Source: Sneathiella limimaris | GTDB lineage: Bacteria > Pseudomonadota > Alphaproteobacteria > Sneathiellales > Sneathiellaceae | Assembly: GCF_012932565.1 (NCBI RefSeq) | Contig: NZ_JABBYJ010000001.1 | Location: 2,728,001-2,792,000 of the forward strand | Length of the DNA: 64,000 bases | Reading direction: 5' to 3' | Shown: piece after piece, positions 1-64,000 of the stretch | How positions within the stretch are numbered: position 1 is the first letter of the stretch | Layout: each line of letters begins with the position of its first letter | Notes under the pieces: generated by a model | What the model was told of the DNA's origin: nothing | The model's input: the letters and a program-made list of their open reading frames with translations, nothing else | Databases searched by the model: none | Translations under genes and position numbers: made by a program

Positions 1-247
1 AATCAAGCTGGATGTTTTCCGTCTCCACGGCAGGCGCTACAGCAAAACGGTCTATTTGAAGTCGGTCCGGTTCAAATTGCCCAACCTTAAGTTCAACCGA
101 CTGCAGGCCCTGTTCCTCCAGATAAGACCGGGCAGCAAATTCGATCAGTGGAATCCGAAACTGCCACAGACCTATGGCAGACATCACACACAGTAAAACA
201 AGAAAAATCAGTACCTTACCGATTTTCCCTGTTAAACTACCTGACAT
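1..247 (-). CDS. N-terminus of a membrane-anchored protein (cut by window edge)
   Basis: An open frame begins with ATG at 247 and runs off the left edge, giving 82 residues. Residues 1-10 are short and basic, followed by a hydrophobic anchor at about residues 12-28, then a soluble part beginning with a charged helix and beta-rich sequence. A single N-terminal anchor followed by beta-rich sequence is what large AsmA/YdbH-like envelope proteins show, but too little is present to assign a family. It is not in the ORF list because its stop lies outside the window. An 8-bp inverted repeat lies just upstream (263-292). Confidence 0.5.
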   Translation of the reverse strand, partial: MSGSLTGKIGKVLIFLVLLCVMSAIGLWQFRIPLIEFAARSYLEEQGLQSVELKVGQFEPDRLQIDRFAVAPAVETENIQLD

Positions 248-262
248 GGTTCAGATGATCCT

Positions 263-292
263 GCTTGATTTTCTTAAATTTTCTAATCAAGC
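263..292. repeat. Inverted repeat in the 330/247 intergenic gap
   Basis: The arms GCTTGATT (263-270) and AATCAAGC (285-292) are perfect complements around a 14-nt AT-rich loop. There is no T-run after the stem on the minus strand, so it is a poor intrinsic terminator for the MarR-like gene. It could be an operator or leader hairpin for the gene starting at 247. Confidence 0.35.
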
Positions 293-329
293 GTAACGGA
301 AAGTTCGCATCCACCAAAGTGGTTTTTCA

Positions 330-851
330 TCAGATAGAAGCAGCAGCCCTGGCTGCCTGATCATAAAGGCCAGAAACACTGCGAAGAACGGTTGCTGTTC
401 TGCTGATTTCGCTAAAATCACGATCTGTTGCGCTTGCACTTTCCACAAGGCAGAGTTCTCGGATTTTCCGGTATTCCTGACAAACTTCCTGCCCCTTTTC
501 AGTCGTCTTGTAGAACATCTCCTTGCCGCGCTTTGTGCCTTTTATAAGGTCCGCCTTTACAAGCTTCTTCATGGAGTAATTGATGGTGTGGTTGTCTTCC
601 ACATTCAGCATGAAACCTACATCAACGAGGCGCTTCTCCCGCCCCCGATGATTGACGTTGTGTAACACGAGAATATCCAGACCATTAAAATCGCTGTAGC
701 CGACGGCCGACATGCAGCGGATCATCCATCGATTGAACGCATTATAGGCCATCACCATCCCGTATTCGAGCTCGCTCATCTGCCAGCCTTTTTCAGAGGC
801 TAAATGTTCAGAGGAAACGATATGCGGAGTATCTTCTTTTGTCATACTCAA
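330..851 (-). CDS. MarR-like winged-helix regulator at the end of the TRAP operon
   Basis: A 173-residue protein with a winged-helix DNA-binding core: a helix-turn-helix region at about residues 70-105 (VDVGFMLNVEDNHTINYSMK) and a basic wing with GTKRGKEMFYKTTEKG. Length and layout match MarR-family or predicted winged-helix regulators. It lies 23 bp downstream of the DctM gene on the same strand, so it is probably the last cistron of the TRAP operon. By position it is the best candidate to control the divergent TRAP/oxoprolinase promoters, where an inverted repeat sits at 3834-3856. The ligand is unknown. Confidence 0.75.
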   Translation of the reverse strand: MSMTKEDTPHIVSSEHLASEKGWQMSELEYGMVMAYNAFNRWMIRCMSAVGYSDFNGLDILVLHNVNHRGREKRLVDVGFMLNVEDNHTINYSMKKLVKADLIKGTKRGKEMFYKTTEKGQEVCQEYRKIRELCLVESASATDRDFSEISRTATVLRSVSGLYDQAARAAASI

Positions 852-874
852 CTCCCTGTTTTTTATGATCCGCT

Positions 875-2170
875 TTACATGTTGTTGGGAAGGTAAGTTA
901 CCAACCCGGGCATCCAGACAATGGCGGCGAGGGCCACAAACATCAACAGGAAAAACGGCAATGCTGCTTTGGCAACCTGCAGAATGTTTCGTCCTGTCAA
1001 AGATTGCAGCACGAATAGATTAAAACCTACAGGTGGGGTAATCTGCGACATCTCCACAACGATAACGATGTAAATGCCGAACCATAGCGGATCAATACCC
1101 GCTTGTTCCACCATCGGCATGATGACCGATGTTGTCAGCACGACAACCGAAATCCCATCCAGAAAACATCCCAGCACCACAAAGAAAATTGTCAATGCAA
1201 ACAAGAGCTGCATGTTGGAAAGGTTCATATCACCAATCCAGCTAGCCAGCATGCGGGGAATTCCGGTAAAGCCCATGGCAATCGTCAGAAAAGCCGCACC
1301 AGCCAGAATGAAGGCAATCATGCAGGAGGTTTTCGTTGCCCCCATGAGGCCATCCATAAATGTCTGCCAATTTAGCGAACCTGTGGACCATGACATAATG
1401 AGCGCGAGTACCACACCAACGGCCGCCGCATCTGTTGGTGATGCAATACCGGTATAGATTGAACCCATCACACCAATAATCAGAAGAACCACCGGGATTA
1501 GTGAGCGAGAGGCATAAATCTTTTCCCGTAGAGAGTAACGTGTTCTTTCTTCTGGCAGCCGGTCGCGGTTAAATACAGACCAGACCATAATAAAGCCAAC
1601 AAACAAAAGGATCAGCAGGATCCCGGGAACAATACCCGCCACAAAAAGACTGGCAATGGATTGTTCTGTTGCAACCCCATACACAATAAGAATGATGGAC
1701 GGCGGGATTAAAAGACCCAGCGTGGCTGATCCGGCAAGGGTCCCAATCACCATGCGCTCTGGATAGTTCCGCTTTGCAAGCTCCGGAATGGAGAGTTTAC
1801 CGATCGTCGCTGCAGTGGCTGCAGATGAACCTGAAACGGCCGCGAAAATACCACAGCCGATAATGTTGACGTGTAACAGCTTGCCCGGCATGCGGCTCAT
1901 CCATGGGGAGAGACCAGTGAACATGTCTTTTGACAGGCGTGAGCGAAAAAGGATCTCCCCCATCCAGATAAAGAGGGGCAGTGCCGCCAAGGCCCAGGAA
2001 TTACTCGCACCCCAAATAGTGGTTGCCAGAACATCCCCTAAAGGTGCACCGCTGAACATGGCCATACCGAGCATGCCAACTGCCATCAGGGCAAAAGCCA
2101 CCCAAACACCAGTTCCCAACAGGAAAAAGAGCGCGAGAAGCAGAATGAGTGTCAGTCCAAGTTCTGTCAT
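875..2170 (-). CDS. dctM: TRAP transporter large permease, DctM family
   Basis: A 431-residue, very hydrophobic protein with the layout of the 12-helix DctM subunit, which carries the Na+-coupled elevator transport step. Typical segments are visible: GCGIFAAVSGSSAATAATIG at about residues 105-125, GLLIPPSIILIVYG at about 152-165, and the C-terminal TPPVGFNLFVLQ. The start overlaps the stop of the DctQ gene by one base (TGATG), indicating translational coupling. It is a closer relative of the DctM at 39642 than of the one at 34112: the first two share the FNLFVLQ ending. It works with the DctQ and SBP genes upstream. Confidence 0.93.
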   Translation of the reverse strand: MTELGLTLILLLALFFLLGTGVWVAFALMAVGMLGMAMFSGAPLGDVLATTIWGASNSWALAALPLFIWMGEILFRSRLSKDMFTGLSPWMSRMPGKLLHVNIIGCGIFAAVSGSSAATAATIGKLSIPELAKRNYPERMVIGTLAGSATLGLLIPPSIILIVYGVATEQSIASLFVAGIVPGILLILLFVGFIMVWSVFNRDRLPEERTRYSLREKIYASRSLIPVVLLIIGVMGSIYTGIASPTDAAAVGVVLALIMSWSTGSLNWQTFMDGLMGATKTSCMIAFILAGAAFLTIAMGFTGIPRMLASWIGDMNLSNMQLLFALTIFFVVLGCFLDGISVVVLTTSVIMPMVEQAGIDPLWFGIYIVIVVEMSQITPPVGFNLFVLQSLTGRNILQVAKAALPFFLLMFVALAAIVWMPGLVTYLPNNM

Positions 2171-2736
2171 CAGCCTTCTCCTTCAGCGGTGTTCTCAAGA
2201 AGGTTTTCTTCCTTTCCTTCATAGGAAGCATCCCGCCCCATCAAGACCAGTATCAGCTCATCAATCAGCGCGATGGAAAGAATGGCAAGACCCAGTAGAA
2301 GTGAGGATTGGGGAATCCAGATAGGAATGGCAACCATGCCTGAGGACATGTCCTGATACTCATAGGATTCCAGAACGAGAGACCCCATGTAATAGGTAAA
2401 ATACAGGGTAATGAAGGTTACAAGGGCTAGACACCAGATCTCAGCGATATGCCGAAACTTGTGCGGGATATGACCGAGTAATAAGGTCACCCGAATATGC
2501 CCACCTTCACGCAACGTGTATGCAAGAGCGAGGAAAGAAGAAGCCGCTAAAAAGAAGCCCGCAAAATCAGCATAGGATGGAATAGTCAGGCCAATAGCCT
2601 CTTCAAAAAGCAGACCTGCAATTCGATCAATCAGGTTTAGAACCACCTGCCCCATAACAATCATGCAGATTGCCACGATGAAGAATGCAGCCAGCAGCCC
2701 CCCAGCTTTATAAAGGCCGTTCAAAGCATTTCGCAT
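2170..2736 (-). CDS. dctQ: TRAP transporter small permease, DctQ family
   Basis: A membrane protein of 188 residues with four predicted helices, the DctQ subunit that partners DctM. I place the start at ATG 2736 (MRNALNG), which has a GGGGGAG ribosome site 7 bases upstream. The longer frame to 2802 would have to begin inside the terminator hairpin and adds 22 residues (MRRWFLRPPP) unlike the family. The C-terminus is acidic (EGKEENLLENTAEGEG). The stop overlaps the DctM start. Confidence 0.88.
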   Translation of the reverse strand: MRNALNGLYKAGGLLAAFFIVAICMIVMGQVVLNLIDRIAGLLFEEAIGLTIPSYADFAGFFLAASSFLALAYTLREGGHIRVTLLLGHIPHKFRHIAEIWCLALVTFITLYFTYYMGSLVLESYEYQDMSSGMVAIPIWIPQSSLLLGLAILSIALIDELILVLMGRDASYEGKEENLLENTAEGEG

Positions 2737-2766
2737 TACGTAACTCCCCCGCTCTGCGATCTTGAT

Positions 2767-2798
2767 AAAAAAAGGAGGTGGTCTTAAGAACCACCTCC
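2767..2798 (-). terminator. Intra-operon terminator after the TRAP binding-protein gene
   Basis: On the minus strand the 9-bp stem GGAGGTGGT/ACCACCTCC encloses a 7-nt loop and is followed by seven T residues. It sits directly after the SBP stop codon (2811) and before the DctQ ribosome site. This should let part of the transcripts end after the binding-protein gene and so raise SBP over permease. Confidence 0.85.
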
Positions 2799-2810
2799 GC
2801 AATGAAGTGC

Positions 2811-3785
2811 TTACTTGTAAGCTTTCATGATTTCTTCGCCTTCGCTACCGGCCGCTTTTGACCAGTCTTCAAGCATGGTGGCGCCGATTTTCTTCAAGCC
2901 ATCCATCAACTCAGCTGAAGGTGTAACAACAGTCATGCCGTTGTCTTTGAGGATTTTGACCTTGGCTGCAGTTTCAGCCATGCTCATTTCCCAACCGCGG
3001 GCTTCAGCTTTTTCAGCTGCCGCCAGAACTGCGTCCTGAACAGCTTTATCCAGTTTGCGGAAAGCCCGTTTGTTGACAACAACAATGTTCTTTGGAACCC
3101 AAGCCTGAATGTCTGTGTAGTAGCTCACGAATTCCCAGGCTTTGGAGTTTGCACCAGTTGACGGTGATGTGATCATGGCTTCAACGCGACCAGTTGTGAA
3201 AGCCTGTGCAATGTCTGGAGCTTCAACCTGAGTTGGAGCCGCACCCGCAAGATTTGCAAACTTTTCAAGTGTCGCATTGTAAGTCCGGAATTTCAGACCT
3301 TTCAGATCATCAACTGTCTTGATTTCTGATTTTGTGTAAAGGCCCTGTGGTGGCCACGGAACTGAAAAGAGTGGCATCAGACCTTGCTTATCCAACAGCT
3401 TGGTGACCACTGGCTTTTGAGCTGCCCAAAGTTTCTTGGCATCATCATAGTTTGTCGCCAGGAAAGGTTGGCTGTCCGCACCAAAAGCAGCATGCTCATT
3501 TGTCAGCAAGGAGAGGAAAAACTCACCTGCTGGCACCTGGCCGCCGCGAACGGCTTTACTGATCTCTGGATGTTTATAAAGAGAGCCGGCCGTATGCAGC
3601 TTGATTGTTAGTGCGCCATTAGTTGCCGCCTCTACATCTTTGGCAAATTCAGCGATATTAACGGTGTGAAATGTTTTGTCCGGATATGGAGTTGGCATAT
3701 CCCAGCTATCAGCTGTCGCAGTACCTGTAAGAGCTGCAGTAGCTGCAAAAGCAGCGCCCGCAGCGAGCATTTTCAACGTTTTCAT
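2811..3785 (-). CDS. dctP: TRAP transporter substrate-binding protein, DctP family
   Basis: A 324-residue periplasmic binding protein with a signal peptide at about residues 1-25 ending in GTATADS. The DctP fold is supported by the conserved segment DDLKGLKFRTYNATLEKFAN at about residues 163-182, whose arginine normally binds the substrate carboxylate. It is the first gene of the minus-strand operon SBP-DctQ-DctM-MarR and diverges from an oxoprolinase/hydantoinase. Some DctP proteins bind pyroglutamate (Bordetella DctP6/DctP7), so 5-oxoproline or a hydantoin is a reasonable guess for the ligand, inferred from context only. Confidence 0.92.
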   Translation of the reverse strand: MKTLKMLAAGAAFAATAALTGTATADSWDMPTPYPDKTFHTVNIAEFAKDVEAATNGALTIKLHTAGSLYKHPEISKAVRGGQVPAGEFFLSLLTNEHAAFGADSQPFLATNYDDAKKLWAAQKPVVTKLLDKQGLMPLFSVPWPPQGLYTKSEIKTVDDLKGLKFRTYNATLEKFANLAGAAPTQVEAPDIAQAFTTGRVEAMITSPSTGANSKAWEFVSYYTDIQAWVPKNIVVVNKRAFRKLDKAVQDAVLAAAEKAEARGWEMSMAETAAKVKILKDNGMTVVTPSAELMDGLKKIGATMLEDWSKAAGSEGEEIMKAYK

Positions 3786-3833
3786 GGTCCGACTCCCTGT
3801 CGTGAAGTTTATTAACGAGAAAAACGGTATAAA

Positions 3834-3856
3834 AACGTTGACGTTTTGTCAATGTT
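3834..3856. promoter_or_regulatory. Inverted repeat between the TRAP operon and oxoprolinase gene
   Basis: The arms AACGTTGAC (3834-3842) and GTCAATGTT (3848-3856) match at 8 of 9 positions around a 5-nt spacer. The site lies in the 113-bp divergent gap, about 45 bases before the oxoprolinase start and 50 before the SBP start, a suitable place for an operator controlling both directions. Confidence 0.55.
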
Positions 3857-3898
3857 ATTTTAGCGTCTAGGAATCAACGCCAACTGGGAGAAAAAAAG

Positions 3899-6800
3899 AT
3901 GTGGCAGTTTTGGGTAGATCGCGGAGGCACCTTTACAGATATCGTTGCCAAGAAACCGGACGGATCCCTTCTCTCTCACAAACTGTTATCGGAAAATCCG
4001 GAACAGTATAAGGATGCCGCCGTACAGGGCATTCGGGATATTCTTGAACTTCCAAAAGACGCGCCTATCCCCGAGCACACAGTCAGTTATGTGAAAATGG
4101 GAACTACCGTTGCCACCAATGCTCTCCTTGAGCGGGCTGGCGATCGGACCCTTTTTGTCACCACCAAGGGTTTTGGCAACGCACTTCGTATCGGTTACCA
4201 AAACCGACCAAAACTGTTTGCCCGGCATATTGTGTTGCCTGAACTTTTATATGAAAAGGTGATAGAAGCAGATGAGCGGTTAGATGCGCATGGTCAAGTC
4301 ATTACACCACTTGATCTTGAGGGATTACGCCCTGGACTTGAAGCTGCTTATAAAGATGGTATCCGGGCCATTGCAATTGCGTTCCTGCATGGATATCGCT
4401 ATCACGACCATGAAAAACAGGTTGCGGCCCTGGCCCGAGAAATTGGCTTCACACAGGTTTCCACCAGCCATGAAACCAGCCCCTTGATGAAATTGGTTAG
4501 CCGCGGGGATACGACCGTTGTCGACGCCTATCTATCCCCGATCCTCAGGCGCTACGTTAATCAAGTCGCAGAGGAGCTTGGAACTGGATCCAACAATGAC
4601 ACTCGGCTCATGTTCATGCAGTCAAATGGTGGATTAACGGACGCCACCCTGTTTCAAGGGAAAGACGCGATCCTGTCAGGCCCGGCTGGTGGTGTTGTCG
4701 GGATGACCCGCACGGCGGCGATGAGCGGTTACGAAAAACTGATCGGCTTTGACATGGGCGGAACGTCCACCGATGTCACTCATTATGACGGCGAATATGA
4801 GCGCAGCTTTGAAACGGTCGTCGCAGGAGTGCGCATGCGCGCACCTATGATGCATATTCATACCGTTGCAGCTGGTGGTGGCTCTCTGCTCACCTTTGAT
4901 GGGGCCCGTTACCGAGTTGGTCCTGAATCTGCTGGCGCCAATCCGGGCCCAACCAGTTATCGCCGAGGCGGACCGCTGGCAGTTACAGACTGCAACGTCA
5001 TGCTCGGGAAAATTCAACCTGAGTACTTTCCACATGTGTTTGGGCCGAATGCTGATGAGGCCTTGGACCGGGAAGCCGTCGTTCAAAAATTTACGGCTCT
5101 TGCCGAAGAAATTTCTGAAGCCACTGGCGATGCTTTACAAAGCGCTGAGGAAGTCGCAGAAGGCTTCCTTCGGATCGCTGTTGAAAATATGGCGAACGCC
5201 ATCAAGGAAATTTCTGTTCAGCGGGGCTATGATGTCACCACCTATACCCTGAATTGTTTCGGTGGCGCTGGCGGGCAACATGCCTGCCTGGTTGCAGATG
5301 CACTTGGCATGACCAAAGTCTTTCTGCATCCGTTTTCGGGTGTCCTTTCAGCCTACGGTATGGGCCTTGCCGACATTCGGGCGATGCGTGAGATCCAGGT
5401 TGAAAAGCCTTTTGAGGCGAATGCCGAAGACATCTGCAAGGAACTCTCCCTCCCCCTTGCGAAAGAGGCTTCCGCAGAAGTTCGTGAACAGGGTGTTGAC
5501 GAGGACAGCATTACCCACAGCTTCAAAGTTCATTTGAAGTATGAAGGCACAGATTCAGCGATGCTGGTCGATCTGGATACGCCCGCAGCCATGAAGGCCG
5601 CTTTTGAGGTGACACACAAACAGCGCTTTGGCTTTATTGCAGAAGATCGGGGTCTTATTATTGAGGCACTTTCGGTTGAAGCTATTGGCCTGACCGATAG
5701 TGTTGTAGATCCAGAGGAAGATATTAAAGAGCTGATTACCGAGCCTAAAGCCTTGGATCGAGTGCAGCTCTACACCTCCGGTCGCTGGCAGGACGTCGCC
5801 CTTTACGATCGCGACCAAATGGACTGCGGTCAAAAGATCAAAGGCCCAGCCATCATTATCGAGAAGACCGGTACAATTGTTGTTGAGACGGGATGGCAGG
5901 CAAGCCTGAACTCGCGCCGGCACTTGATACTGGATCGGGTTGAAGCCCGCCCTCAAACCGAAGCCATCGGTACAAAAGCAGATCCTGTTATGCTTGAGGT
6001 TTTCAATAACCTCTTTATGTCCATCGCCGAACAGATGGGCGCAACCCTTTCCAATACATCGCAATCCGTAAACATCAAGGAACGGCTCGACTTCTCCTGC
6101 GCAATTTTTGATACAGATGGCAACCTCGTTGCCAATGCCCCGCATATGCCTGTGCATCTAGGTTCCATGGGTGAAAGCATCAAAGTCGTCATTAGGGAAA
6201 ATGCAGGAAAGATGCAGCCCGGTGATTTTTACGCCCTGAACGCCCCCTATAATGGTGGCACTCATTTGCCAGACGTGACGGTGATCTCCCCGGTTTTTGA
6301 TGATGCTGGCGAAGAGATCATTTTCTATGTCGGCTCTCGTGGGCATCATGCAGATATTGGCGGTAGAACACCTGGCTCCTCTCCGCCAGATAGCACTCAC
6401 ATCGAAGAAGAAGGTGTGCTTATTGACAACTTCCTGCTGGCACGTGGTGGTCATTTCAGAGACCAAAAAACGCGGGAGATGCTATCCAGCGGCAAATATC
6501 CGTGCCGGAATGTGGATCAGAATATCGCCGATCTCACGGCCCAGATCGCAGCCAATGAAACGGGCATTCGCGAACTTCGGAAAATGATTGATCATTTCGG
6601 GATCGATGTGGTCTCGGCCTATATGGGACATGTTCAGGACAACGCAGAAGAAACTGTGCGCCGCGTTCTGGATGTCTTGAAAGACGGTGCCTTTGAATAT
6701 GAACTGGATACCGGTGCCAAAATCAAAGTCGCGATCACAGTTGATAAAGAAAATCGAAGCGCAACGGTTGATTTCACGGGAACTTCACCGCAGGACAAAG

Positions 6801-7507
6801 GCAATTACAACGCGCCTAAAGCGATCAGCAAGGCAGCTGTCCTTTATGTCTTCAGAACGCTGGTCGACGATGAAATTCCGCTGAATGAAGGTTGCTTGAA
6901 ACCGATCAATATCATTGTGCCCGAAGGTTCAATGCTGGACCCTGTTTATCCAGCTGCCGTCATTGCGGGAAATACGGAAGTCTCCCAATGTGTCACGGAT
7001 TGCCTCTATGGCGCTCTTGGCGTTCTGGCATCTGCTCAGGGCACAATGAACAACTTCCTGTATGGCAATGACAAGCGGCAGAATTACGAAACCATTTGCG
7101 GCGGCACTGGTGCTGGCCCGGATCACCCCGGAACCAGTGCTGTTCATAGTCATATGACAAATACCCGCATGACAGACCCTGAAGTCTTGGAATGGCGTTT
7201 TCCTGTTCGGGTTGAAGAATTTTCCATCCGGCGCGGATCTGGCGGCGAAGGAAAATTCAAGGGGGGTGACGGTGCAATTCGCCGCATGCGGTTCATGGAA
7301 CCCATGACAGTCACGTTCCTATCGCTTCACAGGAATACTGATCCCTATGGACTTGCAGGCGGAAGCCCCGGCGCTCGTGGGGAGAATTCTGTCATCCGTA
7401 AAGATGGAACGGTTGAAATTCTAAAAGGGAACGATGAGACGGAAGTCGGTATTGATGACGTCATTTTGATCAAGACACCAGGTGGCGGCGGATACGGCAA
7501 AGCCTAG
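3899..7507 (+). CDS. Fused hydantoinase A/B - ATP-dependent 5-oxoprolinase
   Basis: A 1202-residue protein with both halves of the hydantoinase/oxoprolinase family. The N-terminal HyuA part shows an ASKHA-type phosphate loop near the start ([10 protein letters not shown], residues 7-16), a second one at about residues 283-293 ([11 protein letters not shown]) and a glycine loop [11 protein letters not shown] at about 321. The HyuB part starts at about residue 696 ([10 protein letters not shown]) and contains [10 protein letters not shown]. Fused proteins of about 1200-1290 residues are typical of 5-oxoprolinase, which opens 5-oxoproline to glutamate with ATP; N-methylhydantoinase is the alternative. 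GGGAG precedes the ATG. It diverges from a TRAP operon that may supply the substrate. Confidence 0.9.
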
Positions 7508-7512
7508 AACAC

Positions 7513-7543
7513 AAAAAAACCGGCCTTAACTGGCCGGTTTTTA
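7513..7543 (+). terminator. Terminator after the oxoprolinase gene
   Basis: The 8-bp stem AACCGGCC/GGCCGGTT (7518-7525 and 7532-7539) has a 6-nt loop and is followed by TTT. An A-run precedes it, so it could also work on the other strand. It lies six bases after the stop codon. Confidence 0.9.
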
Positions 7544-7672
7544 TATGCCTTTGATTTTGCTGGCGTGTCCCATCAACAAAGGATTATTAAGCTCGCTCAT
7601 TAATTCAATCCTTGATATTTAATATTGATTATATATTCTCCTTAAAAGTGCATGATATTTGGGGAATATACT

Positions 7673-7873
7673 GTGAAAACAAATGAAAGCATGAGTGACC
7701 GGATTTTCCGGATCATTTTGGGGCTGGTATTATTATCGCTTGTGTTTTTCGGACCAGAAACAAACTGGGGCTACATTGGGCTTTTCCCCCTAATTATAGG
7801 GGTCGTCGGCATCTGCCCGATTTATTCAATTTTAAGAATAAACAATGCACACAGGAAAGAGGTCTGTGATTAA
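7673..7873 (+). CDS. Small DUF2892 inner-membrane protein
   Basis: A 66-residue protein starting at GTG 7673 with GGGGA 7 bases upstream; this start gives the family-typical beginning (MKTNESMSDRIFRIILG). The ATG at 7652 would add seven unrelated residues and lacks a ribosome site. Two hydrophobic segments (about residues 11-27 and 34-52) flank a short loop, and GICPIYSILRIN matches the conserved C/P-Y-S-L ending of DUF2892 (the membrane part of YgaP-like proteins). Function unknown; the family is often found near rhodanese or sulfur genes, but none is seen here. Confidence 0.82.
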   Translation: MKTNESMSDRIFRIILGLVLLSLVFFGPETNWGYIGLFPLIIGVVGICPIYSILRINNAHRKEVCD

Positions 7874-7924
7874 AACACACGATAAAGGTGCAATCTCACA
7901 GACCACAATTTCAATCTCGAAAGG

Positions 7925-9100
7925 TTAGAGGACTGCCCCTGATGATTTGAGTGCATCGATCTCTTCATCAGAAAGTCCAATGGACTTTAAGACCTCTGCA
8001 CCATCTTCGCCGATATGGGGGCTATGGGCCATCGGATCACCGGCCTGAAACCCTTCAAATCCTGGTATGCGAGGCATTGGAATCCGGCCGACACCATCTA
8101 AGTCCAACCAAGTGTAGCTATTGACAGCCTCTACTTGTTCGTTTTCCAGATAGTCAGTGTAGGTATTAATAGGACTATGGATAACTTCGGCGGCAGCTAA
8201 TGCTGCTGACCAATCCTTGGTAGTCCGCTTGACAAATTCTGCGCGTAACTCCTTCATCAAGGGAGCTTCATTTTCAAGGCGGGCTTCCCTGCTGTTGTAG
8301 TCAGGGTGATCAATCAAATCCTCCCGCCCCAACGTTTTACAGAGAGAGGCATAATGATGTTCTCTCATGACAGCAATTCCAAGATATCCGTCAGCCGTTT
8401 TAACAACACCTGCTGGGACATAGAGAACTGCAGGCTCCCCACCTTCCAAATGGTGCTCAATAATCTTAGCACTTTGGAAAGCTGCAGCTGTTTGCATCAG
8501 GCTACAATCGATATACCGACCTTTTCCATTAATGCCGCGCGCAATCAGAGCCTTCAGAATGGACTGATAAGCAAACAGGCCTGTCATGAAATCGATCACA
8601 ACCATACCCGTACGAATTGGCGTGCCATGCTCGTCCCGCGTGATGGACATCCAACCGGAAAAACCCTGGATCGCACTATCTGTTACGGGACGTTTGTTGT
8701 AAGGGCCTTCCTGACCATAGCCAGTCACAGACAAGAAAATCACATTTTCATTTTCTTTTTTGATTGTCTCATAATCCAGGCCGAATTTTTTCATCACACC
8801 GGGACGAAAAGATTCCAGAACAATATCTGCCTCAACAGCCATTTTCTTGGCAAGTTTCAGGCCCTCTTCACTTTTAAGATCAATGGCAATCGATTTCTTA
8901 CCGAGATTTACCACGACAGAGTGAGCACAGTGATCGCCATATGCTGTTCCTAGTGTCCGAGCCCAGTCACCGTTGTGAGGCTCAATCTTATTTACAGTCG
9001 CACCTGCCTGCGCAAGCATCATACCTGAATAAGGACCTGCAACACCCTGGCTAAAATCAGCAACAACAAGGCCTTCTAGGGGTTTATCATGATCATTCAT
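7925..9100 (-). CDS. Family III CoA-transferase (CaiB/BaiF type)
   Basis: A 391-residue protein that moves CoA between acyl groups of organic acids. The N-terminus (LEGLVVADFSQGVAGPYSG) and VLESFRPGVMKKFGLDY at about residues 94-110 are family signatures. The catalytic aspartate of the family is present at residue 170 (MVVIDFMTGL), in the same place as Asp169 of formyl-CoA transferase. A purine-rich AGAGGAAC ribosome site precedes the ATG. It stands alone, transcribed away from the glycerophosphodiesterase, so the acid it activates cannot be read from context. Confidence 0.9.
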   Translation of the reverse strand: MNDHDKPLEGLVVADFSQGVAGPYSGMMLAQAGATVNKIEPHNGDWARTLGTAYGDHCAHSVVVNLGKKSIAIDLKSEEGLKLAKKMAVEADIVLESFRPGVMKKFGLDYETIKKENENVIFLSVTGYGQEGPYNKRPVTDSAIQGFSGWMSITRDEHGTPIRTGMVVIDFMTGLFAYQSILKALIARGINGKGRYIDCSLMQTAAAFQSAKIIEHHLEGGEPAVLYVPAGVVKTADGYLGIAVMREHHYASLCKTLGREDLIDHPDYNSREARLENEAPLMKELRAEFVKRTTKDWSAALAAAEVIHSPINTYTDYLENEQVEAVNSYTWLDLDGVGRIPMPRIPGFEGFQAGDPMAHSPHIGEDGAEVLKSIGLSDEEIDALKSSGAVL

Positions 9101-9334
9101 TATTATTGTTCCTCTTAACGGGAGTTTTTAGTGTCATGCACTGCCACAAGCGGCGCATTATGAGACGTGAATATAGTTCTGCCAACAGAAAATTTGGAAA
9201 ATTTTCCCATCACCAAAGCTCATCATGTCATTCTGAGAACTCAGCCCAATTATATTTGACTTCAAACGAACTATCAATTGCCACATAGCTATTTTCCACC
9301 TACCTTTGCCACTCAACTGAGAGAAGGCTTTTTA

Positions 9335-10534
9335 ATGATAAAACGTGTGTTGCTGACGGGAGTGTTGCTCATTTTGGCTCCGGTGGTCTCCTGGGCATTT
9401 GATGAAACAAATCGCCCCGCAGAACTAATTTCAACAATGTCACCGAGCCCATTGAAGGAAAAACTGAAATCCTGTCAGGGGCAACCCTTGAAAAAGTCAA
9501 ACTTTTCGATCTCTCACCGCGGCGCGCCACTTGGATATCCAGAACATACACAAGCCGGCTATGAAGCTGCGGCAAAAATGGGAGCTGGAATTCTGGAGTG
9601 TGATGTCACCTTTACCAAGGATAAGGAGCTTGTGTGCCGGCATTCCCAAAATGACCTTCACTACACCACGAATATTGTGACTACGCCCCTCGCCGAAAAA
9701 TGTAGCACACCGTTCACTCCGGCTGACGGTCAAAAAGCGACTGCAGAGTGCCTAACGAGTGACATAACTCTTGCAGAATTCAAAAGCTTAAAAGGAAAGA
9801 TGGAAGGTGCCAACAAGAAGGCTGAAACACCCGCAGAGTATTTGAATGGAACACCCAAATGGCGGAAAAACCTTGGAAAACCCGAAGGAGAGGAATTGCT
9901 CAGCCACAAAGAAAGTATTGCGCTTTTCAAATCCTTGGGCGTGAAGTTTACTCCTGAGCTCAAAGCACCAAAAGTTTCCATGCCTTATGAAGGTATGACG
10001 CAACAAATGTATGCACAGAAACTCATCGATGAATATAAGGCTGCGAATATTGACCCCTCAGATGTTTGGCCGCAATCTTTCAATCTGGACGATATTCTTT
10101 ACTGGATTGAAAACGAACCCGAGTTTGGCAAACAGGCTGTCTATCTGGACGGACGGTATCGCCAGGGATTGAATACAAGTGATCCAAATAGTTTTTCACC
10201 GACAATGGAAGAGTTAAAAACTGCTGGGGTCAATTATCTAGCGCCCCCTCTTTGGATGCTGGTCTCAGAAGACGACGGTAAGATTGTGCCGTCTGCCTAT
10301 GCAATAGCAGCAAAAGAGGCAGGTTTGAAGCTGATCGCCTGGACTTTGGAACGAAGTGGCCCTTTAAACAAAGGTGGGGGTTGGTATTACAAATCCATTA
10401 AATCCGTTGTTGAAAAAGATGGAGACATGCTTGAGCTTCTCCATGTCCTCCATAACGATATCGGCGTGTCCGGTGTCTTTTCTGACTGGCCAGCCACAAC
10501 CACCTTTTATGCCAACTGCTTTAACCTAAATTAA
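9335..10534 (+). CDS. Secreted glycerophosphodiester phosphodiesterase family protein
   Basis: A 399-residue protein with a signal peptide ending near residue 21 ([11 protein letters not shown]). The start at ATG 9335 has GAGAGAAGG upstream; the longer frame from 9278 adds 19 residues that spoil the signal. The GDPD active-site pattern is present: HRG at residues 61-63, E70, the ECD pair at 88-90 and H103. The family hydrolyses glycerophosphodiesters to glycerol-3-phosphate and an alcohol such as choline or ethanolamine. An insert with paired cysteines (about residues 120-135) is larger than in the E. coli UgpQ type and recalls the longer GlpQ form. It lies just before a lipid-synthesis operon that may use the released head groups. 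Confidence 0.87.
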
Positions 10535-10598
10535 CGTCCTATTTGTACAGTGCATAAGCAAACCATAATGCGCGTTCAAATATGTTGCCTATTCAACC

Positions 10599-10623
10599 AA
10601 TTTGCGGCATAGTTCGGCAAATT
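10599..10623. promoter_or_regulatory. Inverted repeat upstream of the desaturase operon
   Basis: The arms AATTTGC and GCAAATT (7 bp, 11-nt spacer) lie in the 140-bp gap between the GDPD stop and the desaturase start. No T-run follows, so an operator is more likely than a terminator. Confidence 0.35.
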
Positions 10624-10674
10624 TTAGGGGTAAGAAAAATACGATATATTAATGACGAAAACGGGACCGGAAAC

Positions 10675-11781
10675 ATGGTCCCTTCGCCACAGGATGTGAG
10701 CGACAAACCAACACAGGTCTTCACCCATACAGTTGCGAGGCCCCGCACGCTAAAAGAAGCCTTGGCCGTTGTCAGGCCTTATGCCGTTTCCAGTAACCTA
10801 AGAGCCTGGTTTCAGGTCCTGACGGCTTCGTTGCTGTTTGCTGCCCTGTTGGGATTTATGCTGTATCTTGGTCTTGAGCATTATGGTTGGGTCTTACTGC
10901 TTTCCATTCCGCTGGGACTGACTATGGTTCGCCTATTCACACTTCAGCATGACTGCGGGCATGGAAGTCTGTTCACCAACAGAAAACTGAATGATGCCGT
11001 TGGCAGTGTTTTTGCGTTATTAACAGTTACGCCATATCAATATTGGCGCGCTGCTCACGCGATCCACCATGCGACAACTGGAAATCTGGATAAGCGTGGA
11101 ACTGGTGATATTGAAACCAAGACGATAGAGGAATACCAAACCCTCCCTTTGAGAGAGAAAATCTTTTATCGCCTGATCCGAAATCCGTTCTTCTTATTTG
11201 GTATTGGTGGTTTTTTACATTTTGCCATCAAACAGCGCTTCCCAATTCTGCACAATAATCTGAACCCGATCTACCTTAAGAGCGTTCATCGCACCAATGC
11301 CGTTATGGTTTTAGCCCTGATCGGGATCCATTTTACTTATGGTATTGGCCCATTCCTTGCGGTTTTTCTCCCCGCAATTTGGATTGCATCTGTCATCGGC
11401 TTCTGGCTTTTCTACGTTCAGCATTCCTATCATGATGCCTACTGGCAACGTCAGAAGAACTGGGATTATCTCAAATCTGCATTTGATGGTAGCACTCTGG
11501 TCAATCTACCACCTGTGTTGAGGTGGATTTCTGCTGATATCGGCATACACCATATCCATCACCTGTTACCCTCTATTCCCAATTATAAATTAAGGGCATG
11601 CATGATAGAGAACCCCCATCTCTGCACGCCCCGCGAAATGAAACTGAAAGAGGCCATCACCTGTACACGTCTCGCCATTTGGGATGAAGTTAACGAACAA
11701 CTGATCCCCTTCAGTGAAATGAAAGAAAGACTAAAGGCAAATCGGGCTAATGAACCAGCCCTGCAAAACGCCGCGGAGTAG
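10675..11781 (+). CDS. Membrane fatty acid desaturase
   Basis: A 368-residue membrane protein of the di-iron fatty acid desaturase/hydroxylase superfamily. All three histidine boxes are visible: HDCGH at residues 92-96, HAIHH at 128-132 and HHIHHLLP at about 290-297, with hydrophobic spans at about 48-65, 72-88 and 200-250. The box pattern is that of acyl-lipid omega-6/delta-12-type enzymes. I prefer ATG 10675, with GGGA/CGGAAA upstream, over 10582. It is two bases from the next gene, so it leads a three-gene operon. The chain position it modifies is not readable. Confidence 0.88.
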   Translation: MVPSPQDVSDKPTQVFTHTVARPRTLKEALAVVRPYAVSSNLRAWFQVLTASLLFAALLGFMLYLGLEHYGWVLLLSIPLGLTMVRLFTLQHDCGHGSLFTNRKLNDAVGSVFALLTVTPYQYWRAAHAIHHATTGNLDKRGTGDIETKTIEEYQTLPLREKIFYRLIRNPFFLFGIGGFLHFAIKQRFPILHNNLNPIYLKSVHRTNAVMVLALIGIHFTYGIGPFLAVFLPAIWIASVIGFWLFYVQHSYHDAYWQRQKNWDYLKSAFDGSTLVNLPPVLRWISADIGIHHIHHLLPSIPNYKLRACMIENPHLCTPREMKLKEAITCTRLAIWDEVNEQLIPFSEMKERLKANRANEPALQNAAE

Positions 11782-11783
11782 AA

Positions 11784-12986
11784 ATGGCCGCAAGAGAGAT
11801 TATCGACAGTGTTGCCGCGTCGGAAATGTTCAGGGGGCTTCCGACGGAACTGATTGAAAGCAGTTTGCCGCATTTCAAAATCTCTCGTATCGAAAAAGGC
11901 CAAATCATTTTGCGGGAGGGAACTACCAACAGCAAAATACACATCATTCACACTGGTGAAGCCGAAGTCCTGAAAAGTCTGGAAAAAGAAAGTGGCGACA
12001 ATGACAATTCGTTTGTCATTGCAACATTACAGCCGGGTGAAGAATTTGGTGAACTCACAGCAATAGAAGGTACGGTGGCATCTGCAACGATCAGAGCATC
12101 GAAGCCGATGGAACTGATCACCCTTGATCTGCGACAGCAGAATGAAGATCAAAACCTCAAGGAGCTTTATGATCAAATTCAGGTAAATTTGATCCGGAGA
12201 ATAGCCAGCAAACTCCGCGATACCAGCGAACGTAAAGTTGCCCTGATGGAACAGGAATCCAAAAGACGTCGGGAACAGGCGGTCGCTGGCCGATTTATCA
12301 TTACCATTCTGTCACTGGTTGCCTGTTACACCCTTGCGCTTCGGGCAATAATGGATCTTGGAACCTATGGTTCTTGGCTACAGGTATACTATTCCCCGCT
12401 GATCATAGTTGCGTTCATGGGCGCCATGCTGTTTATGATGGCCAGAAGTGAAATGCCCTTTGAGGCGTTTGGCCTGACATTAAAAGGGTGGAAGCCTGCC
12501 ATTAAGGATGCAGTACTTTTCTCCATTCCATTTTGCGCGTTTATTACGTTTCTAAAATGGGAGTATATCGTTCTCTATCCCGATCCTGGTGGGATGACCG
12601 TCTTTACGCTGACAGAAATGTTCTCCAGCTTCACACCTGGGGGCGATTTTAGCTGGATGGCTTATCTAACGTTTTTCCTGGCCTACGTATTATTGTGTCC
12701 AGTGCAGGAACTGATCGCTCGATGTGGTGTCCAAGCCCCCTTATCAATCCTGCTTCAGGGAAGCCATGTTCAGCGGCATTTTCTAGCAATATTAGTCTCT
12801 AACCTTCTGTATTCCGCATCCCATTCACATCTTAATCTGGGTTTTGCCTTTATAACCTTTGTTCCAGGCTTGTTTTGGGGCTGGCTGTTTATGCGCCATA
12901 AATCACTCATTGGTGTCTCCGTCTCTCATGCTATCGTTGGCGGATATGCACTGTTTGCACTTGGAATTGAAGAATTTCTGAAATGA
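11784..12986 (+). CDS. Cyclic-nucleotide-binding domain fused to a CPBP membrane domain
   Basis: A 400-residue fusion. Residues 1-135 are a CRP-type cyclic-nucleotide-binding domain with the phosphate cassette FGELTAIEG (88-96); the arginine that contacts the cyclic phosphate in CRP appears replaced (VASATIRA, 98-105). A charged helix at about 140-168 leads into roughly seven membrane segments. The C-terminal part resembles CPBP/CAAX intramembrane proteases: QELIAR (308-313), SASHSH (344-349) and SHAIVGG (381-387). Against EExxxR and HxxxN, the first glutamate is Q308 and the asparagine is G386, so protease activity is doubtful. It shares a 4-base ATGA overlap with the next gene. Confidence 0.75.
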   Translation: MAAREIIDSVAASEMFRGLPTELIESSLPHFKISRIEKGQIILREGTTNSKIHIIHTGEAEVLKSLEKESGDNDNSFVIATLQPGEEFGELTAIEGTVASATIRASKPMELITLDLRQQNEDQNLKELYDQIQVNLIRRIASKLRDTSERKVALMEQESKRRREQAVAGRFIITILSLVACYTLALRAIMDLGTYGSWLQVYYSPLIIVAFMGAMLFMMARSEMPFEAFGLTLKGWKPAIKDAVLFSIPFCAFITFLKWEYIVLYPDPGGMTVFTLTEMFSSFTPGGDFSWMAYLTFFLAYVLLCPVQELIARCGVQAPLSILLQGSHVQRHFLAILVSNLLYSASHSHLNLGFAFITFVPGLFWGWLFMRHKSLIGVSVSHAIVGGYALFALGIEEFLK

Positions 12987-14437
12987 AAAAGAATTTTGAA
13001 AGTCAGGATTTCTCAGCGACTGCGCCAACTTTGCGAAAGTGGGCCACTGACCCAATCCTCAATCTCATTCCAGAAACGGTCTCACCTAATGCCTTAACTC
13101 TGTTCGGTGGAATCTGCGCAGGCATTACTGCATTTCTCCTTTGGTTTTCCAAAAGCCTGATCGACCCGACAACATCAATAGGCAAGACTTTACTTGTTCT
13201 TGGAGCGTTGCTTCTCGTCGTTTACGCAATTTGCGATCAGCTTGATGGCTTGCAAGCCCGGCGACTTAAACGGGGTGGCCCTGCAGGAGACTTTCTAGAT
13301 CACTGGGTCGATGCATTTCTTGCGAACATCACCCCAATTGCCCTGATGTATATGATGGTCTATCCATTGGAACAAATGGTCATCATGAGCCTTGTCGTAA
13401 CTTTTGCATTTTGGACAAATAACTGGGAAACCCGCAACAATCACGCGCGGAAACTCCCCTTTCTTGGTGGCCTTGAATTTATTTGGGTGGGTGTAGTCTG
13501 CCTGATCGTCACGGCCATTTGGGGATACGAAATCTGGGATGAAACGATCTTCGAAGTGGAGCTGCGGCACCTTTCTTACGCAGTGGTTATCTCAGTTCTT
13601 AGTTTTTCTATTTTCAAAAATTGCGTACGAGCACGTGACCACTTAAAAGACCTCCTGACCCCTGCCCTAAGCCTTGGAACCATCTCAATTTGGCTCATTT
13701 ATAGTCATCATCAGGGCGCGCTAACCTGGAACACCCAATCTCTCGCATTTTTAACGCTGGCTTTAATGGGTGTGAGACATACAGGTGATCTGATGAGGGC
13801 TCTGTGGCTCAACAGCCGGATCAAAGATATCGAACCTCTGTTCGTCCTTCCGGGGATTTGCCTGGTCCTGATAGCGGTTCTTCAAGCTGATATCGACGTA
13901 CTGAGACAGCTGGAAACGCCAACCCTCATTGCGACAGCATTGCTGGTCATTTGGCTGACAGCTTTTCAGGCCATTCATACGTTTACTGTTTTAGTACACG
14001 GTTTAGGAACCGAAAAGGAAACTGCTGAAGGTCAACCTCCAAGTGTGCAACGCATTATGGTTGATATGTCCGCGACCCTATTACATCACGGTCATATTCG
14101 CCTCCTGAACCAGGCTAAAAAACTCGGCCACGTAGTAATTGGCTTAACTTCCGATACAGATCTCCAACGGGTTAAAGGGGTAGATGCAGAATTGAGTTTT
14201 GCCGAACGCAAAGAAATCCTATTGGCCTTGGAAGCCGTGGATGAAGTCGTTGAAACACCCTGGCTACTGACTGAGGAAGTTTTAAAGAAACATAATATCG
14301 ATTTGCTTGTTCACGGCGATGACAATCAAAACGATATCGATCCAGAGAGGCTTATCATCTTCCCAAGAACTGATGGCATTAGCAGCAGCACTATTAGAGA
14401 GCGAGCTGCCCGGAACCTGCAAGCAGAAAACGCTTAA
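12983..14437 (+). CDS. Fused CDP-alcohol phosphotransferase / cytidylyltransferase (Kennedy-pathway-like)
   Basis: A 484-residue fusion of two consecutive phospholipid-synthesis activities. The membrane part (about 1-342) has the full CDP-alcohol phosphotransferase motif: D88, G89, A92, R93, G102, D106 and D110. The arrangement NWET followed by FLGGLEF (147-165) recalls eukaryotic choline/ethanolamine phosphotransferases. The C-terminal part (about 355-478) is a nucleotidyltransferase with HHGH (368-371), HGDDNQNDID (444-453) and RTDGISSSTIR (462-472), as in CTP:phosphoethanolamine and glycerol-3-phosphate cytidylyltransferases. The likely role is to make a CDP-alcohol and pass it to diacylglycerol. 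The alcohol (ethanolamine, choline, other) is unknown. It is the last gene of the desaturase operon. Confidence 0.82.
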   Translation: MKKNFESQDFSATAPTLRKWATDPILNLIPETVSPNALTLFGGICAGITAFLLWFSKSLIDPTTSIGKTLLVLGALLLVVYAICDQLDGLQARRLKRGGPAGDFLDHWVDAFLANITPIALMYMMVYPLEQMVIMSLVVTFAFWTNNWETRNNHARKLPFLGGLEFIWVGVVCLIVTAIWGYEIWDETIFEVELRHLSYAVVISVLSFSIFKNCVRARDHLKDLLTPALSLGTISIWLIYSHHQGALTWNTQSLAFLTLALMGVRHTGDLMRALWLNSRIKDIEPLFVLPGICLVLIAVLQADIDVLRQLETPTLIATALLVIWLTAFQAIHTFTVLVHGLGTEKETAEGQPPSVQRIMVDMSATLLHHGHIRLLNQAKKLGHVVIGLTSDTDLQRVKGVDAELSFAERKEILLALEAVDEVVETPWLLTEEVLKKHNIDLLVHGDDNQNDIDPERLIIFPRTDGISSSTIRERAARNLQAENA

Positions 14438-14440
14438 GGT

Positions 14441-15349
14441 TTAAGACGGAAGAGCGCCATCCAGTTCCGCTTGGCTAAAAAGCCAGTCCATCACTTTTCG
14501 GGCTGCCTTGCTAGGTTGACCGTGACCTGGTCGAACCAGCCAAATAAAATCCTCAAGTGGCATGACCGCATGATCATAAGGCGCAATCAGCAAACCCGCC
14601 TCTAATGCTGGCTTGACAAACTGATGGCGTGCAAGAGCGACACCAAGCCCCTGTTCCGCTGCCCTCAACGCGAGATCCAATGTGGAGTAACGAGGCCCTT
14701 GTAACAGATTAAGGCCCGTCAATTCATGATATGCTGCCCATCTTGCCCATGAGGCCTGTGGGTTTTTATCATGCAACAAGCGCATTTTAGAAAGACTAGT
14801 CAATTCGGCGGGCTTACCAAATCCCTCCCAGTAGTCTTGGCGCATAACAGGATAAAGCGCATCATCCATAAATGGTCTACAATCAAGACCACTCCACGGT
14901 CCTTTTCCAAGCCGTATTGTGATATCTGCATCCTGTTCTGACGGTGGCTTTACCCGCTGATCAACAACCACAGAAAGCTCAATGTCAGGATAAGCCAATT
15001 CAAACTCGCCCAATCTTGGGAAGAACCACCTTGCAGCGAATGCAGAGGTTGTTTCGATGGTCACTGAGTTTTGTCGCTGGCTTTCTTGAATAGAAGCTAT
15101 TACCTGTTTTATTTCTGAAAAAGAAGCAAGAACCGATTTTCCCAAAAGTTCACCCTCTCGTGTAAAACCAGTTATCCGATTACTCCCCATTCGGTTAACC
15201 AATCGCACCCCAAGATGTGTTTCTAATTCGCTTAGAAATTTACTAACTGAAGAGTGCGTAACACTAAGACGCCGCGCAGCAGGTCGAACACCGCCCTCTT
15301 CAAACACGGCGGCAAAAGCCCTCAGACTATTCAATGGCAAATTCTTCAT
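14441..15349 (-). CDS. LysR-family regulator (GcvA-like)
   Basis: A 302-residue LysR-type regulator: N-terminal winged helix (LRAFAAVFEEGGVRPAARRL, then HSSVSKFLSELETHLGVRLV) and a C-terminal effector domain. The phrase LPLNSLRAFAAV is typical of the GcvA subgroup. It diverges from a glutathionyl-hydroquinone reductase with a short gap, and an inverted repeat overlaps its own start codon, so it probably controls both genes. Its stop is only three bases from the stop of the convergent phosphotransferase gene. Confidence 0.92.
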   Translation of the reverse strand: MKNLPLNSLRAFAAVFEEGGVRPAARRLSVTHSSVSKFLSELETHLGVRLVNRMGSNRITGFTREGELLGKSVLASFSEIKQVIASIQESQRQNSVTIETTSAFAARWFFPRLGEFELAYPDIELSVVVDQRVKPPSEQDADITIRLGKGPWSGLDCRPFMDDALYPVMRQDYWEGFGKPAELTSLSKMRLLHDKNPQASWARWAAYHELTGLNLLQGPRYSTLDLALRAAEQGLGVALARHQFVKPALEAGLLIAPYDHAVMPLEDFIWLVRPGHGQPSKAARKVMDWLFSQAELDGALPS

Positions 15350-15369
15350 GGTCTATTTATTAGACCATA
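15347..15369. promoter_or_regulatory. LysR-type operator overlapping the regulator start codon
   Basis: A near-perfect repeat with arms CATGGTCTA and TAGACCATA around TTTAT; the inner part fits the T-N11-A pattern of LysR boxes. It covers the regulator's ATG and lies about 70 bases before the divergent reductase gene, a layout expected for autoregulation. Confidence 0.6.
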
Positions 15370-15435
15370 AATTTCAAATTATGAACCACTAAATTACGAA
15401 CACTCCTGATAGTCTTCTTGAAAAAGGAGAACACA

Positions 15436-16386
15436 ATGGGAATGCTTGTTGATGGAAAGTGGGTCGAAAGCCCTATTCATAAAAATTATGGCGTGAAAGA
15501 AAAAGTCTCAAAGATTGAACTTAAAAACTATCTTACCCCGAGCCTTAAAGACCGCCTCAAAAGTCACCCGGATGAGTTTATCCTTCTTGCATCCAAGAGC
15601 TGTCCGTGGTCACACAGAGTTTTAATCACCGTGGTTTTAAAAGGGTTCAGTGGATATCTACCAATTCACTATGCAGGTGGCCCGCGAGTTAAAGGTTATG
15701 CTCCCCTACCCAAAGGCCCTCTTTCACAAGACTTCGGCACTGACATCAGACACGTTCATCAACTCTACAGCCTTTCCGATCCTAATTACACAGGACGATC
15801 AACTGTGCCAATCTTGTGGGATCGTCGGCAGAACAAAATCATCAGCAATGAGTCTGATGAAATCTGTCGGCTGCTGGATAGCCTTGGCGGTACAGGTCAA
15901 CCGACCCTCCTTCCCAACCAAGCTAAAGCCGAAATACTCTCACTTAATGACGACTTGACCCGTAGTTTATTTCAAGCCGTTTACAAAGCGGGCCTTGCGG
16001 AAAATCAATCCACATATGAACATGCCTATTGGTCTGTATTCAACAAACTGGATTACCTGGAAGAAAAACTTCAGCAAAACAGGTTTTTACTGGGAAATTT
16101 TATGACCTTAAGTGACATCTACCTGTTCACTTGCCTGGTCCGCTTTGATGCGGTCTATTACACCCACTTCAGATGTTCATACAAACGCCTGATCGACTAT
16201 CCCAATCTTTGGGCGTATAGCCGGCGCCTCTACCAAATGCCGGGTATAAGTCAAACTGTCGATTTTAAAGTAATCCGCGAAGGATATTACCTGAATGACG
16301 GTAATAATAATCCTCACAAAATAGTAGGCCTTCAACCCGCCGCAAATTGGCTGCAACCCATATCTACTCTACAAACAGCCTCTTAA
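15436..16386 (+). CDS. Glutathionyl-hydroquinone reductase (Xi-class GST)
   Basis: A 316-residue cytosolic protein of the YqjG/ECM4 family, which removes glutathione from glutathionyl-hydroquinones. The active-site cysteine is C56 in SKSCPWSHRVLI; the family usually has CPWA, here CPWS. The thioredoxin-like part includes STVPILWDRRQNKIISNES, followed by the all-helical GST domain (FLLGNFMTLSDIYLF). The ATG at 15436 has AAGGAG at the right distance, while the 15418 TTG would place that site inside the gene. It is divergently transcribed from a LysR regulator. It could protect against quinones formed by the aromatic pathway nearby. Confidence 0.88.
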   Translation: MGMLVDGKWVESPIHKNYGVKEKVSKIELKNYLTPSLKDRLKSHPDEFILLASKSCPWSHRVLITVVLKGFSGYLPIHYAGGPRVKGYAPLPKGPLSQDFGTDIRHVHQLYSLSDPNYTGRSTVPILWDRRQNKIISNESDEICRLLDSLGGTGQPTLLPNQAKAEILSLNDDLTRSLFQAVYKAGLAENQSTYEHAYWSVFNKLDYLEEKLQQNRFLLGNFMTLSDIYLFTCLVRFDAVYYTHFRCSYKRLIDYPNLWAYSRRLYQMPGISQTVDFKVIREGYYLNDGNNNPHKIVGLQPAANWLQPISTLQTAS

Positions 16387-16419
16387 AAAAAAACAGCCCG
16401 GCTATCACCGGGCTGTTTC
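16385..16419. terminator. Bidirectional terminator between convergent genes
   Basis: A 9-bp stem ACAGCCCGG/CCGGGCTGT with 6-nt loop, an A-run of nine on the left and TT on the right. The long A-run makes it strongest for the minus-strand VPLPA-CTERM gene; it also closes the reductase gene. Confidence 0.85.
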
Positions 16420-16442
16420 AAAAAGCTTCTCTAAATGCTCAA

Positions 16443-17252
16443 TTAAGCGAGTTTCCGCTTTTTCCGCCAGCCAAGGAAACCAAGGATGGCCATACCTGCT
16501 CCATAAAGTGGTAAGGCCGCCGGCAGTGGAACTGCGGATACTTCAAAGTCAGCCGCCAGCTCAATATCTCCGTTTCTAAAGTAAACATCGTCCACATAAC
16601 CAGATTGGTTTGGTGTACCGCTGCCTACCCCTAAAATGATAGAGGTGATAATTGCGTCTGAAAAAGAAGAATAAGCAGCCGCCCAATCAGCGATCGAGTT
16701 ATCGTATAGGGCGCCATTCATATCATAAAGTGTTGTATGCCAGAAATCCCCTGTATTTCCGTCAATATTAACTTCGTGCCAACTATCAAAGGCACCAACA
16801 CCACCAGCGTTATAAACAGGTTCATACACAAAGGTCGCATATGGATCACTGTTATTATCTGTAAAGTCCCAAACCTCGAATTTAATCGCAGGAACAATAG
16901 ATGTTAGAGGTGCACCTGAGTTGTGATAGTAATTGTAGGACATGCTTCCTGATTGGAGGAAGTCACCTATTGTCCCAAAATTACCAGTATATCTCACCTC
17001 ACCCCTATCATCGCCGCTACCGCCAGTTGACAACGCCAGGGCGCCTTTTCCAGCAGGTGCATTATTTTCAAGATCGCCTCCTTGACCAGTTAGGTCAACG
17101 ATTTGTGCTGAGCCCCCTCCTGAGGATTGATCTGCCCAAGTGAAATTAGTGTCTTTAGGTGCCAAGCTGTTAACAATTTCAGCTGCAGCAACTGACGCTC
17201 CCCCTGCTAACATGACGGACGCAAGCGTCAACGTAAGTAGCTTTTGTTTCAT
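16443..17252 (-). CDS. Secreted VPLPA-CTERM sorting-domain protein
   Basis: A 269-residue exported protein. It has a signal peptide at about 1-24 (LTLASVMLAGGASVAAAEI), a glycine-, serine- and aspartate-rich beta-type body with few charged repeats, and a C-terminal sorting tail: VPLPAALPLYGAG, a hydrophobic helix and the basic end WRKKRKLA. This is the VPLPA variant of PEP-CTERM, normally processed by an exosortase (XrtD type) encoded elsewhere. No exosortase or polysaccharide genes lie in this window. The body looks like a lectin- or concanavalin-like surface protein but I do not recognise it. An AT-rich palindrome lies in its promoter region. Confidence 0.85.
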   Translation of the reverse strand: MKQKLLTLTLASVMLAGGASVAAAEIVNSLAPKDTNFTWADQSSGGGSAQIVDLTGQGGDLENNAPAGKGALALSTGGSGDDRGEVRYTGNFGTIGDFLQSGSMSYNYYHNSGAPLTSIVPAIKFEVWDFTDNNSDPYATFVYEPVYNAGGVGAFDSWHEVNIDGNTGDFWHTTLYDMNGALYDNSIADWAAAYSSFSDAIITSIILGVGSGTPNQSGYVDDVYFRNGDIELAADFEVSAVPLPAALPLYGAGMAILGFLGWRKKRKLA

Positions 17253-17282
17253 AGTCTGTACCCCACTCTTTGTTTTTCATTT

Positions 17283-17308
17283 TAATTAGATATAATTTTA
17301 TCTAATTA
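17283..17308. promoter_or_regulatory. AT-rich palindrome upstream of the VPLPA-CTERM gene
   Basis: Perfect 10-bp arms TAATTAGATA and TATCTAATTA around TAATTT, 31 bases before the start codon. It is placed as a repressor operator or an AT-rich binding site; no regulator gene is adjacent. Confidence 0.5.
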
Positions 17309-17490
17309 GTAATACTTTATTTACCATATGAGAGGGTTTCCAAAAAGTTACACAACTTTATCACTCTCAAAACATGAGAATTTCAACTTGAGAGAAACAC
17401 TTGCATCAACTTTTCCACCTATGCGGTGAAAATTTATAGTTAATTTCACATAGAAGTTTGTGAAAAATAAGAATCAGTTGGATATCAAAC

Positions 17491-17519
17491 AAAAAAGCCC
17501 GGCGTTCACCGGGCTTTTC
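17491..17519 (-). terminator. Terminator after the HPPD gene
   Basis: On the minus strand the stem AAAAGCCCGG/CCGGGCTTTT is followed by TT and sits 20 bases after the HPPD stop. The GC core is the same CCCGG/CCGGG found in the terminators at 16385 and 43146. Confidence 0.88.
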
Positions 17520-17538
17520 ATAAGTTTCTTTCTTTAAA

Positions 17539-18615
17539 CTATTTCGCTTCTACGACACCGCGGCGAAGTTGGTCTCGCTCCATGCTTTCAAATAGAGCTT
17601 TGAAGTTACCTTCCCCGAACCCTTCTTCTTTTTTGCGTTGAATGAACTCAAAGAATACAGGTCCAACAAGCGTTTCAGAAAAAATTTGCAATAGTAGACG
17701 CGGATCCCCTTCTTCAGTGGAACCGTCCAGAAGGATACCGCGGGACTTAAGCTCAGGTACGTTCTCACCGTGACCGGGTAAGCGTTCTTCCAGCATTTCA
17801 TAATAAGTGTCAGGCGGCGGTGTCATGAAAGGGATCCCTTTTGCCTTTAGCTTATCCCAGCTCACCAGCAAATCATCGCAGGAAAGCGCCACATGCTGGA
17901 TCCCCTCTCCATTATAAGCCATCAGGAATTCCTCAATCTGGCCGACACCTTGAGAAGCTTCTTCATTAAGTGGGATGCGAATTTTGCCGCAAGGCGAGGT
18001 CATTGCCCGAGACGTCAATCCTGTGTATTCGCCTTTGATATCAAAGTAGCGAATTTCTCTGAAACCAAAAATCTTTTCATAAAATTCAGCCCAATAACCC
18101 ATTCGGCCACGATAAACATTGTGGGTTAAGTGATCGATGACATTAAACCCGCACCCCTTTGGATGAGGGTCAACGCCTTCCAGATACTGAAAATCGATAT
18201 CATAGATTGAGCTCTCATCACCATATCGATCGATCAGATAGAGAGGCGCGCCGCCAATTCCCTTCACGGCTGGAAGACGAAGTTCCATTGGCCCGGTTGG
18301 GATATCTACGGGCTGAGCACCTCTTTTAATTGCTTCTGAATAAGCTTTATGTGCATCCTTCACCCGAAAAGCGAGCCCACATGCTGAGGGCCCATGTTCC
18401 TCCGCAAAATAATAGGCCTGGCTCTTCTTTTCGTTGTTGATAATGAAATTGATATCGCCCTGGCGGTAGAGAACAACATCCTTTGAACGATGGACGGCGA
18501 CCTTAGTGAAGCCCATCTTTTCAAATAATGGCTCCAGAACATTTGGCTTCGGTGATGCCCATTCAACGAATTCAAAACCATCAAGCCCAAGTGGATTTTC
18601 AAATAAATCAGTCAT
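17539..18615 (-). CDS. hpd: 4-hydroxyphenylpyruvate dioxygenase
   Basis: A 358-residue non-haem iron enzyme that converts 4-hydroxyphenylpyruvate to homogentisate in tyrosine breakdown. The three iron ligands of the family are at H162 ([14 protein letters not shown]), H241 ([11 protein letters not shown]) and E323 (VFFEFIQRK). The length is normal for bacterial HPPD. AGGAG precedes the ATG. It lies downstream of an FAD monooxygenase and a DUF2783 gene on the same strand, separated by 222 bp that includes an inverted repeat. Homogentisate dioxygenase and fumarylacetoacetase are not in this window. Confidence 0.95.
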
Positions 18616-18771
18616 CAGGAAACTCCTGCAAAATTTGAGATAAGAAATGTGAGATCAAATTTTTGCAGACGGCGGTGCACCCGGAATTCCGCGCACTGTC
18701 TTTCCTAAAACAGCACCAACCACAAGTGGCTGGATATTCAACGATTTCATTTGCGTTCCTAAACCTCAATT

Positions 18772-18793
18772 TAAGCCCGAATTTTCGAGCTTA
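18772..18793. promoter_or_regulatory. Inverted repeat upstream of the HPPD gene
   Basis: The arms TAAGCCCGAA and TTCGAGCTTA match at 9 of 10 positions with a 2-base centre. The site lies 157 bases before HPPD and 45 bases after the DUF2783 stop. It lacks a T-run, so an operator is more likely than a terminator. Confidence 0.4.
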
Positions 18794-18837
18794 TGAAATA
18801 ACCATAGGCGAATTTTCAGTTACCCTAAAGACATGGC

Positions 18838-19032
18838 TTAATTTTCAAGTTTTGCAAGCTTCATAGCCTCGTTCAGAACCTGACGATCCCCTATATGATT
18901 AGCAAGGATCAGAACGAGACGTGCATTTAAAGCGTGACTTTCCGTTTCTTCGAGCCCTTCATGAAGCCTGAGAAGGCTCTCATAAAAGCCATCAGGATCA
19001 GTCATATTTGGCGCTGTGTTCAGTTTAGTCAT
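18838..19032 (-). CDS. DUF2783 small protein, probable monooxygenase partner
   Basis: A 64-residue acidic helical protein. The pattern MTDPDGFYESLLRLHEGL, then ALNARLVLILANHIGD, is characteristic of DUF2783, whose members are usually encoded next to an FAD-dependent aromatic monooxygenase. Here it follows such a gene by nine bases. Its size and partner recall MhaB, the small coupling protein of Pseudomonas 3-hydroxyphenylacetate 6-hydroxylase, which also yields homogentisate; this parallel is inference from context, not from sequence comparison. Confidence 0.8.
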   Translation of the reverse strand: MTKLNTAPNMTDPDGFYESLLRLHEGLEETESHALNARLVLILANHIGDRQVLNEAMKLAKLEN

Positions 19033-19041
19033 GTCCCTTCC

Positions 19042-20646
19042 TTACCCAAGACCGATCGCTTTTTTCAAAGCTGTTCTGACCTCAGTCTCTGTAAAATCAA
19101 CCCACCTAGCCGCCACATGCTGGTCTGGCCGCATTAGATAAACGGCGTTCTCAGCCTCTCCGAGATACCGTTCCGCAACGTCTTCTGAAAGCGGGATTTG
19201 AAGAATTTCGATTTCAATTCCACTTTCTTCCAGTTTCTCAGGAACATTTGCATGCTCACCCAGCAGCAGAAGTTGAAACTTGTCCCCTATACGATCTAAA
19301 AGCCATCCATCCGAAAGCGGGGCATCAACGGCAGGAGCCCCCGGTCTTGTGCGAGCAGGCATTTCCTTGCAATCCGGACCGTTCAACCTGGACGTATCAT
19401 ACACACACGGAACAGACAGTCGGCCTGAATTGACAAGTGGACGGGCAAACTCCGCTCTCTCCGACAAATCAAGAACTGCATTTCTGAAAATTCTGCTTAT
19501 TTCAGACTTAGGAGTAATAAAATCAGTCGAACGGCTAGAGTTCAGAATATTTTCATCAGCTCCATAAATTCGCTCTTCATCGTAACTATCCAATAACGTT
19601 TCTGGAGCCTTTCCGTCCATTACCAGCTTTAGCTTCCAACAGAGATTATCTGTATCTTGCAGACCACTATTAGCCCCTCGCGCCCCGAACGGTGAGACTT
19701 GGTGAGCAGCGTCACCAGCAAATAGTACCCGGCCGTGGCGGAATTTTTCCATCCGGCGACACTGGAAGGTATAAATAGATACCCACTCCAGTTCAAACTT
19801 CACATCTTCTCCCAGCATTTTGTGAAGACGAGCTTTCACCCGATCTGGATCCGTTTCTTTCTCGCGGTCAATATCCCAACCCAGCTGCAAATCTATTCGC
19901 CAGACATTATCGGGCTGCTTATGAAGTAACGCTGACTGTCCCCTGTTGAATGGCGGGTCAAACCAGAACCACCTTTCTGTTGGAAAGTCAGCCTCCATGA
20001 CCACGTCTGCAATTAGGAAATTATCTTCGAACACACGACCGACGAAATCCAATCCCATCATCGACCTGGTCGGTGAAGTTGCGCCGTCGCAGGCAATTAC
20101 CCAATCACTTTCCAGCATATAGGGTCCATCTGGCGTCTGGATTTCAAGAGAGACATGGTCACCATGATCAACAATATTCGTAACCTTGTTCTGTCCTCGA
20201 AGGTGAATTGGTTTGCCGGCAGCTTCAAGGTCATGGACGCGTTCGACCAGATATTCCTCGATGTAATATTGCTGTAAATTAATAAATGCAGGCCGCTTAT
20301 GATTATCTTCCGGCAGAAGATCAAACTGGTAAACTTGGCGTTCGTCAAAAAAGACTTTCCCCTTGTTCCAGGTCACCCCTTTGTTGACGCAGATGTCGCC
20401 GCAACCCAATCGATCGAGGATTTCCAATGGTCTCTTCGCAAAACAAATTGCACGAGACCCCCAACTTACCTTGTCATTATCATCGAGAATAACAACGTCG
20501 ACATCTTGTTGCGCCAAATCGATAGCAGCAGCCAAACCGATAGGGCCAGCACCTATGACAACAACAGATCTTCTTGCTGGTTTTTCTTGATTTTGATCTT
20601 CATGCCGTTCGTATGGGTACAGCGGCATTTCAAAAATCTTTTTCAA
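19042..20646 (-). CDS. FAD-dependent aromatic monooxygenase
   Basis: A flavoprotein hydroxylase of about 534 residues in the MhpA/phenol hydroxylase group. It has an N-terminal FAD loop (VVVIGAGPIGLAAAIDLAQQ), the DG segment WVIACDGATSPTRSMMGLDF and the second FAD site VLFAGDAAHQVSPFGARGAN, followed by a thioredoxin-like C-terminal part. I place the start at TTG 20646, four bases after a strong GGGAGGG site; ATG 20628 is the alternative, and the open frame extends to 20706. It is followed by DUF2783 and HPPD and diverges from a MarR gene. A substrate leading to homogentisate, such as a hydroxyphenylacetate, would suit the context. Confidence 0.85.
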   Translation of the reverse strand: MKKIFEMPLYPYERHEDQNQEKPARRSVVVIGAGPIGLAAAIDLAQQDVDVVILDDNDKVSWGSRAICFAKRPLEILDRLGCGDICVNKGVTWNKGKVFFDERQVYQFDLLPEDNHKRPAFINLQQYYIEEYLVERVHDLEAAGKPIHLRGQNKVTNIVDHGDHVSLEIQTPDGPYMLESDWVIACDGATSPTRSMMGLDFVGRVFEDNFLIADVVMEADFPTERWFWFDPPFNRGQSALLHKQPDNVWRIDLQLGWDIDREKETDPDRVKARLHKMLGEDVKFELEWVSIYTFQCRRMEKFRHGRVLFAGDAAHQVSPFGARGANSGLQDTDNLCWKLKLVMDGKAPETLLDSYDEERIYGADENILNSSRSTDFITPKSEISRIFRNAVLDLSERAEFARPLVNSGRLSVPCVYDTSRLNGPDCKEMPARTRPGAPAVDAPLSDGWLLDRIGDKFQLLLLGEHANVPEKLEESGIEIEILQIPLSEDVAERYLGEAENAVYLMRPDQHVAARWVDFTETEVRTALKKAIGLG

Positions 20647-20753
20647 CAAACCCTCCCTAACTTTCAGATTGTGGTTTGAATACTGCAACTCCAAAGCTCC
20701 ACACACCCAGCAATATCCTGAACTACTTAGAGATAAATATCCTATCGAGCAGA

Positions 20754-20773
20754 TTAGTTACATATGCAACTAA
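20754..20773. promoter_or_regulatory. Probable MarR operator in the divergent gap
   Basis: A 20-bp palindrome with arms TTAGTT and AACTAA, a CATATG centre and one mismatched pair. Size and symmetry suit a MarR dimer. It lies between the FAD monooxygenase and the MarR gene. Confidence 0.6.
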
Positions 20774-20929
20774 GTCAAGATAAAACACAGGGATAGATAT
20801 TAAAATCCTCCAACATTTCGCTAAAACGTCGGTACACCAATAAACAACTCAAAACTTAAGCGAGCTTGATATTAGTATCGCTTGTAATTAAAATGGTGAA
20901 TATCAATTAGAATTCAGAAACAGGTTAGC

Positions 20930-21436
20930 ATGGAAAACATCAACCCGACTCGCAAAAGAGAGTTTGAACTGGGAAGTTTTTTTCCTTATTTGGTGCGGAT
21001 TTTCTACCGCTCTGTCAGCAGTTCAGTATCAAACATCTATGCCACTCGATTTAATCTATCGGTTTCTGAATGGCGAACCATGGCAGTTCTTGGCAGCCAC
21101 GGCATTCTTTCGGCTAGCGAAATTGTTGAACAATCAAGCATGGATAAGGTCAATGTCAGTAGAGCGGTCAAAGCTTTGCAAAAACGGGGGTTTTTGAAAA
21201 GAGATATTGATGGCGATGATAAAAGGAAAGCTGTTCTGAGGTTGACCGATAATGGCCGGGAAGCCTATCAAATACTGGCACCACTCCTTTTGGATCTGGA
21301 ATCAACACTTCTAGAAGGACTTAGTGAAGAGGAAGTCGCGACTCTGCTTAGGCTCATGGAAAAAGTGCGGGAGAATGCGAATAAATCCCTCTCACACGCG
21401 CGGGAAAAAGACCTCGAACATAGTTCCAGCGCCTAG
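20930..21436 (+). CDS. MarR-family regulator of the aromatic block
   Basis: A 168-residue winged-helix repressor: SEWRTMAVLGSHGILSAS, the recognition region MDKVNVSRAVKALQKRGFL and the wing DIDGDDKRKAVLRLTDNG are canonical MarR features at about residues 45-105. It diverges from the monooxygenase-DUF2783-HPPD genes, with a palindrome between them. Its last 45 bases overlap the 3' end of the convergent histidine kinase gene. Confidence 0.92.
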   Translation: MENINPTRKREFELGSFFPYLVRIFYRSVSSSVSNIYATRFNLSVSEWRTMAVLGSHGILSASEIVEQSSMDKVNVSRAVKALQKRGFLKRDIDGDDKRKAVLRLTDNGREAYQILAPLLLDLESTLLEGLSEEEVATLLRLMEKVRENANKSLSHAREKDLEHSSSA

Positions 21437-23623
21437 GTCACTACTAACCTGAATATAACCACCAGACTGACGGACGAAACCAAAAACCATACTCAGTCCC
21501 AGGCCACTGCCTTTGCCAACTTCCTTGGTCGTGAAAAAAGGCTCAAAAATCTGTTTCAAGTTATCTGGTGAAATTCCAATACCAGTATCCGAAATTGTCA
21601 AACGCACGAAGTCACCCGAAACTTGAGTGTTATCATAGTCAAATACGCGATCCTTCAACTTTACATTAGCTGTCTGCAGCGAAAAGGTTCCATTCCCTTT
21701 CATCGCATCTCGTGCATTGATACTCAGATTAATTAGACTATTTTCCAGCTGCCCCTGGTCGATAAAGGAATCCCAAAGTTCATCAGCGAGTTCGATCTCC
21801 AGATCTATACTTCCGCCCAAAGTACTTTTCAGCAGCATATTCATTTCACGAATAGCGGAGTTCATATTGAGGATATTGGGCCGCAGTTCCTGTTTTCGAG
21901 AGAAAGATAAAAGCTGTTGCGTCAATTCCGCACCTCGCTCACCTGCCCTCTGAATGGCCTCAAAACGACTGGCGGCCAAATCTCCCTCAAAGAGGTCCAA
22001 CTCCTCTAGAATTTCTAAATTTCCGAGAATAATGGACAATATATTGTTAAAATCGTGTGCTATTCCGCCAGTCAGCTGACCGACAGCTTCCATTTTCTGA
22101 GCCTGTCGAAGCTGCTCTTCCTGATGGTGCTGTTCAGTAATATCCATACGAATACTCGCACAATGGCCCGAAGGAAGCTTTTTATTAATTACCTGCATCC
22201 ATTTTTCGCCGATATGACGAATATTTAATTTGTTTGCAGGCGGATTCTTTACGAGCTCTAGCTGTTCCTGAATGTACTTCTCTTTGTCTGCAGGCCTTGG
22301 TTTAACAAGATCTTTATCCAATACCGCCCGAATAATCTCCGACAAGCTATGCATGATCTCTTTGTAGTTTGGGATCTCATCCTTAAACCACTGATACATT
22401 AAATCATTTCCAAGGATACGCTGTCCCTCGCTATCCCAGAGGGTGTAAGAAAATGGCAGTGTTTCCAAAACCTCCCGAAGCATTTTTTCGCTTTCTCGGA
22501 CATGCGCTTCAGCTTCAACCCGCTCAGTAATATCTTTATAGATCGATAGAAGACCAACACCTGGTATCGGCGTCCCCTCTATTTCCAATATGCGCCCTTC
22601 TCCTTGTTTACGCTCATACTTATGGGCAAACTCCCTGTTCATAAACGCGAGCTTTTCTTTTACAAGCTCCTCAACGTCACCTGGACCATACATACCTCGT
22701 TCCGCTTGCAAACGAGCCATGTCGGCGACGGGGGTACCTGGTTTGCAAAGTTCTTCGGGGAAGTCCAGAAGCTCCTTAAAATATTCATTACAAAAGACAA
22801 GATGCATATCCTCACTAAATAAGGTTATCCCCTGTTTCATTGTCTTGAGGATAGCATCTGTAAGCCTTGCAGATCGCTCCAACTCCAGCTGATCAGTAAT
22901 GTCCGTTGAAAACACCAGAAGCTTGGGACCATCTTCATACTCCAGCAAAACGGGAATACTGGAGATTTTCCGGATCGCACCATCACCTCGAGTAATGGTT
23001 AGCTCCTTCTGTGAAATCTCTTCACCCAGCAATAAGCGCTGAACAATATCCTGATAGACTGCAGTTTCGTGAACAGTTGAGACAGCTAAAGACTTTTGGC
23101 CGATAAAACGGGCTCGATTGCGGCGGTGAAACTGACAAAACGACTCGTTGACATCAACATAACGACTGTTTGAAAGATCAGTGATGGATATCAGGCTAGG
23201 AGACGAGGCTACAAGACTATCAAACCTGTCTTCGGAATACTTGAGTTTTCGTTCTATTGATATCTGCTCAGCAATATCCCTAAAAAGACCAACGATCTTT
23301 TCTTTTTCCGTTCCATATCCGACCACTTTGAAACTACATTCAACAGGCAGCTCACCGTGCTCAGTCTTCAAATGCACTCGGAGTTTCTGGCACCCAGTTT
23401 TTTCTTGCCAGTTTTCCTCAAACTGCTCCCAATCACGTGCTGAGTCTGGCCTGACGCACAGCAGCTCCAATAGATTTTTCCCGACGATCGTTTGCTTAAA
23501 ATAAGGCTCCCAATTAAGGGCGCGGCTGATTACACCAAACTTATCGGTTTCCCAAAAAAGGTCGTCGGAGATCTCTAAGAAATCGGCAGCTGCAGATGCA
23601 GTGTTATGAGTGTTACTTACCAT
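21392..23623 (-). CDS. Soluble multi-PAS histidine kinase
   Basis: A 743-residue sensor kinase without membrane segments. Four PAS-type domains can be traced at about residues 14-130, 132-250, 257-370 (a PAS_7-like repeat, GITLFSEDMHLVFCNEYF) and 378-495. The HisKA box GGIAHDFNNILSIILGN is at about 513 and the ATPase part has NLSINARDAM, DTGIGI and GSGLGLSMVFGFV. There is no receiver domain, so the phosphate must pass to a response regulator encoded elsewhere. The gene overlaps the convergent MarR gene by 45 bases and has a T-looped hairpin just upstream. Confidence 0.93.
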   Translation of the reverse strand: MVSNTHNTASAAADFLEISDDLFWETDKFGVISRALNWEPYFKQTIVGKNLLELLCVRPDSARDWEQFEENWQEKTGCQKLRVHLKTEHGELPVECSFKVVGYGTEKEKIVGLFRDIAEQISIERKLKYSEDRFDSLVASSPSLISITDLSNSRYVDVNESFCQFHRRNRARFIGQKSLAVSTVHETAVYQDIVQRLLLGEEISQKELTITRGDGAIRKISSIPVLLEYEDGPKLLVFSTDITDQLELERSARLTDAILKTMKQGITLFSEDMHLVFCNEYFKELLDFPEELCKPGTPVADMARLQAERGMYGPGDVEELVKEKLAFMNREFAHKYERKQGEGRILEIEGTPIPGVGLLSIYKDITERVEAEAHVRESEKMLREVLETLPFSYTLWDSEGQRILGNDLMYQWFKDEIPNYKEIMHSLSEIIRAVLDKDLVKPRPADKEKYIQEQLELVKNPPANKLNIRHIGEKWMQVINKKLPSGHCASIRMDITEQHHQEEQLRQAQKMEAVGQLTGGIAHDFNNILSIILGNLEILEELDLFEGDLAASRFEAIQRAGERGAELTQQLLSFSRKQELRPNILNMNSAIREMNMLLKSTLGGSIDLEIELADELWDSFIDQGQLENSLINLSINARDAMKGNGTFSLQTANVKLKDRVFDYDNTQVSGDFVRLTISDTGIGISPDNLKQIFEPFFTTKEVGKGSGLGLSMVFGFVRQSGGYIQVSSDLGAGTMFEVFFPRV

Positions 23624-23640
23624 GGAGCCAGATTGCAGAT

Positions 23641-23670
23641 GATTTGGTTAAGAAAAAACTTAACCAAATC
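23641..23670. repeat. Perfect 12-bp inverted repeat between the oxidoreductase and kinase genes
   Basis: The arms GATTTGGTTAAG and CTTAACCAAATC enclose a homopolymer loop (AAAAAA on plus, TTTTTT on minus). It lies 21 bases after the oxidoreductase stop and 18 before the kinase start. The T-run is in the loop rather than after the stem, so it is not a standard terminator. It could be an operator or a leader hairpin of the kinase mRNA. Confidence 0.55.
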
Positions 23671-23691
23671 AATTTTACACATGCAAATGGT

Positions 23692-24663
23692 TTATTTTTT
23701 GCGATCCTGGCCTAAAATCTGCTCTATGATCTCCTGAACAGACAGGGCAGCACGAAGTGGCGGCAATTGATGCTTCTCTCCCCGAACCAATTTCGCGAAG
23801 CTATCCAACATCCTCACATAGCCATCTTCCCTCGGATCCTCAATGTCCTGAAGCTCATCAATCCAAGTCTCGCCGGTTGTGGACTTTACATTAACCCAAT
23901 CCCACAACCGATAGGATGCCTTTGTTCCCCAAACCGTAAATTCAACACGGTCAGGACCGACACCTCCAGAGCCTCCTGCGAAGGAAATGGGAATATCCCC
24001 ACATGAAAGATTAGCAGTAAAATGTGTTTCGCAAAGCTTTGGGTCTTCCTGATAGCGAACAGACGCATCCAGGAGCTTAGCATCCCCAAAGAGTTTCTCT
24101 ATCAAGTATACATAGTGAGACCCAACTTCGCGAACGTAACCACCCTCTGCGCGCTCTGACAACCATGAAGCTGAATGTTGCCACCCCCGTGGCCAACGCG
24201 CGAAATGCAACCTCAAATCAACTCCGGTCACTTCACCGATAGTTCCATCCTGGAGTTTATTTTGAATCAAGTTAATGGCGGCACTATCTGCGAAGGGAAA
24301 GTTTACTGTATTCGGCGCACCAAGCGCCTCTACGTCAATGACCAGACCACGACTATCTTCCAGATCCACCCCAAGTGGTTTTTCGCAATATACGACCTTT
24401 CCGGCTTTAGCAGCGGCAATCGCATATTCTCGATGGGAGGCAGGTGGGCTCGCGATGTAGACAACATCTACATTTGAGGCCGTTATTGCATCGGCAGCAG
24501 TTTCCATAATTTCAAGAGAGGGATACTGAGCTTTTGAAGAAGCACAAGCTTCACCACTTGGATCCCAAGCAGCAACCAAATCATAAGACGGATGTTTTGC
24601 CATGTTGGTCAACATACGTTGGCCCATGACACCTAAACCGATAAATGCAACAGAAATAGCCAT
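23692..24663 (-). CDS. Gfo/Idh/MocA family NAD(P)-dependent oxidoreductase
   Basis: A 323-residue dehydrogenase with an N-terminal Rossmann fold (VAFIGLGVMGQRMLTNMA) and the family signature VYCEKPLGVDL at about residues 92-102. The C-terminal GFO/IDH domain includes GGYVREVGSHYVYLIEKLFG. Such enzymes act on sugars, inositols or related polyols. No sugar transporter or isomerase is adjacent, so the substrate is unknown. Confidence 0.88.
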   Translation of the reverse strand: MAISVAFIGLGVMGQRMLTNMAKHPSYDLVAAWDPSGEACASSKAQYPSLEIMETAADAITASNVDVVYIASPPASHREYAIAAAKAGKVVYCEKPLGVDLEDSRGLVIDVEALGAPNTVNFPFADSAAINLIQNKLQDGTIGEVTGVDLRLHFARWPRGWQHSASWLSERAEGGYVREVGSHYVYLIEKLFGDAKLLDASVRYQEDPKLCETHFTANLSCGDIPISFAGGSGGVGPDRVEFTVWGTKASYRLWDWVNVKSTTGETWIDELQDIEDPREDGYVRMLDSFAKLVRGEKHQLPPLRAALSVQEIIEQILGQDRKK

Positions 24664-24944
24664 AAAATACTCTAACTAGATACCTTGTTTTTCAAATAGG
24701 CATTCCTCCAAGCAAAATGCTGAAGAGCCGCCCACATGGTCAAGGATATTCCCCTCGCAATGCAAGTCCAAAATACTTCCACTGCACAGAGTTCCGCATA
24801 GTGGGAGAGTATCAGGGCCCAATCATCTTAATTTGGAGGTATCTATTGATCAGGATCACAGCAAAAGCACACTTTAAAAATTACGGTGGCTGTATATAGT
24901 TAAGAATATCATGAAGCCTGAAGCAAGGAGCGGAGATATAAGAA
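24664..24944. other. Intergenic region before the encapsulated-ferritin gene
   Basis: A 281-bp stretch carrying the divergent starts of the oxidoreductase and the ferritin. A small open frame at 24717-24899 has no ribosome site and no family features. CAAGGAG at 24923 is the ferritin leader's ribosome-type site region. I see no clear riboswitch or iron box. Confidence 0.4.
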
Positions 24945-25232
24945 ATGTCTAACGAAGGATACCACGAACCCGTACAAGAACTGTCAGATGAAACTCGAGA
25001 CATGCATCGGGCAATCATTTCCTTAATGGAGGAACTCGAGGCGGTTGATTGGTACAATCAGCGCGTTGATGCCTGCAAAGATCCAGAGCTGAAAAAAATT
25101 CTCGAACATAACCGAGATGAAGAAAAAGAACATGCAGCTATGACGATTGAATGGATCCGCCGGAAAGACCCTATTTTTGACAAGGAGCTGAGAGATTATC
25201 TCTTTACTGATAAATCACTCAGTCATGACTAA
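24945..25232 (+). CDS. Encapsulated ferritin (EncFtn) lacking a cargo-targeting tail
   Basis: A 95-residue two-helix ferritin-like protein closely resembling Rhodospirillum rubrum EncFtn. EncFtn decamers oxidise Fe(II) and deliver it to an encapsulin shell. The ferroxidase residues are conserved: E30, E60 and H63 correspond to E32, E62 and H65, and EAVDWYNQRVDA and HNRDEEKEHAAMTIEW are family hallmarks. The known protein continues past YLFT into a linker and a shell-targeting peptide of LTVGSL type; here the chain stops eight residues later (DKSLSHD). No encapsulin gene follows. Either the protein works without a shell or targeting differs. Confidence 0.88.
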   Translation: MSNEGYHEPVQELSDETRDMHRAIISLMEELEAVDWYNQRVDACKDPELKKILEHNRDEEKEHAAMTIEWIRRKDPIFDKELRDYLFTDKSLSHD

Positions 25233-25247
25233 GGACAAATAAACAGA

Positions 25248-25278
25248 TTATTGAAAGAGTGACGTGATCTTTCAATAA
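25248..25278. repeat. 11-bp hairpin after the encapsulated-ferritin gene
   Basis: Perfect arms TTATTGAAAGA and TCTTTCAATAA with the loop GTGACGTGA, starting 15 bases after the stop codon. No T-run follows, so it may protect the mRNA end or pause transcription ahead of the second hairpin. Confidence 0.6.
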
Positions 25279-25291
25279 CGCAGTCCAGATT

Positions 25292-25339
25292 TCCCCTATT
25301 TCTGTCCAAAGACTGAATATCGAAATAGGGGATTTTTTT
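25292..25339 (+). terminator. Terminator-like hairpin that buries the next gene's ribosome site
   Basis: An 11-bp perfect stem TCCCCTATTTC/GAAATAGGGGA (25292-25302, 25322-25332), 19-nt loop and seven T residues (25333-25339), immediately followed by the ATG of the iron-sulfur subunit at 25340. The AGGGGA of the 3' arm is the only plausible ribosome site for that gene, so the stem could both end transcription and block translation. Confidence 0.7.
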
Positions 25340-25801
25340 ATGCGCCTGCAAATCAATGGATCTCTCCATACAATACCTGAAGCCTGGCAATCAGAACGGC
25401 TTTTATTCATCCTTCGCGAGCTTATTGGATTAACCGGAGCCAAATATGGCTGCGGTGAAGGAATTTGCGGTGCCTGTACTGTCCAATTGGATGGGATAGC
25501 TGTTAGAAGCTGCCAACTTTCGGCCCGCGATGCTGAGAAACGCTCCATTACAACAATAGAAGGCTTGTCCCGAGAAGACGGAAGCCTCCACCCAGTTCAA
25601 CAAGCTTGGCTGGACAAACAGGTTCCTCAATGTGGGTACTGTCAAACTGGCCAGATAATGTCTGCTGTCGCTCTTCTAGATGAAAACCCAAATCCAAGCG
25701 ATGACGAAATCTCTGACGCCATGAGTGGGAACCTCTGTCGATGTGGAACGTATGACCGGATCCGTAAAGCCATTCATCTAGCAGCGGAGAAGAACCAATG
25801 A
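25340..25801 (+). CDS. [2Fe-2S] subunit of a molybdenum hydroxylase (IorA-like)
   Basis: A 153-residue electron-transfer subunit with two [2Fe-2S] clusters. The plant-ferredoxin-type site uses C38, C43, C46 and C58 ([13 protein letters not shown]), and the second uses C98, C101, C133 and C135 (CGYCQTGQI and CRCGTYDRI). It partners the molybdopterin subunit that overlaps its stop by four bases (ATGA), as in isoquinoline 1-oxidoreductase. No FAD-binding medium subunit is present, also as in that class. The ATG at 25340 abuts the T-run of a hairpin. Confidence 0.92.
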
Positions 25802-27864
25802 ACCGTCGTAACTTCTTAAAAATCGGCAGTAGTGCCCTTTTCGTTAGCGTGGGAGGTTGCAGCCTCATACCTCCGATTCCAAAACGTCCAAACGCTGATG
25901 CTGAAGCGGCACTTGGCTGGTTATCCTACGATAAGGGCAAGTATGAATTTTACTTGCCCCGAGTTGAAATGGGACAAGGCGTGGAAATCGGGCTTATGCA
26001 GATCGCTGCTACAGAGTTACATATCCCGTTGGAGGATCTTAACCTCCACTATCAGAACACCCGACAAATGAAGCTGGTCAAAGCAACCGTTGGCAGCGTT
26101 TCCATCAAAGAATATGCCTACCCCCTCGCCCTAGCAGCTGCATCACTAAAAAAAGCTATTGATAAGGGGATAGATGGTCAGGAAATTGAAGTGGAAATGC
26201 TGCCCGCTAGTTCCCTGATGAGCCTGAAAGGTGAAGGATATGTGGGCAAAGCTATCTCCTCCCCACTTGTTGAGGACATTGTTACCGGAAGACCACTGTA
26301 TGCCGCTGATGTCCAAATAGAAGGTCTCATTTACGGCAGGGTATTAAGAGCTCCAGCCTCTTTAGAAACAAAAACCAAACCAGTTTCCATTGATGATCGT
26401 TTGATAAAGAACATACCCGGCTACCTTGGTTATGTGGAAGATGAACGTCTTCAATATGGACAATCCATTGGCTTGGGAATTCTAGCTTCAACTCCGTCCA
26501 AATTGGATGAAATAGAGGACAAGATTGACGTCGAATGGGAAACTGAAAGTTTAAAAAATTATGCTTCCATCCAAGACCGACTGATTGATGAACAGCTGCT
26601 CACGCAACAGGATCCCACTTATTCTCTAACCGATAATTTGTTTCAAAAAGCGACTGAGACGCAGCTAGATTTAACCTTCTCCATCCCAGCAGCCAGTCAT
26701 AATTCGATTGAGCCTAGAGCTTCTGTTGCAGCCCCTAATAAAACAGGCATGAAGATCTGGTGCGGATCCCAAGATGTTTTCTATGTTCGTGACGTTGTTT
26801 GCCGTCACCTCGATCTTGACCCGGAAAATGTAGAGGTTCAGGGCATGAGAGTTGGAGGAGCTTTTGGAAGCCGAACCATTGCCTCAGTAGAACTGGAGGC
26901 TGCTATTCTTGCCAATCATGTAAACAGGCCCGTTAAAGTCCAATGGACGCGAAAGCAAGAGTTGAAACAAGGGTTCTTACGACCACCGCTGAAGGCTAGA
27001 GTGAGGGCAAACCTGGCGAACACCAGCATTAAGAGCTGGGATCACCATGTGAGTAGTAGCCATATCCTTTTTACAAATGCCGCCCTTCCCCATTGGATGC
27101 AGGCCTTAACTGATCTATTCGTAGGAGATAAAGGAGTTGCACGCGGGTTAATACCTGCTTACGAGCTTCCAATGGCAGCAATAGGATATGACCTTACAAG
27201 GCTTCCGATACACACTGGCCCCTGGCGAGGCTTGGGAGCTGCGCCCAACAATCTGGTTATCGAAAGCACGATCGATGAGTTAGCTTATATTGCGGGCGCT
27301 GACCCTATAGAGTTTAGATTGCATCACCTTAAAAATGCCCGTCTAAAAAATGTTCTAAAAAGAGCTCATCAGATTGCCCAGAGCAATCCTCCCCATGATA
27401 AGACTCCAGGATTTGGGCAAGGGGTTGCTATCGGTGTCTATAAAGACATGTCCTATGTAGCTGTTATTGCTGACGTTATTGTGAGCGCTAGTGGAGACGT
27501 AGAAGTGAAGAGGTTAATCTGCGCTCAGGATTGCGGCTTGATTATAAATCCCGATAGGGTCAAATCTCAAATAGAGGGTAATCTGATGTGGGGTTTAAGC
27601 CTAGCCCTATTGGACCAGCACCCCATCACGAATGGGCAGATTTCGAGCGAGAGTTTTGCTGATATTGAAATACCAGCTCTCTATCATACCCCGGAATTCG
27701 AAATCGCTCTCATAAACTCCACTGAAGCCCCAACGGGTGCTGGAGAAACTGCAATCGTAGCGGCGGGACCTGCGATATGCAATGCGATCCGCGCTGCAAC
27801 AGGGTGCCGCCCTACCCGGTTTCCGATCAATAAGGATGAGCTGAAGCTCAAGCCAACCAGATAA
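25798..27864 (+). CDS. Molybdopterin-binding subunit of a molybdenum hydroxylase (IorB-like)
   Basis: A 688-residue catalytic subunit of the xanthine-oxidase family. Molybdopterin-contact segments include [19 protein letters not shown] at about residues 57-75, [19 protein letters not shown] at about 350 and [20 protein letters not shown] near the end. The N-terminus carries a twin-arginine motif (R3-R4, NRRNFLK) and a possible lipobox with C21 (SVGGCS), so the enzyme is probably exported folded and may be membrane-anchored. The substrate, an N-heterocycle or aldehyde, cannot be told. Confidence 0.9.
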
Positions 27865-27869
27865 TCGCC

Positions 27870-28838
27870 CTAGAACCACTTGAGTTTTTTGAAAACCCAA
27901 ATTTGGCCAACCACAAGCAAGACCAACAGACCAGAGAAAATCCAGAAAGAAGCAGGGTTTTCTGATCCGGGAATACCCCCTACGTTCACGCCGAGCAGCC
28001 CTGTTAGGAAGCCAAGTGGAAGGAAAATAGCCGCAATTACGGAAAGCACATACATATTTCGATTAAGTCTGTTGGCCAGAATGTTTGCCAGTTCGTCTTT
28101 AACAATCTGTGCCCGCTCCCGAATTGCATCCAGATCTTCAACATACCGAGTGATGTGGTTCAAGGCCTCATATATCTCTCTTTGGTCTCGCTCACTCATC
28201 CAAGGTAGATCAGCCATTCTGAGTTGGCTAATGGCATCACGTTGAGGTGCCATATAACGGCGAAATATAATGGCCTTTTTGCGAACGGTTACAATATCGC
28301 GCCGAAGTGCTTCATCTGCATCCTCGGTGATACTTTCTTCAATATCATCTGTTTGTTCATCAAGATCGGTTAGAACAGGTTGCATCCTCTCAAAAAGGCG
28401 CATCGCAAGCTGGCTGATGAATCCCCCGGCATCTTTAGGTCCTTTGCCTTCATCTAATCGATCCGCAATGTCATGTATTGCTTTGAGGCGGCGTTTACGC
28501 ACGCTTATGATACGATGGGCATCTGCATAAAGCCGAATTGAGACCATATCCTCTGGATCAGCATTCTCATTCAGATTTACCCCGCGCAGGATCAGTAGAA
28601 CACCCTCCCCTATTTCTGTCATTCTGGGTCGTGTTTCTTCAGCCAATAATGCCTCAATAATGAAAGGGTCCAGATAGGATATTTCTGCTTCCAGCCATGC
28701 ACGGCTATCAGGATGATTGGCATCTAAATGAACCCAAGCCAATTTATCAGATTTCAAGCCTTCTGAGATTGCATCTCCAGTTAGCTTGGTCCCGCCACCA
28801 TTACCGTCAAACGCATAAGAAAGCCGAATATGATCCAT
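27870..28838 (-). CDS. zntB: ZntB/CorA-type metal transporter
   Basis: A 322-residue member of the CorA superfamily: a cytoplasmic domain with long helices, then two C-terminal membrane segments separated by LTGLLGVNVGGIPG. The GVN-type loop in place of GMN, followed by GG(I)PG, points to the ZntB branch, which moves Zn(II). Its ATG overlaps the MscS stop by one base (TAATG), so the two membrane proteins are coupled. Its stop is six bases from the stop of the convergent molybdenum subunit. Confidence 0.85.
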   Translation of the reverse strand: MDHIRLSYAFDGNGGGTKLTGDAISEGLKSDKLAWVHLDANHPDSRAWLEAEISYLDPFIIEALLAEETRPRMTEIGEGVLLILRGVNLNENADPEDMVSIRLYADAHRIISVRKRRLKAIHDIADRLDEGKGPKDAGGFISQLAMRLFERMQPVLTDLDEQTDDIEESITEDADEALRRDIVTVRKKAIIFRRYMAPQRDAISQLRMADLPWMSERDQREIYEALNHITRYVEDLDAIRERAQIVKDELANILANRLNRNMYVLSVIAAIFLPLGFLTGLLGVNVGGIPGSENPASFWIFSGLLVLLVVGQIWVFKKLKWF

Positions 28839-29797
28839 TAGGGTGTCTCCTGGCTCTTGATATGAATATCCCGCTGTGGATAAGGAATAACGATGTCATG
28901 TTCCTTGAATTTACGCCATATAGTTCTCATGACGTCACTGTGAGGTTCAAAGCGCCCCATGTTCACATCATCTACCCAAAAATAGAGTAGAAAATTCACA
29001 GAGCTATCCCCGAATTCCCTCAAAAAGCACTGAGGTGCTGGATCATGGCTACACCTTGGATGCTCAGAGGCAGCTTGCAATATCAATTCTCTCGCGTTTT
29101 CAATATCACAGTCATAAGAAACACCCACATGTATTTCCACCCTTCCCCGGGTATTGGTAAATGTCCAGTTCGTCACTTTGCTGGTGATAAAATCCTCGTT
29201 GGGAACCATGACCTCCTTGCCATCAAATTCTTCAATCAGCGTATATCTCGCGCCCGTGTGGCGAACGAAACCAAAGGTTCCATCCGGCATTTCCACCAGA
29301 TCTTCCTCCTCCACTGATTTCTCGAAGAGCAGGATCAATCCACTGATAAAGTTAGACGTAATTTTTTGCAGTCCGAAGCCAATACCAATACCAACAGCAC
29401 CGCTGAAAATCGCCATGTTGGTTAGATCAATTCCGAGGACGTCTAAAAAGAAAATAGCGGCAAAGAAATATACAGCGATCTGAAAGGCCTTAACGATTAA
29501 CGCCTTATTACTCGCTCGCAGGCTATTGATCTTCTTAATTCGGTTTTCACCAAACTCAGAGATAATTCCAGTCACCCAAAATAGCAGGAATACGAGAAGA
29601 GATCCCTTGATAACCAGATAAGCAGTGACACGAAATTCCCCGATAGAGAAAGCCATGACATCAGATTCTAGAAAAGTTTTGATGGGCTGAACGACTTCCC
29701 AATAGTCCAGTGAGAGAAAAATAGCTAAAATTACTACGAGAAGGATTTTTGCCCGCCAGCCGCTCGGCTTTAGTATTTTTGTCCAAGTTGACGACAT
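28838..29797 (-). CDS. MscS-family mechanosensitive channel
   Basis: A 319-residue membrane protein with four hydrophobic segments at about residues 15-35, 52-80, 100-125 and 125-150, then the beta-domain. The pore-lining helix GAVGIGIGFGLQKITSNFIS at about residues 135-154 is the MscS signature, followed by EEDLVEMPDGTFGFVRHTG and the conserved VTNWTFTNTRGRVEIHVGVS. It opens under membrane tension to release solutes. It is translated in tandem with ZntB. Confidence 0.92.
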   Translation of the reverse strand: MSSTWTKILKPSGWRAKILLVVILAIFLSLDYWEVVQPIKTFLESDVMAFSIGEFRVTAYLVIKGSLLVFLLFWVTGIISEFGENRIKKINSLRASNKALIVKAFQIAVYFFAAIFFLDVLGIDLTNMAIFSGAVGIGIGFGLQKITSNFISGLILLFEKSVEEEDLVEMPDGTFGFVRHTGARYTLIEEFDGKEVMVPNEDFITSKVTNWTFTNTRGRVEIHVGVSYDCDIENARELILQAASEHPRCSHDPAPQCFLREFGDSSVNFLLYFWVDDVNMGRFEPHSDVMRTIWRKFKEHDIVIPYPQRDIHIKSQETP

Positions 29798-30174
29798 TGA
29801 GTTTGAGTACCTTGTTGTTTGATGTCCTGCATCATACTGGCATTACAGAGAGATTTACATACACAAAGTTTTGGAGTGTCTATCTGATTATACCAAGGAC
29901 AAAAACCAATAATACAAAAACGCCTCAACCATCATGTTAACTGCAAATCCGAATGTTCTCGTCATTAGAAATTTGGACCGTTACTTGTAAATAAAATGGC
30001 TTCAATTTATTGACACACCCCATTAAATTAATGTTTTACTAATGTTTGACATATTATTCTTTATTCTAGAATTACTCGAACTATATTAGTTTTAAATCAC
30101 AGGCCACCGGAAAGAGATTAAAAGGAACCCCCTTACAAGTATGTGGTTTAAATAGTCATTGAACGGATTAAAGA
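29798..30174. other. 377-bp intergenic region upstream of a sensor kinase
   Basis: AT-rich, no convincing gene. Two TTGACA boxes occur at 30010-30015 and 30046-30051; the second is followed after 15 bases by TAGAAT (30067-30072), a fair sigma-70-type promoter for the kinase although the spacing is short. Confidence 0.35.
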
Positions 30175-32232
30175 TTGTCCAAAAAACTGAAATCAGCGCA
30201 AACAGAACATTCTCTTGAAGCAGAACTGCAGCAGCATGTTCAATCCAAGCCAGAAATATTTGATTTCATTCAAAACACAGTCCTAGACGGGATTTGGTAT
30301 TTTGACCTGGAAAACCCGGGCTACGAGTGGATGAATGATCAGTTCTGGTCCCTTTTAGGCTACGACCCAAAGTCCGATGCAGTTGACACACTCGAATGGA
30401 AAGACCTTATTTTCCCTGAAGACGCAAAGCTGGCTGAAGAGAATCTAAAAAACCAAAATCCCGAACCATCTCAACTTTATGATCAGATCCTTCGGTTTTA
30501 TCACAAAGATGGATCGACAATCTGGTTTAGATGTCGTGGCATGCAAATACCAACGGATTCCGGCAACGCGCTTAGGATGCTGATCGCTCTGACTGATATT
30601 ACAGAGCTTAAAAAAACTGAGGAAGCCTTAAGGGAAAGCAAGCAGGTTTTAGAAACGCAGCTCACAGAGCAACTCCGAGAGCTTGAGTTTCAAAAATATG
30701 CATTGGACGAACATGCGATTGTCAGTATTGCCGATGTGAAGGGCAACATCACTTATGTAAATGACAAGTTTTGCGAGATCAGTGGATATACACGAGATGA
30801 ACTGATTGGTAAGAACCACCGAATTCTCAAATCTGGCGAGCATGACGAAGAGTTTTACCGGACCCTTTGGCGGACAATTGCCAATGGCGGAACCTGGAAT
30901 GGTAAAATCAAAAACCTTAAGAAAGATGGCAATATTTACTGGGTTTGGGCGACGATCATTCCAGTGCTTGACGAGCAGGGAAAACCTACCAGATATGTCT
31001 CCATCCGAACTGACCTGACAGACCAGATCGTTGCGGAAGAACGGGCAAAAATTGCCAAGGCAGAAGCAGAAGCCGCAAACCAGGCAAAGTCTGATTTCCT
31101 TGCCAATATGAGCCATGAACTCAGAACACCCCTAAATGCCGTCATTGGTTTTGCCGAGTTTGTTGAACTTGGTGTGACAGCCCAGAATATGAATGCTGAA
31201 AAAATCTGCAATTATGCGCGAAGTATTGGTGGTGCGGGACGCGACCTGCTCAGGCTAATCAACGATCTGCTGGATTTTGCCAAGATTGAGGCTAACCAGT
31301 TCGAATTGTCAGAGGCCCCTTTCCTCCTGACTGAAGAGATCGGTAATATAGCCTCTACTTTTGCAGGCAAGGCTGAAGAAAATAATGTTCGGCTCCAAAC
31401 CGTAGAAGATAACTTGCAATATACCGTATTTGGTGACGCCATGCGGATGCGGCAGGTCATATTTAATTTGCTGGATAATGCGCTTAAGTTCTCGCAAGGG
31501 GGAACAGTTACCATCCGAAGCACGGCACGCTCTATTGATGAAAGCACCTTGGCTTTGGAAGTTGAAGTCAAAGATGATGGCATTGGGATTGAAGCAGAAC
31601 GGATGGAAGCGATCTTTAATCCGTTTGCCCAATCCGACAGCTCAATCGCAAGGGATTTTGGGGGAACTGGACTAGGTCTACCAATTTCAAGACATCTGGC
31701 CCGTCTTATGGGTGGTGATGTGACTGCGGTCAGCACAGCGGGTCTTGGCAGTACCTTTACCGCAACTTTTGTTCTTAAAGACCTGACGAAACTACACCAT
31801 AGTCTCAGTCTTTTAAACGCTACGCCATCTCAAAATGCAGCGATGCATTTAGGGCTCTCGGTTTTGGCCGTTGACGATGTGGAAACCAATCTGGATGTGC
31901 TTGAAACAATGCTAACCGATTTCGATTGTGAGGTTTACAAAGTCCGAAATGGAAAAGAGGCCGTCGAATGGGCAAAAGAGCATACTGTGGATGTCATCCT
32001 GATGGATTTGCATATGCCTGTCATGGACGGAATTTCAGCTGCACGAGAAATCAAACAGCTCGCCTCTCCAACGAAAGACACGCCGATCTATGCATGGACC
32101 GCGGATATTACTAGCAAATCCCTCTTGCAAAAATCAGATATCCAGTGGGCGGGGACGATCTTGAAACCTACAACCCGAAATTCCCTTCTGCTCGCCCTTA
32201 AAAACACCCTTCAACAACAGCGGCACAATTAA
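30175..32232 (+). CDS. Hybrid PAS histidine kinase with receiver
   Basis: A 685-residue soluble hybrid kinase. PAS domains at about residues 30-145 (DGIWYFDLENPGYEW) and 170-285 (YVNDKFCEISGYTRDELIGK) are joined by a charged helix. The HisKA box is NMSHELRTPLNAVIGFAE at about 307, the ATPase part has FNLLDNALKFS and GGTGLGLPISRHLA, and the C-terminal receiver at about 560-680 has the phospho-acceptor in VILMDLHMPVMDG. There is no HPt domain. The start is TTG 30175 with weak GGA upstream. It has no adjacent partner. Confidence 0.92.
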   Translation: MSKKLKSAQTEHSLEAELQQHVQSKPEIFDFIQNTVLDGIWYFDLENPGYEWMNDQFWSLLGYDPKSDAVDTLEWKDLIFPEDAKLAEENLKNQNPEPSQLYDQILRFYHKDGSTIWFRCRGMQIPTDSGNALRMLIALTDITELKKTEEALRESKQVLETQLTEQLRELEFQKYALDEHAIVSIADVKGNITYVNDKFCEISGYTRDELIGKNHRILKSGEHDEEFYRTLWRTIANGGTWNGKIKNLKKDGNIYWVWATIIPVLDEQGKPTRYVSIRTDLTDQIVAEERAKIAKAEAEAANQAKSDFLANMSHELRTPLNAVIGFAEFVELGVTAQNMNAEKICNYARSIGGAGRDLLRLINDLLDFAKIEANQFELSEAPFLLTEEIGNIASTFAGKAEENNVRLQTVEDNLQYTVFGDAMRMRQVIFNLLDNALKFSQGGTVTIRSTARSIDESTLALEVEVKDDGIGIEAERMEAIFNPFAQSDSSIARDFGGTGLGLPISRHLARLMGGDVTAVSTAGLGSTFTATFVLKDLTKLHHSLSLLNATPSQNAAMHLGLSVLAVDDVETNLDVLETMLTDFDCEVYKVRNGKEAVEWAKEHTVDVILMDLHMPVMDGISAAREIKQLASPTKDTPIYAWTADITSKSLLQKSDIQWAGTILKPTTRNSLLLALKNTLQQQRHN

Positions 32233-32256
32233 AAAAGAGCGCCTAATCAGCGCTCT
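32231..32256. terminator. Bidirectional terminator between convergent genes
   Basis: A 7-bp stem AGAGCGC/GCGCTCT (32236-32242, 32250-32256) with A-run on the left, placed between the kinase stop (32232) and the stop of the 568-residue protein (32270). The A-run makes it best for the minus-strand gene. Confidence 0.65.
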
Positions 32257-32269
32257 CTTGCTTTATCTA

Positions 32270-33976
32270 TTAGTAAGCTGACCGTGGAAGCCACTCCCGA
32301 ACATTTCGAGACTGCAAAAACTCGATGGCCTTAACCATCTGTGATGGCTTTCCTGCGGTCTGATCGTCCCAATGTTTAACATTCCCAACCAGGATGTAAG
32401 CAAAGTCCGTTAATCTAGGTACGTCATAAACAACCTGAGGAGCATATTCTAAAATTTTATAATGGTTGCTGTTGGCAGAATTCCCGGTTTTCGCCTGGCG
32501 ATTTAGGATCATACCAATTTCCAATTTCTTTTGATCTTTTTTGATGCCTAAAGCGCCCCAATCAATATTCAAATGGCCCCATGAATGACGGTTATTCATC
32601 TCCCAAGCAGGATGAAAACGTTTATCATTATCAATTACGGGGGCCTCTTCCACACTCCTATTGCTAAAGGCATTTCTTTTTTGCAGCTCTCTAATGAATT
32701 GATCCTTATTATCTACATCAAACTCATTTTCATTCAATTTCCCATTCAACAAATTCCTTGATATCGTAACGCCAGTTCGGTTTTGTACCAGTTTCCGATA
32801 TTCTGGATAAATCGCTCGATAAAACCGGTCTCCGAAACCCGGCACCTCTTCTGCTGGATCATTCACCTCAACAGTCGACGGGTCCGCGAAAAACATGGAC
32901 GGAAAATCATCGGGTTCAAACCCTGCCCTGAATTTAGTCAATGGTCGATTGATAACTGTTGACCAGACTTTTCTAGCGATCGCACGATAATTGTCTTTTT
33001 CGCCTTCAGATACCAACAAATGTTTTGCCGTAGATTTGGCCGCAGCAGATTTATCAGTATGAATTGTAAGATAGCATTTCTCTATCTTACAATTGAAGAC
33101 CCGCTTCGCTTCTAAAAGAAGGCCTGCTATCATTAAGGTGGTCAATTTGAAGCCCTCAGGAATTTTAATCGAGGCAGGACGAACCAAAAACGTATAATTT
33201 AGCTGAAATGAATAAGCACCCACAGATCGGCTATGCGTCGCACCATTTTCATCCAAAAAACTAAAGCTGGGTGGAAAATAAGTTCCGACATAAACACCGA
33301 ATGGAAACCCTGTTTCTTCCTCATACACAAGTGCTGCAATCAACTCGTTGGTATTGTGTTGTCTATCGATCTGATAAGCAAATCCATCAATAAGACGACG
33401 GACCGTTTCAGCCCCGTATCTACCTCTTTTCCCATAAGCATCTATATCGGCCTTTTGATAAATGACACTGGTGATTAAAATGAAGAGAGACTGGCTATAA
33501 TCGCTATTAAATTCCTGATTAGCATTGCCGGGATCATTCCACATTAGCATGTTGATCCCATGCCCTAGGTTTACAGTTGGACTATTCACTGGCTTGAATG
33601 AACAGAACCCGTCACCCTCAAACCGATTTAATTGATTTTTGTAGGCATTAGAATGAAGAACGACATCAACAAGGATGTGAAATTCCTCCATATTTCTGGG
33701 TAATGGAACCTGTGTCCTAATGGCTCCGCCAACCTCCAAAAAGGGGTGAATTTTGCTAAGCCCACTCATAATCTCATCAAAATTACAATGATACGCGGCC
33801 ATTTGGTCAGTAGCCTCTATTTTAGAAGTAATGAGCTTACGCGCCACTTGCTTAAGTAGCTCAAAGTAAGAATTACCTCCATATTCATTTTCAAACCGTT
33901 CAAATCCAAATTGGTCATATCGAACCGGTAATTGGCCTACCTTTTCCTGCGACTGATGAATGTGTTCAATAAACAT
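32270..33976 (-). CDS. Unrecognised 568-residue protein
   Basis: A long intact frame with no signal peptide and no membrane segment, so probably cytoplasmic. I recognise no family. It is rich in aromatic residues and asparagine, and mixes beta-type segments (about residues 215-290, FPFGVYVGTYFPPSFSF) with helices. The middle part ends in TIHTDKSAAAKSTAKHLLVS (about 305-325); the C-terminal third has HSWGHLNIDWGALGIKK and a final HWDDQTAGKPSQMVKAIEFL. It has its own terminator and a promoter-proximal inverted repeat and is flanked by genes on other topics, so it is a stand-alone cassette. No function is proposed. Confidence 0.7.
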   Translation of the reverse strand: MFIEHIHQSQEKVGQLPVRYDQFGFERFENEYGGNSYFELLKQVARKLITSKIEATDQMAAYHCNFDEIMSGLSKIHPFLEVGGAIRTQVPLPRNMEEFHILVDVVLHSNAYKNQLNRFEGDGFCSFKPVNSPTVNLGHGINMLMWNDPGNANQEFNSDYSQSLFILITSVIYQKADIDAYGKRGRYGAETVRRLIDGFAYQIDRQHNTNELIAALVYEEETGFPFGVYVGTYFPPSFSFLDENGATHSRSVGAYSFQLNYTFLVRPASIKIPEGFKLTTLMIAGLLLEAKRVFNCKIEKCYLTIHTDKSAAAKSTAKHLLVSEGEKDNYRAIARKVWSTVINRPLTKFRAGFEPDDFPSMFFADPSTVEVNDPAEEVPGFGDRFYRAIYPEYRKLVQNRTGVTISRNLLNGKLNENEFDVDNKDQFIRELQKRNAFSNRSVEEAPVIDNDKRFHPAWEMNNRHSWGHLNIDWGALGIKKDQKKLEIGMILNRQAKTGNSANSNHYKILEYAPQVVYDVPRLTDFAYILVGNVKHWDDQTAGKPSQMVKAIEFLQSRNVREWLPRSAY

Positions 33977-33980
33977 ATAT

Positions 33981-34009
33981 ACTACCTTAACTAGAATTTA
34001 TTAGGTAGT
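33981..34009. promoter_or_regulatory. Inverted repeat just upstream of the unrecognised gene
   Basis: The arms ACTACCT (33981-33987) and AGGTAGT (34003-34009) are 7-bp complements with a 15-nt spacer, five bases before the start codon. It could be an operator or a hairpin over the ribosome-binding region. Confidence 0.4.
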
Positions 34010-34060
34010 TGATATGTGTGTTGATTAGTATAATTTCAACTTTAAGGTGTATTATTTCTC

Positions 34061-34093
34061 AAAAAAACCCGCCAACCATGAAAGGCTGACGGG
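34061..34093 (-). terminator. Terminator of the double TRAP locus
   Basis: On the minus strand a 10-bp stem CCCGTCAGCC/GGTTGGCGGG (with G-T pairs) and a 6-nt loop is followed by seven T residues, 18 bases after the DctM stop. Confidence 0.75.
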
Positions 34094-34111
34094 CAAGTGG
34101 CGGGAGTAACC

Positions 34112-35434
34112 CTAATCCCACATGAGTTCAGGCAGAAAAAGAGAGAGCTCTGGCAAAAACACAATTAGAAGCAATGCTGCTATGTCCATCAGTATGAACC
34201 AGGACACACCCTTAAATATTTCCTGCAAGGAAACAGATGACCCGAGCGCCCCTTTGATTACATAAACGTTCAATCCTATCGGCGGCGTAACAAGCCCAAT
34301 TTCCAATAACTTAATAACAATGATTCCAAACCAAATCAGGTTCATGTCGGCTCCGCCAACCAGGGGTAAAATGATGGGCAAGGTCAGGAGCATAAGCCCA
34401 ATGGACTCGACGAACATTCCCAACACCACATAAATTACCGCCACCCCTAGAATGATTAGATAAGCATTCCCATCGGTCAGCGATAACACAAAATCTGCAA
34501 GATCCGTAGGCAGACCACTCAAAACCAGGAAACGCGTGAAAAACAAAGACCCAATCAAGATTGCAAAAATACTGCAAGAACCTACAACAGCAAAAACAAC
34601 CGCTTCCTTAAAACTTTCAACCGTAAGCTGTTTTCTGACGATTGCAATTAAGATAGCAAGTATCGCACCAACAGCCCCGGCCTCAGTTGGCGAAAAAAGC
34701 CCGGTAAATATGCCTCCCAGAACTGCAAAAATTAAAACGGGCAACGGCCAAACTTCTCTCAAAGCACCCAGCTTTTCATCCCAGGTGAATTTTTCACGCA
34801 AGCTTTCAACCCCACCGCCAAGCTCTGGGTTTCGCCAGCAGCGAAGAACAATCATCCCCATATAGAGAAGCGCCGAAACAACACCTGGCAAAAATCCCGC
34901 AAGGAATAGAGCTCCAATGGAAACTTCGGCGTAAATCCCGTAAAGCACCATAAGAATACTTGGCGGAATTAAAGATCCTAACGTTCCGGAGGCTGCGATT
35001 ACACCGCTTGAAAGTCCCTTGTCATAACGATGAGCCAACATTTCAGGTACGGCAATCCGAGCCATGGCTGAGGCCGTAGCAACACTTGAACCAGACGCGG
35101 AGGCGAAAAGCGCGCTCGCTGCCACACCTGTTACGGCAAGACCACCCGGTAATCGCGCCAAGAAGATCCGCATCGCGCGAAAAAGCCCATTTGTCATTCC
35201 TGTGGTGGTACACACATAGCCCATCAAAAGAAACATAGGAACGGCAGTCAGCGCCCAGTTTCCGATGAAGTTAAAAGGGACACTTGAAATAATCCCGAGA
35301 CCCGCTTGCAGGTTTAGCATCCAAATTATGCCAACAATGGAAACACCCCCAAGCGCAACAGCAATCGGCACCCTAAGGCCCATAAGCAGAAGCGTTACCA
35401 CCACACCCATAATGCCGATAGCACCGCTGCTCAT
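34112..35434 (-). CDS. dctM: TRAP transporter large permease, DctM family (second system)
   Basis: A 440-residue DctM subunit with the usual twelve hydrophobic segments. Landmarks are ASALFASASGSSVATASAMA at about residues 105-125, GSLIPPSILMVLYG at about 152, and TPPIGLNVYVIKG near the C-terminus. It differs from the other two DctM proteins of the window in this last motif, so it is a separate lineage. Its start overlaps the DctQ stop by four bases. It is the last gene of the long minus-strand locus beginning at 42589. Confidence 0.93.
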   Translation of the reverse strand: MSSGAIGIMGVVVTLLLMGLRVPIAVALGGVSIVGIIWMLNLQAGLGIISSVPFNFIGNWALTAVPMFLLMGYVCTTTGMTNGLFRAMRIFLARLPGGLAVTGVAASALFASASGSSVATASAMARIAVPEMLAHRYDKGLSSGVIAASGTLGSLIPPSILMVLYGIYAEVSIGALFLAGFLPGVVSALLYMGMIVLRCWRNPELGGGVESLREKFTWDEKLGALREVWPLPVLIFAVLGGIFTGLFSPTEAGAVGAILAILIAIVRKQLTVESFKEAVVFAVVGSCSIFAILIGSLFFTRFLVLSGLPTDLADFVLSLTDGNAYLIILGVAVIYVVLGMFVESIGLMLLTLPIILPLVGGADMNLIWFGIIVIKLLEIGLVTPPIGLNVYVIKGALGSSVSLQEIFKGVSWFILMDIAALLLIVFLPELSLFLPELMWD

Positions 35435-35976
35435 ATTGTGCTCTCCACCTGGTGATTATCTTCAGGCAAAGCACTTTGCACCCCTGCTCTAATTGCGGCC
35501 AACAGAAGCATTAGGACAAGAACCGCACTCCCGATTGGTAAGGCCCAACGGCTTGGCCAAACATAAAAAAGAAAATTGGCCATGACGGTTTCTTTTTGGC
35601 TCGTTGCAATCAGCGCATCCAAAAAGGTGACATAGGAAAACAGCCCATAGTAAAGCGCCGCCAAGATCGTCCCGAAAATATAGACAATTTGCTTCAGTCT
35701 TCTTGGAAATTTTTGGAAGAAAAGATCGACCGCGACATGCTCTCCTTTAAATTCTACAAATGGCAATGCCAAAAATACAAGGCTCACCATGTAGTAGTAG
35801 GATACAGTCTCCAATGTCCCAACTATTGGGCTGTTGAAAGCTAATTTCAACAGAACATCAGCGCCGACATGCAGCATCATCAGCACTAGGAACAGGCAGC
35901 AAAGCCCCATCATAAAGAGGGTCAGATTGCGACATATCTTCTCTAAAGGAAGGTCAGTTAGCTCTTCTATTTTCAT
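35431..35976 (-). CDS. dctQ: TRAP transporter small permease, DctQ family (second system)
   Basis: A 181-residue membrane protein with four hydrophobic segments, the DctQ partner of the following DctM. The FVEFKGEHVAVDLFFQKFP segment at about residues 76-94 matches the conserved E-x-x-x-x-H-V-x-V-D region of the family. It lies 15 bases after a TetR gene. Confidence 0.88.
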   Translation of the reverse strand: MKIEELTDLPLEKICRNLTLFMMGLCCLFLVLMMLHVGADVLLKLAFNSPIVGTLETVSYYYMVSLVFLALPFVEFKGEHVAVDLFFQKFPRRLKQIVYIFGTILAALYYGLFSYVTFLDALIATSQKETVMANFLFYVWPSRWALPIGSAVLVLMLLLAAIRAGVQSALPEDNHQVESTI

Positions 35977-35991
35977 TCTTTGGATAAGCCA

Positions 35992-36612
35992 TTAGACCGC
36001 AGCCTCCTCATCCAACAAGTCATGCAGAATTGCTTTCCAGGCAGCCCGAATACTGGTGTAGTAAGCATCATCATCCCGGATAACAGTCTGAACAGCCATT
36101 CCCCGCATCAGGCATAATGTGGTATTCAGAAGAATCTGAACCTTGTCTGGTGAGGATTTTTCATAATGAAAAAACTGTTTCCATATCTCATTTAAGGAGG
36201 CATGGAAGTTCAAACTTACCGGAATGACAGCTTGACGAAGGCTATCGTCAGTTCGTGCACTGGATAAGAAATCCATGGTCACCATGAACAATCTGCCAGA
36301 AAACCGTTCCCAAAGAAAATCAACGAAATCATCAATCGTTTTTTCCTTACGGGCATAGGCATCCGCCTCACTGCGGATGATGTCGATTTCATCATCCAGC
36401 AATTTTTCAACCGCCGCCGCAATCAGGACTTCCTTTGACGGGAAATGATGGAGCATCGCCCCCCGAGAAACGCCTGCGCGTTTGACAATCTCTGTTGTCG
36501 ATGCACGCTGCATCCCATCCTCATAGATGCAGTCCAGGGTCGCATTCAAAACCCTTTCTTGCATTTTTAAAGACCGGACGGCCTGTTTGTTTGGCTTGTC
36601 TATACTGTTCAT
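35992..36612 (-). CDS. TetR-family regulator inside the TRAP locus
   Basis: A 206-residue regulator with an N-terminal helix-turn-helix (RASTTEIVKRAGVSRGAMLH, about residues 36-55) preceded by RVLNATLDCIYEDG, and an all-helical ligand-binding part. It sits between the second binding-protein gene and its permease genes, an unusual position for a regulator; it probably controls the locus. The 18-bp palindrome at 42643-42660 is a candidate target. Confidence 0.9.
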   Translation of the reverse strand: MNSIDKPNKQAVRSLKMQERVLNATLDCIYEDGMQRASTTEIVKRAGVSRGAMLHHFPSKEVLIAAAVEKLLDDEIDIIRSEADAYARKEKTIDDFVDFLWERFSGRLFMVTMDFLSSARTDDSLRQAVIPVSLNFHASLNEIWKQFFHYEKSSPDKVQILLNTTLCLMRGMAVQTVIRDDDAYYTSIRAAWKAILHDLLDEEAAV

Positions 36613-36683
36613 CGTGACCTTCTTGTCAGAAGTTATACTGGGTCAAGAGTGTCATTAACATGAAAGCTAAGGGAAAACCAAAT

Positions 36684-36713
36684 CCGGTTCTCCGGGAGTT
36701 TTCCCCTAACCGG
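36684..36713 (-). repeat. Hairpin after the second TRAP binding-protein gene
   Basis: CCGGTT/AACCGG (36684-36689, 36708-36713) with an inner GGGG/CTCC pairing, directly after the stop codon at 36715. T-rich sequence follows on the minus strand but not a clean T-run, so it may be a weak terminator or an mRNA-end stabiliser. Confidence 0.5.
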
Positions 36714-36714
36714 T

Positions 36715-37848
36715 TTAATTTACGCCAAAAGTTGCCGGATCGAGCTTGGCAAACAGATTATCGTAAATAATTTTTTCAATCGCTATCGCATCTTTCCGAT
36801 CTGCTGATGCGAACAAGGCCTCCCACTTTTTAACAGTGGCATCAAAAGAGGTTAGGATTTCCTCTGAGTTTTTAAGACCGTATTTTTCCTCTCCCTTTTT
36901 ATAAACTTCAGAGAGGTTTGCTTTGGCAAAATCCCTAATTGAATTCAGGATATCTTGTGGTGCTTCATAAACTTTCACCCCATGATCCGCAGCTTCGCTT
37001 AAAGCCTCATCCACAGCATCCTTGTACCCAACGTAAAGCCGCGCCATTGCACGCGCATTAGCCTTAAAATACAAAGCACGGGCTTCAGGTGATATTTCCT
37101 GCCAGTAAGAGGCATTAAACGCCCACATCGGTCCAGACCAATATAGGCCTAGCGGTGCCATGGTCGTATGCTTGGCCACATCCCAGAGACTGCGTGACTT
37201 CAAATCATTTGCAACATTAACTGCACAATCCAGTGTTCCCTTCTCTACCCCTTGATACATTTCGCTTGAGGGTACGTTCACGGGCACGGCACCAATTTTC
37301 TCAACCCATCTGGACATGGCAGCGCCAGCTGTACGCAGGCGTTTTCCCTTCAAATCAGCAAGTGACTGAACAGGATTTCGACACATAAGATTATAGGATG
37401 GTGTGCTGTACCCACCGGTAAAGACGACACCAGCATTGTGCCATTGTTTCAATGCATCCGGATTACTTGTATTGAAATCTGTCGCGGCTGCGATCATCAC
37501 CAGAGGGTCACTATAATTGAAGCCCATCTCCTGGATTGCGTTTGTCACCGGTAACTCCGCTGGTGTGTATGTTGCCGCATGATAACCAACTGTGACAATA
37601 CCATCTCGAACGCCTGACATGCCAGACCTTGGCGGCAAAAGGACAGTACCGGTAAAGACCTTGGCAGATAGCTGACCACCGGATAACTCCTTCAAGGATT
37701 CTGCCCACTCTACATAGCCATGTTTCGCCAGTGGGTGTTGCGCAGGGAAAAAGATATTTGCCTTAATCTCATTGGCACTCGCAATCCGCATTCCGAGCGC
37801 ACTCGACATCAAGACCGAAACGAGCCCTCCCAATAACCTTTTCATCAT
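36715..37848 (-). CDS. dctP: TRAP transporter substrate-binding protein (second system)
   Basis: A 377-residue exported binding protein with a signal peptide ending near residue 25 (LGMRIASANE). The central DLKGKRLRTAGAAMSRWVEK at about residues 163-182 holds the conserved substrate arginine, and SSEMYQGVEKGTLDCAVN follows. At 377 residues it is longer than the other two DctP proteins here and belongs to a different subgroup. It is encoded 54 bp after the amidohydrolase, whose substrate or product it may bind. Confidence 0.9.
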   Translation of the reverse strand: MMKRLLGGLVSVLMSSALGMRIASANEIKANIFFPAQHPLAKHGYVEWAESLKELSGGQLSAKVFTGTVLLPPRSGMSGVRDGIVTVGYHAATYTPAELPVTNAIQEMGFNYSDPLVMIAAATDFNTSNPDALKQWHNAGVVFTGGYSTPSYNLMCRNPVQSLADLKGKRLRTAGAAMSRWVEKIGAVPVNVPSSEMYQGVEKGTLDCAVNVANDLKSRSLWDVAKHTTMAPLGLYWSGPMWAFNASYWQEISPEARALYFKANARAMARLYVGYKDAVDEALSEAADHGVKVYEAPQDILNSIRDFAKANLSEVYKKGEEKYGLKNSEEILTSFDATVKKWEALFASADRKDAIAIEKIIYDNLFAKLDPATFGVN

Positions 37849-37902
37849 AACCTCCTCTTTGATGATGAGTGCCGCCCCTTCGACACTTCAAGTTTAAAGT
37901 CC

Positions 37903-39129
37903 TTACAATCCGTTGCGAAACACATGGCCCTCCTTAAGTACAAGCTTCAGATACCGGTCCGGATCCTGCAAAACCCCAATATCTCTCAACGGATCTCCAT
38001 CCACGGCAATTAAGTCAGCGAAAGCCCCTTCAGAAATCTCACCGATCTTGCCTTCCATTTGAAAAAGCTCGGCTGCCGTTAGAGTTGCAGAACGGATCAG
38101 ATCGGCAGGTTTTTGAAACTGGCTCCGGATCCTGAATTCATTTAGCTGATGCTTGTGCATAGCGCCCAAAAGGTCTGTTCCGAATACCATCTTGACCCCC
38201 TTTTCGGCTGCACGAGAATGGGTTCGGTATCCAGCTTCCACAACAGCATCAACCTTTTCATGCATAGAAACCGAAAGGCCATTTTGGATCCCTTCTTCTT
38301 TCAAAACTTCATGTGTGGACATGGTTGGCACCAGAAAAGCACCCTTTTCGATCATGATGTCCATGCATTCTTCATCGATCAGATTGCCATGTTCAATCGA
38401 GCGCACCCCACATTCCAGGGCTCGCCTTGCGGCCCGGGCTGTATACACATGAGCGGCCACATATGTTTCCGCAGCCTCCGCCTCTTCGACAGCAGCAGTC
38501 AATTCATCCATGGAAAACTGTGTATTCCCAATCCGATCTGTAGGGGAAGAGACCCCTCCAGACGCCATTACCTTGATAAAATGCGCACCCTTGCGGATTT
38601 CATCCCGGCACCCTTTCCGGACTTCTGGGACACCATCAACAACACGCCCAAGACCAGAGCAACAGGTGCAAGCCTCCCAATCCTCACCCGGTCCTCGCAT
38701 ATCTCCATGTCCACCAGTCTGTGAAATGGCATGCCCACAGAAAAGGACCCGCGGCCCAATGAGATATCCTTCCTCAACCGATTTCACCAACCCATAATCG
38801 GCACCCCCACAGTCTCTAACGGTAGTAAACCCACGGCTAATCATGCCAGATAGGATTTGCCCCGCGCGTGCAGCGACATAGGAGGGTGACCAAGTCTGCA
38901 GGTCAGGAAAGCTGGCTGTTGAGGCGACAACATGAACATGGGCATCGCAAAGACCCGGCATCAGAGTTTTGCCTTCAAGATCGAAAACCTGCTCCGCCAA
39001 ATGCGGCTCACCTGTTGTAATCTGACGGATAATGCCATCTTCAATATAAATATTGTGTAGGCCGATAAGAGCGCCCTGGCGTACATCCAGAATATTGGCA
39101 TTCATCAATGTCAGTGTTTTACTCGTCAT
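37903..39129 (-). CDS. Amidohydrolase family metal-dependent hydrolase
   Basis: A 408-residue cytoplasmic enzyme of the amidohydrolase superfamily. GLCDAHVHVVAS at about residues 59-70 is the metal-binding HxH, GAHFIKVMASGGVSS at about 181 gives the bridging lysine, and later VAAHVYTARAARRALECGVRSIEHG and MVFGTDLLG supply the remaining ligands. The sequence type is that of Xaa-Pro/Xaa-Arg dipeptidases and related cyclic-amide hydrolases. GGAGA precedes the ATG. Its place between two TRAP systems suggests it processes an imported compound, such as an N-acylated amino acid or small peptide. Confidence 0.88.
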   Translation of the reverse strand: MTSKTLTLMNANILDVRQGALIGLHNIYIEDGIIRQITTGEPHLAEQVFDLEGKTLMPGLCDAHVHVVASTASFPDLQTWSPSYVAARAGQILSGMISRGFTTVRDCGGADYGLVKSVEEGYLIGPRVLFCGHAISQTGGHGDMRGPGEDWEACTCCSGLGRVVDGVPEVRKGCRDEIRKGAHFIKVMASGGVSSPTDRIGNTQFSMDELTAAVEEAEAAETYVAAHVYTARAARRALECGVRSIEHGNLIDEECMDIMIEKGAFLVPTMSTHEVLKEEGIQNGLSVSMHEKVDAVVEAGYRTHSRAAEKGVKMVFGTDLLGAMHKHQLNEFRIRSQFQKPADLIRSATLTAAELFQMEGKIGEISEGAFADLIAVDGDPLRDIGVLQDPDRYLKLVLKEGHVFRNGL

Positions 39130-39150
39130 AAAATCTGTCTCCTCAGCGGA

Positions 39151-39642
39151 TCAGGCGTACATAGCCTCTGACACCTGGCTAAATGTCCCCGCGAGTAATC
39201 CCGCGATCAAATCCGCATCCTTTAGTTTTTCTCGTGTGTAGAAGTATTCGTCATGCAAGAGATTGAGCATACCGAGTGTCCTGCCTCCGCTTTTCACCGG
39301 TATATTGACGGCCGAGCCCAGTCCAAGGCTGAATAAGAGGCTGTAATCAGGGTAGACCATCTTTAACTCTTCTCGGTTTCGGGACATCAGAGTTTTACCG
39401 CCCTTCAGGACTTCTCGTCCCCATAGCGTTTCGCCTAAGATCTTATTTCCACCGACAGGAAAATGTTCTGGATCACTGCTATAACAGCGAGAGACGAGTT
39501 TATAGGATGGCTCGTATAGAAGAACAGTAAACAGGCGGTGACCTATTTGGCTTTGGAGAACATCTTCTGCACAGGAATAGACTTTTTCCTGATCAGACTC
39601 CTCGGCAACTATTCGGATGAGTTTTGTAATGGGATCTTGCAT
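39151..39642 (-). CDS. Stand-alone GAF-domain protein coupled to the third TRAP permease
   Basis: A 163-residue protein consisting of a single GAF fold: the N-terminal helix MQDPITKLIRIVAEESDQEK, the strand RLFTVLLYEPSYKLVSRCYS, and the typical ending LGSAVNIPVKSGGRTLGMLNLL. The start at 39642 overlaps the DctM stop (TAATG) and has GGAG upstream; the longer frame to 39720 lies inside DctM. GAF domains bind small ligands or sense redox; a free GAF protein could be a ligand sensor for the imported compound or an fRMsr-like enzyme, but I do not see that enzyme's paired cysteines. Confidence 0.85.
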   Translation of the reverse strand: MQDPITKLIRIVAEESDQEKVYSCAEDVLQSQIGHRLFTVLLYEPSYKLVSRCYSSDPEHFPVGGNKILGETLWGREVLKGGKTLMSRNREELKMVYPDYSLLFSLGLGSAVNIPVKSGGRTLGMLNLLHDEYFYTREKLKDADLIAGLLAGTFSQVSEAMYA

Positions 39643-40958
39643 TACCCGGCTCCTTTTAAAAAGGTTGGCAGCCAAAGCGCTATTTGTGGAAAAATTGTGA
39701 GGATCACGACCCCGAGACATAGCAATAAAAAGAATGGTGCTGATGCCCGAGCCACCCGGCTGATGGGCATATTTGTTAGCCCCTGCAATACAAAGAGGTT
39801 AAATCCGACCGGTGGCGTAATTGTTGCCAGCTCAACCATCAAAATGAGGAAAATACCGAACCACATCGGGTCGAACCCGGCCTGCACTATGAGCGGCAGA
39901 GTAATCGGTAAACTCATAACCGTGATGGATATTCCTTCTAGGAACAATCCTAGCATTATATAAAACAAGGCCAGCATGAGGATCAGCCCATAAGGCGATA
40001 AATCAAGCCCACCAATCATATTCGCAATTGATTGTGGAAGATGCAGGTAGCCCATGGTTGTGGATAAAAGGGCAGCTGCAATGACCAGGGACACAACCAT
40101 TGCAGACATCTTGACTGAGTTAATCAGTGAGTCTGCAATCAACGCAAAAGATAGCTGCCCCGTGAATGTCACAATCAGGATAGCTGTAACGACCCCAATT
40201 GCAGCCGCTTCTGATGGGGTTGCCAGACCTGAATAGATCGAACCAAGCACCACGAAAATCAGAATAAAGATAGGCAATAAATTGAAAAAATCTTTGAGGC
40301 CAATTGGCTGTTTGTCTTCCACGGCCAGTGTCGTTTTGATTTTTGGGTCCAACTCGGCGCGAAGCGCTATGTATAAAGAATACAGTGCTGCGACCATCAG
40401 CCCAGGAAAGACTCCAGCAGCGAAAAGAGAAACAATTGAGACTTCAGCCAAGATGCCATAAACGATCATGACAATGGAGGGTGGGATGAGGAGCCCCAAA
40501 CTACCAGCCCCAGCTAGAGATCCTACAGAGAGCAAAGGATCATACTGGCGTTTGGAGAGCTCCTCGAGAGAGATCTTGCCGACAGTCGCGGTCGTTGCCG
40601 TACTTGATCCACTCACAGCCGCAAACAAGGTACAGCCAACAATATTGACATGAAGAAGACGCCCTGGCACGCGCGCCACCAAAGGGGCCAGGCCCTTGAA
40701 TAGTCGTTGAGAAATATCCGTTCGAAAGATGATATCTCCCATCCAAATAAACATTGGGATCGCGGCTAATTCCCATGAGCTGGCACTTCTCAGCATAATC
40801 TTCGACGCAATCGATCCAATTCTGCTGATTGGAAAATCCAGAATAAAAAATTGGGTGGTAAAGGACACCAAAATCAAACCGATAAAAACCCAGACACCGC
40901 TTCCCAGAAACAGAAAAATCAAACACAAAACGGTAAGGCCAACACCGAGCTCAGTCAT
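39642..40958 (-). CDS. dctM: TRAP transporter large permease, DctM family (third system)
   Basis: A 438-residue DctM subunit. Typical segments are GCTLFAAVSGSSTATTATVG at about residues 107-126, GLLIPPSIVMIVYGILAE at about 155, and the terminal ITPPVGFNLFVLQGL. It is closely similar to the DctM at 875. Its start overlaps the DctQ end by eight bases and its stop overlaps the GAF start. Confidence 0.93.
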   Translation of the reverse strand: MTELGVGLTVLCLIFLFLGSGVWVFIGLILVSFTTQFFILDFPISRIGSIASKIMLRSASSWELAAIPMFIWMGDIIFRTDISQRLFKGLAPLVARVPGRLLHVNIVGCTLFAAVSGSSTATTATVGKISLEELSKRQYDPLLSVGSLAGAGSLGLLIPPSIVMIVYGILAEVSIVSLFAAGVFPGLMVAALYSLYIALRAELDPKIKTTLAVEDKQPIGLKDFFNLLPIFILIFVVLGSIYSGLATPSEAAAIGVVTAILIVTFTGQLSFALIADSLINSVKMSAMVVSLVIAAALLSTTMGYLHLPQSIANMIGGLDLSPYGLILMLALFYIMLGLFLEGISITVMSLPITLPLIVQAGFDPMWFGIFLILMVELATITPPVGFNLFVLQGLTNMPISRVARASAPFFLLLCLGVVILTIFPQIALWLPTFLKGAG

Positions 40959-41466
40959 AACTTGCCTCCATCTCTGGATGATGACGAAGGTCCTTTCCTC
41001 GCAAAAGTATGGTGGTCATTGACAGGAACTGCAGGACAAGAAGCGCGAGACCGGCAACAACAAAACTTTGCGGAATCCATAAAGGAACTTCAGCAATTGA
41101 ATTACTGACGACACCGCGTTCAAAATTGCGGATCAGAAGACGTCCAAAATAGAAAGTAAGAAGAGAAAAAACACCAGCAGACAACAGACAAGAGATAATC
41201 TCCACGCCATGTCTCAACCCTGGCCCAAGCCTGCAAAGGATCATTTCAACCCGGATAAATACGCCGTCCTTCAGAGTTGCTGCAAAAGACAGAAATGTCA
41301 TGGCGGCAACACCATATCCTACAAATTCATCCAGAACATAAGTAGAGGTGTTAAACGCACTTCTTAGCAAAATTTCGAGCATGATCATGGCAACCATAAG
41401 GACCAAGATTATGCAGGCCAAAACTGCTGCGAACCGGCTTAGGCGATTAATAATCCTATCTGGCAT
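40951..41466 (-). CDS. dctQ: TRAP transporter small permease, DctQ family (third system)
   Basis: A 171-residue four-helix membrane protein. The segment LSFAATLKDGVFIRVEMILC at about residues 57-76 is the DctQ loop region, and EVPLWIPQSFVVAGLALLVL is close to the equivalent part of the first DctQ (WIPQSSLLLGLAIL), consistent with the two systems being paralogous. Confidence 0.88.
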   Translation of the reverse strand: MPDRIINRLSRFAAVLACIILVLMVAMIMLEILLRSAFNTSTYVLDEFVGYGVAAMTFLSFAATLKDGVFIRVEMILCRLGPGLRHGVEIISCLLSAGVFSLLTFYFGRLLIRNFERGVVSNSIAEVPLWIPQSFVVAGLALLVLQFLSMTTILLRGKDLRHHPEMEASYD

Positions 41467-41497
41467 GACGCTCCCTATCTTCTTGTTTTTCTAGGAA

Positions 41498-41522
41498 AGG
41501 AGGCGCCTATTGAACGCCTCCT
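41498..41522 (-). repeat. Hairpin after the third TRAP binding-protein gene
   Basis: Perfect 8-bp arms AGGAGGCG and CGCCTCCT (41498-41505, 41515-41522) with a 9-nt loop, followed on the minus strand by TTTCCT. It lies 26 bases after the SBP stop and before DctQ, like the hairpins in the other two TRAP loci. Confidence 0.6.
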
Positions 41523-41548
41523 CATCGGAAATGGAACAGGAGAAGGAT

Positions 41549-42589
41549 CTATTTACCTGTTCTTTTGCGATACTCATTAATGATGGCTTCACCGCGAGGT
41601 CCGGTTTTCTTGAGCCAATCATTCAAGGCCGTCCTGCCAGCATCAGAAAGCCCATTCAACAGGCCGTCCGTACCCGTGAGGATCAAAGTGCCCCCATCTT
41701 TTTCAACCTTGTCGTAGTTCAACTTTGTGCGGCTGACGACTTCCTGCCAATTGCGTGTTGATGCGGCCTCTGCTGCCTTTTCAACAGCGTCCTGAAGTTC
41801 TGGAGTCAATTTGTCGAACACATCCTTGTTCATGTGAACAAAGTTAAGTGGCAGGGCATAATTGATTTCCGTAAAGTAAGGCGTGTGCTCTACAAACTTC
41901 TGGCTCACGCCACCTTCCGCAGAGGTCAAGACTGAGGAAATGCCACCTGTTGCCAATTGTGGAACCACATCTGCCCAAGCAAGCTGAATAGGTGCGGCTC
42001 CAATTTCTTTGAAAGTATTTGTCCCACCTGGATCATAAGTGCGAATTTTCAAATCTTTGAGGTTTGCAACTTCTCGCACGGGTTCTTTGGACCAAATACC
42101 TGATGCCGGCCAGGGTGATGCGTAAAGTAACTTTTGACCGTTCTGTTCGAAGAATTTTTCATACTCTTCAAAAGCGATATCTTTTAAAATACGTGCCTCT
42201 TCAACCGTCTTCACCAAGAACGGAATTGAAGAAAGCAACGTAAACGCGTCGATCCCCCCCATGAAGCCAGCTGGCGTATCTGCAATTTCAACGGCACCAT
42301 CGCCGACTGCATCAAAATGATCTGATGATTTATATCCCAACGCACCACCCGGGTGCACAGTCACCTTAATCTGACCTTTACTAAACTCCTCCAGAGCTTT
42401 TGCGAACACCATATCACCTTCTGCGTGAATTGATGTTGCACCGTAGGCATTGGCAAGATCCCAACTTTCTGCAGCACTTGCTTGTGAAAGCAAGCCCCCA
42501 AGTGCAGAAACTTGTACAAATCCTGCCAATGCACTCCCCAGTACCAACCTTTTAATCAACTGTCGTTTTCCATTAGCGTGGTTTCCCAT
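41549..42589 (-). CDS. dctP: TRAP transporter substrate-binding protein (third system)
   Basis: A 346-residue exported binding protein. The signal region is long (about residues 1-40, basic KRQLIKR then a hydrophobic core ending SQASAAES). The conserved NLKDLKIRTYDPGGTNTFKE at about residues 165-184 carries the substrate arginine, and TGGISSVLTSAEGG follows. It is the first gene of the minus-strand locus and has an 18-bp palindrome upstream. Confidence 0.92.
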   Translation of the reverse strand: MGNHANGKRQLIKRLVLGSALAGFVQVSALGGLLSQASAAESWDLANAYGATSIHAEGDMVFAKALEEFSKGQIKVTVHPGGALGYKSSDHFDAVGDGAVEIADTPAGFMGGIDAFTLLSSIPFLVKTVEEARILKDIAFEEYEKFFEQNGQKLLYASPWPASGIWSKEPVREVANLKDLKIRTYDPGGTNTFKEIGAAPIQLAWADVVPQLATGGISSVLTSAEGGVSQKFVEHTPYFTEINYALPLNFVHMNKDVFDKLTPELQDAVEKAAEAASTRNWQEVVSRTKLNYDKVEKDGGTLILTGTDGLLNGLSDAGRTALNDWLKKTGPRGEAIINEYRKRTGK

Positions 42590-42642
42590 AAAAACCTCCC
42601 AGTTTTGCTGTTAGATGACAGTTGGATTACAATCTCATTAAA

Positions 42643-42660
42643 AAACAGTCAATACTGTTT
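42643..42660. promoter_or_regulatory. 18-bp palindrome in the third TRAP promoter region
   Basis: Perfect arms AAACAGT and ACTGTTT around CAAT, 54 bases before the SBP start, within AT-rich promoter-like sequence. Size suits a TetR dimer; the TetR gene at 35992 is in the same locus. Confidence 0.5.
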
Positions 42661-42834
42661 GTTTTTAATATTATTTATTTCGCACATGCACAAACAGACT
42701 TAACCAGCCACCACAAATCCTGTAAACGTTATATATTCGAACCCAAATGTTCGGCATGCGTCTTGAAGCGAGGTTGACTTCCAGCCAACTCACCAACGTT
42801 AGTTACCCACCCTTTTCCTTGAGGAGTAACTTAG

Positions 42835-42975
42835 GTGAAAATTCAGCAACTTAAGGCCAGTTTTATTACTGCATTCAAACTGAGGAAAATAGGCTCTGGC
42901 GCATACGCCTATCCAACTAGGAGAGTAAATCTCATAAAACCAAAACGGCTTTTTCCCGAGGCGCCAATTGAATAG
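42835..42975 (+). CDS. Possible small basic protein
   Basis: A 46-residue frame starting with GTG 42835, preceded by AGGAG at an ideal 8-base distance. The product is basic (KIQQLKASFITAFKLRKIGS...). There is no terminator or homologue that I recognise. Reported only because of the good ribosome site in an otherwise empty 550-bp gap. Confidence 0.2.
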   Translation: MKIQQLKASFITAFKLRKIGSGAYAYPTRRVNLIKPKRLFPEAPIE

Positions 42976-43145
42976 ATTGGTGCACATTATGGGAGCTTGC
43001 TTTTTACAATTCACAAATGCAGTTTATTACTTCTTACAGAAACATTGAGCTTTCAAAAACCGATTTGAAACAGAATCGGACAAAAAACAGGCTTGCCTTC
43101 ATCGACTGGATTAAAGCTGTTTCTCAGACATGAAGCTTGCGACCA

Positions 43146-43176
43146 AAAAAAGCCCGGTGTTGAAACCGGGCTTTTC
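43146..43176 (-). terminator. Terminator after the CARDB-like gene
   Basis: On the minus strand the stem AAAAGCCCGGT/ACCGGGCTTTTTTT with a short TTCAAC loop and T-tail ends 40 bases after the stop codon at 43220. The same GCCCGG/CCGGGC core recurs in two other terminators of the window. Confidence 0.88.
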
Positions 43177-43219
43177 TAAGAAGACCTGACAGGTGGGAGA
43201 GATCAGTCAGTTCAGGGTC

Positions 43220-43771
43220 TTATTTGTAAGTCATTGCGTATTTGTTGTTGTTCTCATTGCTTTCAACAAGCTGCTTGAAATAGTCAGCTGCGAAGACCAT
43301 CCGATCACCGCGCTCATAGTTGGTTGGCGGAATAGTGATCGTAATTGCTTTGGCCTGACCTGGTGCCAATGGCGGAATGATGGCATCTGCACCCCAGGAC
43401 TGGTTGTTTTTCAGGTAATGCTGGCCGAACAACACACCTTGTGGGGCACCCGCTGTTCCCATGTTTTTCACCTGAACAACAAAGGTATCTGTTGTGCCCA
43501 TTTTCCGTGCTGCACCCAGAACCGCATAGTCTGGCAATTTGATTTTGGCTTTCTGCAGTGTTGCTGCTGGTGCTGCTGAAGTATTGCGCTGAGTGGTTTC
43601 TTTGGCTTTCAGTTTTGCTTCTTCACAGTGCCAGGAGCCCTGCTCCAGAACTGCAATTTGTCCAAGTGGACAGCGTGGCTTTGGACCGCTGGAACCAGCA
43701 GCCATTGCATTAAAGGCAACAACAGAAAGAACAGCGGCGGAAACAAGTGTAGTAACGTTAAACATTTTCAT
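43220..43771 (-). CDS. Secreted CARDB-like protein
   Basis: A 183-residue exported protein. The start at ATG 43771 has GAGG nine bases upstream; the open frame to 43834 adds 21 residues without a ribosome site. A signal peptide (MKMFNVTTLVSAAVLSVVAF, cut near AMAAG) is followed by a short cysteine pair (PRCPLGQIAVLEQGSWHCEE) and a beta-sandwich part with DTFVVQVKNMGTAGAPQG and VESNENNN, the latter typical of CARDB adhesion-like domains. It has its own strong terminator and long leader, so it may be highly expressed. Function unknown. Confidence 0.75.
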   Translation of the reverse strand: MKMFNVTTLVSAAVLSVVAFNAMAAGSSGPKPRCPLGQIAVLEQGSWHCEEAKLKAKETTQRNTSAAPAATLQKAKIKLPDYAVLGAARKMGTTDTFVVQVKNMGTAGAPQGVLFGQHYLKNNQSWGADAIIPPLAPGQAKAITITIPPTNYERGDRMVFAADYFKQLVESNENNNKYAMTYK

Positions 43772-44149
43772 TTTGATCATCCTCAAATCATGTTGTGATA
43801 CCCTTTGGTCGCACCCAGTTCCAATTCGGTTCAAAAAAATTCCGAAAAAAATTAGCTCTCCCAGAAAAACTTCACAAATTAGCTGTTTTCTGGCGCTTAC
43901 AGCTGTAATTTTCTATTGAGATACACTTGGAGAACTCGCTTGGAAATCAATCTTAATAAAAAAAATTTCCAACAAACACGCCCAAGGACACATCTTCAGA
44001 GCCAGCGTTTTCGTCCCTGAGCTATAAACATGTTAAGCCCACTGCCCCGCCCCATGCTCATAGACCAAAAGAACCTGACAACCTTACTGTACTGTTCGAC
44101 AGTTTAGCAGAAAAATCTAAACTACGGGCAAACAACTATTTGTGGCGAC
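43772..44149. other. Intergenic region downstream of the PaaG-like gene
   Basis: About 380 bp of AT-rich sequence holding the promoter of the CARDB-like gene and the 3' side of the hydratase gene. I see no convincing terminator, RNA or small gene. Confidence 0.35.
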
Positions 44150-44932
44150 CTACTTACCAAGGAAGTTTGGCTTCCTTTTCTGCTGGAACGCAGTGACACC
44201 CTCGGGAAAATCCTCGCTTCGAAATGCTTCGGCTTGACAGGCTGCCTCAAACCGAACGACGTCGGCAATTGAATTGTTCTGCGCATAAGCAATTTGACGC
44301 TTAATCAACCCAAGGGCAACCGTCGGCCCGTCTGCAAGTGTTCTTGCCAATTCTAGCGACCGCTCCTGTAATTTATCATCTTCGACAACCTCCCAAACCA
44401 ACCCCCATTCCAAGGCTTGCTGCGCAGTTATTGCTTTTCCCCCAAACATGGCCATTCCCATTGCCCGGGCAGGGCCAACTTTATGGGTTAGCGCCCACGA
44501 CATTCCCCCGTCGAGAACAGCCCCAATGCGGGAGAAGGCTGTCACCAGCTTTGCTGATTGGCTGGCGATAATGAGATCTCCGGCTAAGGCAAGACCACAG
44601 CCTGCACCAGCAGCGGGTCCATTGAGTGCAACGATCACAGGGACAGGAACCTCATGAAGAGCTTGCACCATCTTATTGACGCCAGCCATCATGTAACCTT
44701 CAATTTTTTCCCGCCGGCTGGCAAGACTATCTCCTTGAAGGTCAGCACCAGCACAAAACCCCTTCCCGGCCCCGCTCAGCAATATCGCTCGCGCGGATTT
44801 ATTGGTGATGACATCCATAACCTCATCAAGCACCACCTGTTTCATCTCATCAGAGAGTGCATTCATTTGTGCAGGTCTGTTTAATGTCAGCTTTAACAGA
44901 TTTCCCTCTTTTTCAACCAGTACATCGCTCAT
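44150..44932 (-). CDS. Enoyl-CoA hydratase/isomerase family protein, PaaG-like
   Basis: A 260-residue crotonase-fold enzyme. The oxyanion-hole segments GAGKGFCAGADLQGD (about residues 60-74) and ALNGPAAGAGCGLALAGDL (about 101-119) are present. In place of the second catalytic glutamate there is aspartate in FSRIGAVLDGGMSW, as in PaaG (FSKIGLVPDSGG), which isomerises ring-epoxide and enoyl-CoA compounds, so an isomerase role is as likely as hydration. It follows an SDR gene on the same strand by 47 bp, forming a likely acyl-CoA two-gene operon. Confidence 0.88.
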   Translation of the reverse strand: MSDVLVEKEGNLLKLTLNRPAQMNALSDEMKQVVLDEVMDVITNKSARAILLSGAGKGFCAGADLQGDSLASRREKIEGYMMAGVNKMVQALHEVPVPVIVALNGPAAGAGCGLALAGDLIIASQSAKLVTAFSRIGAVLDGGMSWALTHKVGPARAMGMAMFGGKAITAQQALEWGLVWEVVEDDKLQERSLELARTLADGPTVALGLIKRQIAYAQNNSIADVVRFEAACQAEAFRSEDFPEGVTAFQQKRKPNFLGK

Positions 44933-44979
44933 CTACTTTCCTTTCTTGTTATTTTTTATCGGAGCTATTCAATATGCCT

Positions 44980-45732
44980 TTATTTCCGTAACGCTGGCAA
45001 ACCCACGCCCGTTGCCTCAAAACCGCCATCAGCCGCTACAATCTGACCCGTTACGTAGGAGGCTTTTTCGGAACAGAGGAAACAAATAACTTCAGCAATC
45101 TCTTGCTCTGAACCGTACCGATTAAGCGGAATTGCATCGTGATATGCATCAATAATGTCCTGCGTATGGACCGCCATCGCCAATTTAGTGCGGACAGGTC
45201 CCGGGCAGACACAATTGGCCCTAATGTTATATTCACCCAACTCTGCCGCCTGTTGCTTCGTCAAATGGATCACAGCGGCCTTTGACGTTCCATAAGCAAC
45301 CCTCAAAGTTGAAGCGCGCAAGCCAGATATAGAAGCAATATTCACGATCGCCCCTTTTGAGCTTTTCAGATAAGGAGTTGCTGCCTGTGACATCAGAAAA
45401 ACACCATCCAGGTTCGTTTCCATAACTCGGCGCCAACGTTTAAAGTCGGTTTCTTCAATGGGCCCGAAGTCTGCCACTCCGGCGTTATTGACGAGCGCAT
45501 CCACTTGCCCAAAACGATCTATAGTTTCCTTAAACACATGCTCCACCTCACTCTCAATGGAAACATCTGCGGCAACTGCTAATGTGTTTTTGAGATCTCT
45601 TGAGGCGACTTCAAGCTCTTCCCCGTCCCTGTCCACCATAACCACTCGCCATCCCTCATTTAAGAATGTCTTGGTTGTGGCAAGGCCAATCCCACGAGCT
45701 GCGCCCGTTACTATCGCGACTTTTTCTGTCAT
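44980..45732 (-). CDS. SDR-family oxidoreductase
   Basis: A 250-residue short-chain dehydrogenase: NAD(P)-binding VTGAARGIGLATTKTF at about residues 8-23, NNAGVADFGPI at about 87, catalytic serine in NIASISGLRAS and the YGTSKAAV tetrad at about residues 152-159. The C-terminus SYVTGQIVAADGGFEATGVG is that of classical 3-hydroxyacyl/ketoacyl reductases. It leads the PaaG-like gene. Confidence 0.92.
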   Translation of the reverse strand: MTEKVAIVTGAARGIGLATTKTFLNEGWRVVMVDRDGEELEVASRDLKNTLAVAADVSIESEVEHVFKETIDRFGQVDALVNNAGVADFGPIEETDFKRWRRVMETNLDGVFLMSQAATPYLKSSKGAIVNIASISGLRASTLRVAYGTSKAAVIHLTKQQAAELGEYNIRANCVCPGPVRTKLAMAVHTQDIIDAYHDAIPLNRYGSEQEIAEVICFLCSEKASYVTGQIVAADGGFEATGVGLPALRK

Positions 45733-45805
45733 TAGTCCAACTCCCCAAAATCTACTTTTTATGAAACTTTAGACTGAGCTATAAAAACTGACAATGGAGA
45801 GTTTC

Positions 45806-45834
45806 TTGACATCGCAAGATCAGATGACTAAACA
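45806..45834 (+). promoter_or_regulatory. Probable promoter of the manganese-riboswitch transcript
   Basis: A TTGACA -35 box (45806-45811) is followed after 17 bases by TAAACA (45829-45834), just before the aptamer sequence at about 45838. Confidence 0.45.
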
Positions 45835-45837
45835 CGG

Positions 45838-46012
45838 ACATTCCGTTGGGGAGTAGCCTTCTGAGACACATCAGAACCTGTATCAACAGACTTGGCCAAG
45901 GCCATGGTGCAGGTGACCGGAAAACTTCGGTTTGGCAAGACCAATGGCGAGTACTGACCACTTCACGGGAAGTTGGCTGGTCAGTCCGTCATTGAATTTG
46001 CCAACTTCCCAA
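45838..46012 (+). promoter_or_regulatory. yybP-ykoY (manganese) riboswitch leader
   Basis: The aptamer part (about 45838-45926) has the yybP-ykoY hallmarks: GGGGAGTAGCC at 45848, the hairpin TTCTGA/TCAGAA, then TATCAACAGACTTGG corresponding to the TCAACATACT loop of E. coli mntP, ACCTG/CAGGT closing an arm, and TTCCG/CGGAA as the basal stem. This family binds Mn(II) and controls exporters. Downstream lie two mutually exclusive stems, ACTGACC/GGTCAGT (45953, 45979) and GGGAAGTTGG/CCAACTTCCC (45967, 46001), the second ending just before the ribosome site of the UPF0016 gene. Recognised by motif memory, not by a covariance search. Confidence 0.78.
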
Positions 46013-46024
46013 ACTCAAGGTCTG

Positions 46025-46303
46025 ATGCAACAACTGCTAATTATTTTCGTAACTGTTTTTCTTGCTGAGTTGGGGGATAAGACTCAGTTGGCAACTGTTC
46101 TGTTCGCTGCAGACAAGCAGCAGTCTCCTTATCTGGTTTTTATGGCCGCCGCTCTTGCATTGGTTGCCTCTACAGCAATCGCTGTGGTTTTGGGAACTGC
46201 CGCAGAAAAATATTTGACAATGATCCCGCTTAAACTGATTGCGGGTATCGGGTTTATTGCAATTGGTGCCTGGACTGTCTGGAGCCACTTTCAAACTAGC
46301 TGA
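46025..46303 (+). CDS. Half-size UPF0016/GDT1 protein, probable Mn(II) exporter
   Basis: A 92-residue membrane protein with three hydrophobic segments. The family motif E-x-G-D-K-T is present once (ELGDKTQ, residues 15-21). UPF0016 members such as TMEM165, Gdt1 and bacterial MneA/MntX move Mn(II)/Ca(II) and normally contain two such repeats (about 190 residues); this is a single-repeat form that would have to dimerise. The start is ATG 46025; the frame extended to 45932 would run through the riboswitch. The leader implies induction by manganese. Confidence 0.88.
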   Translation: MQQLLIIFVTVFLAELGDKTQLATVLFAADKQQSPYLVFMAAALALVASTAIAVVLGTAAEKYLTMIPLKLIAGIGFIAIGAWTVWSHFQTS

Positions 46304-46357
46304 GCCTAACATCTGTGGGCTATCCAAATAGCCTGACAGCAGCATTTTCGCCTATGT

Positions 46358-49189
46358 TCAAGACAATAAAACGTCTTTTACTATTGTCGCAAGCTCATGC
46401 CGCGTGAACGGTTTTTGCAGAACGAATTCGTTCCGCGCCAACCGCTCTTCACCCTTATCCAGATTTCCGTCTTTGAAACTCTGCTTGCCAGTAAAACCAC
46501 TGGTTAGCAGAGTTTTGATATTCGGCCGAAGTTTTAAAACCTCATCCTTTAACCGATAACCGTCTATCCCGCCTGGCAAGATTACGTCTGTAAAAAACAG
46601 ATCAATATCCTCATCTGACTGAACAATTTCGATAGCCTTGCTTGCGCTGTCAGCAATCAAAACCTGATATCCAAGTCGCTTCAGCGCCTTTGCTGATATC
46701 TCCAGGAGATCAGCCTCATCATCGACGACAAGGATTTTCTCACCGTTCCCAACTGGGAGGCTATTAATTTCAATTTCTCTTACGTCATTAGAGGTGGTGC
46801 CTTTGGCAGTCGGAAGGTAAATTTTAAACGTGGTCCCACTTCCGGGTTCTGAATATAGGTTGATGAAACCACCAGACCGCTTCACAAATCCGAAAACCAT
46901 GCTGAGGCCAAGGCCAGTCCCCTTACCCACATCTTTTGTGGTAAAAAACGGCTCAAACACGCGCTCACGTACTTCCCTGCTCATACCTACTCCATCATCA
47001 CTGAAGGAGAGCATTACATACTTACCCGGCACAACATCTGAGTATCCTTGAAGATGCTTTTCATCCAAAGTGGCATTCTTGGTTTCAATGACCAAGCGCC
47101 CCCCATTCGGCATTGCATCTTTCGCATTTAACGCCAGATTAAGAAGCGAGTCTTCGAAATCTCCCTTGTTTATCGCAACATCCCACAGATCGCTGGCCAA
47201 ATCAGTCTCAATCTCAATACTTGCTGTGAGTGATTTTGACATCAACGTGTTTGTCTCTTCGATCAAATCATTGAGGCATACCCTTGAGATACTCCCATGA
47301 TGATGGTTGGAGAACCCGAGCAATTTATGCGTCAGTTCGGACGCCCGACTAGCTCCTTTTAGCGCATTTTCCGCAAATGCTTTTAAAGGCGAGTCCTCTG
47401 GCAATTGCTCAGACAGCAATTCAAGGTTTCCATAAACAATACCCAAGATATTGTTGAAATCATGGGCGATCCCCCCAGTTAGCTGACCAACAGCATCCAT
47501 TTTTTGAGACCGCCTCAACGCTTCTTCGGCCCGGGTTAGATCTGTTACATCCCGACCGACACCACGATACCCTTTGAACGACCCATCCTTGTGATAAATT
47601 GGTTTACCTGTCGTCACGATATAACGAACTTCTCCGTCCGGGCGAACTACACGCAATGTCGGGCTGGTAAAAGAGATTTCGTCCGGCACATCATCCAGAT
47701 AATCATTCCAATTACTTTTAGCCGTTTCTTCAGTCAGACCGACCACCTCATGGCGTGTCTTGCCCAACATATCTTCTGGAGTGATACCAATAATTTCTGC
47801 GACCTTGCCGGTAACAAACGAGAATTTGAGGTCTTCATTCATCTCCCAAAACCAGTCAGCTCCGTCCTCAGCAAAGTCCCTGAAACGCTCTTCATTCTCC
47901 TCCAACTCAATTTCTGCTTGCTTGAGTTCTGTGATATCGTTTGCCATCGAGAGCATTGAGCCGTCCGGTAATCTATGCTCATGGATCTGCAACCATCTTC
48001 CAAACCTGTTTTTCTCAACAAGATTTGCAGACCCTTCCCTCTCTAATTTCTCTATACGGGCGTTTATATAGTCCTCTATTGTGTCGCCTACTTTAGGATA
48101 AATTCCCTTGGCCAGCATTTTCTGCATAAACTCACGATACGGAATGCCCTTGTAGAGAAGTTTCGCGCCTTCTGGGTTAAGCACTTCATATCGCTTGTTA
48201 GCGAAGAGAAGACAGTCGTTCGTGTCAAACAACAGAATACTGGTATCAGAAGTATCAATTGCACTTAAGAGCTGATCTGCGAGCCTTCGCTGCTCGTCCA
48301 ACTCAATCCCTTGTGCATCTATCTTTTCACTCAATGCCTTATTGGCATCTTCAAGCTGCTTCTGAGCTTTCTTCAGACTTGTGACGTCCGAGATGGTTGT
48401 GACAAGCCCCTCCTTGACCATTTTGCGTGACAATTTGATGATTTTATCTTCATGAAGAACTCGCTCTATCTCAGAACTGTCTGAGCCAAAGGCAAACTCT
48501 TCCAATCGCTCCGCTTCCTCTTGAAGTGTCTGCCCCTCACTTTTAGTCTTCTCGGCCTCAAGAAGATAAATCTCTTGAACAGGCAAGCCAGGCCTATTCA
48601 TTTCAACAGGCATTTCCAACAGTTCAAACAGCCGATCATTCGCAAGCATCAGCTCTTTGTCACGGCTTATCAATGAAACGCCGTCACTAATATTATCGAT
48701 GATGAGCTGAAGTATACGACTGCGGCTTTCAAGTTCCTGACGAACTTTTTGTATCTCTTGATCCTGGATAAAGTTCTGCTGTTCCAGGAGTTCATTGAGC
48801 CGCTTCATTTCCGTTTCAGCTTTGGCACGTTCCCCTACATCTGTAAACGTAATCGTCAACCATCCACGGTCATCAAATTTACCAAAACGCTTTACAACTC
48901 GCCCATCGGATCTTGGAAACTCGAAATCAAATGGCTGACGCTGTAGAATGAGGTTCATTCGCTCCCAAACCAACTCATCTACATCCCCTTCTCCATATAT
49001 GCCTCGTTTCGCATTGAACCTGATATGTGATTCAAGGGGAGTGCCAATCATGGCCAAGTCTGAAGGAAAGTCGAGTATCTCAAGCGCCGCGTCGTTATAG
49101 CCAGCCAAATTCAGTTTGTCGTCGAAAACAAAGACCCCATGAGGAATGGAGTTCAGAAAATTCAAATTTTCTTTATCTTGATCGGTCAA
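46358..49189 (-). CDS. Large hybrid PAS histidine kinase with receiver
   Basis: A 943-residue soluble hybrid kinase. PAS_7-like units are visible at about residues 10-120 (SIPHGVFVFDDKLNLAGYN) and 155-260 (DNISDGVSLISRDKELMLAN), a third at about 305-420 and a PAS with PAC at about 430-550 (GADWFWEMNEDLKFSFV), linked by charged helices. The HisKA box is GGIAHDFNNILGIVYGN at about 575; ATPase motifs LALNAKDAMP and GTGLGLSMVFGFV follow. The receiver at about 815-943 has ILVVDDEADL and DLFFTDVILPGG. The start is TTG 49189, with only weak GGTG upstream, so the true start is uncertain. Confidence 0.9.
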   Translation of the reverse strand: MTDQDKENLNFLNSIPHGVFVFDDKLNLAGYNDAALEILDFPSDLAMIGTPLESHIRFNAKRGIYGEGDVDELVWERMNLILQRQPFDFEFPRSDGRVVKRFGKFDDRGWLTITFTDVGERAKAETEMKRLNELLEQQNFIQDQEIQKVRQELESRSRILQLIIDNISDGVSLISRDKELMLANDRLFELLEMPVEMNRPGLPVQEIYLLEAEKTKSEGQTLQEEAERLEEFAFGSDSSEIERVLHEDKIIKLSRKMVKEGLVTTISDVTSLKKAQKQLEDANKALSEKIDAQGIELDEQRRLADQLLSAIDTSDTSILLFDTNDCLLFANKRYEVLNPEGAKLLYKGIPYREFMQKMLAKGIYPKVGDTIEDYINARIEKLEREGSANLVEKNRFGRWLQIHEHRLPDGSMLSMANDITELKQAEIELEENEERFRDFAEDGADWFWEMNEDLKFSFVTGKVAEIIGITPEDMLGKTRHEVVGLTEETAKSNWNDYLDDVPDEISFTSPTLRVVRPDGEVRYIVTTGKPIYHKDGSFKGYRGVGRDVTDLTRAEEALRRSQKMDAVGQLTGGIAHDFNNILGIVYGNLELLSEQLPEDSPLKAFAENALKGASRASELTHKLLGFSNHHHGSISRVCLNDLIEETNTLMSKSLTASIEIETDLASDLWDVAINKGDFEDSLLNLALNAKDAMPNGGRLVIETKNATLDEKHLQGYSDVVPGKYVMLSFSDDGVGMSREVRERVFEPFFTTKDVGKGTGLGLSMVFGFVKRSGGFINLYSEPGSGTTFKIYLPTAKGTTSNDVREIEINSLPVGNGEKILVVDDEADLLEISAKALKRLGYQVLIADSASKAIEIVQSDEDIDLFFTDVILPGGIDGYRLKDEVLKLRPNIKTLLTSGFTGKQSFKDGNLDKGEERLARNEFVLQKPFTRHELATIVKDVLLS

Positions 49190-49367
49190 GACTGCGGCAC
49201 CAAAAACGTGAACAACTTATACTTTAAATAACTATCACAAATTCATTATCGAAATATTTATACAACGGCAAACATAAAAAAGAATTCTAGCAGTATGCAA
49301 AACACCTACGCTCCTCATAAGTTTCCTTAAGTCTGGAATTCTTTATGAACTTTGCTGACATCAAAAG

Positions 49368-50129
49368 TTAATCTTTTCCTGAAATCTGCTTCTCCATCAA
49401 GGACTGATAGAAATCTGGGAAGAAACGATTTAGACGCCAAGCCAACTTGGCGATACGGCCAACGGGGATCATGGATCGCTTTTTTTCGTAACCCTTCAGA
49501 ATTTCCTGAGCTGCCTCCTCTGGACCCATCGCATCCTTCGCGTCACTTGCAGAGCCCGGGCGTTGAAACCCTGTGCTGCCTTCACGACCCTTCGAGATGT
49601 TAGTCGCAACGAATGAGGGAGCAGCAATCAATACATCGACACCATGCAGTTTTTCTTCTGATCTCAATGACTTAAAAAAACCTTCTAATGCATGTTTTGA
49701 AGCTGAATAGGAGGTTCGATGGTAGAGAGGCGCAAATCCAGCCACTGAAGAAATCGCCAAATGGCATCCTTTTGCAGCCCTGATCGCGGGTGCAAGTTGA
49801 ATGGCCAGGGCCACTGCTGAGAAGTAATTAATTTCAAAGAGCTTCCGATGACTTTCCATATCTATCTGATCAAATGAGCCAATTTGAGTAACTCCCGCGT
49901 TATAGATGACCAGATCAAGTTTCGGATGTTGAGACAGGACCTGCTGAACAACTTTAGATCTCGCTTCTTTATCCGTAAGATCGCAAAGGTGCACTTCCAA
50001 CTGCTCAGTACTTTTCAGACCCTGTGAAGACACATCAAGAATGATGACATGCCAGCCAAACGCTTGAAGCTGTTTGGTTAAGGCCTGGCCAAGACCGCCA
50101 GCTCCCCCAGTGATGAGAGCCTTTTTCAT
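49368..50129 (-). CDS. SDR-family oxidoreductase, last gene of the ATGA-coupled operon
   Basis: A 253-residue short-chain dehydrogenase. The start at 50129 (MKKALITGGAGGLGQALTKQ) overlaps the previous stop as ATGA; the longer frame to 50150 lies inside that gene. Features are the glycine loop TGGAGGLGQA, LVIYNAGVTQIG, AISSVAGFAPLYH and the active-site YSASKHALEG. It resembles ketone/steroid-type SDRs that accept bulky substrates, but the substrate is unknown. Confidence 0.9.
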   Translation of the reverse strand: MKKALITGGAGGLGQALTKQLQAFGWHVIILDVSSQGLKSTEQLEVHLCDLTDKEARSKVVQQVLSQHPKLDLVIYNAGVTQIGSFDQIDMESHRKLFEINYFSAVALAIQLAPAIRAAKGCHLAISSVAGFAPLYHRTSYSASKHALEGFFKSLRSEEKLHGVDVLIAAPSFVATNISKGREGSTGFQRPGSASDAKDAMGPEEAAQEILKGYEKKRSMIPVGRIAKLAWRLNRFFPDFYQSLMEKQISGKD

Positions 50130-51076
50130 AAGTTCATACTCTTCTGCCATAACGCAAACACCTGAGCGCTTGTTTTTTCGGGTATGTACCCAAACACTTC
50201 CTTCAGCTTTTTATTATCGAGAACTGGCCGATATTGCAGGAAGCGAACCTGTTCAGGCCCGTATTGCGATAACCCTAAAGGCTTTGCGATAGCCAACCCT
50301 GCCTTAACCACCCAAGAAGGTATCCAGGTAATCTTTTTTTGCATGGCAATGGCAAGATCACTTATGCCCATCGCGCCATCACCGGCAACATTGTAAATAC
50401 CTGCAGGCCCCTCCTTGACAGCCCTGAACAAAATGCGCGCGAGATCCTCAGTCCAGATGAATACAAATGGGCTCTCAAACCCTTTTAACCCGAGAAGCTT
50501 AGGTTTCTGGAAAAGTGCTGTGATCTGATTATCCGTTCGCTCCCCAAGCACCGTTCCCACTCTGAAAACAACCTGCTCCAATGCTGGGGATTTATCCCGC
50601 GCTGTTGCCAGCATTTCTTCAACCAACCGCTTATGATGCGAATAAGGGAATTCCTCATTCCCCCTCACCTGGCAATCTTCTGTCAGTGGCACTGGATTGT
50701 CCGCGTAATACCCATAAGCCGCCCCCGAAGACGTAACAACTATTCGCTTCACCCCATATTGGATGGCAGCCTGAAGAACGTTCTTCGTCCCTATGACATC
50801 CACTTTATAGGCAAAATCTCTACCAGTGCCTTTAGGTGGAGTTACGATCGATGCCAAATGGACTACGACATGGGGTTTGAACTGAGATACCAGACGATCT
50901 GGATCCTCTGATGTCACATCCATAGATTCATATCGGATGTTATCCGGCAAACCTTTTATTGGCCCAATATCTGTCGCCAGAACTTCGAAATTTGACTGTT
51001 CGGATGCCAGTTTCAAAAAAGCCTTACCGACTAAACCGCCTGCACCGGTTACCAATATTCGACACTTATCAGTCAT
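50126..51076 (-). CDS. NAD-dependent epimerase/dehydratase (extended SDR)
   Basis: A 316-residue extended SDR. RILVTGAGGLVGKAFLKLAS near the N-terminus is the NAD site, HVVVHLASIVTPPKG follows, and VTSSGAAYGYYADNPVPL with YSHHKRLVEEM gives the catalytic S/Y-K. The start at 51076 overlaps the symporter stop as ATGA; the upstream-extended frame to 51145 lies in that gene. It could be a sugar epimerase or a 3-beta-hydroxysteroid-dehydrogenase-like enzyme; the second suits its neighbours. Confidence 0.88.
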   Translation of the reverse strand: MTDKCRILVTGAGGLVGKAFLKLASEQSNFEVLATDIGPIKGLPDNIRYESMDVTSEDPDRLVSQFKPHVVVHLASIVTPPKGTGRDFAYKVDVIGTKNVLQAAIQYGVKRIVVTSSGAAYGYYADNPVPLTEDCQVRGNEEFPYSHHKRLVEEMLATARDKSPALEQVVFRVGTVLGERTDNQITALFQKPKLLGLKGFESPFVFIWTEDLARILFRAVKEGPAGIYNVAGDGAMGISDLAIAMQKKITWIPSWVVKAGLAIAKPLGLSQYGPEQVRFLQYRPVLDNKKLKEVFGYIPEKTSAQVFALWQKSMNL

Positions 51077-51975
51077 CGCGGTGCCTCTGTCCGGGCGAAC
51101 AAAAAAGCAAGACCAAGACCTGAAATCGCATGCCAAATACCCCAAAAGGCAGCTACAACAGCCATTCCCCCCAACCCATTAAAAAAGGCAAATATAAGTA
51201 CAAGACCTAATGCTGAGTTCTGAATTCCAGTCTCGATCGTGATTGCCCTGCGATCAAAAGGAGACAGACGAAATGCTGTTGCTGTAATCCATCCACCGAT
51301 CAAAGCCAGAGAATTATGCAAGATTACCAACCCTGCCACGGCCCCAGCGTAAGCCAGGAAATAGGACCAGTTCGCAGCAAGCGCCAGGATGACAAAGGCG
51401 ATGAAAATGATCATTGCGACCCACTGAAGCGGTCTTCGAATTTTTGCTGCGACTGATGGGTACCGGTGATTGCACTGGACCCCTAGGATTAACGGCAAAA
51501 CAAGCATCAATCCAACCGTTATAGCAATTTGGACTGGATCAATTGAGGTCTGCTGCAAAATCGCGTGGGTCGGCGGATACAAGCTTCCCCAAAAGGCAAT
51601 GTTAAATGGCGTGATCAAAATAGCCGCCACTGTTGCAATGCCTGTCATGGAAACAGAAAGGGCTGCGTTACCCCCCGCTCTATGGGTAATGAAGTTGGAT
51701 ATATTTCCACCAGGACAAGCGGCAACCAACATTAAGCCAAGCGCTATCGACGGACGGGGCTCAATCGCTAGCACCATTAGAAAAGTTAGCACTGGCAAAA
51801 CAATAAACTGAGAGAAGAAACCAACCAATAATGCCTTCGGCGCTTTTCTCAAGCGATGAAAATCTGAGGGCGCTAAATCCAGAGCAATTGAAAACATTAC
51901 GATCGCCAGGACAGCATTTAAGATCCACATGGACCCCGGACTGAAATTCAATGTCACATCATCAATACCAGTCAT
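51073..51975 (-). CDS. Bile acid:sodium symporter (BASS) family transporter
   Basis: A 300-residue protein with about nine to ten hydrophobic segments. The signatures VAACPGGNISNFITHRAGGN at about residues 85-104 and ETGIQNSALGLVLIF near residue 250 are the paired substrate/Na+ motifs of the BASS family, which carries bile acids, pantoate, pyruvate and other organic anions. It is coupled by 4-base overlaps both to the preceding FMO and the following epimerase. Confidence 0.9.
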   Translation of the reverse strand: MTGIDDVTLNFSPGSMWILNAVLAIVMFSIALDLAPSDFHRLRKAPKALLVGFFSQFIVLPVLTFLMVLAIEPRPSIALGLMLVAACPGGNISNFITHRAGGNAALSVSMTGIATVAAILITPFNIAFWGSLYPPTHAILQQTSIDPVQIAITVGLMLVLPLILGVQCNHRYPSVAAKIRRPLQWVAMIIFIAFVILALAANWSYFLAYAGAVAGLVILHNSLALIGGWITATAFRLSPFDRRAITIETGIQNSALGLVLIFAFFNGLGGMAVVAAFWGIWHAISGLGLAFLFARTEAPR

Positions 51976-53288
51976 GCCTGATTACCTTTCAAGCGACCAA
52001 TCCAGTCATTAACCGATTTCCGATAAGTTGCTTTATCCACGTAATAAGCCATGCGCGGTAGTTTCAGGTAATCCACTCCCCCTGTTGCACGTTCAAAATT
52101 TCTGGATTTAGTGGCTTGCAACTCCATAGCAGTAGCACTTCCGGCCTCCAGCCCCTTGATGTATCTGCCAACCATTTCTGCCTGCTCATGGCGGCCTTGC
52201 CAGCCAAGGCCACTAGCCTCTACCATTCCTAAGACAAACAGATCATCCCGGCTGGGATGGAACGCGTTCAGAAATAAATGGGGGGCGTCGCCTGTCCAAT
52301 TCAGAAGTTCTTGATCTATAAACGGGTAATGAAGTTTGTAACCTGTCGCAGCCAGGATCATGTCGTATTCGGCCTGGGACCCATCTTTAAAAGTGACCGA
52401 CTTTCCCGACATTACTTCTACATCCGGGCGAATTCTGATATCTCCATGGCCCGCATGATAAAGGACCAAAGAATTAACAATGGGGTGACTTTCATATAGT
52501 TTATAATCAGGCTTTGGGAATCCATATTTCTGAGGATTTCCAACAAACCATTTGAGGATCATCCCATCCACTTTTCGCTTCAACCACATAGGAAGCTTTA
52601 TCATTCCCCCAAGAGTATCTGCCGGTTTGCCAAATACGTATTTGGGCACAAAGTAATATCCGCGGCGTAAAGAAAGGTCACAACTAGACGCATGATGGAT
52701 TGCATCCACCGCGATATCACAACCGGAATTTCCAGCACCAACAACAAGGACTTTTTTACCCTTAAACTGCTCTGGGTAACGATACTTGCTGGAATGAATT
52801 AATTCACCGCTAAATTCGCCAGGGAAAGAGGGCATATTAGGTTCAGAAAGGGTTCCGTTAGCGATCAAAACACCCGCAAACACATCTGAATGAGCCCCCT
52901 CATTGTCTTTCCAGGTAAAAGTCCAGCCTTCTCCAGATTTTCCAACTGGCACTACGTTCAACACTTCAGCATTGAAACGATAGTTTTCCCTCAGCTTATA
53001 GTGATCTGCAAATGCCCGAAAATAACTCTTCATTTCCTTGTGAGAGGGGTATTCAGCAACACTCTCCTCCATGGGGAAATCCGTAAATTCCGTCATCTTT
53101 TTTGACGAAATTAGATGGGCAGTTTCATACATCGTGGACTTGGGACCATCGATATCCCAAAGACCCCCAACGTCAGAATGCATCTCAAAGCCCTGAAAAG
53201 GAATATCCAACTCCTTTAGGACTTTGGCCATCGCAAGACCCATCGGTCCTGCCCCTATCAAGGCATACCGTTTTATCGGATTATTCAT
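51972..53288 (-). CDS. Flavin-containing monooxygenase
   Basis: A 438-residue class B flavoprotein. FAD site ALIGAGPMGLAMAKVL (about residues 9-24), the FMO fingerprint FSGELIHSSKYR (about residues 165-176) and a second dinucleotide site VLVVGAGNSGCDIAVDA (about 184-200) are all clear. The start at ATG 53288 has a strong GGGAGGA; the open frame to 53405 runs through the operator. Such enzymes oxygenate ketones or N/S atoms. It is the first gene of the ATGA-coupled operon and diverges from a TetR gene. Confidence 0.9.
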   Translation of the reverse strand: MNNPIKRYALIGAGPMGLAMAKVLKELDIPFQGFEMHSDVGGLWDIDGPKSTMYETAHLISSKKMTEFTDFPMEESVAEYPSHKEMKSYFRAFADHYKLRENYRFNAEVLNVVPVGKSGEGWTFTWKDNEGAHSDVFAGVLIANGTLSEPNMPSFPGEFSGELIHSSKYRYPEQFKGKKVLVVGAGNSGCDIAVDAIHHASSCDLSLRRGYYFVPKYVFGKPADTLGGMIKLPMWLKRKVDGMILKWFVGNPQKYGFPKPDYKLYESHPIVNSLVLYHAGHGDIRIRPDVEVMSGKSVTFKDGSQAEYDMILAATGYKLHYPFIDQELLNWTGDAPHLFLNAFHPSRDDLFVLGMVEASGLGWQGRHEQAEMVGRYIKGLEAGSATAMELQATKSRNFERATGGVDYLKLPRMAYYVDKATYRKSVNDWIGRLKGNQA

Positions 53289-53313
53289 TATGTCCTCCCT
53301 ATTGCTATTTAGA

Positions 53314-53329
53314 TTGTACAATTGTACAA
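53314..53329. promoter_or_regulatory. Tandem-palindrome operator for the divergent TetR regulator
   Basis: A perfect 16-bp palindrome made of two adjacent copies of TTGTACAA, itself palindromic, between the monooxygenase start (53288) and the TetR start (53366). Confidence 0.75.
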
Positions 53330-53365
53330 AATAAGGCAACTCATTTTTTCGAAAGCCATAAGTCT

Positions 53366-54010
53366 GTGCCCGCCACCAGAAAACGCGCCCCGTCAAAAAA
53401 ATCACTTCTCACCAAGGAGAGGATTTTCAACGCTGCGGAAATTTCATTTTCCAAACAAGGCTTTGAGGGAGCTTCCTTAAGAGATATCGCAAAGCTGGCA
53501 GACGTACCTGTCGGCCTCGTCCGTCATCATGGGGGAAGTAAAGAAGACCTATTCACGCAAACTGTAAAGCGCCGGGCGGATCAACTTGCCACTATTCGTT
53601 TGAGGGATCTTGAAACTTTGCGTGAACAGGGTTCCTTGACCCTCTCTTTGATCCTGGACTGTTTTTTCAGAGCATATGTCAAACTTGTATCTGATGAAGG
53701 AGAAAGCTGGTTCAATTATGGTCGACTTGTCGCTCATGTATCGGCAGATCCCAGATGGCAACAGCTTGCTGCCGACTGCTTCGATCCCACAACTCATGTT
53801 TTCCTAGAGGAAATCCTAAAACTCTATCCAGAGGCTGAGTTGCACAAAGCCGCGACAGGTCAGGTATATTCTGTTGCTGCATTGCTGGCATTTTTTAACT
53901 CTACATGGCGAATTGAAAGTCTCGGCGGACAATCCAGTGAGGCCTCACTTGATGATCTTGTGAAGTTTTGCGCCGCAGGAATGCACGCTCTGCTATCTTC
54001 TAATTCCTGA
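53366..54010 (+). CDS. TetR-family regulator of the monooxygenase operon
   Basis: A 214-residue regulator with the helix-turn-helix GASLRDIAKLADVPVGLVRH preceded by RIFNAAEISFSKQG. I choose GTG 53366 (V-P-A-T-R-K-R) because it yields the normal TetR length and leaves the operator upstream; the open frame back to 53102 runs across the divergent gene's start. No strong ribosome site is visible. It probably represses the FMO-BASS-epimerase-SDR operon. Confidence 0.85.
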   Translation: MPATRKRAPSKKSLLTKERIFNAAEISFSKQGFEGASLRDIAKLADVPVGLVRHHGGSKEDLFTQTVKRRADQLATIRLRDLETLREQGSLTLSLILDCFFRAYVKLVSDEGESWFNYGRLVAHVSADPRWQQLAADCFDPTTHVFLEEILKLYPEAELHKAATGQVYSVAALLAFFNSTWRIESLGGQSSEASLDDLVKFCAAGMHALLSSNS

Positions 54011-54014
54011 TTAC

Positions 54015-54923
54015 TTATACTAAGGCCAATGCTAATTCCTTGGAAATTCTAGGAGCAGCAAAATCCAAAAAAGCTCTTATTTTTTGAGGAATTAAAGATC
54101 TATCCTCATAAAGCATGTGAACTGGCCAAGGCGGCAATTCATAGTCCTCCAAGATTAACTGTAGCCGTCCCGCCCGAAGCGCATCCGCAACTTGATAACA
54201 AAGAACACGGGTTACCCCAACTCCCTCTTCAGCCGCCAACACGGCTGCCTCAGCCGTATTGACCGCCAAACGGGTTGGGACTGGAACCGTCATTTTTTTA
54301 GGCTCATCAAAAAAGTCCCAATAGGATACACCCACAAGGCTCCGAAAAGAGATGCAATCAAAATCACAAAGGTCCGTGGGCTTTAGCGGCCGCCCCTTAT
54401 TCTCCAGGTAGTCTGGACTGGCTACAACGACCTGGCGGATCTCACCCAGTCTCCTCGCCTTTAGGGGGCTATCTGCCAGTGGTCCAATTCGAACAGCTAA
54501 GTCAAGATGCTCTTCCAGGAGGTTTACAGGCCGGTCAGTCTGCTCCAAATCAACAGATACTTCCGGGTAGGCCATCAAGAAACTATTGATAGCTGGCAAA
54601 ACGTGCAATCGACCAAAAACAATGGGTGCTGTCATGGTCAATTTACCCTTCGGAGATGTAAATTCACCGGATGCGGCTCTCTCTGCCTCATTCACCTCGT
54701 CAATGATTTTTCGGCAAGCCGCTGCATAAGCAACCCCTGTATCAGTAAGGGTTAGCCCCCTTGGAGATCGCAGCAATAATTCAGTTCCTAACTGTTGCTC
54801 CAAATCTGAAATTCTACGGCTAACCGTTGCAATTGGCATTCTTAAGGCCTTTGCCCCCGCTGTCAGGCTCCCTGCATCAATCACAGAGATCAGAATGGAC
54901 ATGGTTTCAAATCGATCCGGCAT
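54015..54923 (-). CDS. LysR-family regulator
   Basis: A 302-residue LysR regulator; the winged helix ISVIDAGSLTAGAKALRMPI and SRRISDLEQQLGTELLLRSP are at about residues 10-55 from ATG 54923, which has GGAAAGA upstream. It is the AaeR/DsdC-like common type with a periplasmic-binding-like effector domain. It diverges from the AhpD-like gene at 55029, which it may control. Confidence 0.9.
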   Translation of the reverse strand: MPDRFETMSILISVIDAGSLTAGAKALRMPIATVSRRISDLEQQLGTELLLRSPRGLTLTDTGVAYAAACRKIIDEVNEAERAASGEFTSPKGKLTMTAPIVFGRLHVLPAINSFLMAYPEVSVDLEQTDRPVNLLEEHLDLAVRIGPLADSPLKARRLGEIRQVVVASPDYLENKGRPLKPTDLCDFDCISFRSLVGVSYWDFFDEPKKMTVPVPTRLAVNTAEAAVLAAEEGVGVTRVLCYQVADALRAGRLQLILEDYELPPWPVHMLYEDRSLIPQKIRAFLDFAAPRISKELALALV

Positions 54924-55028
54924 AACTCTTTCCATTTTTTGGAAACGACCATTCCATAAATATACCATTCTCTCAAAAAACAAAAACACCTAAATGTAGT
55001 TCGTCAACAGAATGAAAGGAATTAAAGA

Positions 55029-55583
55029 ATGTCCCGTATCACAATCCCAGCAACTATCGAAGAAGCTCCAGTCGCGTCTCAACCTTTGTTACAAAATGTG
55101 AAACAGATGCTTGGCAGTGTCCCAAATTTGTTCCGCCTCGCCAGTGTGAGCCCAGCTGCACTCGAGGGTTATCTTGGTATTTTCGGCGCTCTGGGAAAAG
55201 GAGCTTTACCAGCCGCAACAAGAGAGAGAGTTGCGCTCGCTGTTTCTCAGATTAACGGATGTGGTTACTGCCTGTCAGCGCATACATACCTTGGCAAAAA
55301 CCTAGCTAAGTTGGATGACGCTGAAATACTTGCTAACCGAAATGGTCACTCAAACGATGCAAAAGCTGATGCCGCTGTTCGTTTCGCCGTCAAAGTCACA
55401 AACGAAAAAGGACGCGTCTCATCTGACGATCTCCGGGCCATTCGCGATGCCGGATATGATGACGCACAAATCATTGAAATTGTCCAGCATGTCGCCCTCA
55501 ACACCTGGACAAACTACCTCAACAGTGTCGCTGAAACTGAAATCGATTTCCCTGCTATCGACGATCAGCAGATCGCGAGTTGA
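55029..55583 (+). CDS. AhpD-like carboxymuconolactone decarboxylase family protein
   Basis: A 184-residue alkylhydroperoxidase-fold protein. E66, C78, C81 and H85 (CGYCLSAHTYLG) reproduce the spacing of the AhpD catalytic residues, so peroxidase or disulfide-reductase activity is possible. GAAAGGA precedes the ATG. It is a single gene with its own terminator, divergent from a LysR gene; probably a peroxide- or electrophile-responsive detoxification unit. Confidence 0.9.
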   Translation: MSRITIPATIEEAPVASQPLLQNVKQMLGSVPNLFRLASVSPAALEGYLGIFGALGKGALPAATRERVALAVSQINGCGYCLSAHTYLGKNLAKLDDAEILANRNGHSNDAKADAAVRFAVKVTNEKGRVSSDDLRAIRDAGYDDAQIIEIVQHVALNTWTNYLNSVAETEIDFPAIDDQQIAS

Positions 55584-55590
55584 GGCTGAT

Positions 55591-55623
55591 GGGATGGCCA
55601 AAAATCCCCTTGGCCATCCCTTT
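55591..55623 (+). terminator. Terminator after the AhpD-like gene
   Basis: A perfect 10-bp stem GGGATGGCCA/TGGCCATCCC with a 10-nt loop, followed by TTTCTC, eight bases after the stop codon. Confidence 0.85.
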
Positions 55624-55862
55624 CTCAACGCTTCAGAAAGGAGTAGCCGATGAACATCAATACTTGCAACGCTTCAAAATCTAAATTCTTACAAATCATA
55701 TTCGATTTTTTAGTCCAGGACCTATTACGCCCAAAACATCGAAAATATCTTCTGCATTGTTCGCGGATACCCCTGTAGCGCTAATATTTAGCCTTGCGCA
55801 AAAACAATTTCAAGACAGTCAAATCCTGTCATAATGTGAAAGTCGAAATATAATAATCTTCC

Positions 55863-57128
55863 GTGATGAAGAGCCCTTTCACAAGACTGACATGGAAAAT
55901 GGCAACTGACTTAGAAGAAAAACCAACTTTAAACCGGCAGCTTTCTTTGAGCCTTCTTACTCTTTATGGTCTCGGAGTTACAGTGGGTGCAGGCATTTAT
56001 GTGTTGGTCGGTGCGACTGCCAGCAAAGCCGGTATTCATGCGCCAATTGCTTTCTTGTTGGCGGCCTGCGTTGTCGCTTTCACAGGATTTTCTTACTCGG
56101 AGCTCTCTACCCGTTTTCCAGTTTCAGCGGGCGAGGCTGAATATGTCCGTAGGGGCTTTAGATCAAATTTTCTCTCATTGATTGTTGGGTTATTGGTTGT
56201 CCTCTCAGGCATTGTTTCCTCAGCCGCAGTCTCCATTGGTGCCGTCGGCTATCTACAAACCTTTATTCCGTTAAATGAAACTACTCTTGTCACAATCGTA
56301 ATCTCCATCATTGGGTTAATTGCAATATGGGGAATTGTCGAGTCAGTAACGCTGGCTTCCATTCTGACTTTGATCGAACTAAGTGGATTGGCTCTGGTTA
56401 TTGGATACGGTGTTGCGAACAAACCTGATTTGCTCACAGACATACCAAATATCCTGCCCGAATTTAACGTCGAAGAATGGGGGGGAATATTATCAGCCGG
56501 CTTACTCGCCTTCTTTGCCTTCGTTGGCTTTGAAGACATGGCCAATGTAGCCGAAGAGGTCAAGAACCCAGAAAAAAATCTCCCAAGAGGCATATTCCTC
56601 ACGCTGATCTTATCAACTTTGATCTATTTTTGCGTTGTCACCACGGTTGTTCTCTCGGTCCCGATGGACCAGCTCGTACAATCATCTGCTCCTCTTCAGC
56701 TGGTTTTCGAAGGTGCATCGCCATTACTTACGTCAGTATTTGTCCTGATCGCAATTTTCGCCACTTTGAACGGCGTTCTGGTTCAAATCATTATGGCGTC
56801 CAGAGTAATTTACGGCCTCAGCATTCAAGGTAACCTCCCTGAATTTCTTGGTAACATTAATGCAAAAACCCGTACCCCTTTAAACGCGACTGTCTTAGTC
56901 ACTCTGATCGTTTTAGCCCTCGCATTATTTTTCCCGATCGTCAAACTGGCAGAGACCACTTCCTCAGTTGTACTTTCTGTGTTCTGTCTCGTAAATCTGG
57001 CTCTTATTTTCGTCAAACTCAGAGCAGAACTCCCAGAAACCAAAGCATTCATTGTCCCAATCTGGGTTCCAATATGTGGATTACTGACAAGTCTTGGGCT
57101 GCTATTGAGCCAATTTTTGACACTCTGA
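55863..57128 (+). CDS. APC-superfamily amino acid permease
   Basis: A 421-residue permease with about twelve hydrophobic segments. LYGLGVTVGAGIYVLVGATA near residue 35-55 is the first-helix substrate motif of APC transporters, and GLLAFFAFVGFEDMANVAEE at about residue 205 is the helix-6 region. The true start may be the ATG at 55902 (MATDLEEKP), since the first is poorly supported by a ribosome site. Substrate probably an amino acid or organic cation. Confidence 0.88.
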   Translation: MMKSPFTRLTWKMATDLEEKPTLNRQLSLSLLTLYGLGVTVGAGIYVLVGATASKAGIHAPIAFLLAACVVAFTGFSYSELSTRFPVSAGEAEYVRRGFRSNFLSLIVGLLVVLSGIVSSAAVSIGAVGYLQTFIPLNETTLVTIVISIIGLIAIWGIVESVTLASILTLIELSGLALVIGYGVANKPDLLTDIPNILPEFNVEEWGGILSAGLLAFFAFVGFEDMANVAEEVKNPEKNLPRGIFLTLILSTLIYFCVVTTVVLSVPMDQLVQSSAPLQLVFEGASPLLTSVFVLIAIFATLNGVLVQIIMASRVIYGLSIQGNLPEFLGNINAKTRTPLNATVLVTLIVLALALFFPIVKLAETTSSVVLSVFCLVNLALIFVKLRAELPETKAFIVPIWVPICGLLTSLGLLLSQFLTL

Positions 57129-57206
57129 AATAAGAAACCGCTACTTGTGATCTCATATACTGATTAATATGATGGTAGAAACCCCTTATCTAAAAGCTGG
57201 TAAGTC

Positions 57207-58568
57207 ATGAAGCTTTCTTTCCTTGGTGCGACCGGCACCGTCACCGGATCAAAATATCTACTCGAAACATCAGATGCCAGGGTTCTGGTAGATTGTGGTC
57301 TGTTTCAAGGTTTAAAAGAGCTGCGACTGAGGAATTGGGCGAGATTACCGCTCGACCCCTCCTCAATTGATGCTGTTATCCTGACCCACGCACATATCGA
57401 TCATAGTGGCTATTTACCACTTCTCGTTCGGGAGGGCTTTTCAGGCCCAGTTTATTGTTCAGAGGCTACTGCTGATCTGTGCCGTATCCTTCTGCCAGAT
57501 AGCGCACATCTTCAGGAAGAAGACGCAAACCGGGCCAATCGCTATGGGTATTCAAAACATCACCCGGCCCTTCCCCTCTACACAATCAAAGATGCGGAAG
57601 TTGCCCTAACGCATTTACGGCCTGTTTCTTTTGGTGATTTCCATTCCCTCAGCGGAGAGCTCGTGTTCCAGTTGACCCACGCGGGACATATTTTGGGAGC
57701 CGCTTGCGTTACCGTGAAAAACAGCCAGAAAACCATTACTTTTTCTGGTGATTTGGGTCGCCCGGAAGATCCGGTCATGCGCCCCCCTGCGCAAATTCAG
57801 CAAACGGATATACTGTTACTGGAATCCACTTACGGAGACAGATTACACGAAACGACTGCCCCTCTCGATCAGTTGGAAGATGTGATATTAAGAACCATAA
57901 AACGCGGGGGTACTTTAATAATTCCAGCCTTTGCTGTAGGGCGTGCTCAAAGTCTTCTTTTCTTAATCCATCAACTGAAAGAAGCTGACCGAATTCCCCA
58001 TATGCCAGTTTATTTAGACAGCCCCATGGCGATCAGTGCAACAGAGCTGTTGCATCGCCACTCTTCAGAACATCGACTGTCCCGGCAAACTTGCAACACA
58101 ATGTGCCATAATGTGATTTACACAAAAACGGTCGATCAGTCGAAAGAGATCTACAGTAAAAACAATAACATGCCCTCAATTATTGTCTCTGCCAGCGGTA
58201 TGGCAACCGGTGGGCGTGTTTTGCATCATCTAAAGCATTTCATCGAAAACCCGAATAACACAATTCTATTCACTGGCTTTCAGGCCGAAGGCACCCGAGG
58301 CCAACGAATTCTGCAGGGCGAAAAAACAATCCGCATCCACGGTTACGACTATGCAGTCAACGCCGAAATCCAAATTTTGGATAACCTCTCGGCACATAGC
58401 GACTGGCAAGAAATTATGGAGTGGCTCAAAGGTTTCAGAGAACCACCGCAAGAAACCTTCATCACCCATGGCGAGGCATCTGCAGCTCGGACACTAAAAG
58501 AACGGATTGAAGCCGAACTTGGCTGGAAAGTTTCTGTTCCTGAATATCTGGAAGAAGTGGAGTTTTGA
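57207..58568 (+). CDS. MBL-fold beta-CASP RNA-processing-type nuclease
   Basis: A 453-residue metallo-beta-lactamase-fold protein: the Zn site HAHIDH (residues 61-66), TFSGDLGRPEDPV (motif 3-type), then the beta-CASP part with YLDSPMAISATELLHRHSSE and the C-terminal RMMBL segment (TGFQAEGTRGQRILQGEK, LSAHSDWQEIMEWL). The arrangement is that of bacterial and archaeal CPSF-like ribonucleases. It is a single gene after the permease. Confidence 0.92.
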   Translation: MKLSFLGATGTVTGSKYLLETSDARVLVDCGLFQGLKELRLRNWARLPLDPSSIDAVILTHAHIDHSGYLPLLVREGFSGPVYCSEATADLCRILLPDSAHLQEEDANRANRYGYSKHHPALPLYTIKDAEVALTHLRPVSFGDFHSLSGELVFQLTHAGHILGAACVTVKNSQKTITFSGDLGRPEDPVMRPPAQIQQTDILLLESTYGDRLHETTAPLDQLEDVILRTIKRGGTLIIPAFAVGRAQSLLFLIHQLKEADRIPHMPVYLDSPMAISATELLHRHSSEHRLSRQTCNTMCHNVIYTKTVDQSKEIYSKNNNMPSIIVSASGMATGGRVLHHLKHFIENPNNTILFTGFQAEGTRGQRILQGEKTIRIHGYDYAVNAEIQILDNLSAHSDWQEIMEWLKGFREPPQETFITHGEASAARTLKERIEAELGWKVSVPEYLEEVEF

Positions 58569-58626
58569 AGGTAAAAAGCCTTAACTATCAATGCGCGGCT
58601 TTTGACAGTCTACGATCCTCTGCAGC

Positions 58627-59535
58627 TCACAAATTTTTATTGTATCGCTCTTCCAAGATAGCAGCTAAACGAAGCGCAAATCGCGAAGGTGCCACGGGCA
58701 AGGTTCGCCCCTTTAGCTGACCAAGGAACAAATGCCCAATGGGAATGTCTTTACTCGATATTTCTTTTAAAACCATCGGACGGGATGGATTGACCTGCAA
58801 GCCAATTGGAATTTGAAATCCAATACATTTTTCCTGCAAAACATAGTGGCGAATAAATTCAAAGGAATCGGTTTCCACGATGGGTGCTGTCGTTCGAGAA
58901 AGTCTATGAGCAGATGTTTCAATCAAGTGGCGGACGCCGATATGATGAGACGGTAAAATATGCGCATAGTCCAGGCAATCCCTGAGACGGAGCTCCTTCT
59001 TTTCTGCAAGTGGATGATCTGGTGCCATCAAAACTGTCACCGGTTGCGGTATTGAACATAAAATCTCAAAGTCGACCAGATGAACCGGTTCGAACACTAA
59101 CGCCAAATCACTGGCAAATGTGCTCAGATCCTGCTCTGCCTGTGCTCGGTCCCTTACATTTACAGAAAAACTGACACCCGGATGCTCCTCCCGATATCTG
59201 GCGATTTCAGCAGGCAAGAAATAGGGAAGCATGGCCTGCGAACACGCTATGGAAATATGCCCCCTCCTCTCACCAGAAAGATCAGCGACTTGGTTTTGGA
59301 CGCGCTCCAATTCCGAGACCTGACTTCGAATATGTTGAATGACTAACTCACCCGCAGGGTTTAAGCGGACCCCTCGTGGCAAACGCTCAAAGATTTGGGA
59401 GCCAAACTCGGCTTCAAATCTCTGAATCCTTCTGTTCAGTGCTGAAGCTGTAATGTTCATATCCTCAGCAGCTTTTCGAATAGACCCAGCCCTGTTGACC
59501 GCTTCAATCAGAAAGAATGTTTGCAAGTGCTTCAT
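58627..59535 (-). CDS. LysR-family regulator of the ABC importer
   Basis: A 302-residue LysR regulator with winged helix FFLIEAVNRAGSIRKAAEDM and SALNRRIQRFEAEFGSQIFE. The start at ATG 59535 has AAGG nine bases upstream; the open frame to 59649 has no such support. It diverges from a peptide-type ABC importer, with a TGCAT/ATGCA site between them. Confidence 0.9.
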   Translation of the reverse strand: MKHLQTFFLIEAVNRAGSIRKAAEDMNITASALNRRIQRFEAEFGSQIFERLPRGVRLNPAGELVIQHIRSQVSELERVQNQVADLSGERRGHISIACSQAMLPYFLPAEIARYREEHPGVSFSVNVRDRAQAEQDLSTFASDLALVFEPVHLVDFEILCSIPQPVTVLMAPDHPLAEKKELRLRDCLDYAHILPSHHIGVRHLIETSAHRLSRTTAPIVETDSFEFIRHYVLQEKCIGFQIPIGLQVNPSRPMVLKEISSKDIPIGHLFLGQLKGRTLPVAPSRFALRLAAILEERYNKNL

Positions 59536-59558
59536 TTTCATACACCTTTTTGGACTGA

Positions 59559-59571
59559 TGCATAAAATGCA
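59559..59571. promoter_or_regulatory. LysR-type site between the regulator and ABC importer
   Basis: TGCAT-AAA-ATGCA, a T-N11-A palindrome, 24 bases from the regulator start and 110 from the binding-protein gene. Confidence 0.5.
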
Positions 59572-59680
59572 CCGCTTTTGTGAATTTATAGCATTTGATT
59601 TGCAACAGGTATAGAGGCACGCTTTTGTGCAGTGCCGCAAATTCCCCATTCCTGTTTTCTGTGCGCTGAAAGGAAATCAA

Positions 59681-61294
59681 ATGACTCTAGCGACTTCGAG
59701 ACGAAACTTCCTAAAAATGTCTGGTGGGGTACTGGGTGCTTCCACGTTACCATTTCTCAAATCTCTACCAGCTCAGGCAGCTGGCAAAGACGTAATTGTA
59801 GCGGTAACGGGGCAGACGATTAACAGTCTCGACCTTCACCGAAAAGGAACTAACCGAGCCAGTTATCAAGTTGCGGTCAACTGTTACGACAGGTTGGTCT
59901 CCTTCGGAACCAAAGAGGCTCCAGGCGGAGGACTTTCCTATGACTATTCTAAGATTGAACCAGAGTTAGCTGAAAGTTGGACAGTTTCTGAAGACGGCCT
60001 GACACTAACCTTCAAGCTAAAAAAAGATGCCAAATTTTGGGACGGCAGCAAAGTGACAGCAGAAGACGTAAAATGGTCCTTTGACCGAGCCGTTTCTGTT
60101 GGCGGTTTCCCAAGCGTTCAAATGAAAGCTGGCGGTTTGGTCAAACCTGAGCAGTTTGAAGCAGTGGATGATGAAACTTTCGTTATCAAGCTTGAAAGGC
60201 CCTCAAAACTCACCATCCCTGATCTAGCAGTTCCTGTACCGTTTATCATAAATTCAAAAGTGGCCAAGGCAAATGCCACAGAAAAAGATCCATGGGCAAC
60301 CGATTACCTGCATAAAACCCCAGCCGGCTCTGGTGCTTTTAAAGTGGCTAAATGGATGCCAGGTGAGCAACTGGTTTATGAACGGAATGATGATTGGGTT
60401 GGTGGCCCCTTGCCTGCCGCCAAACGCGTGATCGTTCGGGAAGTCCCAAGCCCCGCGACCCGCCGGGCACTTATTGAAAAAGGCAATGTTCAACTGTCTT
60501 TTAACATTCCAAACAAAGATGCAAAAGAACTGGCTGATAAAGTTGACGTCTATTCTACGCCAATTGAAAATTGCATGCATTGCGTCGGACTTAACTACAC
60601 ATTTGAACCCTTCCAGGATCCAAATGTCCGCAAAGCAGTTGCCTACTCCATTCCTTATGAAGAAATTTTCCAAACAGCTGCCTACGGACGTGGCGCCAAG
60701 CTTTGGGGTGGACCAGAGACAATTGACTCCATCGAATGGCCGCGCAAATCACCATATTACACCGATTTAGATAAGGCGAAGGAACTGATGGCCAAATCCG
60801 GGTTTGCCAGCGGTTTCTCTGTACCATTTTCGATAAGTCTTGGACTTGCAGATTGGATGGAACCCACAGCTCTGCTTATTCAGGAAAATCTCGCTAAAAT
60901 CGGAATTTCAACAGAGATTGAGAAGATCCCTGGAGCAAACTGGAGAACAGCTGCACTGGTTGAAAAGAAACTTCCGCTGCATCTGGAAAACTTTGGTGGT
61001 TGGCTCAACACACCAGATTACTATTTCTTCTGGGCGTACAAAAAGGGACATTTGTTTAATTCTTCCAATTACTTAAACCCTGAAATTGAAAAATTGGTTG
61101 ATGATACATTGCATATGCCCATGGATGATCCGAAATATGCGCCAAACATCATGCGGATGTTTGAAATTGCGTTCGAAGATCTCCCTCGTATCCCACTTTG
61201 GCAGCCAGCCCTAAATGTCGCAGCAAATGGAGCGACGGATTATGAGTTCTGGTTCCACCGTCAGCTGGATATCCGTCCACTGAAGGGAGTTTAA
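59681..61294 (+). CDS. ABC transporter substrate-binding protein, peptide/nickel type
   Basis: A 537-residue exported binding protein of the SBP_bac_5 family. A twin-arginine signal (SRRNFLK, residues 6-12) ends near AQAAG. The family hallmark LAESWTVSEDGLTLTFKLKK is at about residues 88-108. The start at 59681 has AAAGGAAA; the frame to 59627 adds 18 residues without support. It is the first gene of an importer operon with two permeases and at least one ATPase. The ligand may be a peptide, opine or metal chelate. Confidence 0.92.
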   Translation: MTLATSRRNFLKMSGGVLGASTLPFLKSLPAQAAGKDVIVAVTGQTINSLDLHRKGTNRASYQVAVNCYDRLVSFGTKEAPGGGLSYDYSKIEPELAESWTVSEDGLTLTFKLKKDAKFWDGSKVTAEDVKWSFDRAVSVGGFPSVQMKAGGLVKPEQFEAVDDETFVIKLERPSKLTIPDLAVPVPFIINSKVAKANATEKDPWATDYLHKTPAGSGAFKVAKWMPGEQLVYERNDDWVGGPLPAAKRVIVREVPSPATRRALIEKGNVQLSFNIPNKDAKELADKVDVYSTPIENCMHCVGLNYTFEPFQDPNVRKAVAYSIPYEEIFQTAAYGRGAKLWGGPETIDSIEWPRKSPYYTDLDKAKELMAKSGFASGFSVPFSISLGLADWMEPTALLIQENLAKIGISTEIEKIPGANWRTAALVEKKLPLHLENFGGWLNTPDYYFFWAYKKGHLFNSSNYLNPEIEKLVDDTLHMPMDDPKYAPNIMRMFEIAFEDLPRIPLWQPALNVAANGATDYEFWFHRQLDIRPLKGV

Positions 61295-61298
61295 AGCC

Positions 61299-62324
61299 AT
61301 GTCGCCTCGTTTGCGCGCGATAGTGATGAGATTGGTTCAAGCGATCCCGGTTGTAATCGGTGTTGTGGTGATCAGTTTCATTCTAACCCGGGCTCTCCCG
61401 GGAGACCCTGCCGTCTATTTTGCCGGTGCCGCCGCAGACGAGGCTTCCATTGCTGAAGTCAGAGAAGCCATGGGCTTAGATAAACCCCTGCCCCAACAGT
61501 TCCTTCGATATGTTCTGGATTTGGTGCAGGGAGATTTCGGCCAGTCGGTTTCCAGTGGACAGCCTGTGATTACTGACCTTGCCAACAGGCTACCTGCGTC
61601 TCTTGAATTAACTTTGACTGCCTTGATACTCTCTTGCGCGATTGCGATCCCACTGGGGGTACTAGCCGCCAAAAAACCTGGATCATTCGTTGACCAACTT
61701 TGCCGGGTTCTTGTGACAGCTGGTGTGTCCCTGCCAACATTTTTTACCGGAATTGTATTGGTTTATATTTTCTATTATCTGCTGGAAATCGCACCGTCCC
61801 CACTCGGCAGGTTGGATTTTGCCTATATTGAACCTGACAGCATCACCGGTTTCTACCTCATTGATGCAGCTATAGCAGGGGATTGGGAAACCTGGTTCGC
61901 GGCCTTTAAACAAATCATTCTGCCTGCCGTAACACTAGCTCTGTTCACCCTGGCTCCCATCGCCAGAATGACCCGCGCAGCCATGTTAAGCGCATTGTCC
62001 TCAGACTTCATTCGAACAGCAAAAGCCGCCGGATTGAACAACACACGCGTAACCTACGGATATGCCTTTCGAAACGCGCTTTTGCCGATTGTCACAACTC
62101 TCGGCATGGTTTTCTCCTTCTCTTTAGGGGCAAACGTCCTCGTTGAAAAAGTTTTCGCCTGGCCCGGAATTGGCTCATACGCGGTAGAGGCCCTAGTGGT
62201 CTCCGATTACGCCGCTGTACAAGGTTTCGTTCTATCAATGGCACTGCTTTTCGTCACACTCAACTTAGTGATTGATTTGACATACAGTTTGATCGATCCG
62301 CGTATCGGATTTGAATCAAAATGA
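61299..62324 (+). CDS. ABC transporter permease, DppB type
   Basis: A 341-residue inner-membrane permease with about six segments and the DppB/OppB signature (RTAKAAGLNNTRVTYGYAFR). GGGAG precedes the ATG four bases after the previous stop. Its stop overlaps the next start. Confidence 0.93.
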   Translation: MSPRLRAIVMRLVQAIPVVIGVVVISFILTRALPGDPAVYFAGAAADEASIAEVREAMGLDKPLPQQFLRYVLDLVQGDFGQSVSSGQPVITDLANRLPASLELTLTALILSCAIAIPLGVLAAKKPGSFVDQLCRVLVTAGVSLPTFFTGIVLVYIFYYLLEIAPSPLGRLDFAYIEPDSITGFYLIDAAIAGDWETWFAAFKQIILPAVTLALFTLAPIARMTRAAMLSALSSDFIRTAKAAGLNNTRVTYGYAFRNALLPIVTTLGMVFSFSLGANVLVEKVFAWPGIGSYAVEALVVSDYAAVQGFVLSMALLFVTLNLVIDLTYSLIDPRIGFESK

Positions 62325-63208
62325 CAGTGACCACAGAAAATACAAGCTCAACTGAAGCCCAAAAATCTGGTGCCCTCTCTCACACTCTGTATGTTTTGAA
62401 GGAAAATCCAGTCACATTGATTGCCTTCATGATGCTGGCATTTTTTGTTTTATCAGCAATCCTTGGAGAACATATCGCCCCCTATGATCCGTTGGCATCA
62501 AATTCAGACCGTGTTCTAGAACCGCCAAGTCTGGATCATTGGTTTGGAACTGACCCACTTGGCCGGGACGTCTTTAGCCGCGTCATTACGGCAACGCGAC
62601 TAGACTTGTTTATTGCTGTTTCCGCCGTAACCTTATCCTTCATATTCGGATCAATCCTTGGATGTGCTGCCGGATACTGGGGCGGAAAACTTGATATCCT
62701 GTTAAGCCGAACGCTAGACACCATCATGGCCTTCCCAATCTTCGTACTAGCGATGGGAATTGTTGCGGCACTTGGCAACACGGTAGAAAACATTGTTTAC
62801 GCCACAGCGATTATCAACATTCCTTTTTACGCTCGCCTTGTTCGGGCTGAGGTCAACATCAGACGCAACGCTGGATTTGTTCAAGCCGCTAAGTTATCCG
62901 GCAATTCAGATCTACGTGTGCTTGCTTTTCATATCTACCCCAACACCCTGCCCCCAATGATGGTCCAGATTTCACTCAATCTCGGCTGGGCAATTCTAAA
63001 TGCTGCAGGGCTCAGCTTTATTGGATTGGGAGTGCGTCCTCCAACCCCAGAATGGGGAATTATGGTGGCCGAAGGTGCAAATTTCATTGTCTCCGGAGAA
63101 TGGTGGCTCGCAGTTTTTCCTGGTCTTTGGTTAATGCTGGCCGTCTTCACCTTTAATCTTCTCGGGGATGGGCTTCGCGATATTGTTGACCCACGGCAAA
63201 GGACGTAA
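62321..63208 (+). CDS. ABC transporter permease, DppC type
   Basis: A 295-residue permease with the N-terminal OppC-type helix and the EAA-like loop (RRNAGFVQAAKLSGNSDLRV). GTDPLGRDVFSRVITATR is the family's conserved segment after the first helix. It overlaps the previous gene by four bases (ATGA) and is two bases from the ATPase gene. Confidence 0.93.
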   Translation: MTVTTENTSSTEAQKSGALSHTLYVLKENPVTLIAFMMLAFFVLSAILGEHIAPYDPLASNSDRVLEPPSLDHWFGTDPLGRDVFSRVITATRLDLFIAVSAVTLSFIFGSILGCAAGYWGGKLDILLSRTLDTIMAFPIFVLAMGIVAALGNTVENIVYATAIINIPFYARLVRAEVNIRRNAGFVQAAKLSGNSDLRVLAFHIYPNTLPPMMVQISLNLGWAILNAAGLSFIGLGVRPPTPEWGIMVAEGANFIVSGEWWLAVFPGLWLMLAVFTFNLLGDGLRDIVDPRQRT

Positions 63209-63210
63209 CG

Positions 63211-64000
63211 ATGCTTCAAATCAAAGATCTGAACGTATCCTTCAATACCCGGCGCGGTGCAGTCGACGCTGTACGAGGTGTCAATCTAGAAGTTGCGAAA
63301 GGTAAAATCCTTGGGATTGTAGGCGAGTCTGGTTCCGGTAAATCGGTAACCTCATACGCACTCATGCGAATTCTGGATACAGGCGGCACCATCAAGAATG
63401 GTGAAATTACTTATAGCGGCATCGATCTTCGGCGCGCGACCGAGCAAGAGATGGGGGAAATCAGGGGCCGGGAAATTTCAATGATTTTCCAAAACCCGAG
63501 GGCCGCCCTTAATCCAATTCGAAAAATCGGCCATCAAATTGAGGACGTTCTCCGCCAACATGCTCAGGCCACACGATACACAGCCAAGCAAAAAGCAATT
63601 GAGGCCTTAAAAGCCGTTAAAATTCGAAATGCTGAAGAACGCTATGACGCTTATCCTTTTGAGTTATCGGGAGGCATGTGCCAGCGCGTTGTCATCGCTA
63701 TCGCCCTCGCCTGTAACCCCAGACTTCTAATCGCAGACGAGCCGACAACAGGCCTAGATATCACCACTCAGAAAGCCGTTATGGATCTCGTATTAGAGTT
63801 GATCCGGGAGAGGCAGATGAGTGCCATTTTGATCACCCATGATCTTGGTCTGGCGACGGAATATTGTGATGATATTTCCGTCATGAAGAATGGGGAAATC
63901 GTCGAACAGGGCACACCCCAGAAAATCTTCACAAACCCGACTCATCCCTATACCCAGAAACTCGTAAAAGCCACCCCATCTAAAGGCACCTCTATTCGGG
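63211..64000 (+). CDS. ABC transporter ATP-binding protein, DppD type (cut by window edge)
   Basis: An open frame from ATG 63211 to the right edge, 263 residues so far. Walker A GESGSGKS (about residues 38-45), Q-loop [10 protein letters not shown], signature LSGGMCQRV, Walker [13 protein letters not shown] and the H-loop ILITHDLG are all present, and the ending [15 protein letters not shown] is the oligopeptide-type C-terminal extension. It energises the two permeases. A second ATPase (DppF type) is expected beyond the window. Confidence 0.95.

Follow-up and report, generated by a model that had tools for sequence, protein, structure and literature searches.

A bacterial fusion of a CPT-like phosphotransferase with an HxGH cytidylyltransferase: a probable synthase for lipids with amine head groups

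We describe a 484-residue fusion protein that joins a CPT/CEPT-like CDP-alcohol phosphotransferase to an HxGH cytidylyltransferase, encoded by an intact reading frame with an ATG start (12983..14437, + strand) in a 64,000-nucleotide stretch of Sneathiella limimaris DNA (the window). It is probably a bifunctional synthase of lipids with an amine head group, 2-aminoethylphosphonate (AEP) and phosphoethanolamine being the leading candidates. The original prediction, that two Kennedy-type steps would occur on one chain, is supported by the domains, the motifs and the predicted fold, from which we infer the activity. That prediction called the head group not known, with which we agree, and AEP is added here as a candidate that it had not considered. 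The fusion unites activation and transfer, steps usually left to two different enzymes, in one protein, making donor, head group and acceptor testable together.

The fusion gene and its neighborhood

Two Pfam models match the protein above their cut-offs: CDP-OH_P_transf covers residues 34-141 with 37.7 bits (cut-off 22), and CTP_transf_like (PF01467) covers residues 367-452 with 49.5 bits (cut-off 21). The domain pair first read from the letters was thus recovered, its C-terminal part included. The N-terminal membrane domain, with ten predicted long helices according to AlphaFold2 and PDB structure matches, spans residues 1-341 (12983..14005, + strand); the C-terminal cytidylyltransferase domain, delimited by Pfam, tree, alignment and structure comparison, spans residues 354-475 (14042..14407, + strand). 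The CDP-alcohol phosphotransferase motif is complete, as had been claimed: residues 85-110 (13235..13312, + strand), DQLDGLQARRLKRGGPAGDFLDHWVD, satisfy the superfamily pattern D-x2-D-G-x2-A-R-x8-G-x3-D-x3-D and include Asp103 and His107. A degenerate DNA pattern of this signature has a single match in the window (13244-13312) and none in 100 shuffles. The translation likewise bears out the cytidylyltransferase motifs, with HxGH as HHGH at residues 368-371 (14084..14095, + strand) and RTDGISSSTIR at residues 462-472 (14366..14398, + strand).

A row of + strand genes begins with a glycerophosphodiester phosphodiesterase (GDPD) family gene (9278..10534; Pfam GDPD above cut-off). A fatty acid desaturase gene (10582..11781, + strand; Pfam above cut-off; among NCBIfam models DesA scored highest, with 268.7 bits against a cut-off of 500) precedes the gene for a 400-residue cNMP-binding and Rce1-like (CPBP) membrane protein (11784..12986, + strand), whose stop overlaps the start codon of the fusion gene (ATGA). 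The base composition of the fusion gene resembles that of the surrounding DNA. The matching locus of a congener has neither the fusion gene nor the cNMP-binding/CPBP gene; it still carries the GDPD gene (74% identical), which is thus not tied to the fusion. In the congener G011 a CPBP relative is followed by a GDPD-like gene.

The host has PssA and Psd genes side by side, so its phosphatidylethanolamine supply does not depend on the fusion gene. The earlier remark that bacteria usually make phosphatidylethanolamine or phosphatidylcholine by other routes needs qualifying, since a bacterial Kennedy-type route is described for Treponema denticola (excerpts of PMC8590670). Genes for AEP import and breakdown are present in the host, with PhnW within their cluster; neither PEP mutase (TIGR02320, E up to 1e-3), which would make AEP, nor a Choline_kinase-family gene, whose product could provide phosphoethanolamine or phosphocholine, was found in its genome.

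No other instance of the fusion was found in overlapping sets of 60, 385, 398, 195 and 13 genomes, and a plain protein scan of genome contigs matched 11 stretches, none of them a relative. The N-domain had no match among plasmids. The full protein matched 25 phage records, the 10 listed matching the C-domain only, and viral contigs gave one C-domain match in one search and none in two others. An established family with exactly these domains in this order was not found in the open-licence PMC literature and the databases searched.

The membrane domain

A PDB sequence search with the N-domain gave seven matches at E up to 1. The five strongest are to CPT1/CEPT1 (E 2.4e-11 to 4.1e-6), the other two to chimaeras of Af2299 and PIP synthase (E 0.0085 and 0.014). 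The predicted structure agrees, scoring Z 24.1-24.9 against four structures of CPT1/CEPT1, with 266-291 residues in the span 1-342 aligned, and lower against Af2299 (17.3), AfDIPP synthase (16.2) and PgsA1 (13.6). AlphaFold2 places the helices at residues 35-54, 65-95, 100-124, 129-153, 163-180, 194-216, 218-243, 251-277, 284-301 and 312-341, with pLDDT under 50 at 251-254, 259-305 and 332-353; confidence is low for TM8-9, for the last part of TM10 and for the linker. In a hydropathy scan helices 7-8 are less clear than in this model. The predicted likeness of an Asn-Trp-Glu motif to eukaryotic CPT/EPT holds, since residues 147-149 (13421..13429, + strand) align with TWE of CPT1 8urt/8ul9, which we take to be fungal, and with QWQ of frog CPT1 8ero.

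Family members with lipid acceptors typically have 3-4 helices beyond the six of members with soluble acceptors (excerpts of PMC4634129). CPT1 has an extended signature, G-E-x-x-D-H-x-x-D, whose Glu and His are proposed to form the catalytic pair that activates the lipid hydroxyl and are reportedly missing in most bacterial enzymes (excerpts of PMC10182977). The fusion carries this signature with Asp103 in place of Glu, together with His107; the His is absent from all four of the host's other CDP-alcohol phosphotransferase family members. A His with an acidic partner four positions earlier, like the ten helices, marks class II (CPT1/CEPT1/EPT1) CDP-alcohol phosphotransferases, whose donor is CDP-choline or CDP-ethanolamine and whose acceptor is diacylglycerol. 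The source on CPT1 describes the choline ammonium of CPT1 as held by Glu43, Trp50 and Phe186; in PDB sequence alignments the first and last of these become Ala14 and Leu158 in the fusion, and the Trp50 counterpart is ambiguous. Both CPT1 termini are said there to face the cytosol, which would put a C-terminal soluble domain on the CTP side. By sequence and predicted structure, the N-domain groups with CPT1/CEPT1 and not with PgsA/PssA. A PssA/PgsA-type assignment was rejected because strong PDB sequence matches were to CPT1/CEPT1 only, with structure and signature in agreement.

The closest N-domain relative found is an unfused protein, L061 of genome G764 (26% identity over residues 6-343), which shares the Asp of the acidic/His pair. 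It sits in an AEP cluster, two genes away from a cytidylyltransferase fused to PEP mutase. CPT-like relatives adjoin AEP biosynthesis genes in four genomes (G764, G765, G933 and G969), making them a candidate family for the lipid step of phosphonolipid synthesis. Among genomes with CPT-like relatives, PEP mutase is present in all seven that are not spirochaetes and in one of eight spirochaetes, compared with 0 of 20 controls. These relatives of the N-domain suggest AEP as a candidate head group.

The first tree comprised 34 rows. Of these, 27 were loci picked by hand among the matches, with two second copies included; the remaining rows were the fusion, two CPT1 fragments, three short-type proteins and one host protein. 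A repeat was made with seven of the 34 rows dropped. The fusion pairs with L061 (support 91/80; 85/81 in the repeat), though both are long branches whose join may be false, as the tree tool warned; in the first tree, spirochaete CPT-like genes join this pair next (90/95). The highest plain identity of the N-domain is to a eukaryotic fragment, at 25% in the first set and 28% in the repeat. Recent acquisition from a eukaryote was set aside as less likely, given the pairing with a bacterial protein in both trees and the ordinary base composition.

The cytidylyltransferase domain

With the whole fusion scanned, TIGR01518 (TagD-type glycerol-3-phosphate cytidylyltransferase) scored highest among NCBIfam models on the C-domain, at 59.9 bits against a cut-off of 165.4. 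In the tree, however, the domain pairs with an unfused protein of genome G129 (99/96) outside the TagD/TarD clade (100/98); these two form a clade of their own, with weak deeper forks (69/68). The tree includes the 9 of 18 scanned loci (L029-L045 and L048) that passed a motif filter, the other nine being omitted; the PepM-fused protein of G771 was excluded because its motif is not HxGH. TagD orthology was rejected on the low model score, the position outside the clade and the absence of that clade's residues.

Those residues were compared using PfCCT numbering. Asp361 and His444 of the fusion align with Asp623, among the ligand-accommodating residues of PfCCT, and His709, which contacts phosphate (excerpts of PMC6060094). 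Position 623 is Asp in 4 of 21 rows (PfCCT, ECT domain 1, the G129 protein and the fusion) and aromatic in all nine TagD-clade rows; position 709 is His in 12 of 12 rows outside that clade and Met or Ile in 9 of 9 within it. Four residues of choline- or ethanolamine-phosphate cytidylyltransferases (Asp623, Lys663, Trp/Tyr692 and His709) are present as Asp361, Lys398, Trp427 and His444. PfCCT Tyr714 is replaced by Gln, and position 627 is Thr in the fusion and the G129 protein, Asp in the other 19 rows. Structure scores are tied among ECT (13.4), TarD (13.2) and CCT (13.0).

The G129 homologue lies in an apparent surface-polymer cluster with MATE, EamA and YidC-sulfatase fusion genes, two genes away from a Glyphos_transf gene of the CDP-glycerol type. 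That EamA protein has some likeness to TIGR03340, a model associated with phosphonates (83 bits, cut-off 288), and shares 30% identity with the EamA adjoining the host's AEP cluster; EamA proteins are numerous, and we give these likenesses no evidential weight.

Proposed function and alternatives

In the proposed mechanism the cytosolic C-domain would activate, at the expense of CTP, a small phosphate or phosphonate that bears an amine, yielding CDP-ethanolamine or CMP-aminoethylphosphonate, or less likely CDP-choline. The ten-helix N-domain would pass the head group to diacylglycerol with release of CMP, Asp103 and His107 deprotonating the lipid hydroxyl in the way suggested for the CPT1 pair. 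The two steps would be coupled, and the product would be a lipid with an amine head, either phosphatidylethanolamine or the AEP phosphonolipid that is its C-P counterpart, alongside the phosphatidylethanolamine expected from PssA and Psd. Several observations count against this mechanism: the TagD-type best model, the Glyphos_transf gene near the G129 homologue, the tied structure scores of the C-domain, the Thr at PfCCT position 627, the low pLDDT in part of the membrane domain and linker, the PEP mutase and Choline_kinase-family searches that found nothing in the host, and the changed choline-site residues. A narrower version, possible though on balance doubtful, is a single-protein phosphonolipid synthase working by salvage, in which environmental AEP, taken up through the host's AEP transporter, is activated with CTP and moved directly to diacylglycerol to give C-P membrane lipids; such salvage would do without PEP mutase. 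By one account, almost nothing is known of how bacteria link activated phosphonates to glycans and lipids (excerpts of PMC6697681). An AEP head group would tie the uptake of AEP to the building of the membrane; with phosphoethanolamine, the fusion would be a one-chain bacterial form of the last two Kennedy steps.

Overlapping with our preferred reading, and with a reasonable chance of being right though short of probable, is a reading in which this one chain turns scavenged head groups into ordinary phosphatidylethanolamine or phosphatidylcholine, with no phosphonate role; the original prediction leaned this way. The CPT/CEPT-type N-domain, the CCT/ECT-like residues of the C-domain and the T. 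denticola precedent for phosphatidylcholine fit it, but the host already has PssA and Psd, shows no Choline_kinase-family gene and keeps the choline-ammonium residues of CPT1 only in part. Were the head group instead glycerol phosphate, the C-domain would make CDP-glycerol and the N-domain would transfer glycerophosphate onto a lipid alcohol, be it diacylglycerol or some other. Such a route to a phosphatidylglycerol-like lipid would have reverse polarity, and the upstream GDPD could supply its glycerol-3-phosphate. Glycerol-3-phosphate is always available in the cell. The TIGR01518 match, the tagD annotation on most of the 40 plasmid matches listed (of 52 for the fusion), the Glyphos_transf gene near the G129 homologue and the GDPD genes here and in G011 all speak for glycerol phosphate; we consider it unlikely, as the C-domain falls outside the TagD clade, differs from it at both separating positions, and the GDPD persists in a congener that has no fusion.

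The acceptor could also be a surface polymer or a lipid other than diacylglycerol, in which case the fusion would modify an envelope component, as the cluster around the unfused G129 homologue might suggest; the match to the ten-helix CPT1 fold and the His proposed to activate diacylglycerol make this still less likely. Least credible is a degenerate or chance fusion of domains that are not coupled in activity. Its presence in only one of the genomes searched, its long branch in the N-domain trees and the Thr at an otherwise constant Asp would accord with decay, but the CDP-alcohol, HxGH and RTDGISS motifs are intact, there is no internal stop, the gene overlaps its upstream neighbor, its base composition is ordinary and the Thr is common to the unfused G129 protein.

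Comparison with known systems

Precedents for parts of this arrangement are known, from what the cited excerpts describe. Treponema denticola likewise has a Kennedy-type route in a bacterium, LicCA plus CPT, which makes phosphatidylcholine; there one protein combines kinase with cytidylyltransferase, and the transferase is a protein of its own (PMC8590670), whereas here cytidylyltransferase and transferase are joined. LicC-type enzymes are moreover of the MobA-like kind (PF12804) instead of HxGH (PMC6697681, for LicC of S. pneumoniae). The archaeal Af2299 and AfDIPP synthase, the next best fold matches, carry the same two enzyme classes on a single chain, but their cytidylyltransferase-like domain is N-terminal, they have six helices and are described as not processing lipids (PMC4634129); in our protein the domain is C-terminal and the helices are ten. 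CpgD of Caulobacter, also considered, has been likened to inositol-1-phosphate cytidylyltransferase (excerpts of PMC12275187).

The Fom1 cytidylyltransferase, whose substrate is hydroxyethylphosphonate (excerpts of PMC6697681), and PEP-mutase-fused HxGH cytidylyltransferases share with the fusion the HxGH fold and the His at PfCCT 709; they form a separate clade (98/94) with Gly, Ala or Pro at PfCCT Asp623, and the fusion has no PEP mutase domain. L061 differs from the fusion in having no C-terminal domain. CPT1/CEPT1 (8ero, 8ul9, 8gyw and 9uet) also have no cytidylyltransferase domain, and they carry Glu where the fusion has Asp103; their choline site includes Glu43 and Phe186, both replaced in the fusion, but in their ten helices and acidic/His signature they are the best match to residues 1-341 in both sequence and structure.

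Fusion Gene and Its Distribution

The open reading frame at 12983-14437 (+ strand, 484 aa) scores above the Pfam cut-offs for both CDP-OH_P_transf (residues 34-141) and CTP_transf_like (residues 367-452), the outcome sought by the domain scan proposed with the original prediction. Residues 85-110 hold the full set of conserved CDP-alcohol phosphotransferase motif residues, while HHGH lies at residues 368-371 and RTDGISSSTIR at 462-472. With all motifs and both domains in one open frame, the predicted joining of a CDP-alcohol phosphotransferase to an HxGH cytidylyltransferase holds. As a degenerate DNA pattern, the first motif matched once in the 64-kb window and in none of 100 shuffles.

Full-protein searches covered 60 relatives (E-value limit 1e-3), 385 genomes of the class (1e-12), 398 of the phylum (1e-9), 195 of the phylum of G764, a genome with an unfused CPT-like protein (1e-10), and 13 chosen genomes (1e-5); the sets overlap, their limits differ, and the host itself is counted in those of 60, 385, and 398. 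Across these sets only the host gave a full-length match, the remaining matches listed covering one half of the fusion or part of a half. The motif pattern, strict enough that diverged fusions may escape it, found 42 loci in genome contigs, about half of them shorter, non-CPT proteins. The motif was in frame at 40, and HxGH followed in that frame at none of the 37 with the 3′ end in view. The fusion is real, intact, and rare.

Gene Neighborhood

Genes for GDPD, desaturase, a membrane protein, and the fusion follow one another on the + strand. The membrane protein gene (11784-12986, +), encoding a cNMP-binding domain and an Rce1/CPBP-type membrane domain, overlaps the fusion gene by ATGA. The matching locus of congener G006 has GDPD (74%; the contig stops within this gene), three further ORFs, and desaturase (61%), followed directly by LysR (50%), GST (46%), and one more shared gene (84%); membrane protein and fusion are both missing from it. 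These two genes look like an accessory unit, gained in the host or lost in G006. A relative of the membrane protein was found in one of 39 other genomes searched, that of congener G011, where a GDPD-like gene comes after it. Elsewhere in the window are a 1202-aa protein with Hydantoinase A and B domains together (3899-7507, +) and a Manganese (yybP-ykoY) riboswitch (45831-45933, +; 52.1 bits, gathering score 45).

N-Terminal Domain

A PDB sequence search with residues 1-344 (E ≤1) gave seven distinct matches. Five belong to the eukaryotic choline/ethanolamine phosphotransferases CPT1 and CEPT1 (2.4e-11 to 4.1e-6), the other two to Af2299-PIP synthase chimeras (0.0085 and 0.014). An AlphaFold2 model (alignment of 33 sequences; mean pLDDT 76.9, pTM 0.56; pLDDT <50 at residues 259-305 and 332-353) predicts ten long helices in residues 1-341. 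In structure comparison, four CPT1/CEPT1 entries scored Z 24.1-24.9 over 266-291 residues, followed by Af2299 (17.3), AfDIPP synthase (16.2), and PgsA1 (13.6). CPT1/CEPT1 thus lead by sequence and structure, bearing out the description of this half as eukaryotic CPT/EPT-like.

Lipid-acceptor CDP-alcohol phosphotransferases are described as typically having 3-4 helices beyond the six of soluble-acceptor ones (PMC4634129), and frog CPT1 as having ten, with both termini cytosolic (PMC10182977). Its Glu129 and His133, proposed to help activate the diacylglycerol hydroxyl, are reported there to be missing from most bacterial enzymes (PMC10182977). Asp103 and His107 occupy these positions in the fusion. 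The Asp/His pair recurs in L061, the unfused CPT-like protein of G764, and the other bacterial CPT-like proteins compared carry Glu and His. All four other family members of the host lack the His. From the CPT1/CEPT1 matches, the ten helices, and Asp103/His107, we infer that this domain probably works like CPT1/EPT1, with diacylglycerol or a similar lipid as acceptor.

C-Terminal Domain and Choice of Head Group

PDB sequence matches of the C-terminal domain include human ECT (5.8e-19), TagD (1.1e-15), Plasmodium CCT (3.9e-12), TarD (4.6e-12), and the Fom1 CyTase (1.2e-11), which with the Pfam result upholds its assignment as a cytidylyltransferase; structure scores against known cytidylyltransferases are tied, with no single best. 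A 21-row tree, weak in its deeper forks, pairs the domain with a single protein, which is unfused, 157 aa long, and encoded in genome G129 (99/96, 56% identity). The domain belongs neither to the TagD/TarD group (100/98, nine rows) nor to the PepM-fused (PEP mutase) group (98/94, six rows). A YidC-like domain (60KD_IMP) and a sulfatase domain are joined in a 1003-aa protein encoded near the G129 gene (L023, 4583-7594, −). Congener G004 has an HxGH cytidylyltransferase ending in PRTDGISSSKI behind an N-terminus phosphatase-like by eye (L004, 1423-2541, −).

The Plasmodium CCT description has phosphate coordinated by Val625, Lys663, and His709, Trp692 in contact with ammonium, and Asp623 among the ligand-accommodating residues (PMC6060094). 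By alignment these correspond to Ser, Lys398, His444, Trp427, and Asp361 of the fusion; CCT Tyr714 has no Tyr counterpart. Asp at CCT 623 occurs in four of the 21 rows (Plasmodium CCT, ECT domain 1, G129, and the fusion), and would, in our own reading, face the head group's positive charge; all nine TagD-group rows have Tyr or Phe. At CCT 709 the 12 non-TagD rows have His and the nine TagD-group rows Met or Ile. Exclusion from the TagD clade and the CCT-type Asp361 and His444 make a head group with an amine more likely than glycerol phosphate. For glycerol phosphate speak the top NCBIfam model, which is TagD-type though far under its cut-off, and a Glyphos_transf gene near the G129 homolog; Thr at CCT 627 in the fusion and G129, where the other 19 rows have Asp, also counts against an amine. 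Given the domain's place outside the TagD/TarD group and lack of that group's residues at 623 and 709, we consider glycerol phosphate unlikely.

Phosphonate and Lipid Genes

L061 is the closest N-domain relative found (26% identity over residues 6-343). Immediately before its gene is one for 2-aminoethylphosphonate (AEP) aminotransferase; on the opposite side are genes for phosphonopyruvate decarboxylase and for a PEP mutase joined to an HxGH cytidylyltransferase. Each of the three AEP families scores above its NCBIfam cut-off. Three more relatives adjoin AEP genes: the second copy of G765 (beside aminotransferase, PEP mutase ~4 kb away on the same contig), G933 (beside PEP mutase, decarboxylase, and aminotransferase), and G969 (beside aminotransferase, PEP mutases on other contigs). 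None were beside the first G765 copy or the remaining CPT-like loci, where surrounding DNA is often short.

PEP mutase scored above cut-off in 7/7 non-spirochete and 1/8 spirochete genomes with a CPT-like gene, a count that covered part of such genomes, which are related, and in which the enzyme was already known from G764, G771, and G933. It did so in 0/20 controls (one scored under cut-off), the first listed of the G764 phylum with no CPT-like match at 1e-10. Fisher tests gave 1.1e-6 (7/7 vs. 0/20), 2.7e-4 (8/15 vs. 0/20), and 9.4e-5 when the genomes with a CPT-like gene are limited to the four from the phylum of the controls; two of the seven have no phylum label, and G774-G776 seem to lie outside that single phylum. 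The spirochete count argues against AEP use throughout the CPT-like family and fits the known use of CDP-choline in spirochetes. One spirochete PEP mutase has a fused cytidylyltransferase-like part with HPGI in place of HxGH (L111, 5557-6948, −).

PEP mutase was not found in the host genome or in G129. Host contig C2 (107000-126000) carries AEP transporter genes of the phnS2 and PhnU2 types together with PbfA and PhnW, all above cut-off, and because of the transporter genes AEP can probably enter the cell. Five CDP-OH_P matches in the host include PssA adjoining Psd, so the standard route should supply phosphatidylethanolamine. No Choline_kinase match was found in the host; the model matches in 5/14 control genomes.

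Proposed Function

The most likely job of the fusion, held with some confidence, would be to put an amine head group onto a membrane lipid in two steps: the C-terminal domain would activate the head group with CTP, and the N-terminal domain would transfer it to a diacylglycerol-type lipid. Phosphoethanolamine and AEP are the leading candidates, choline and glycerol phosphate being less likely. A salvage role, in which imported AEP is activated and attached to lipid, is a tentative and rather doubtful version of this. The enzyme classes are known ones; their arrangement is new.
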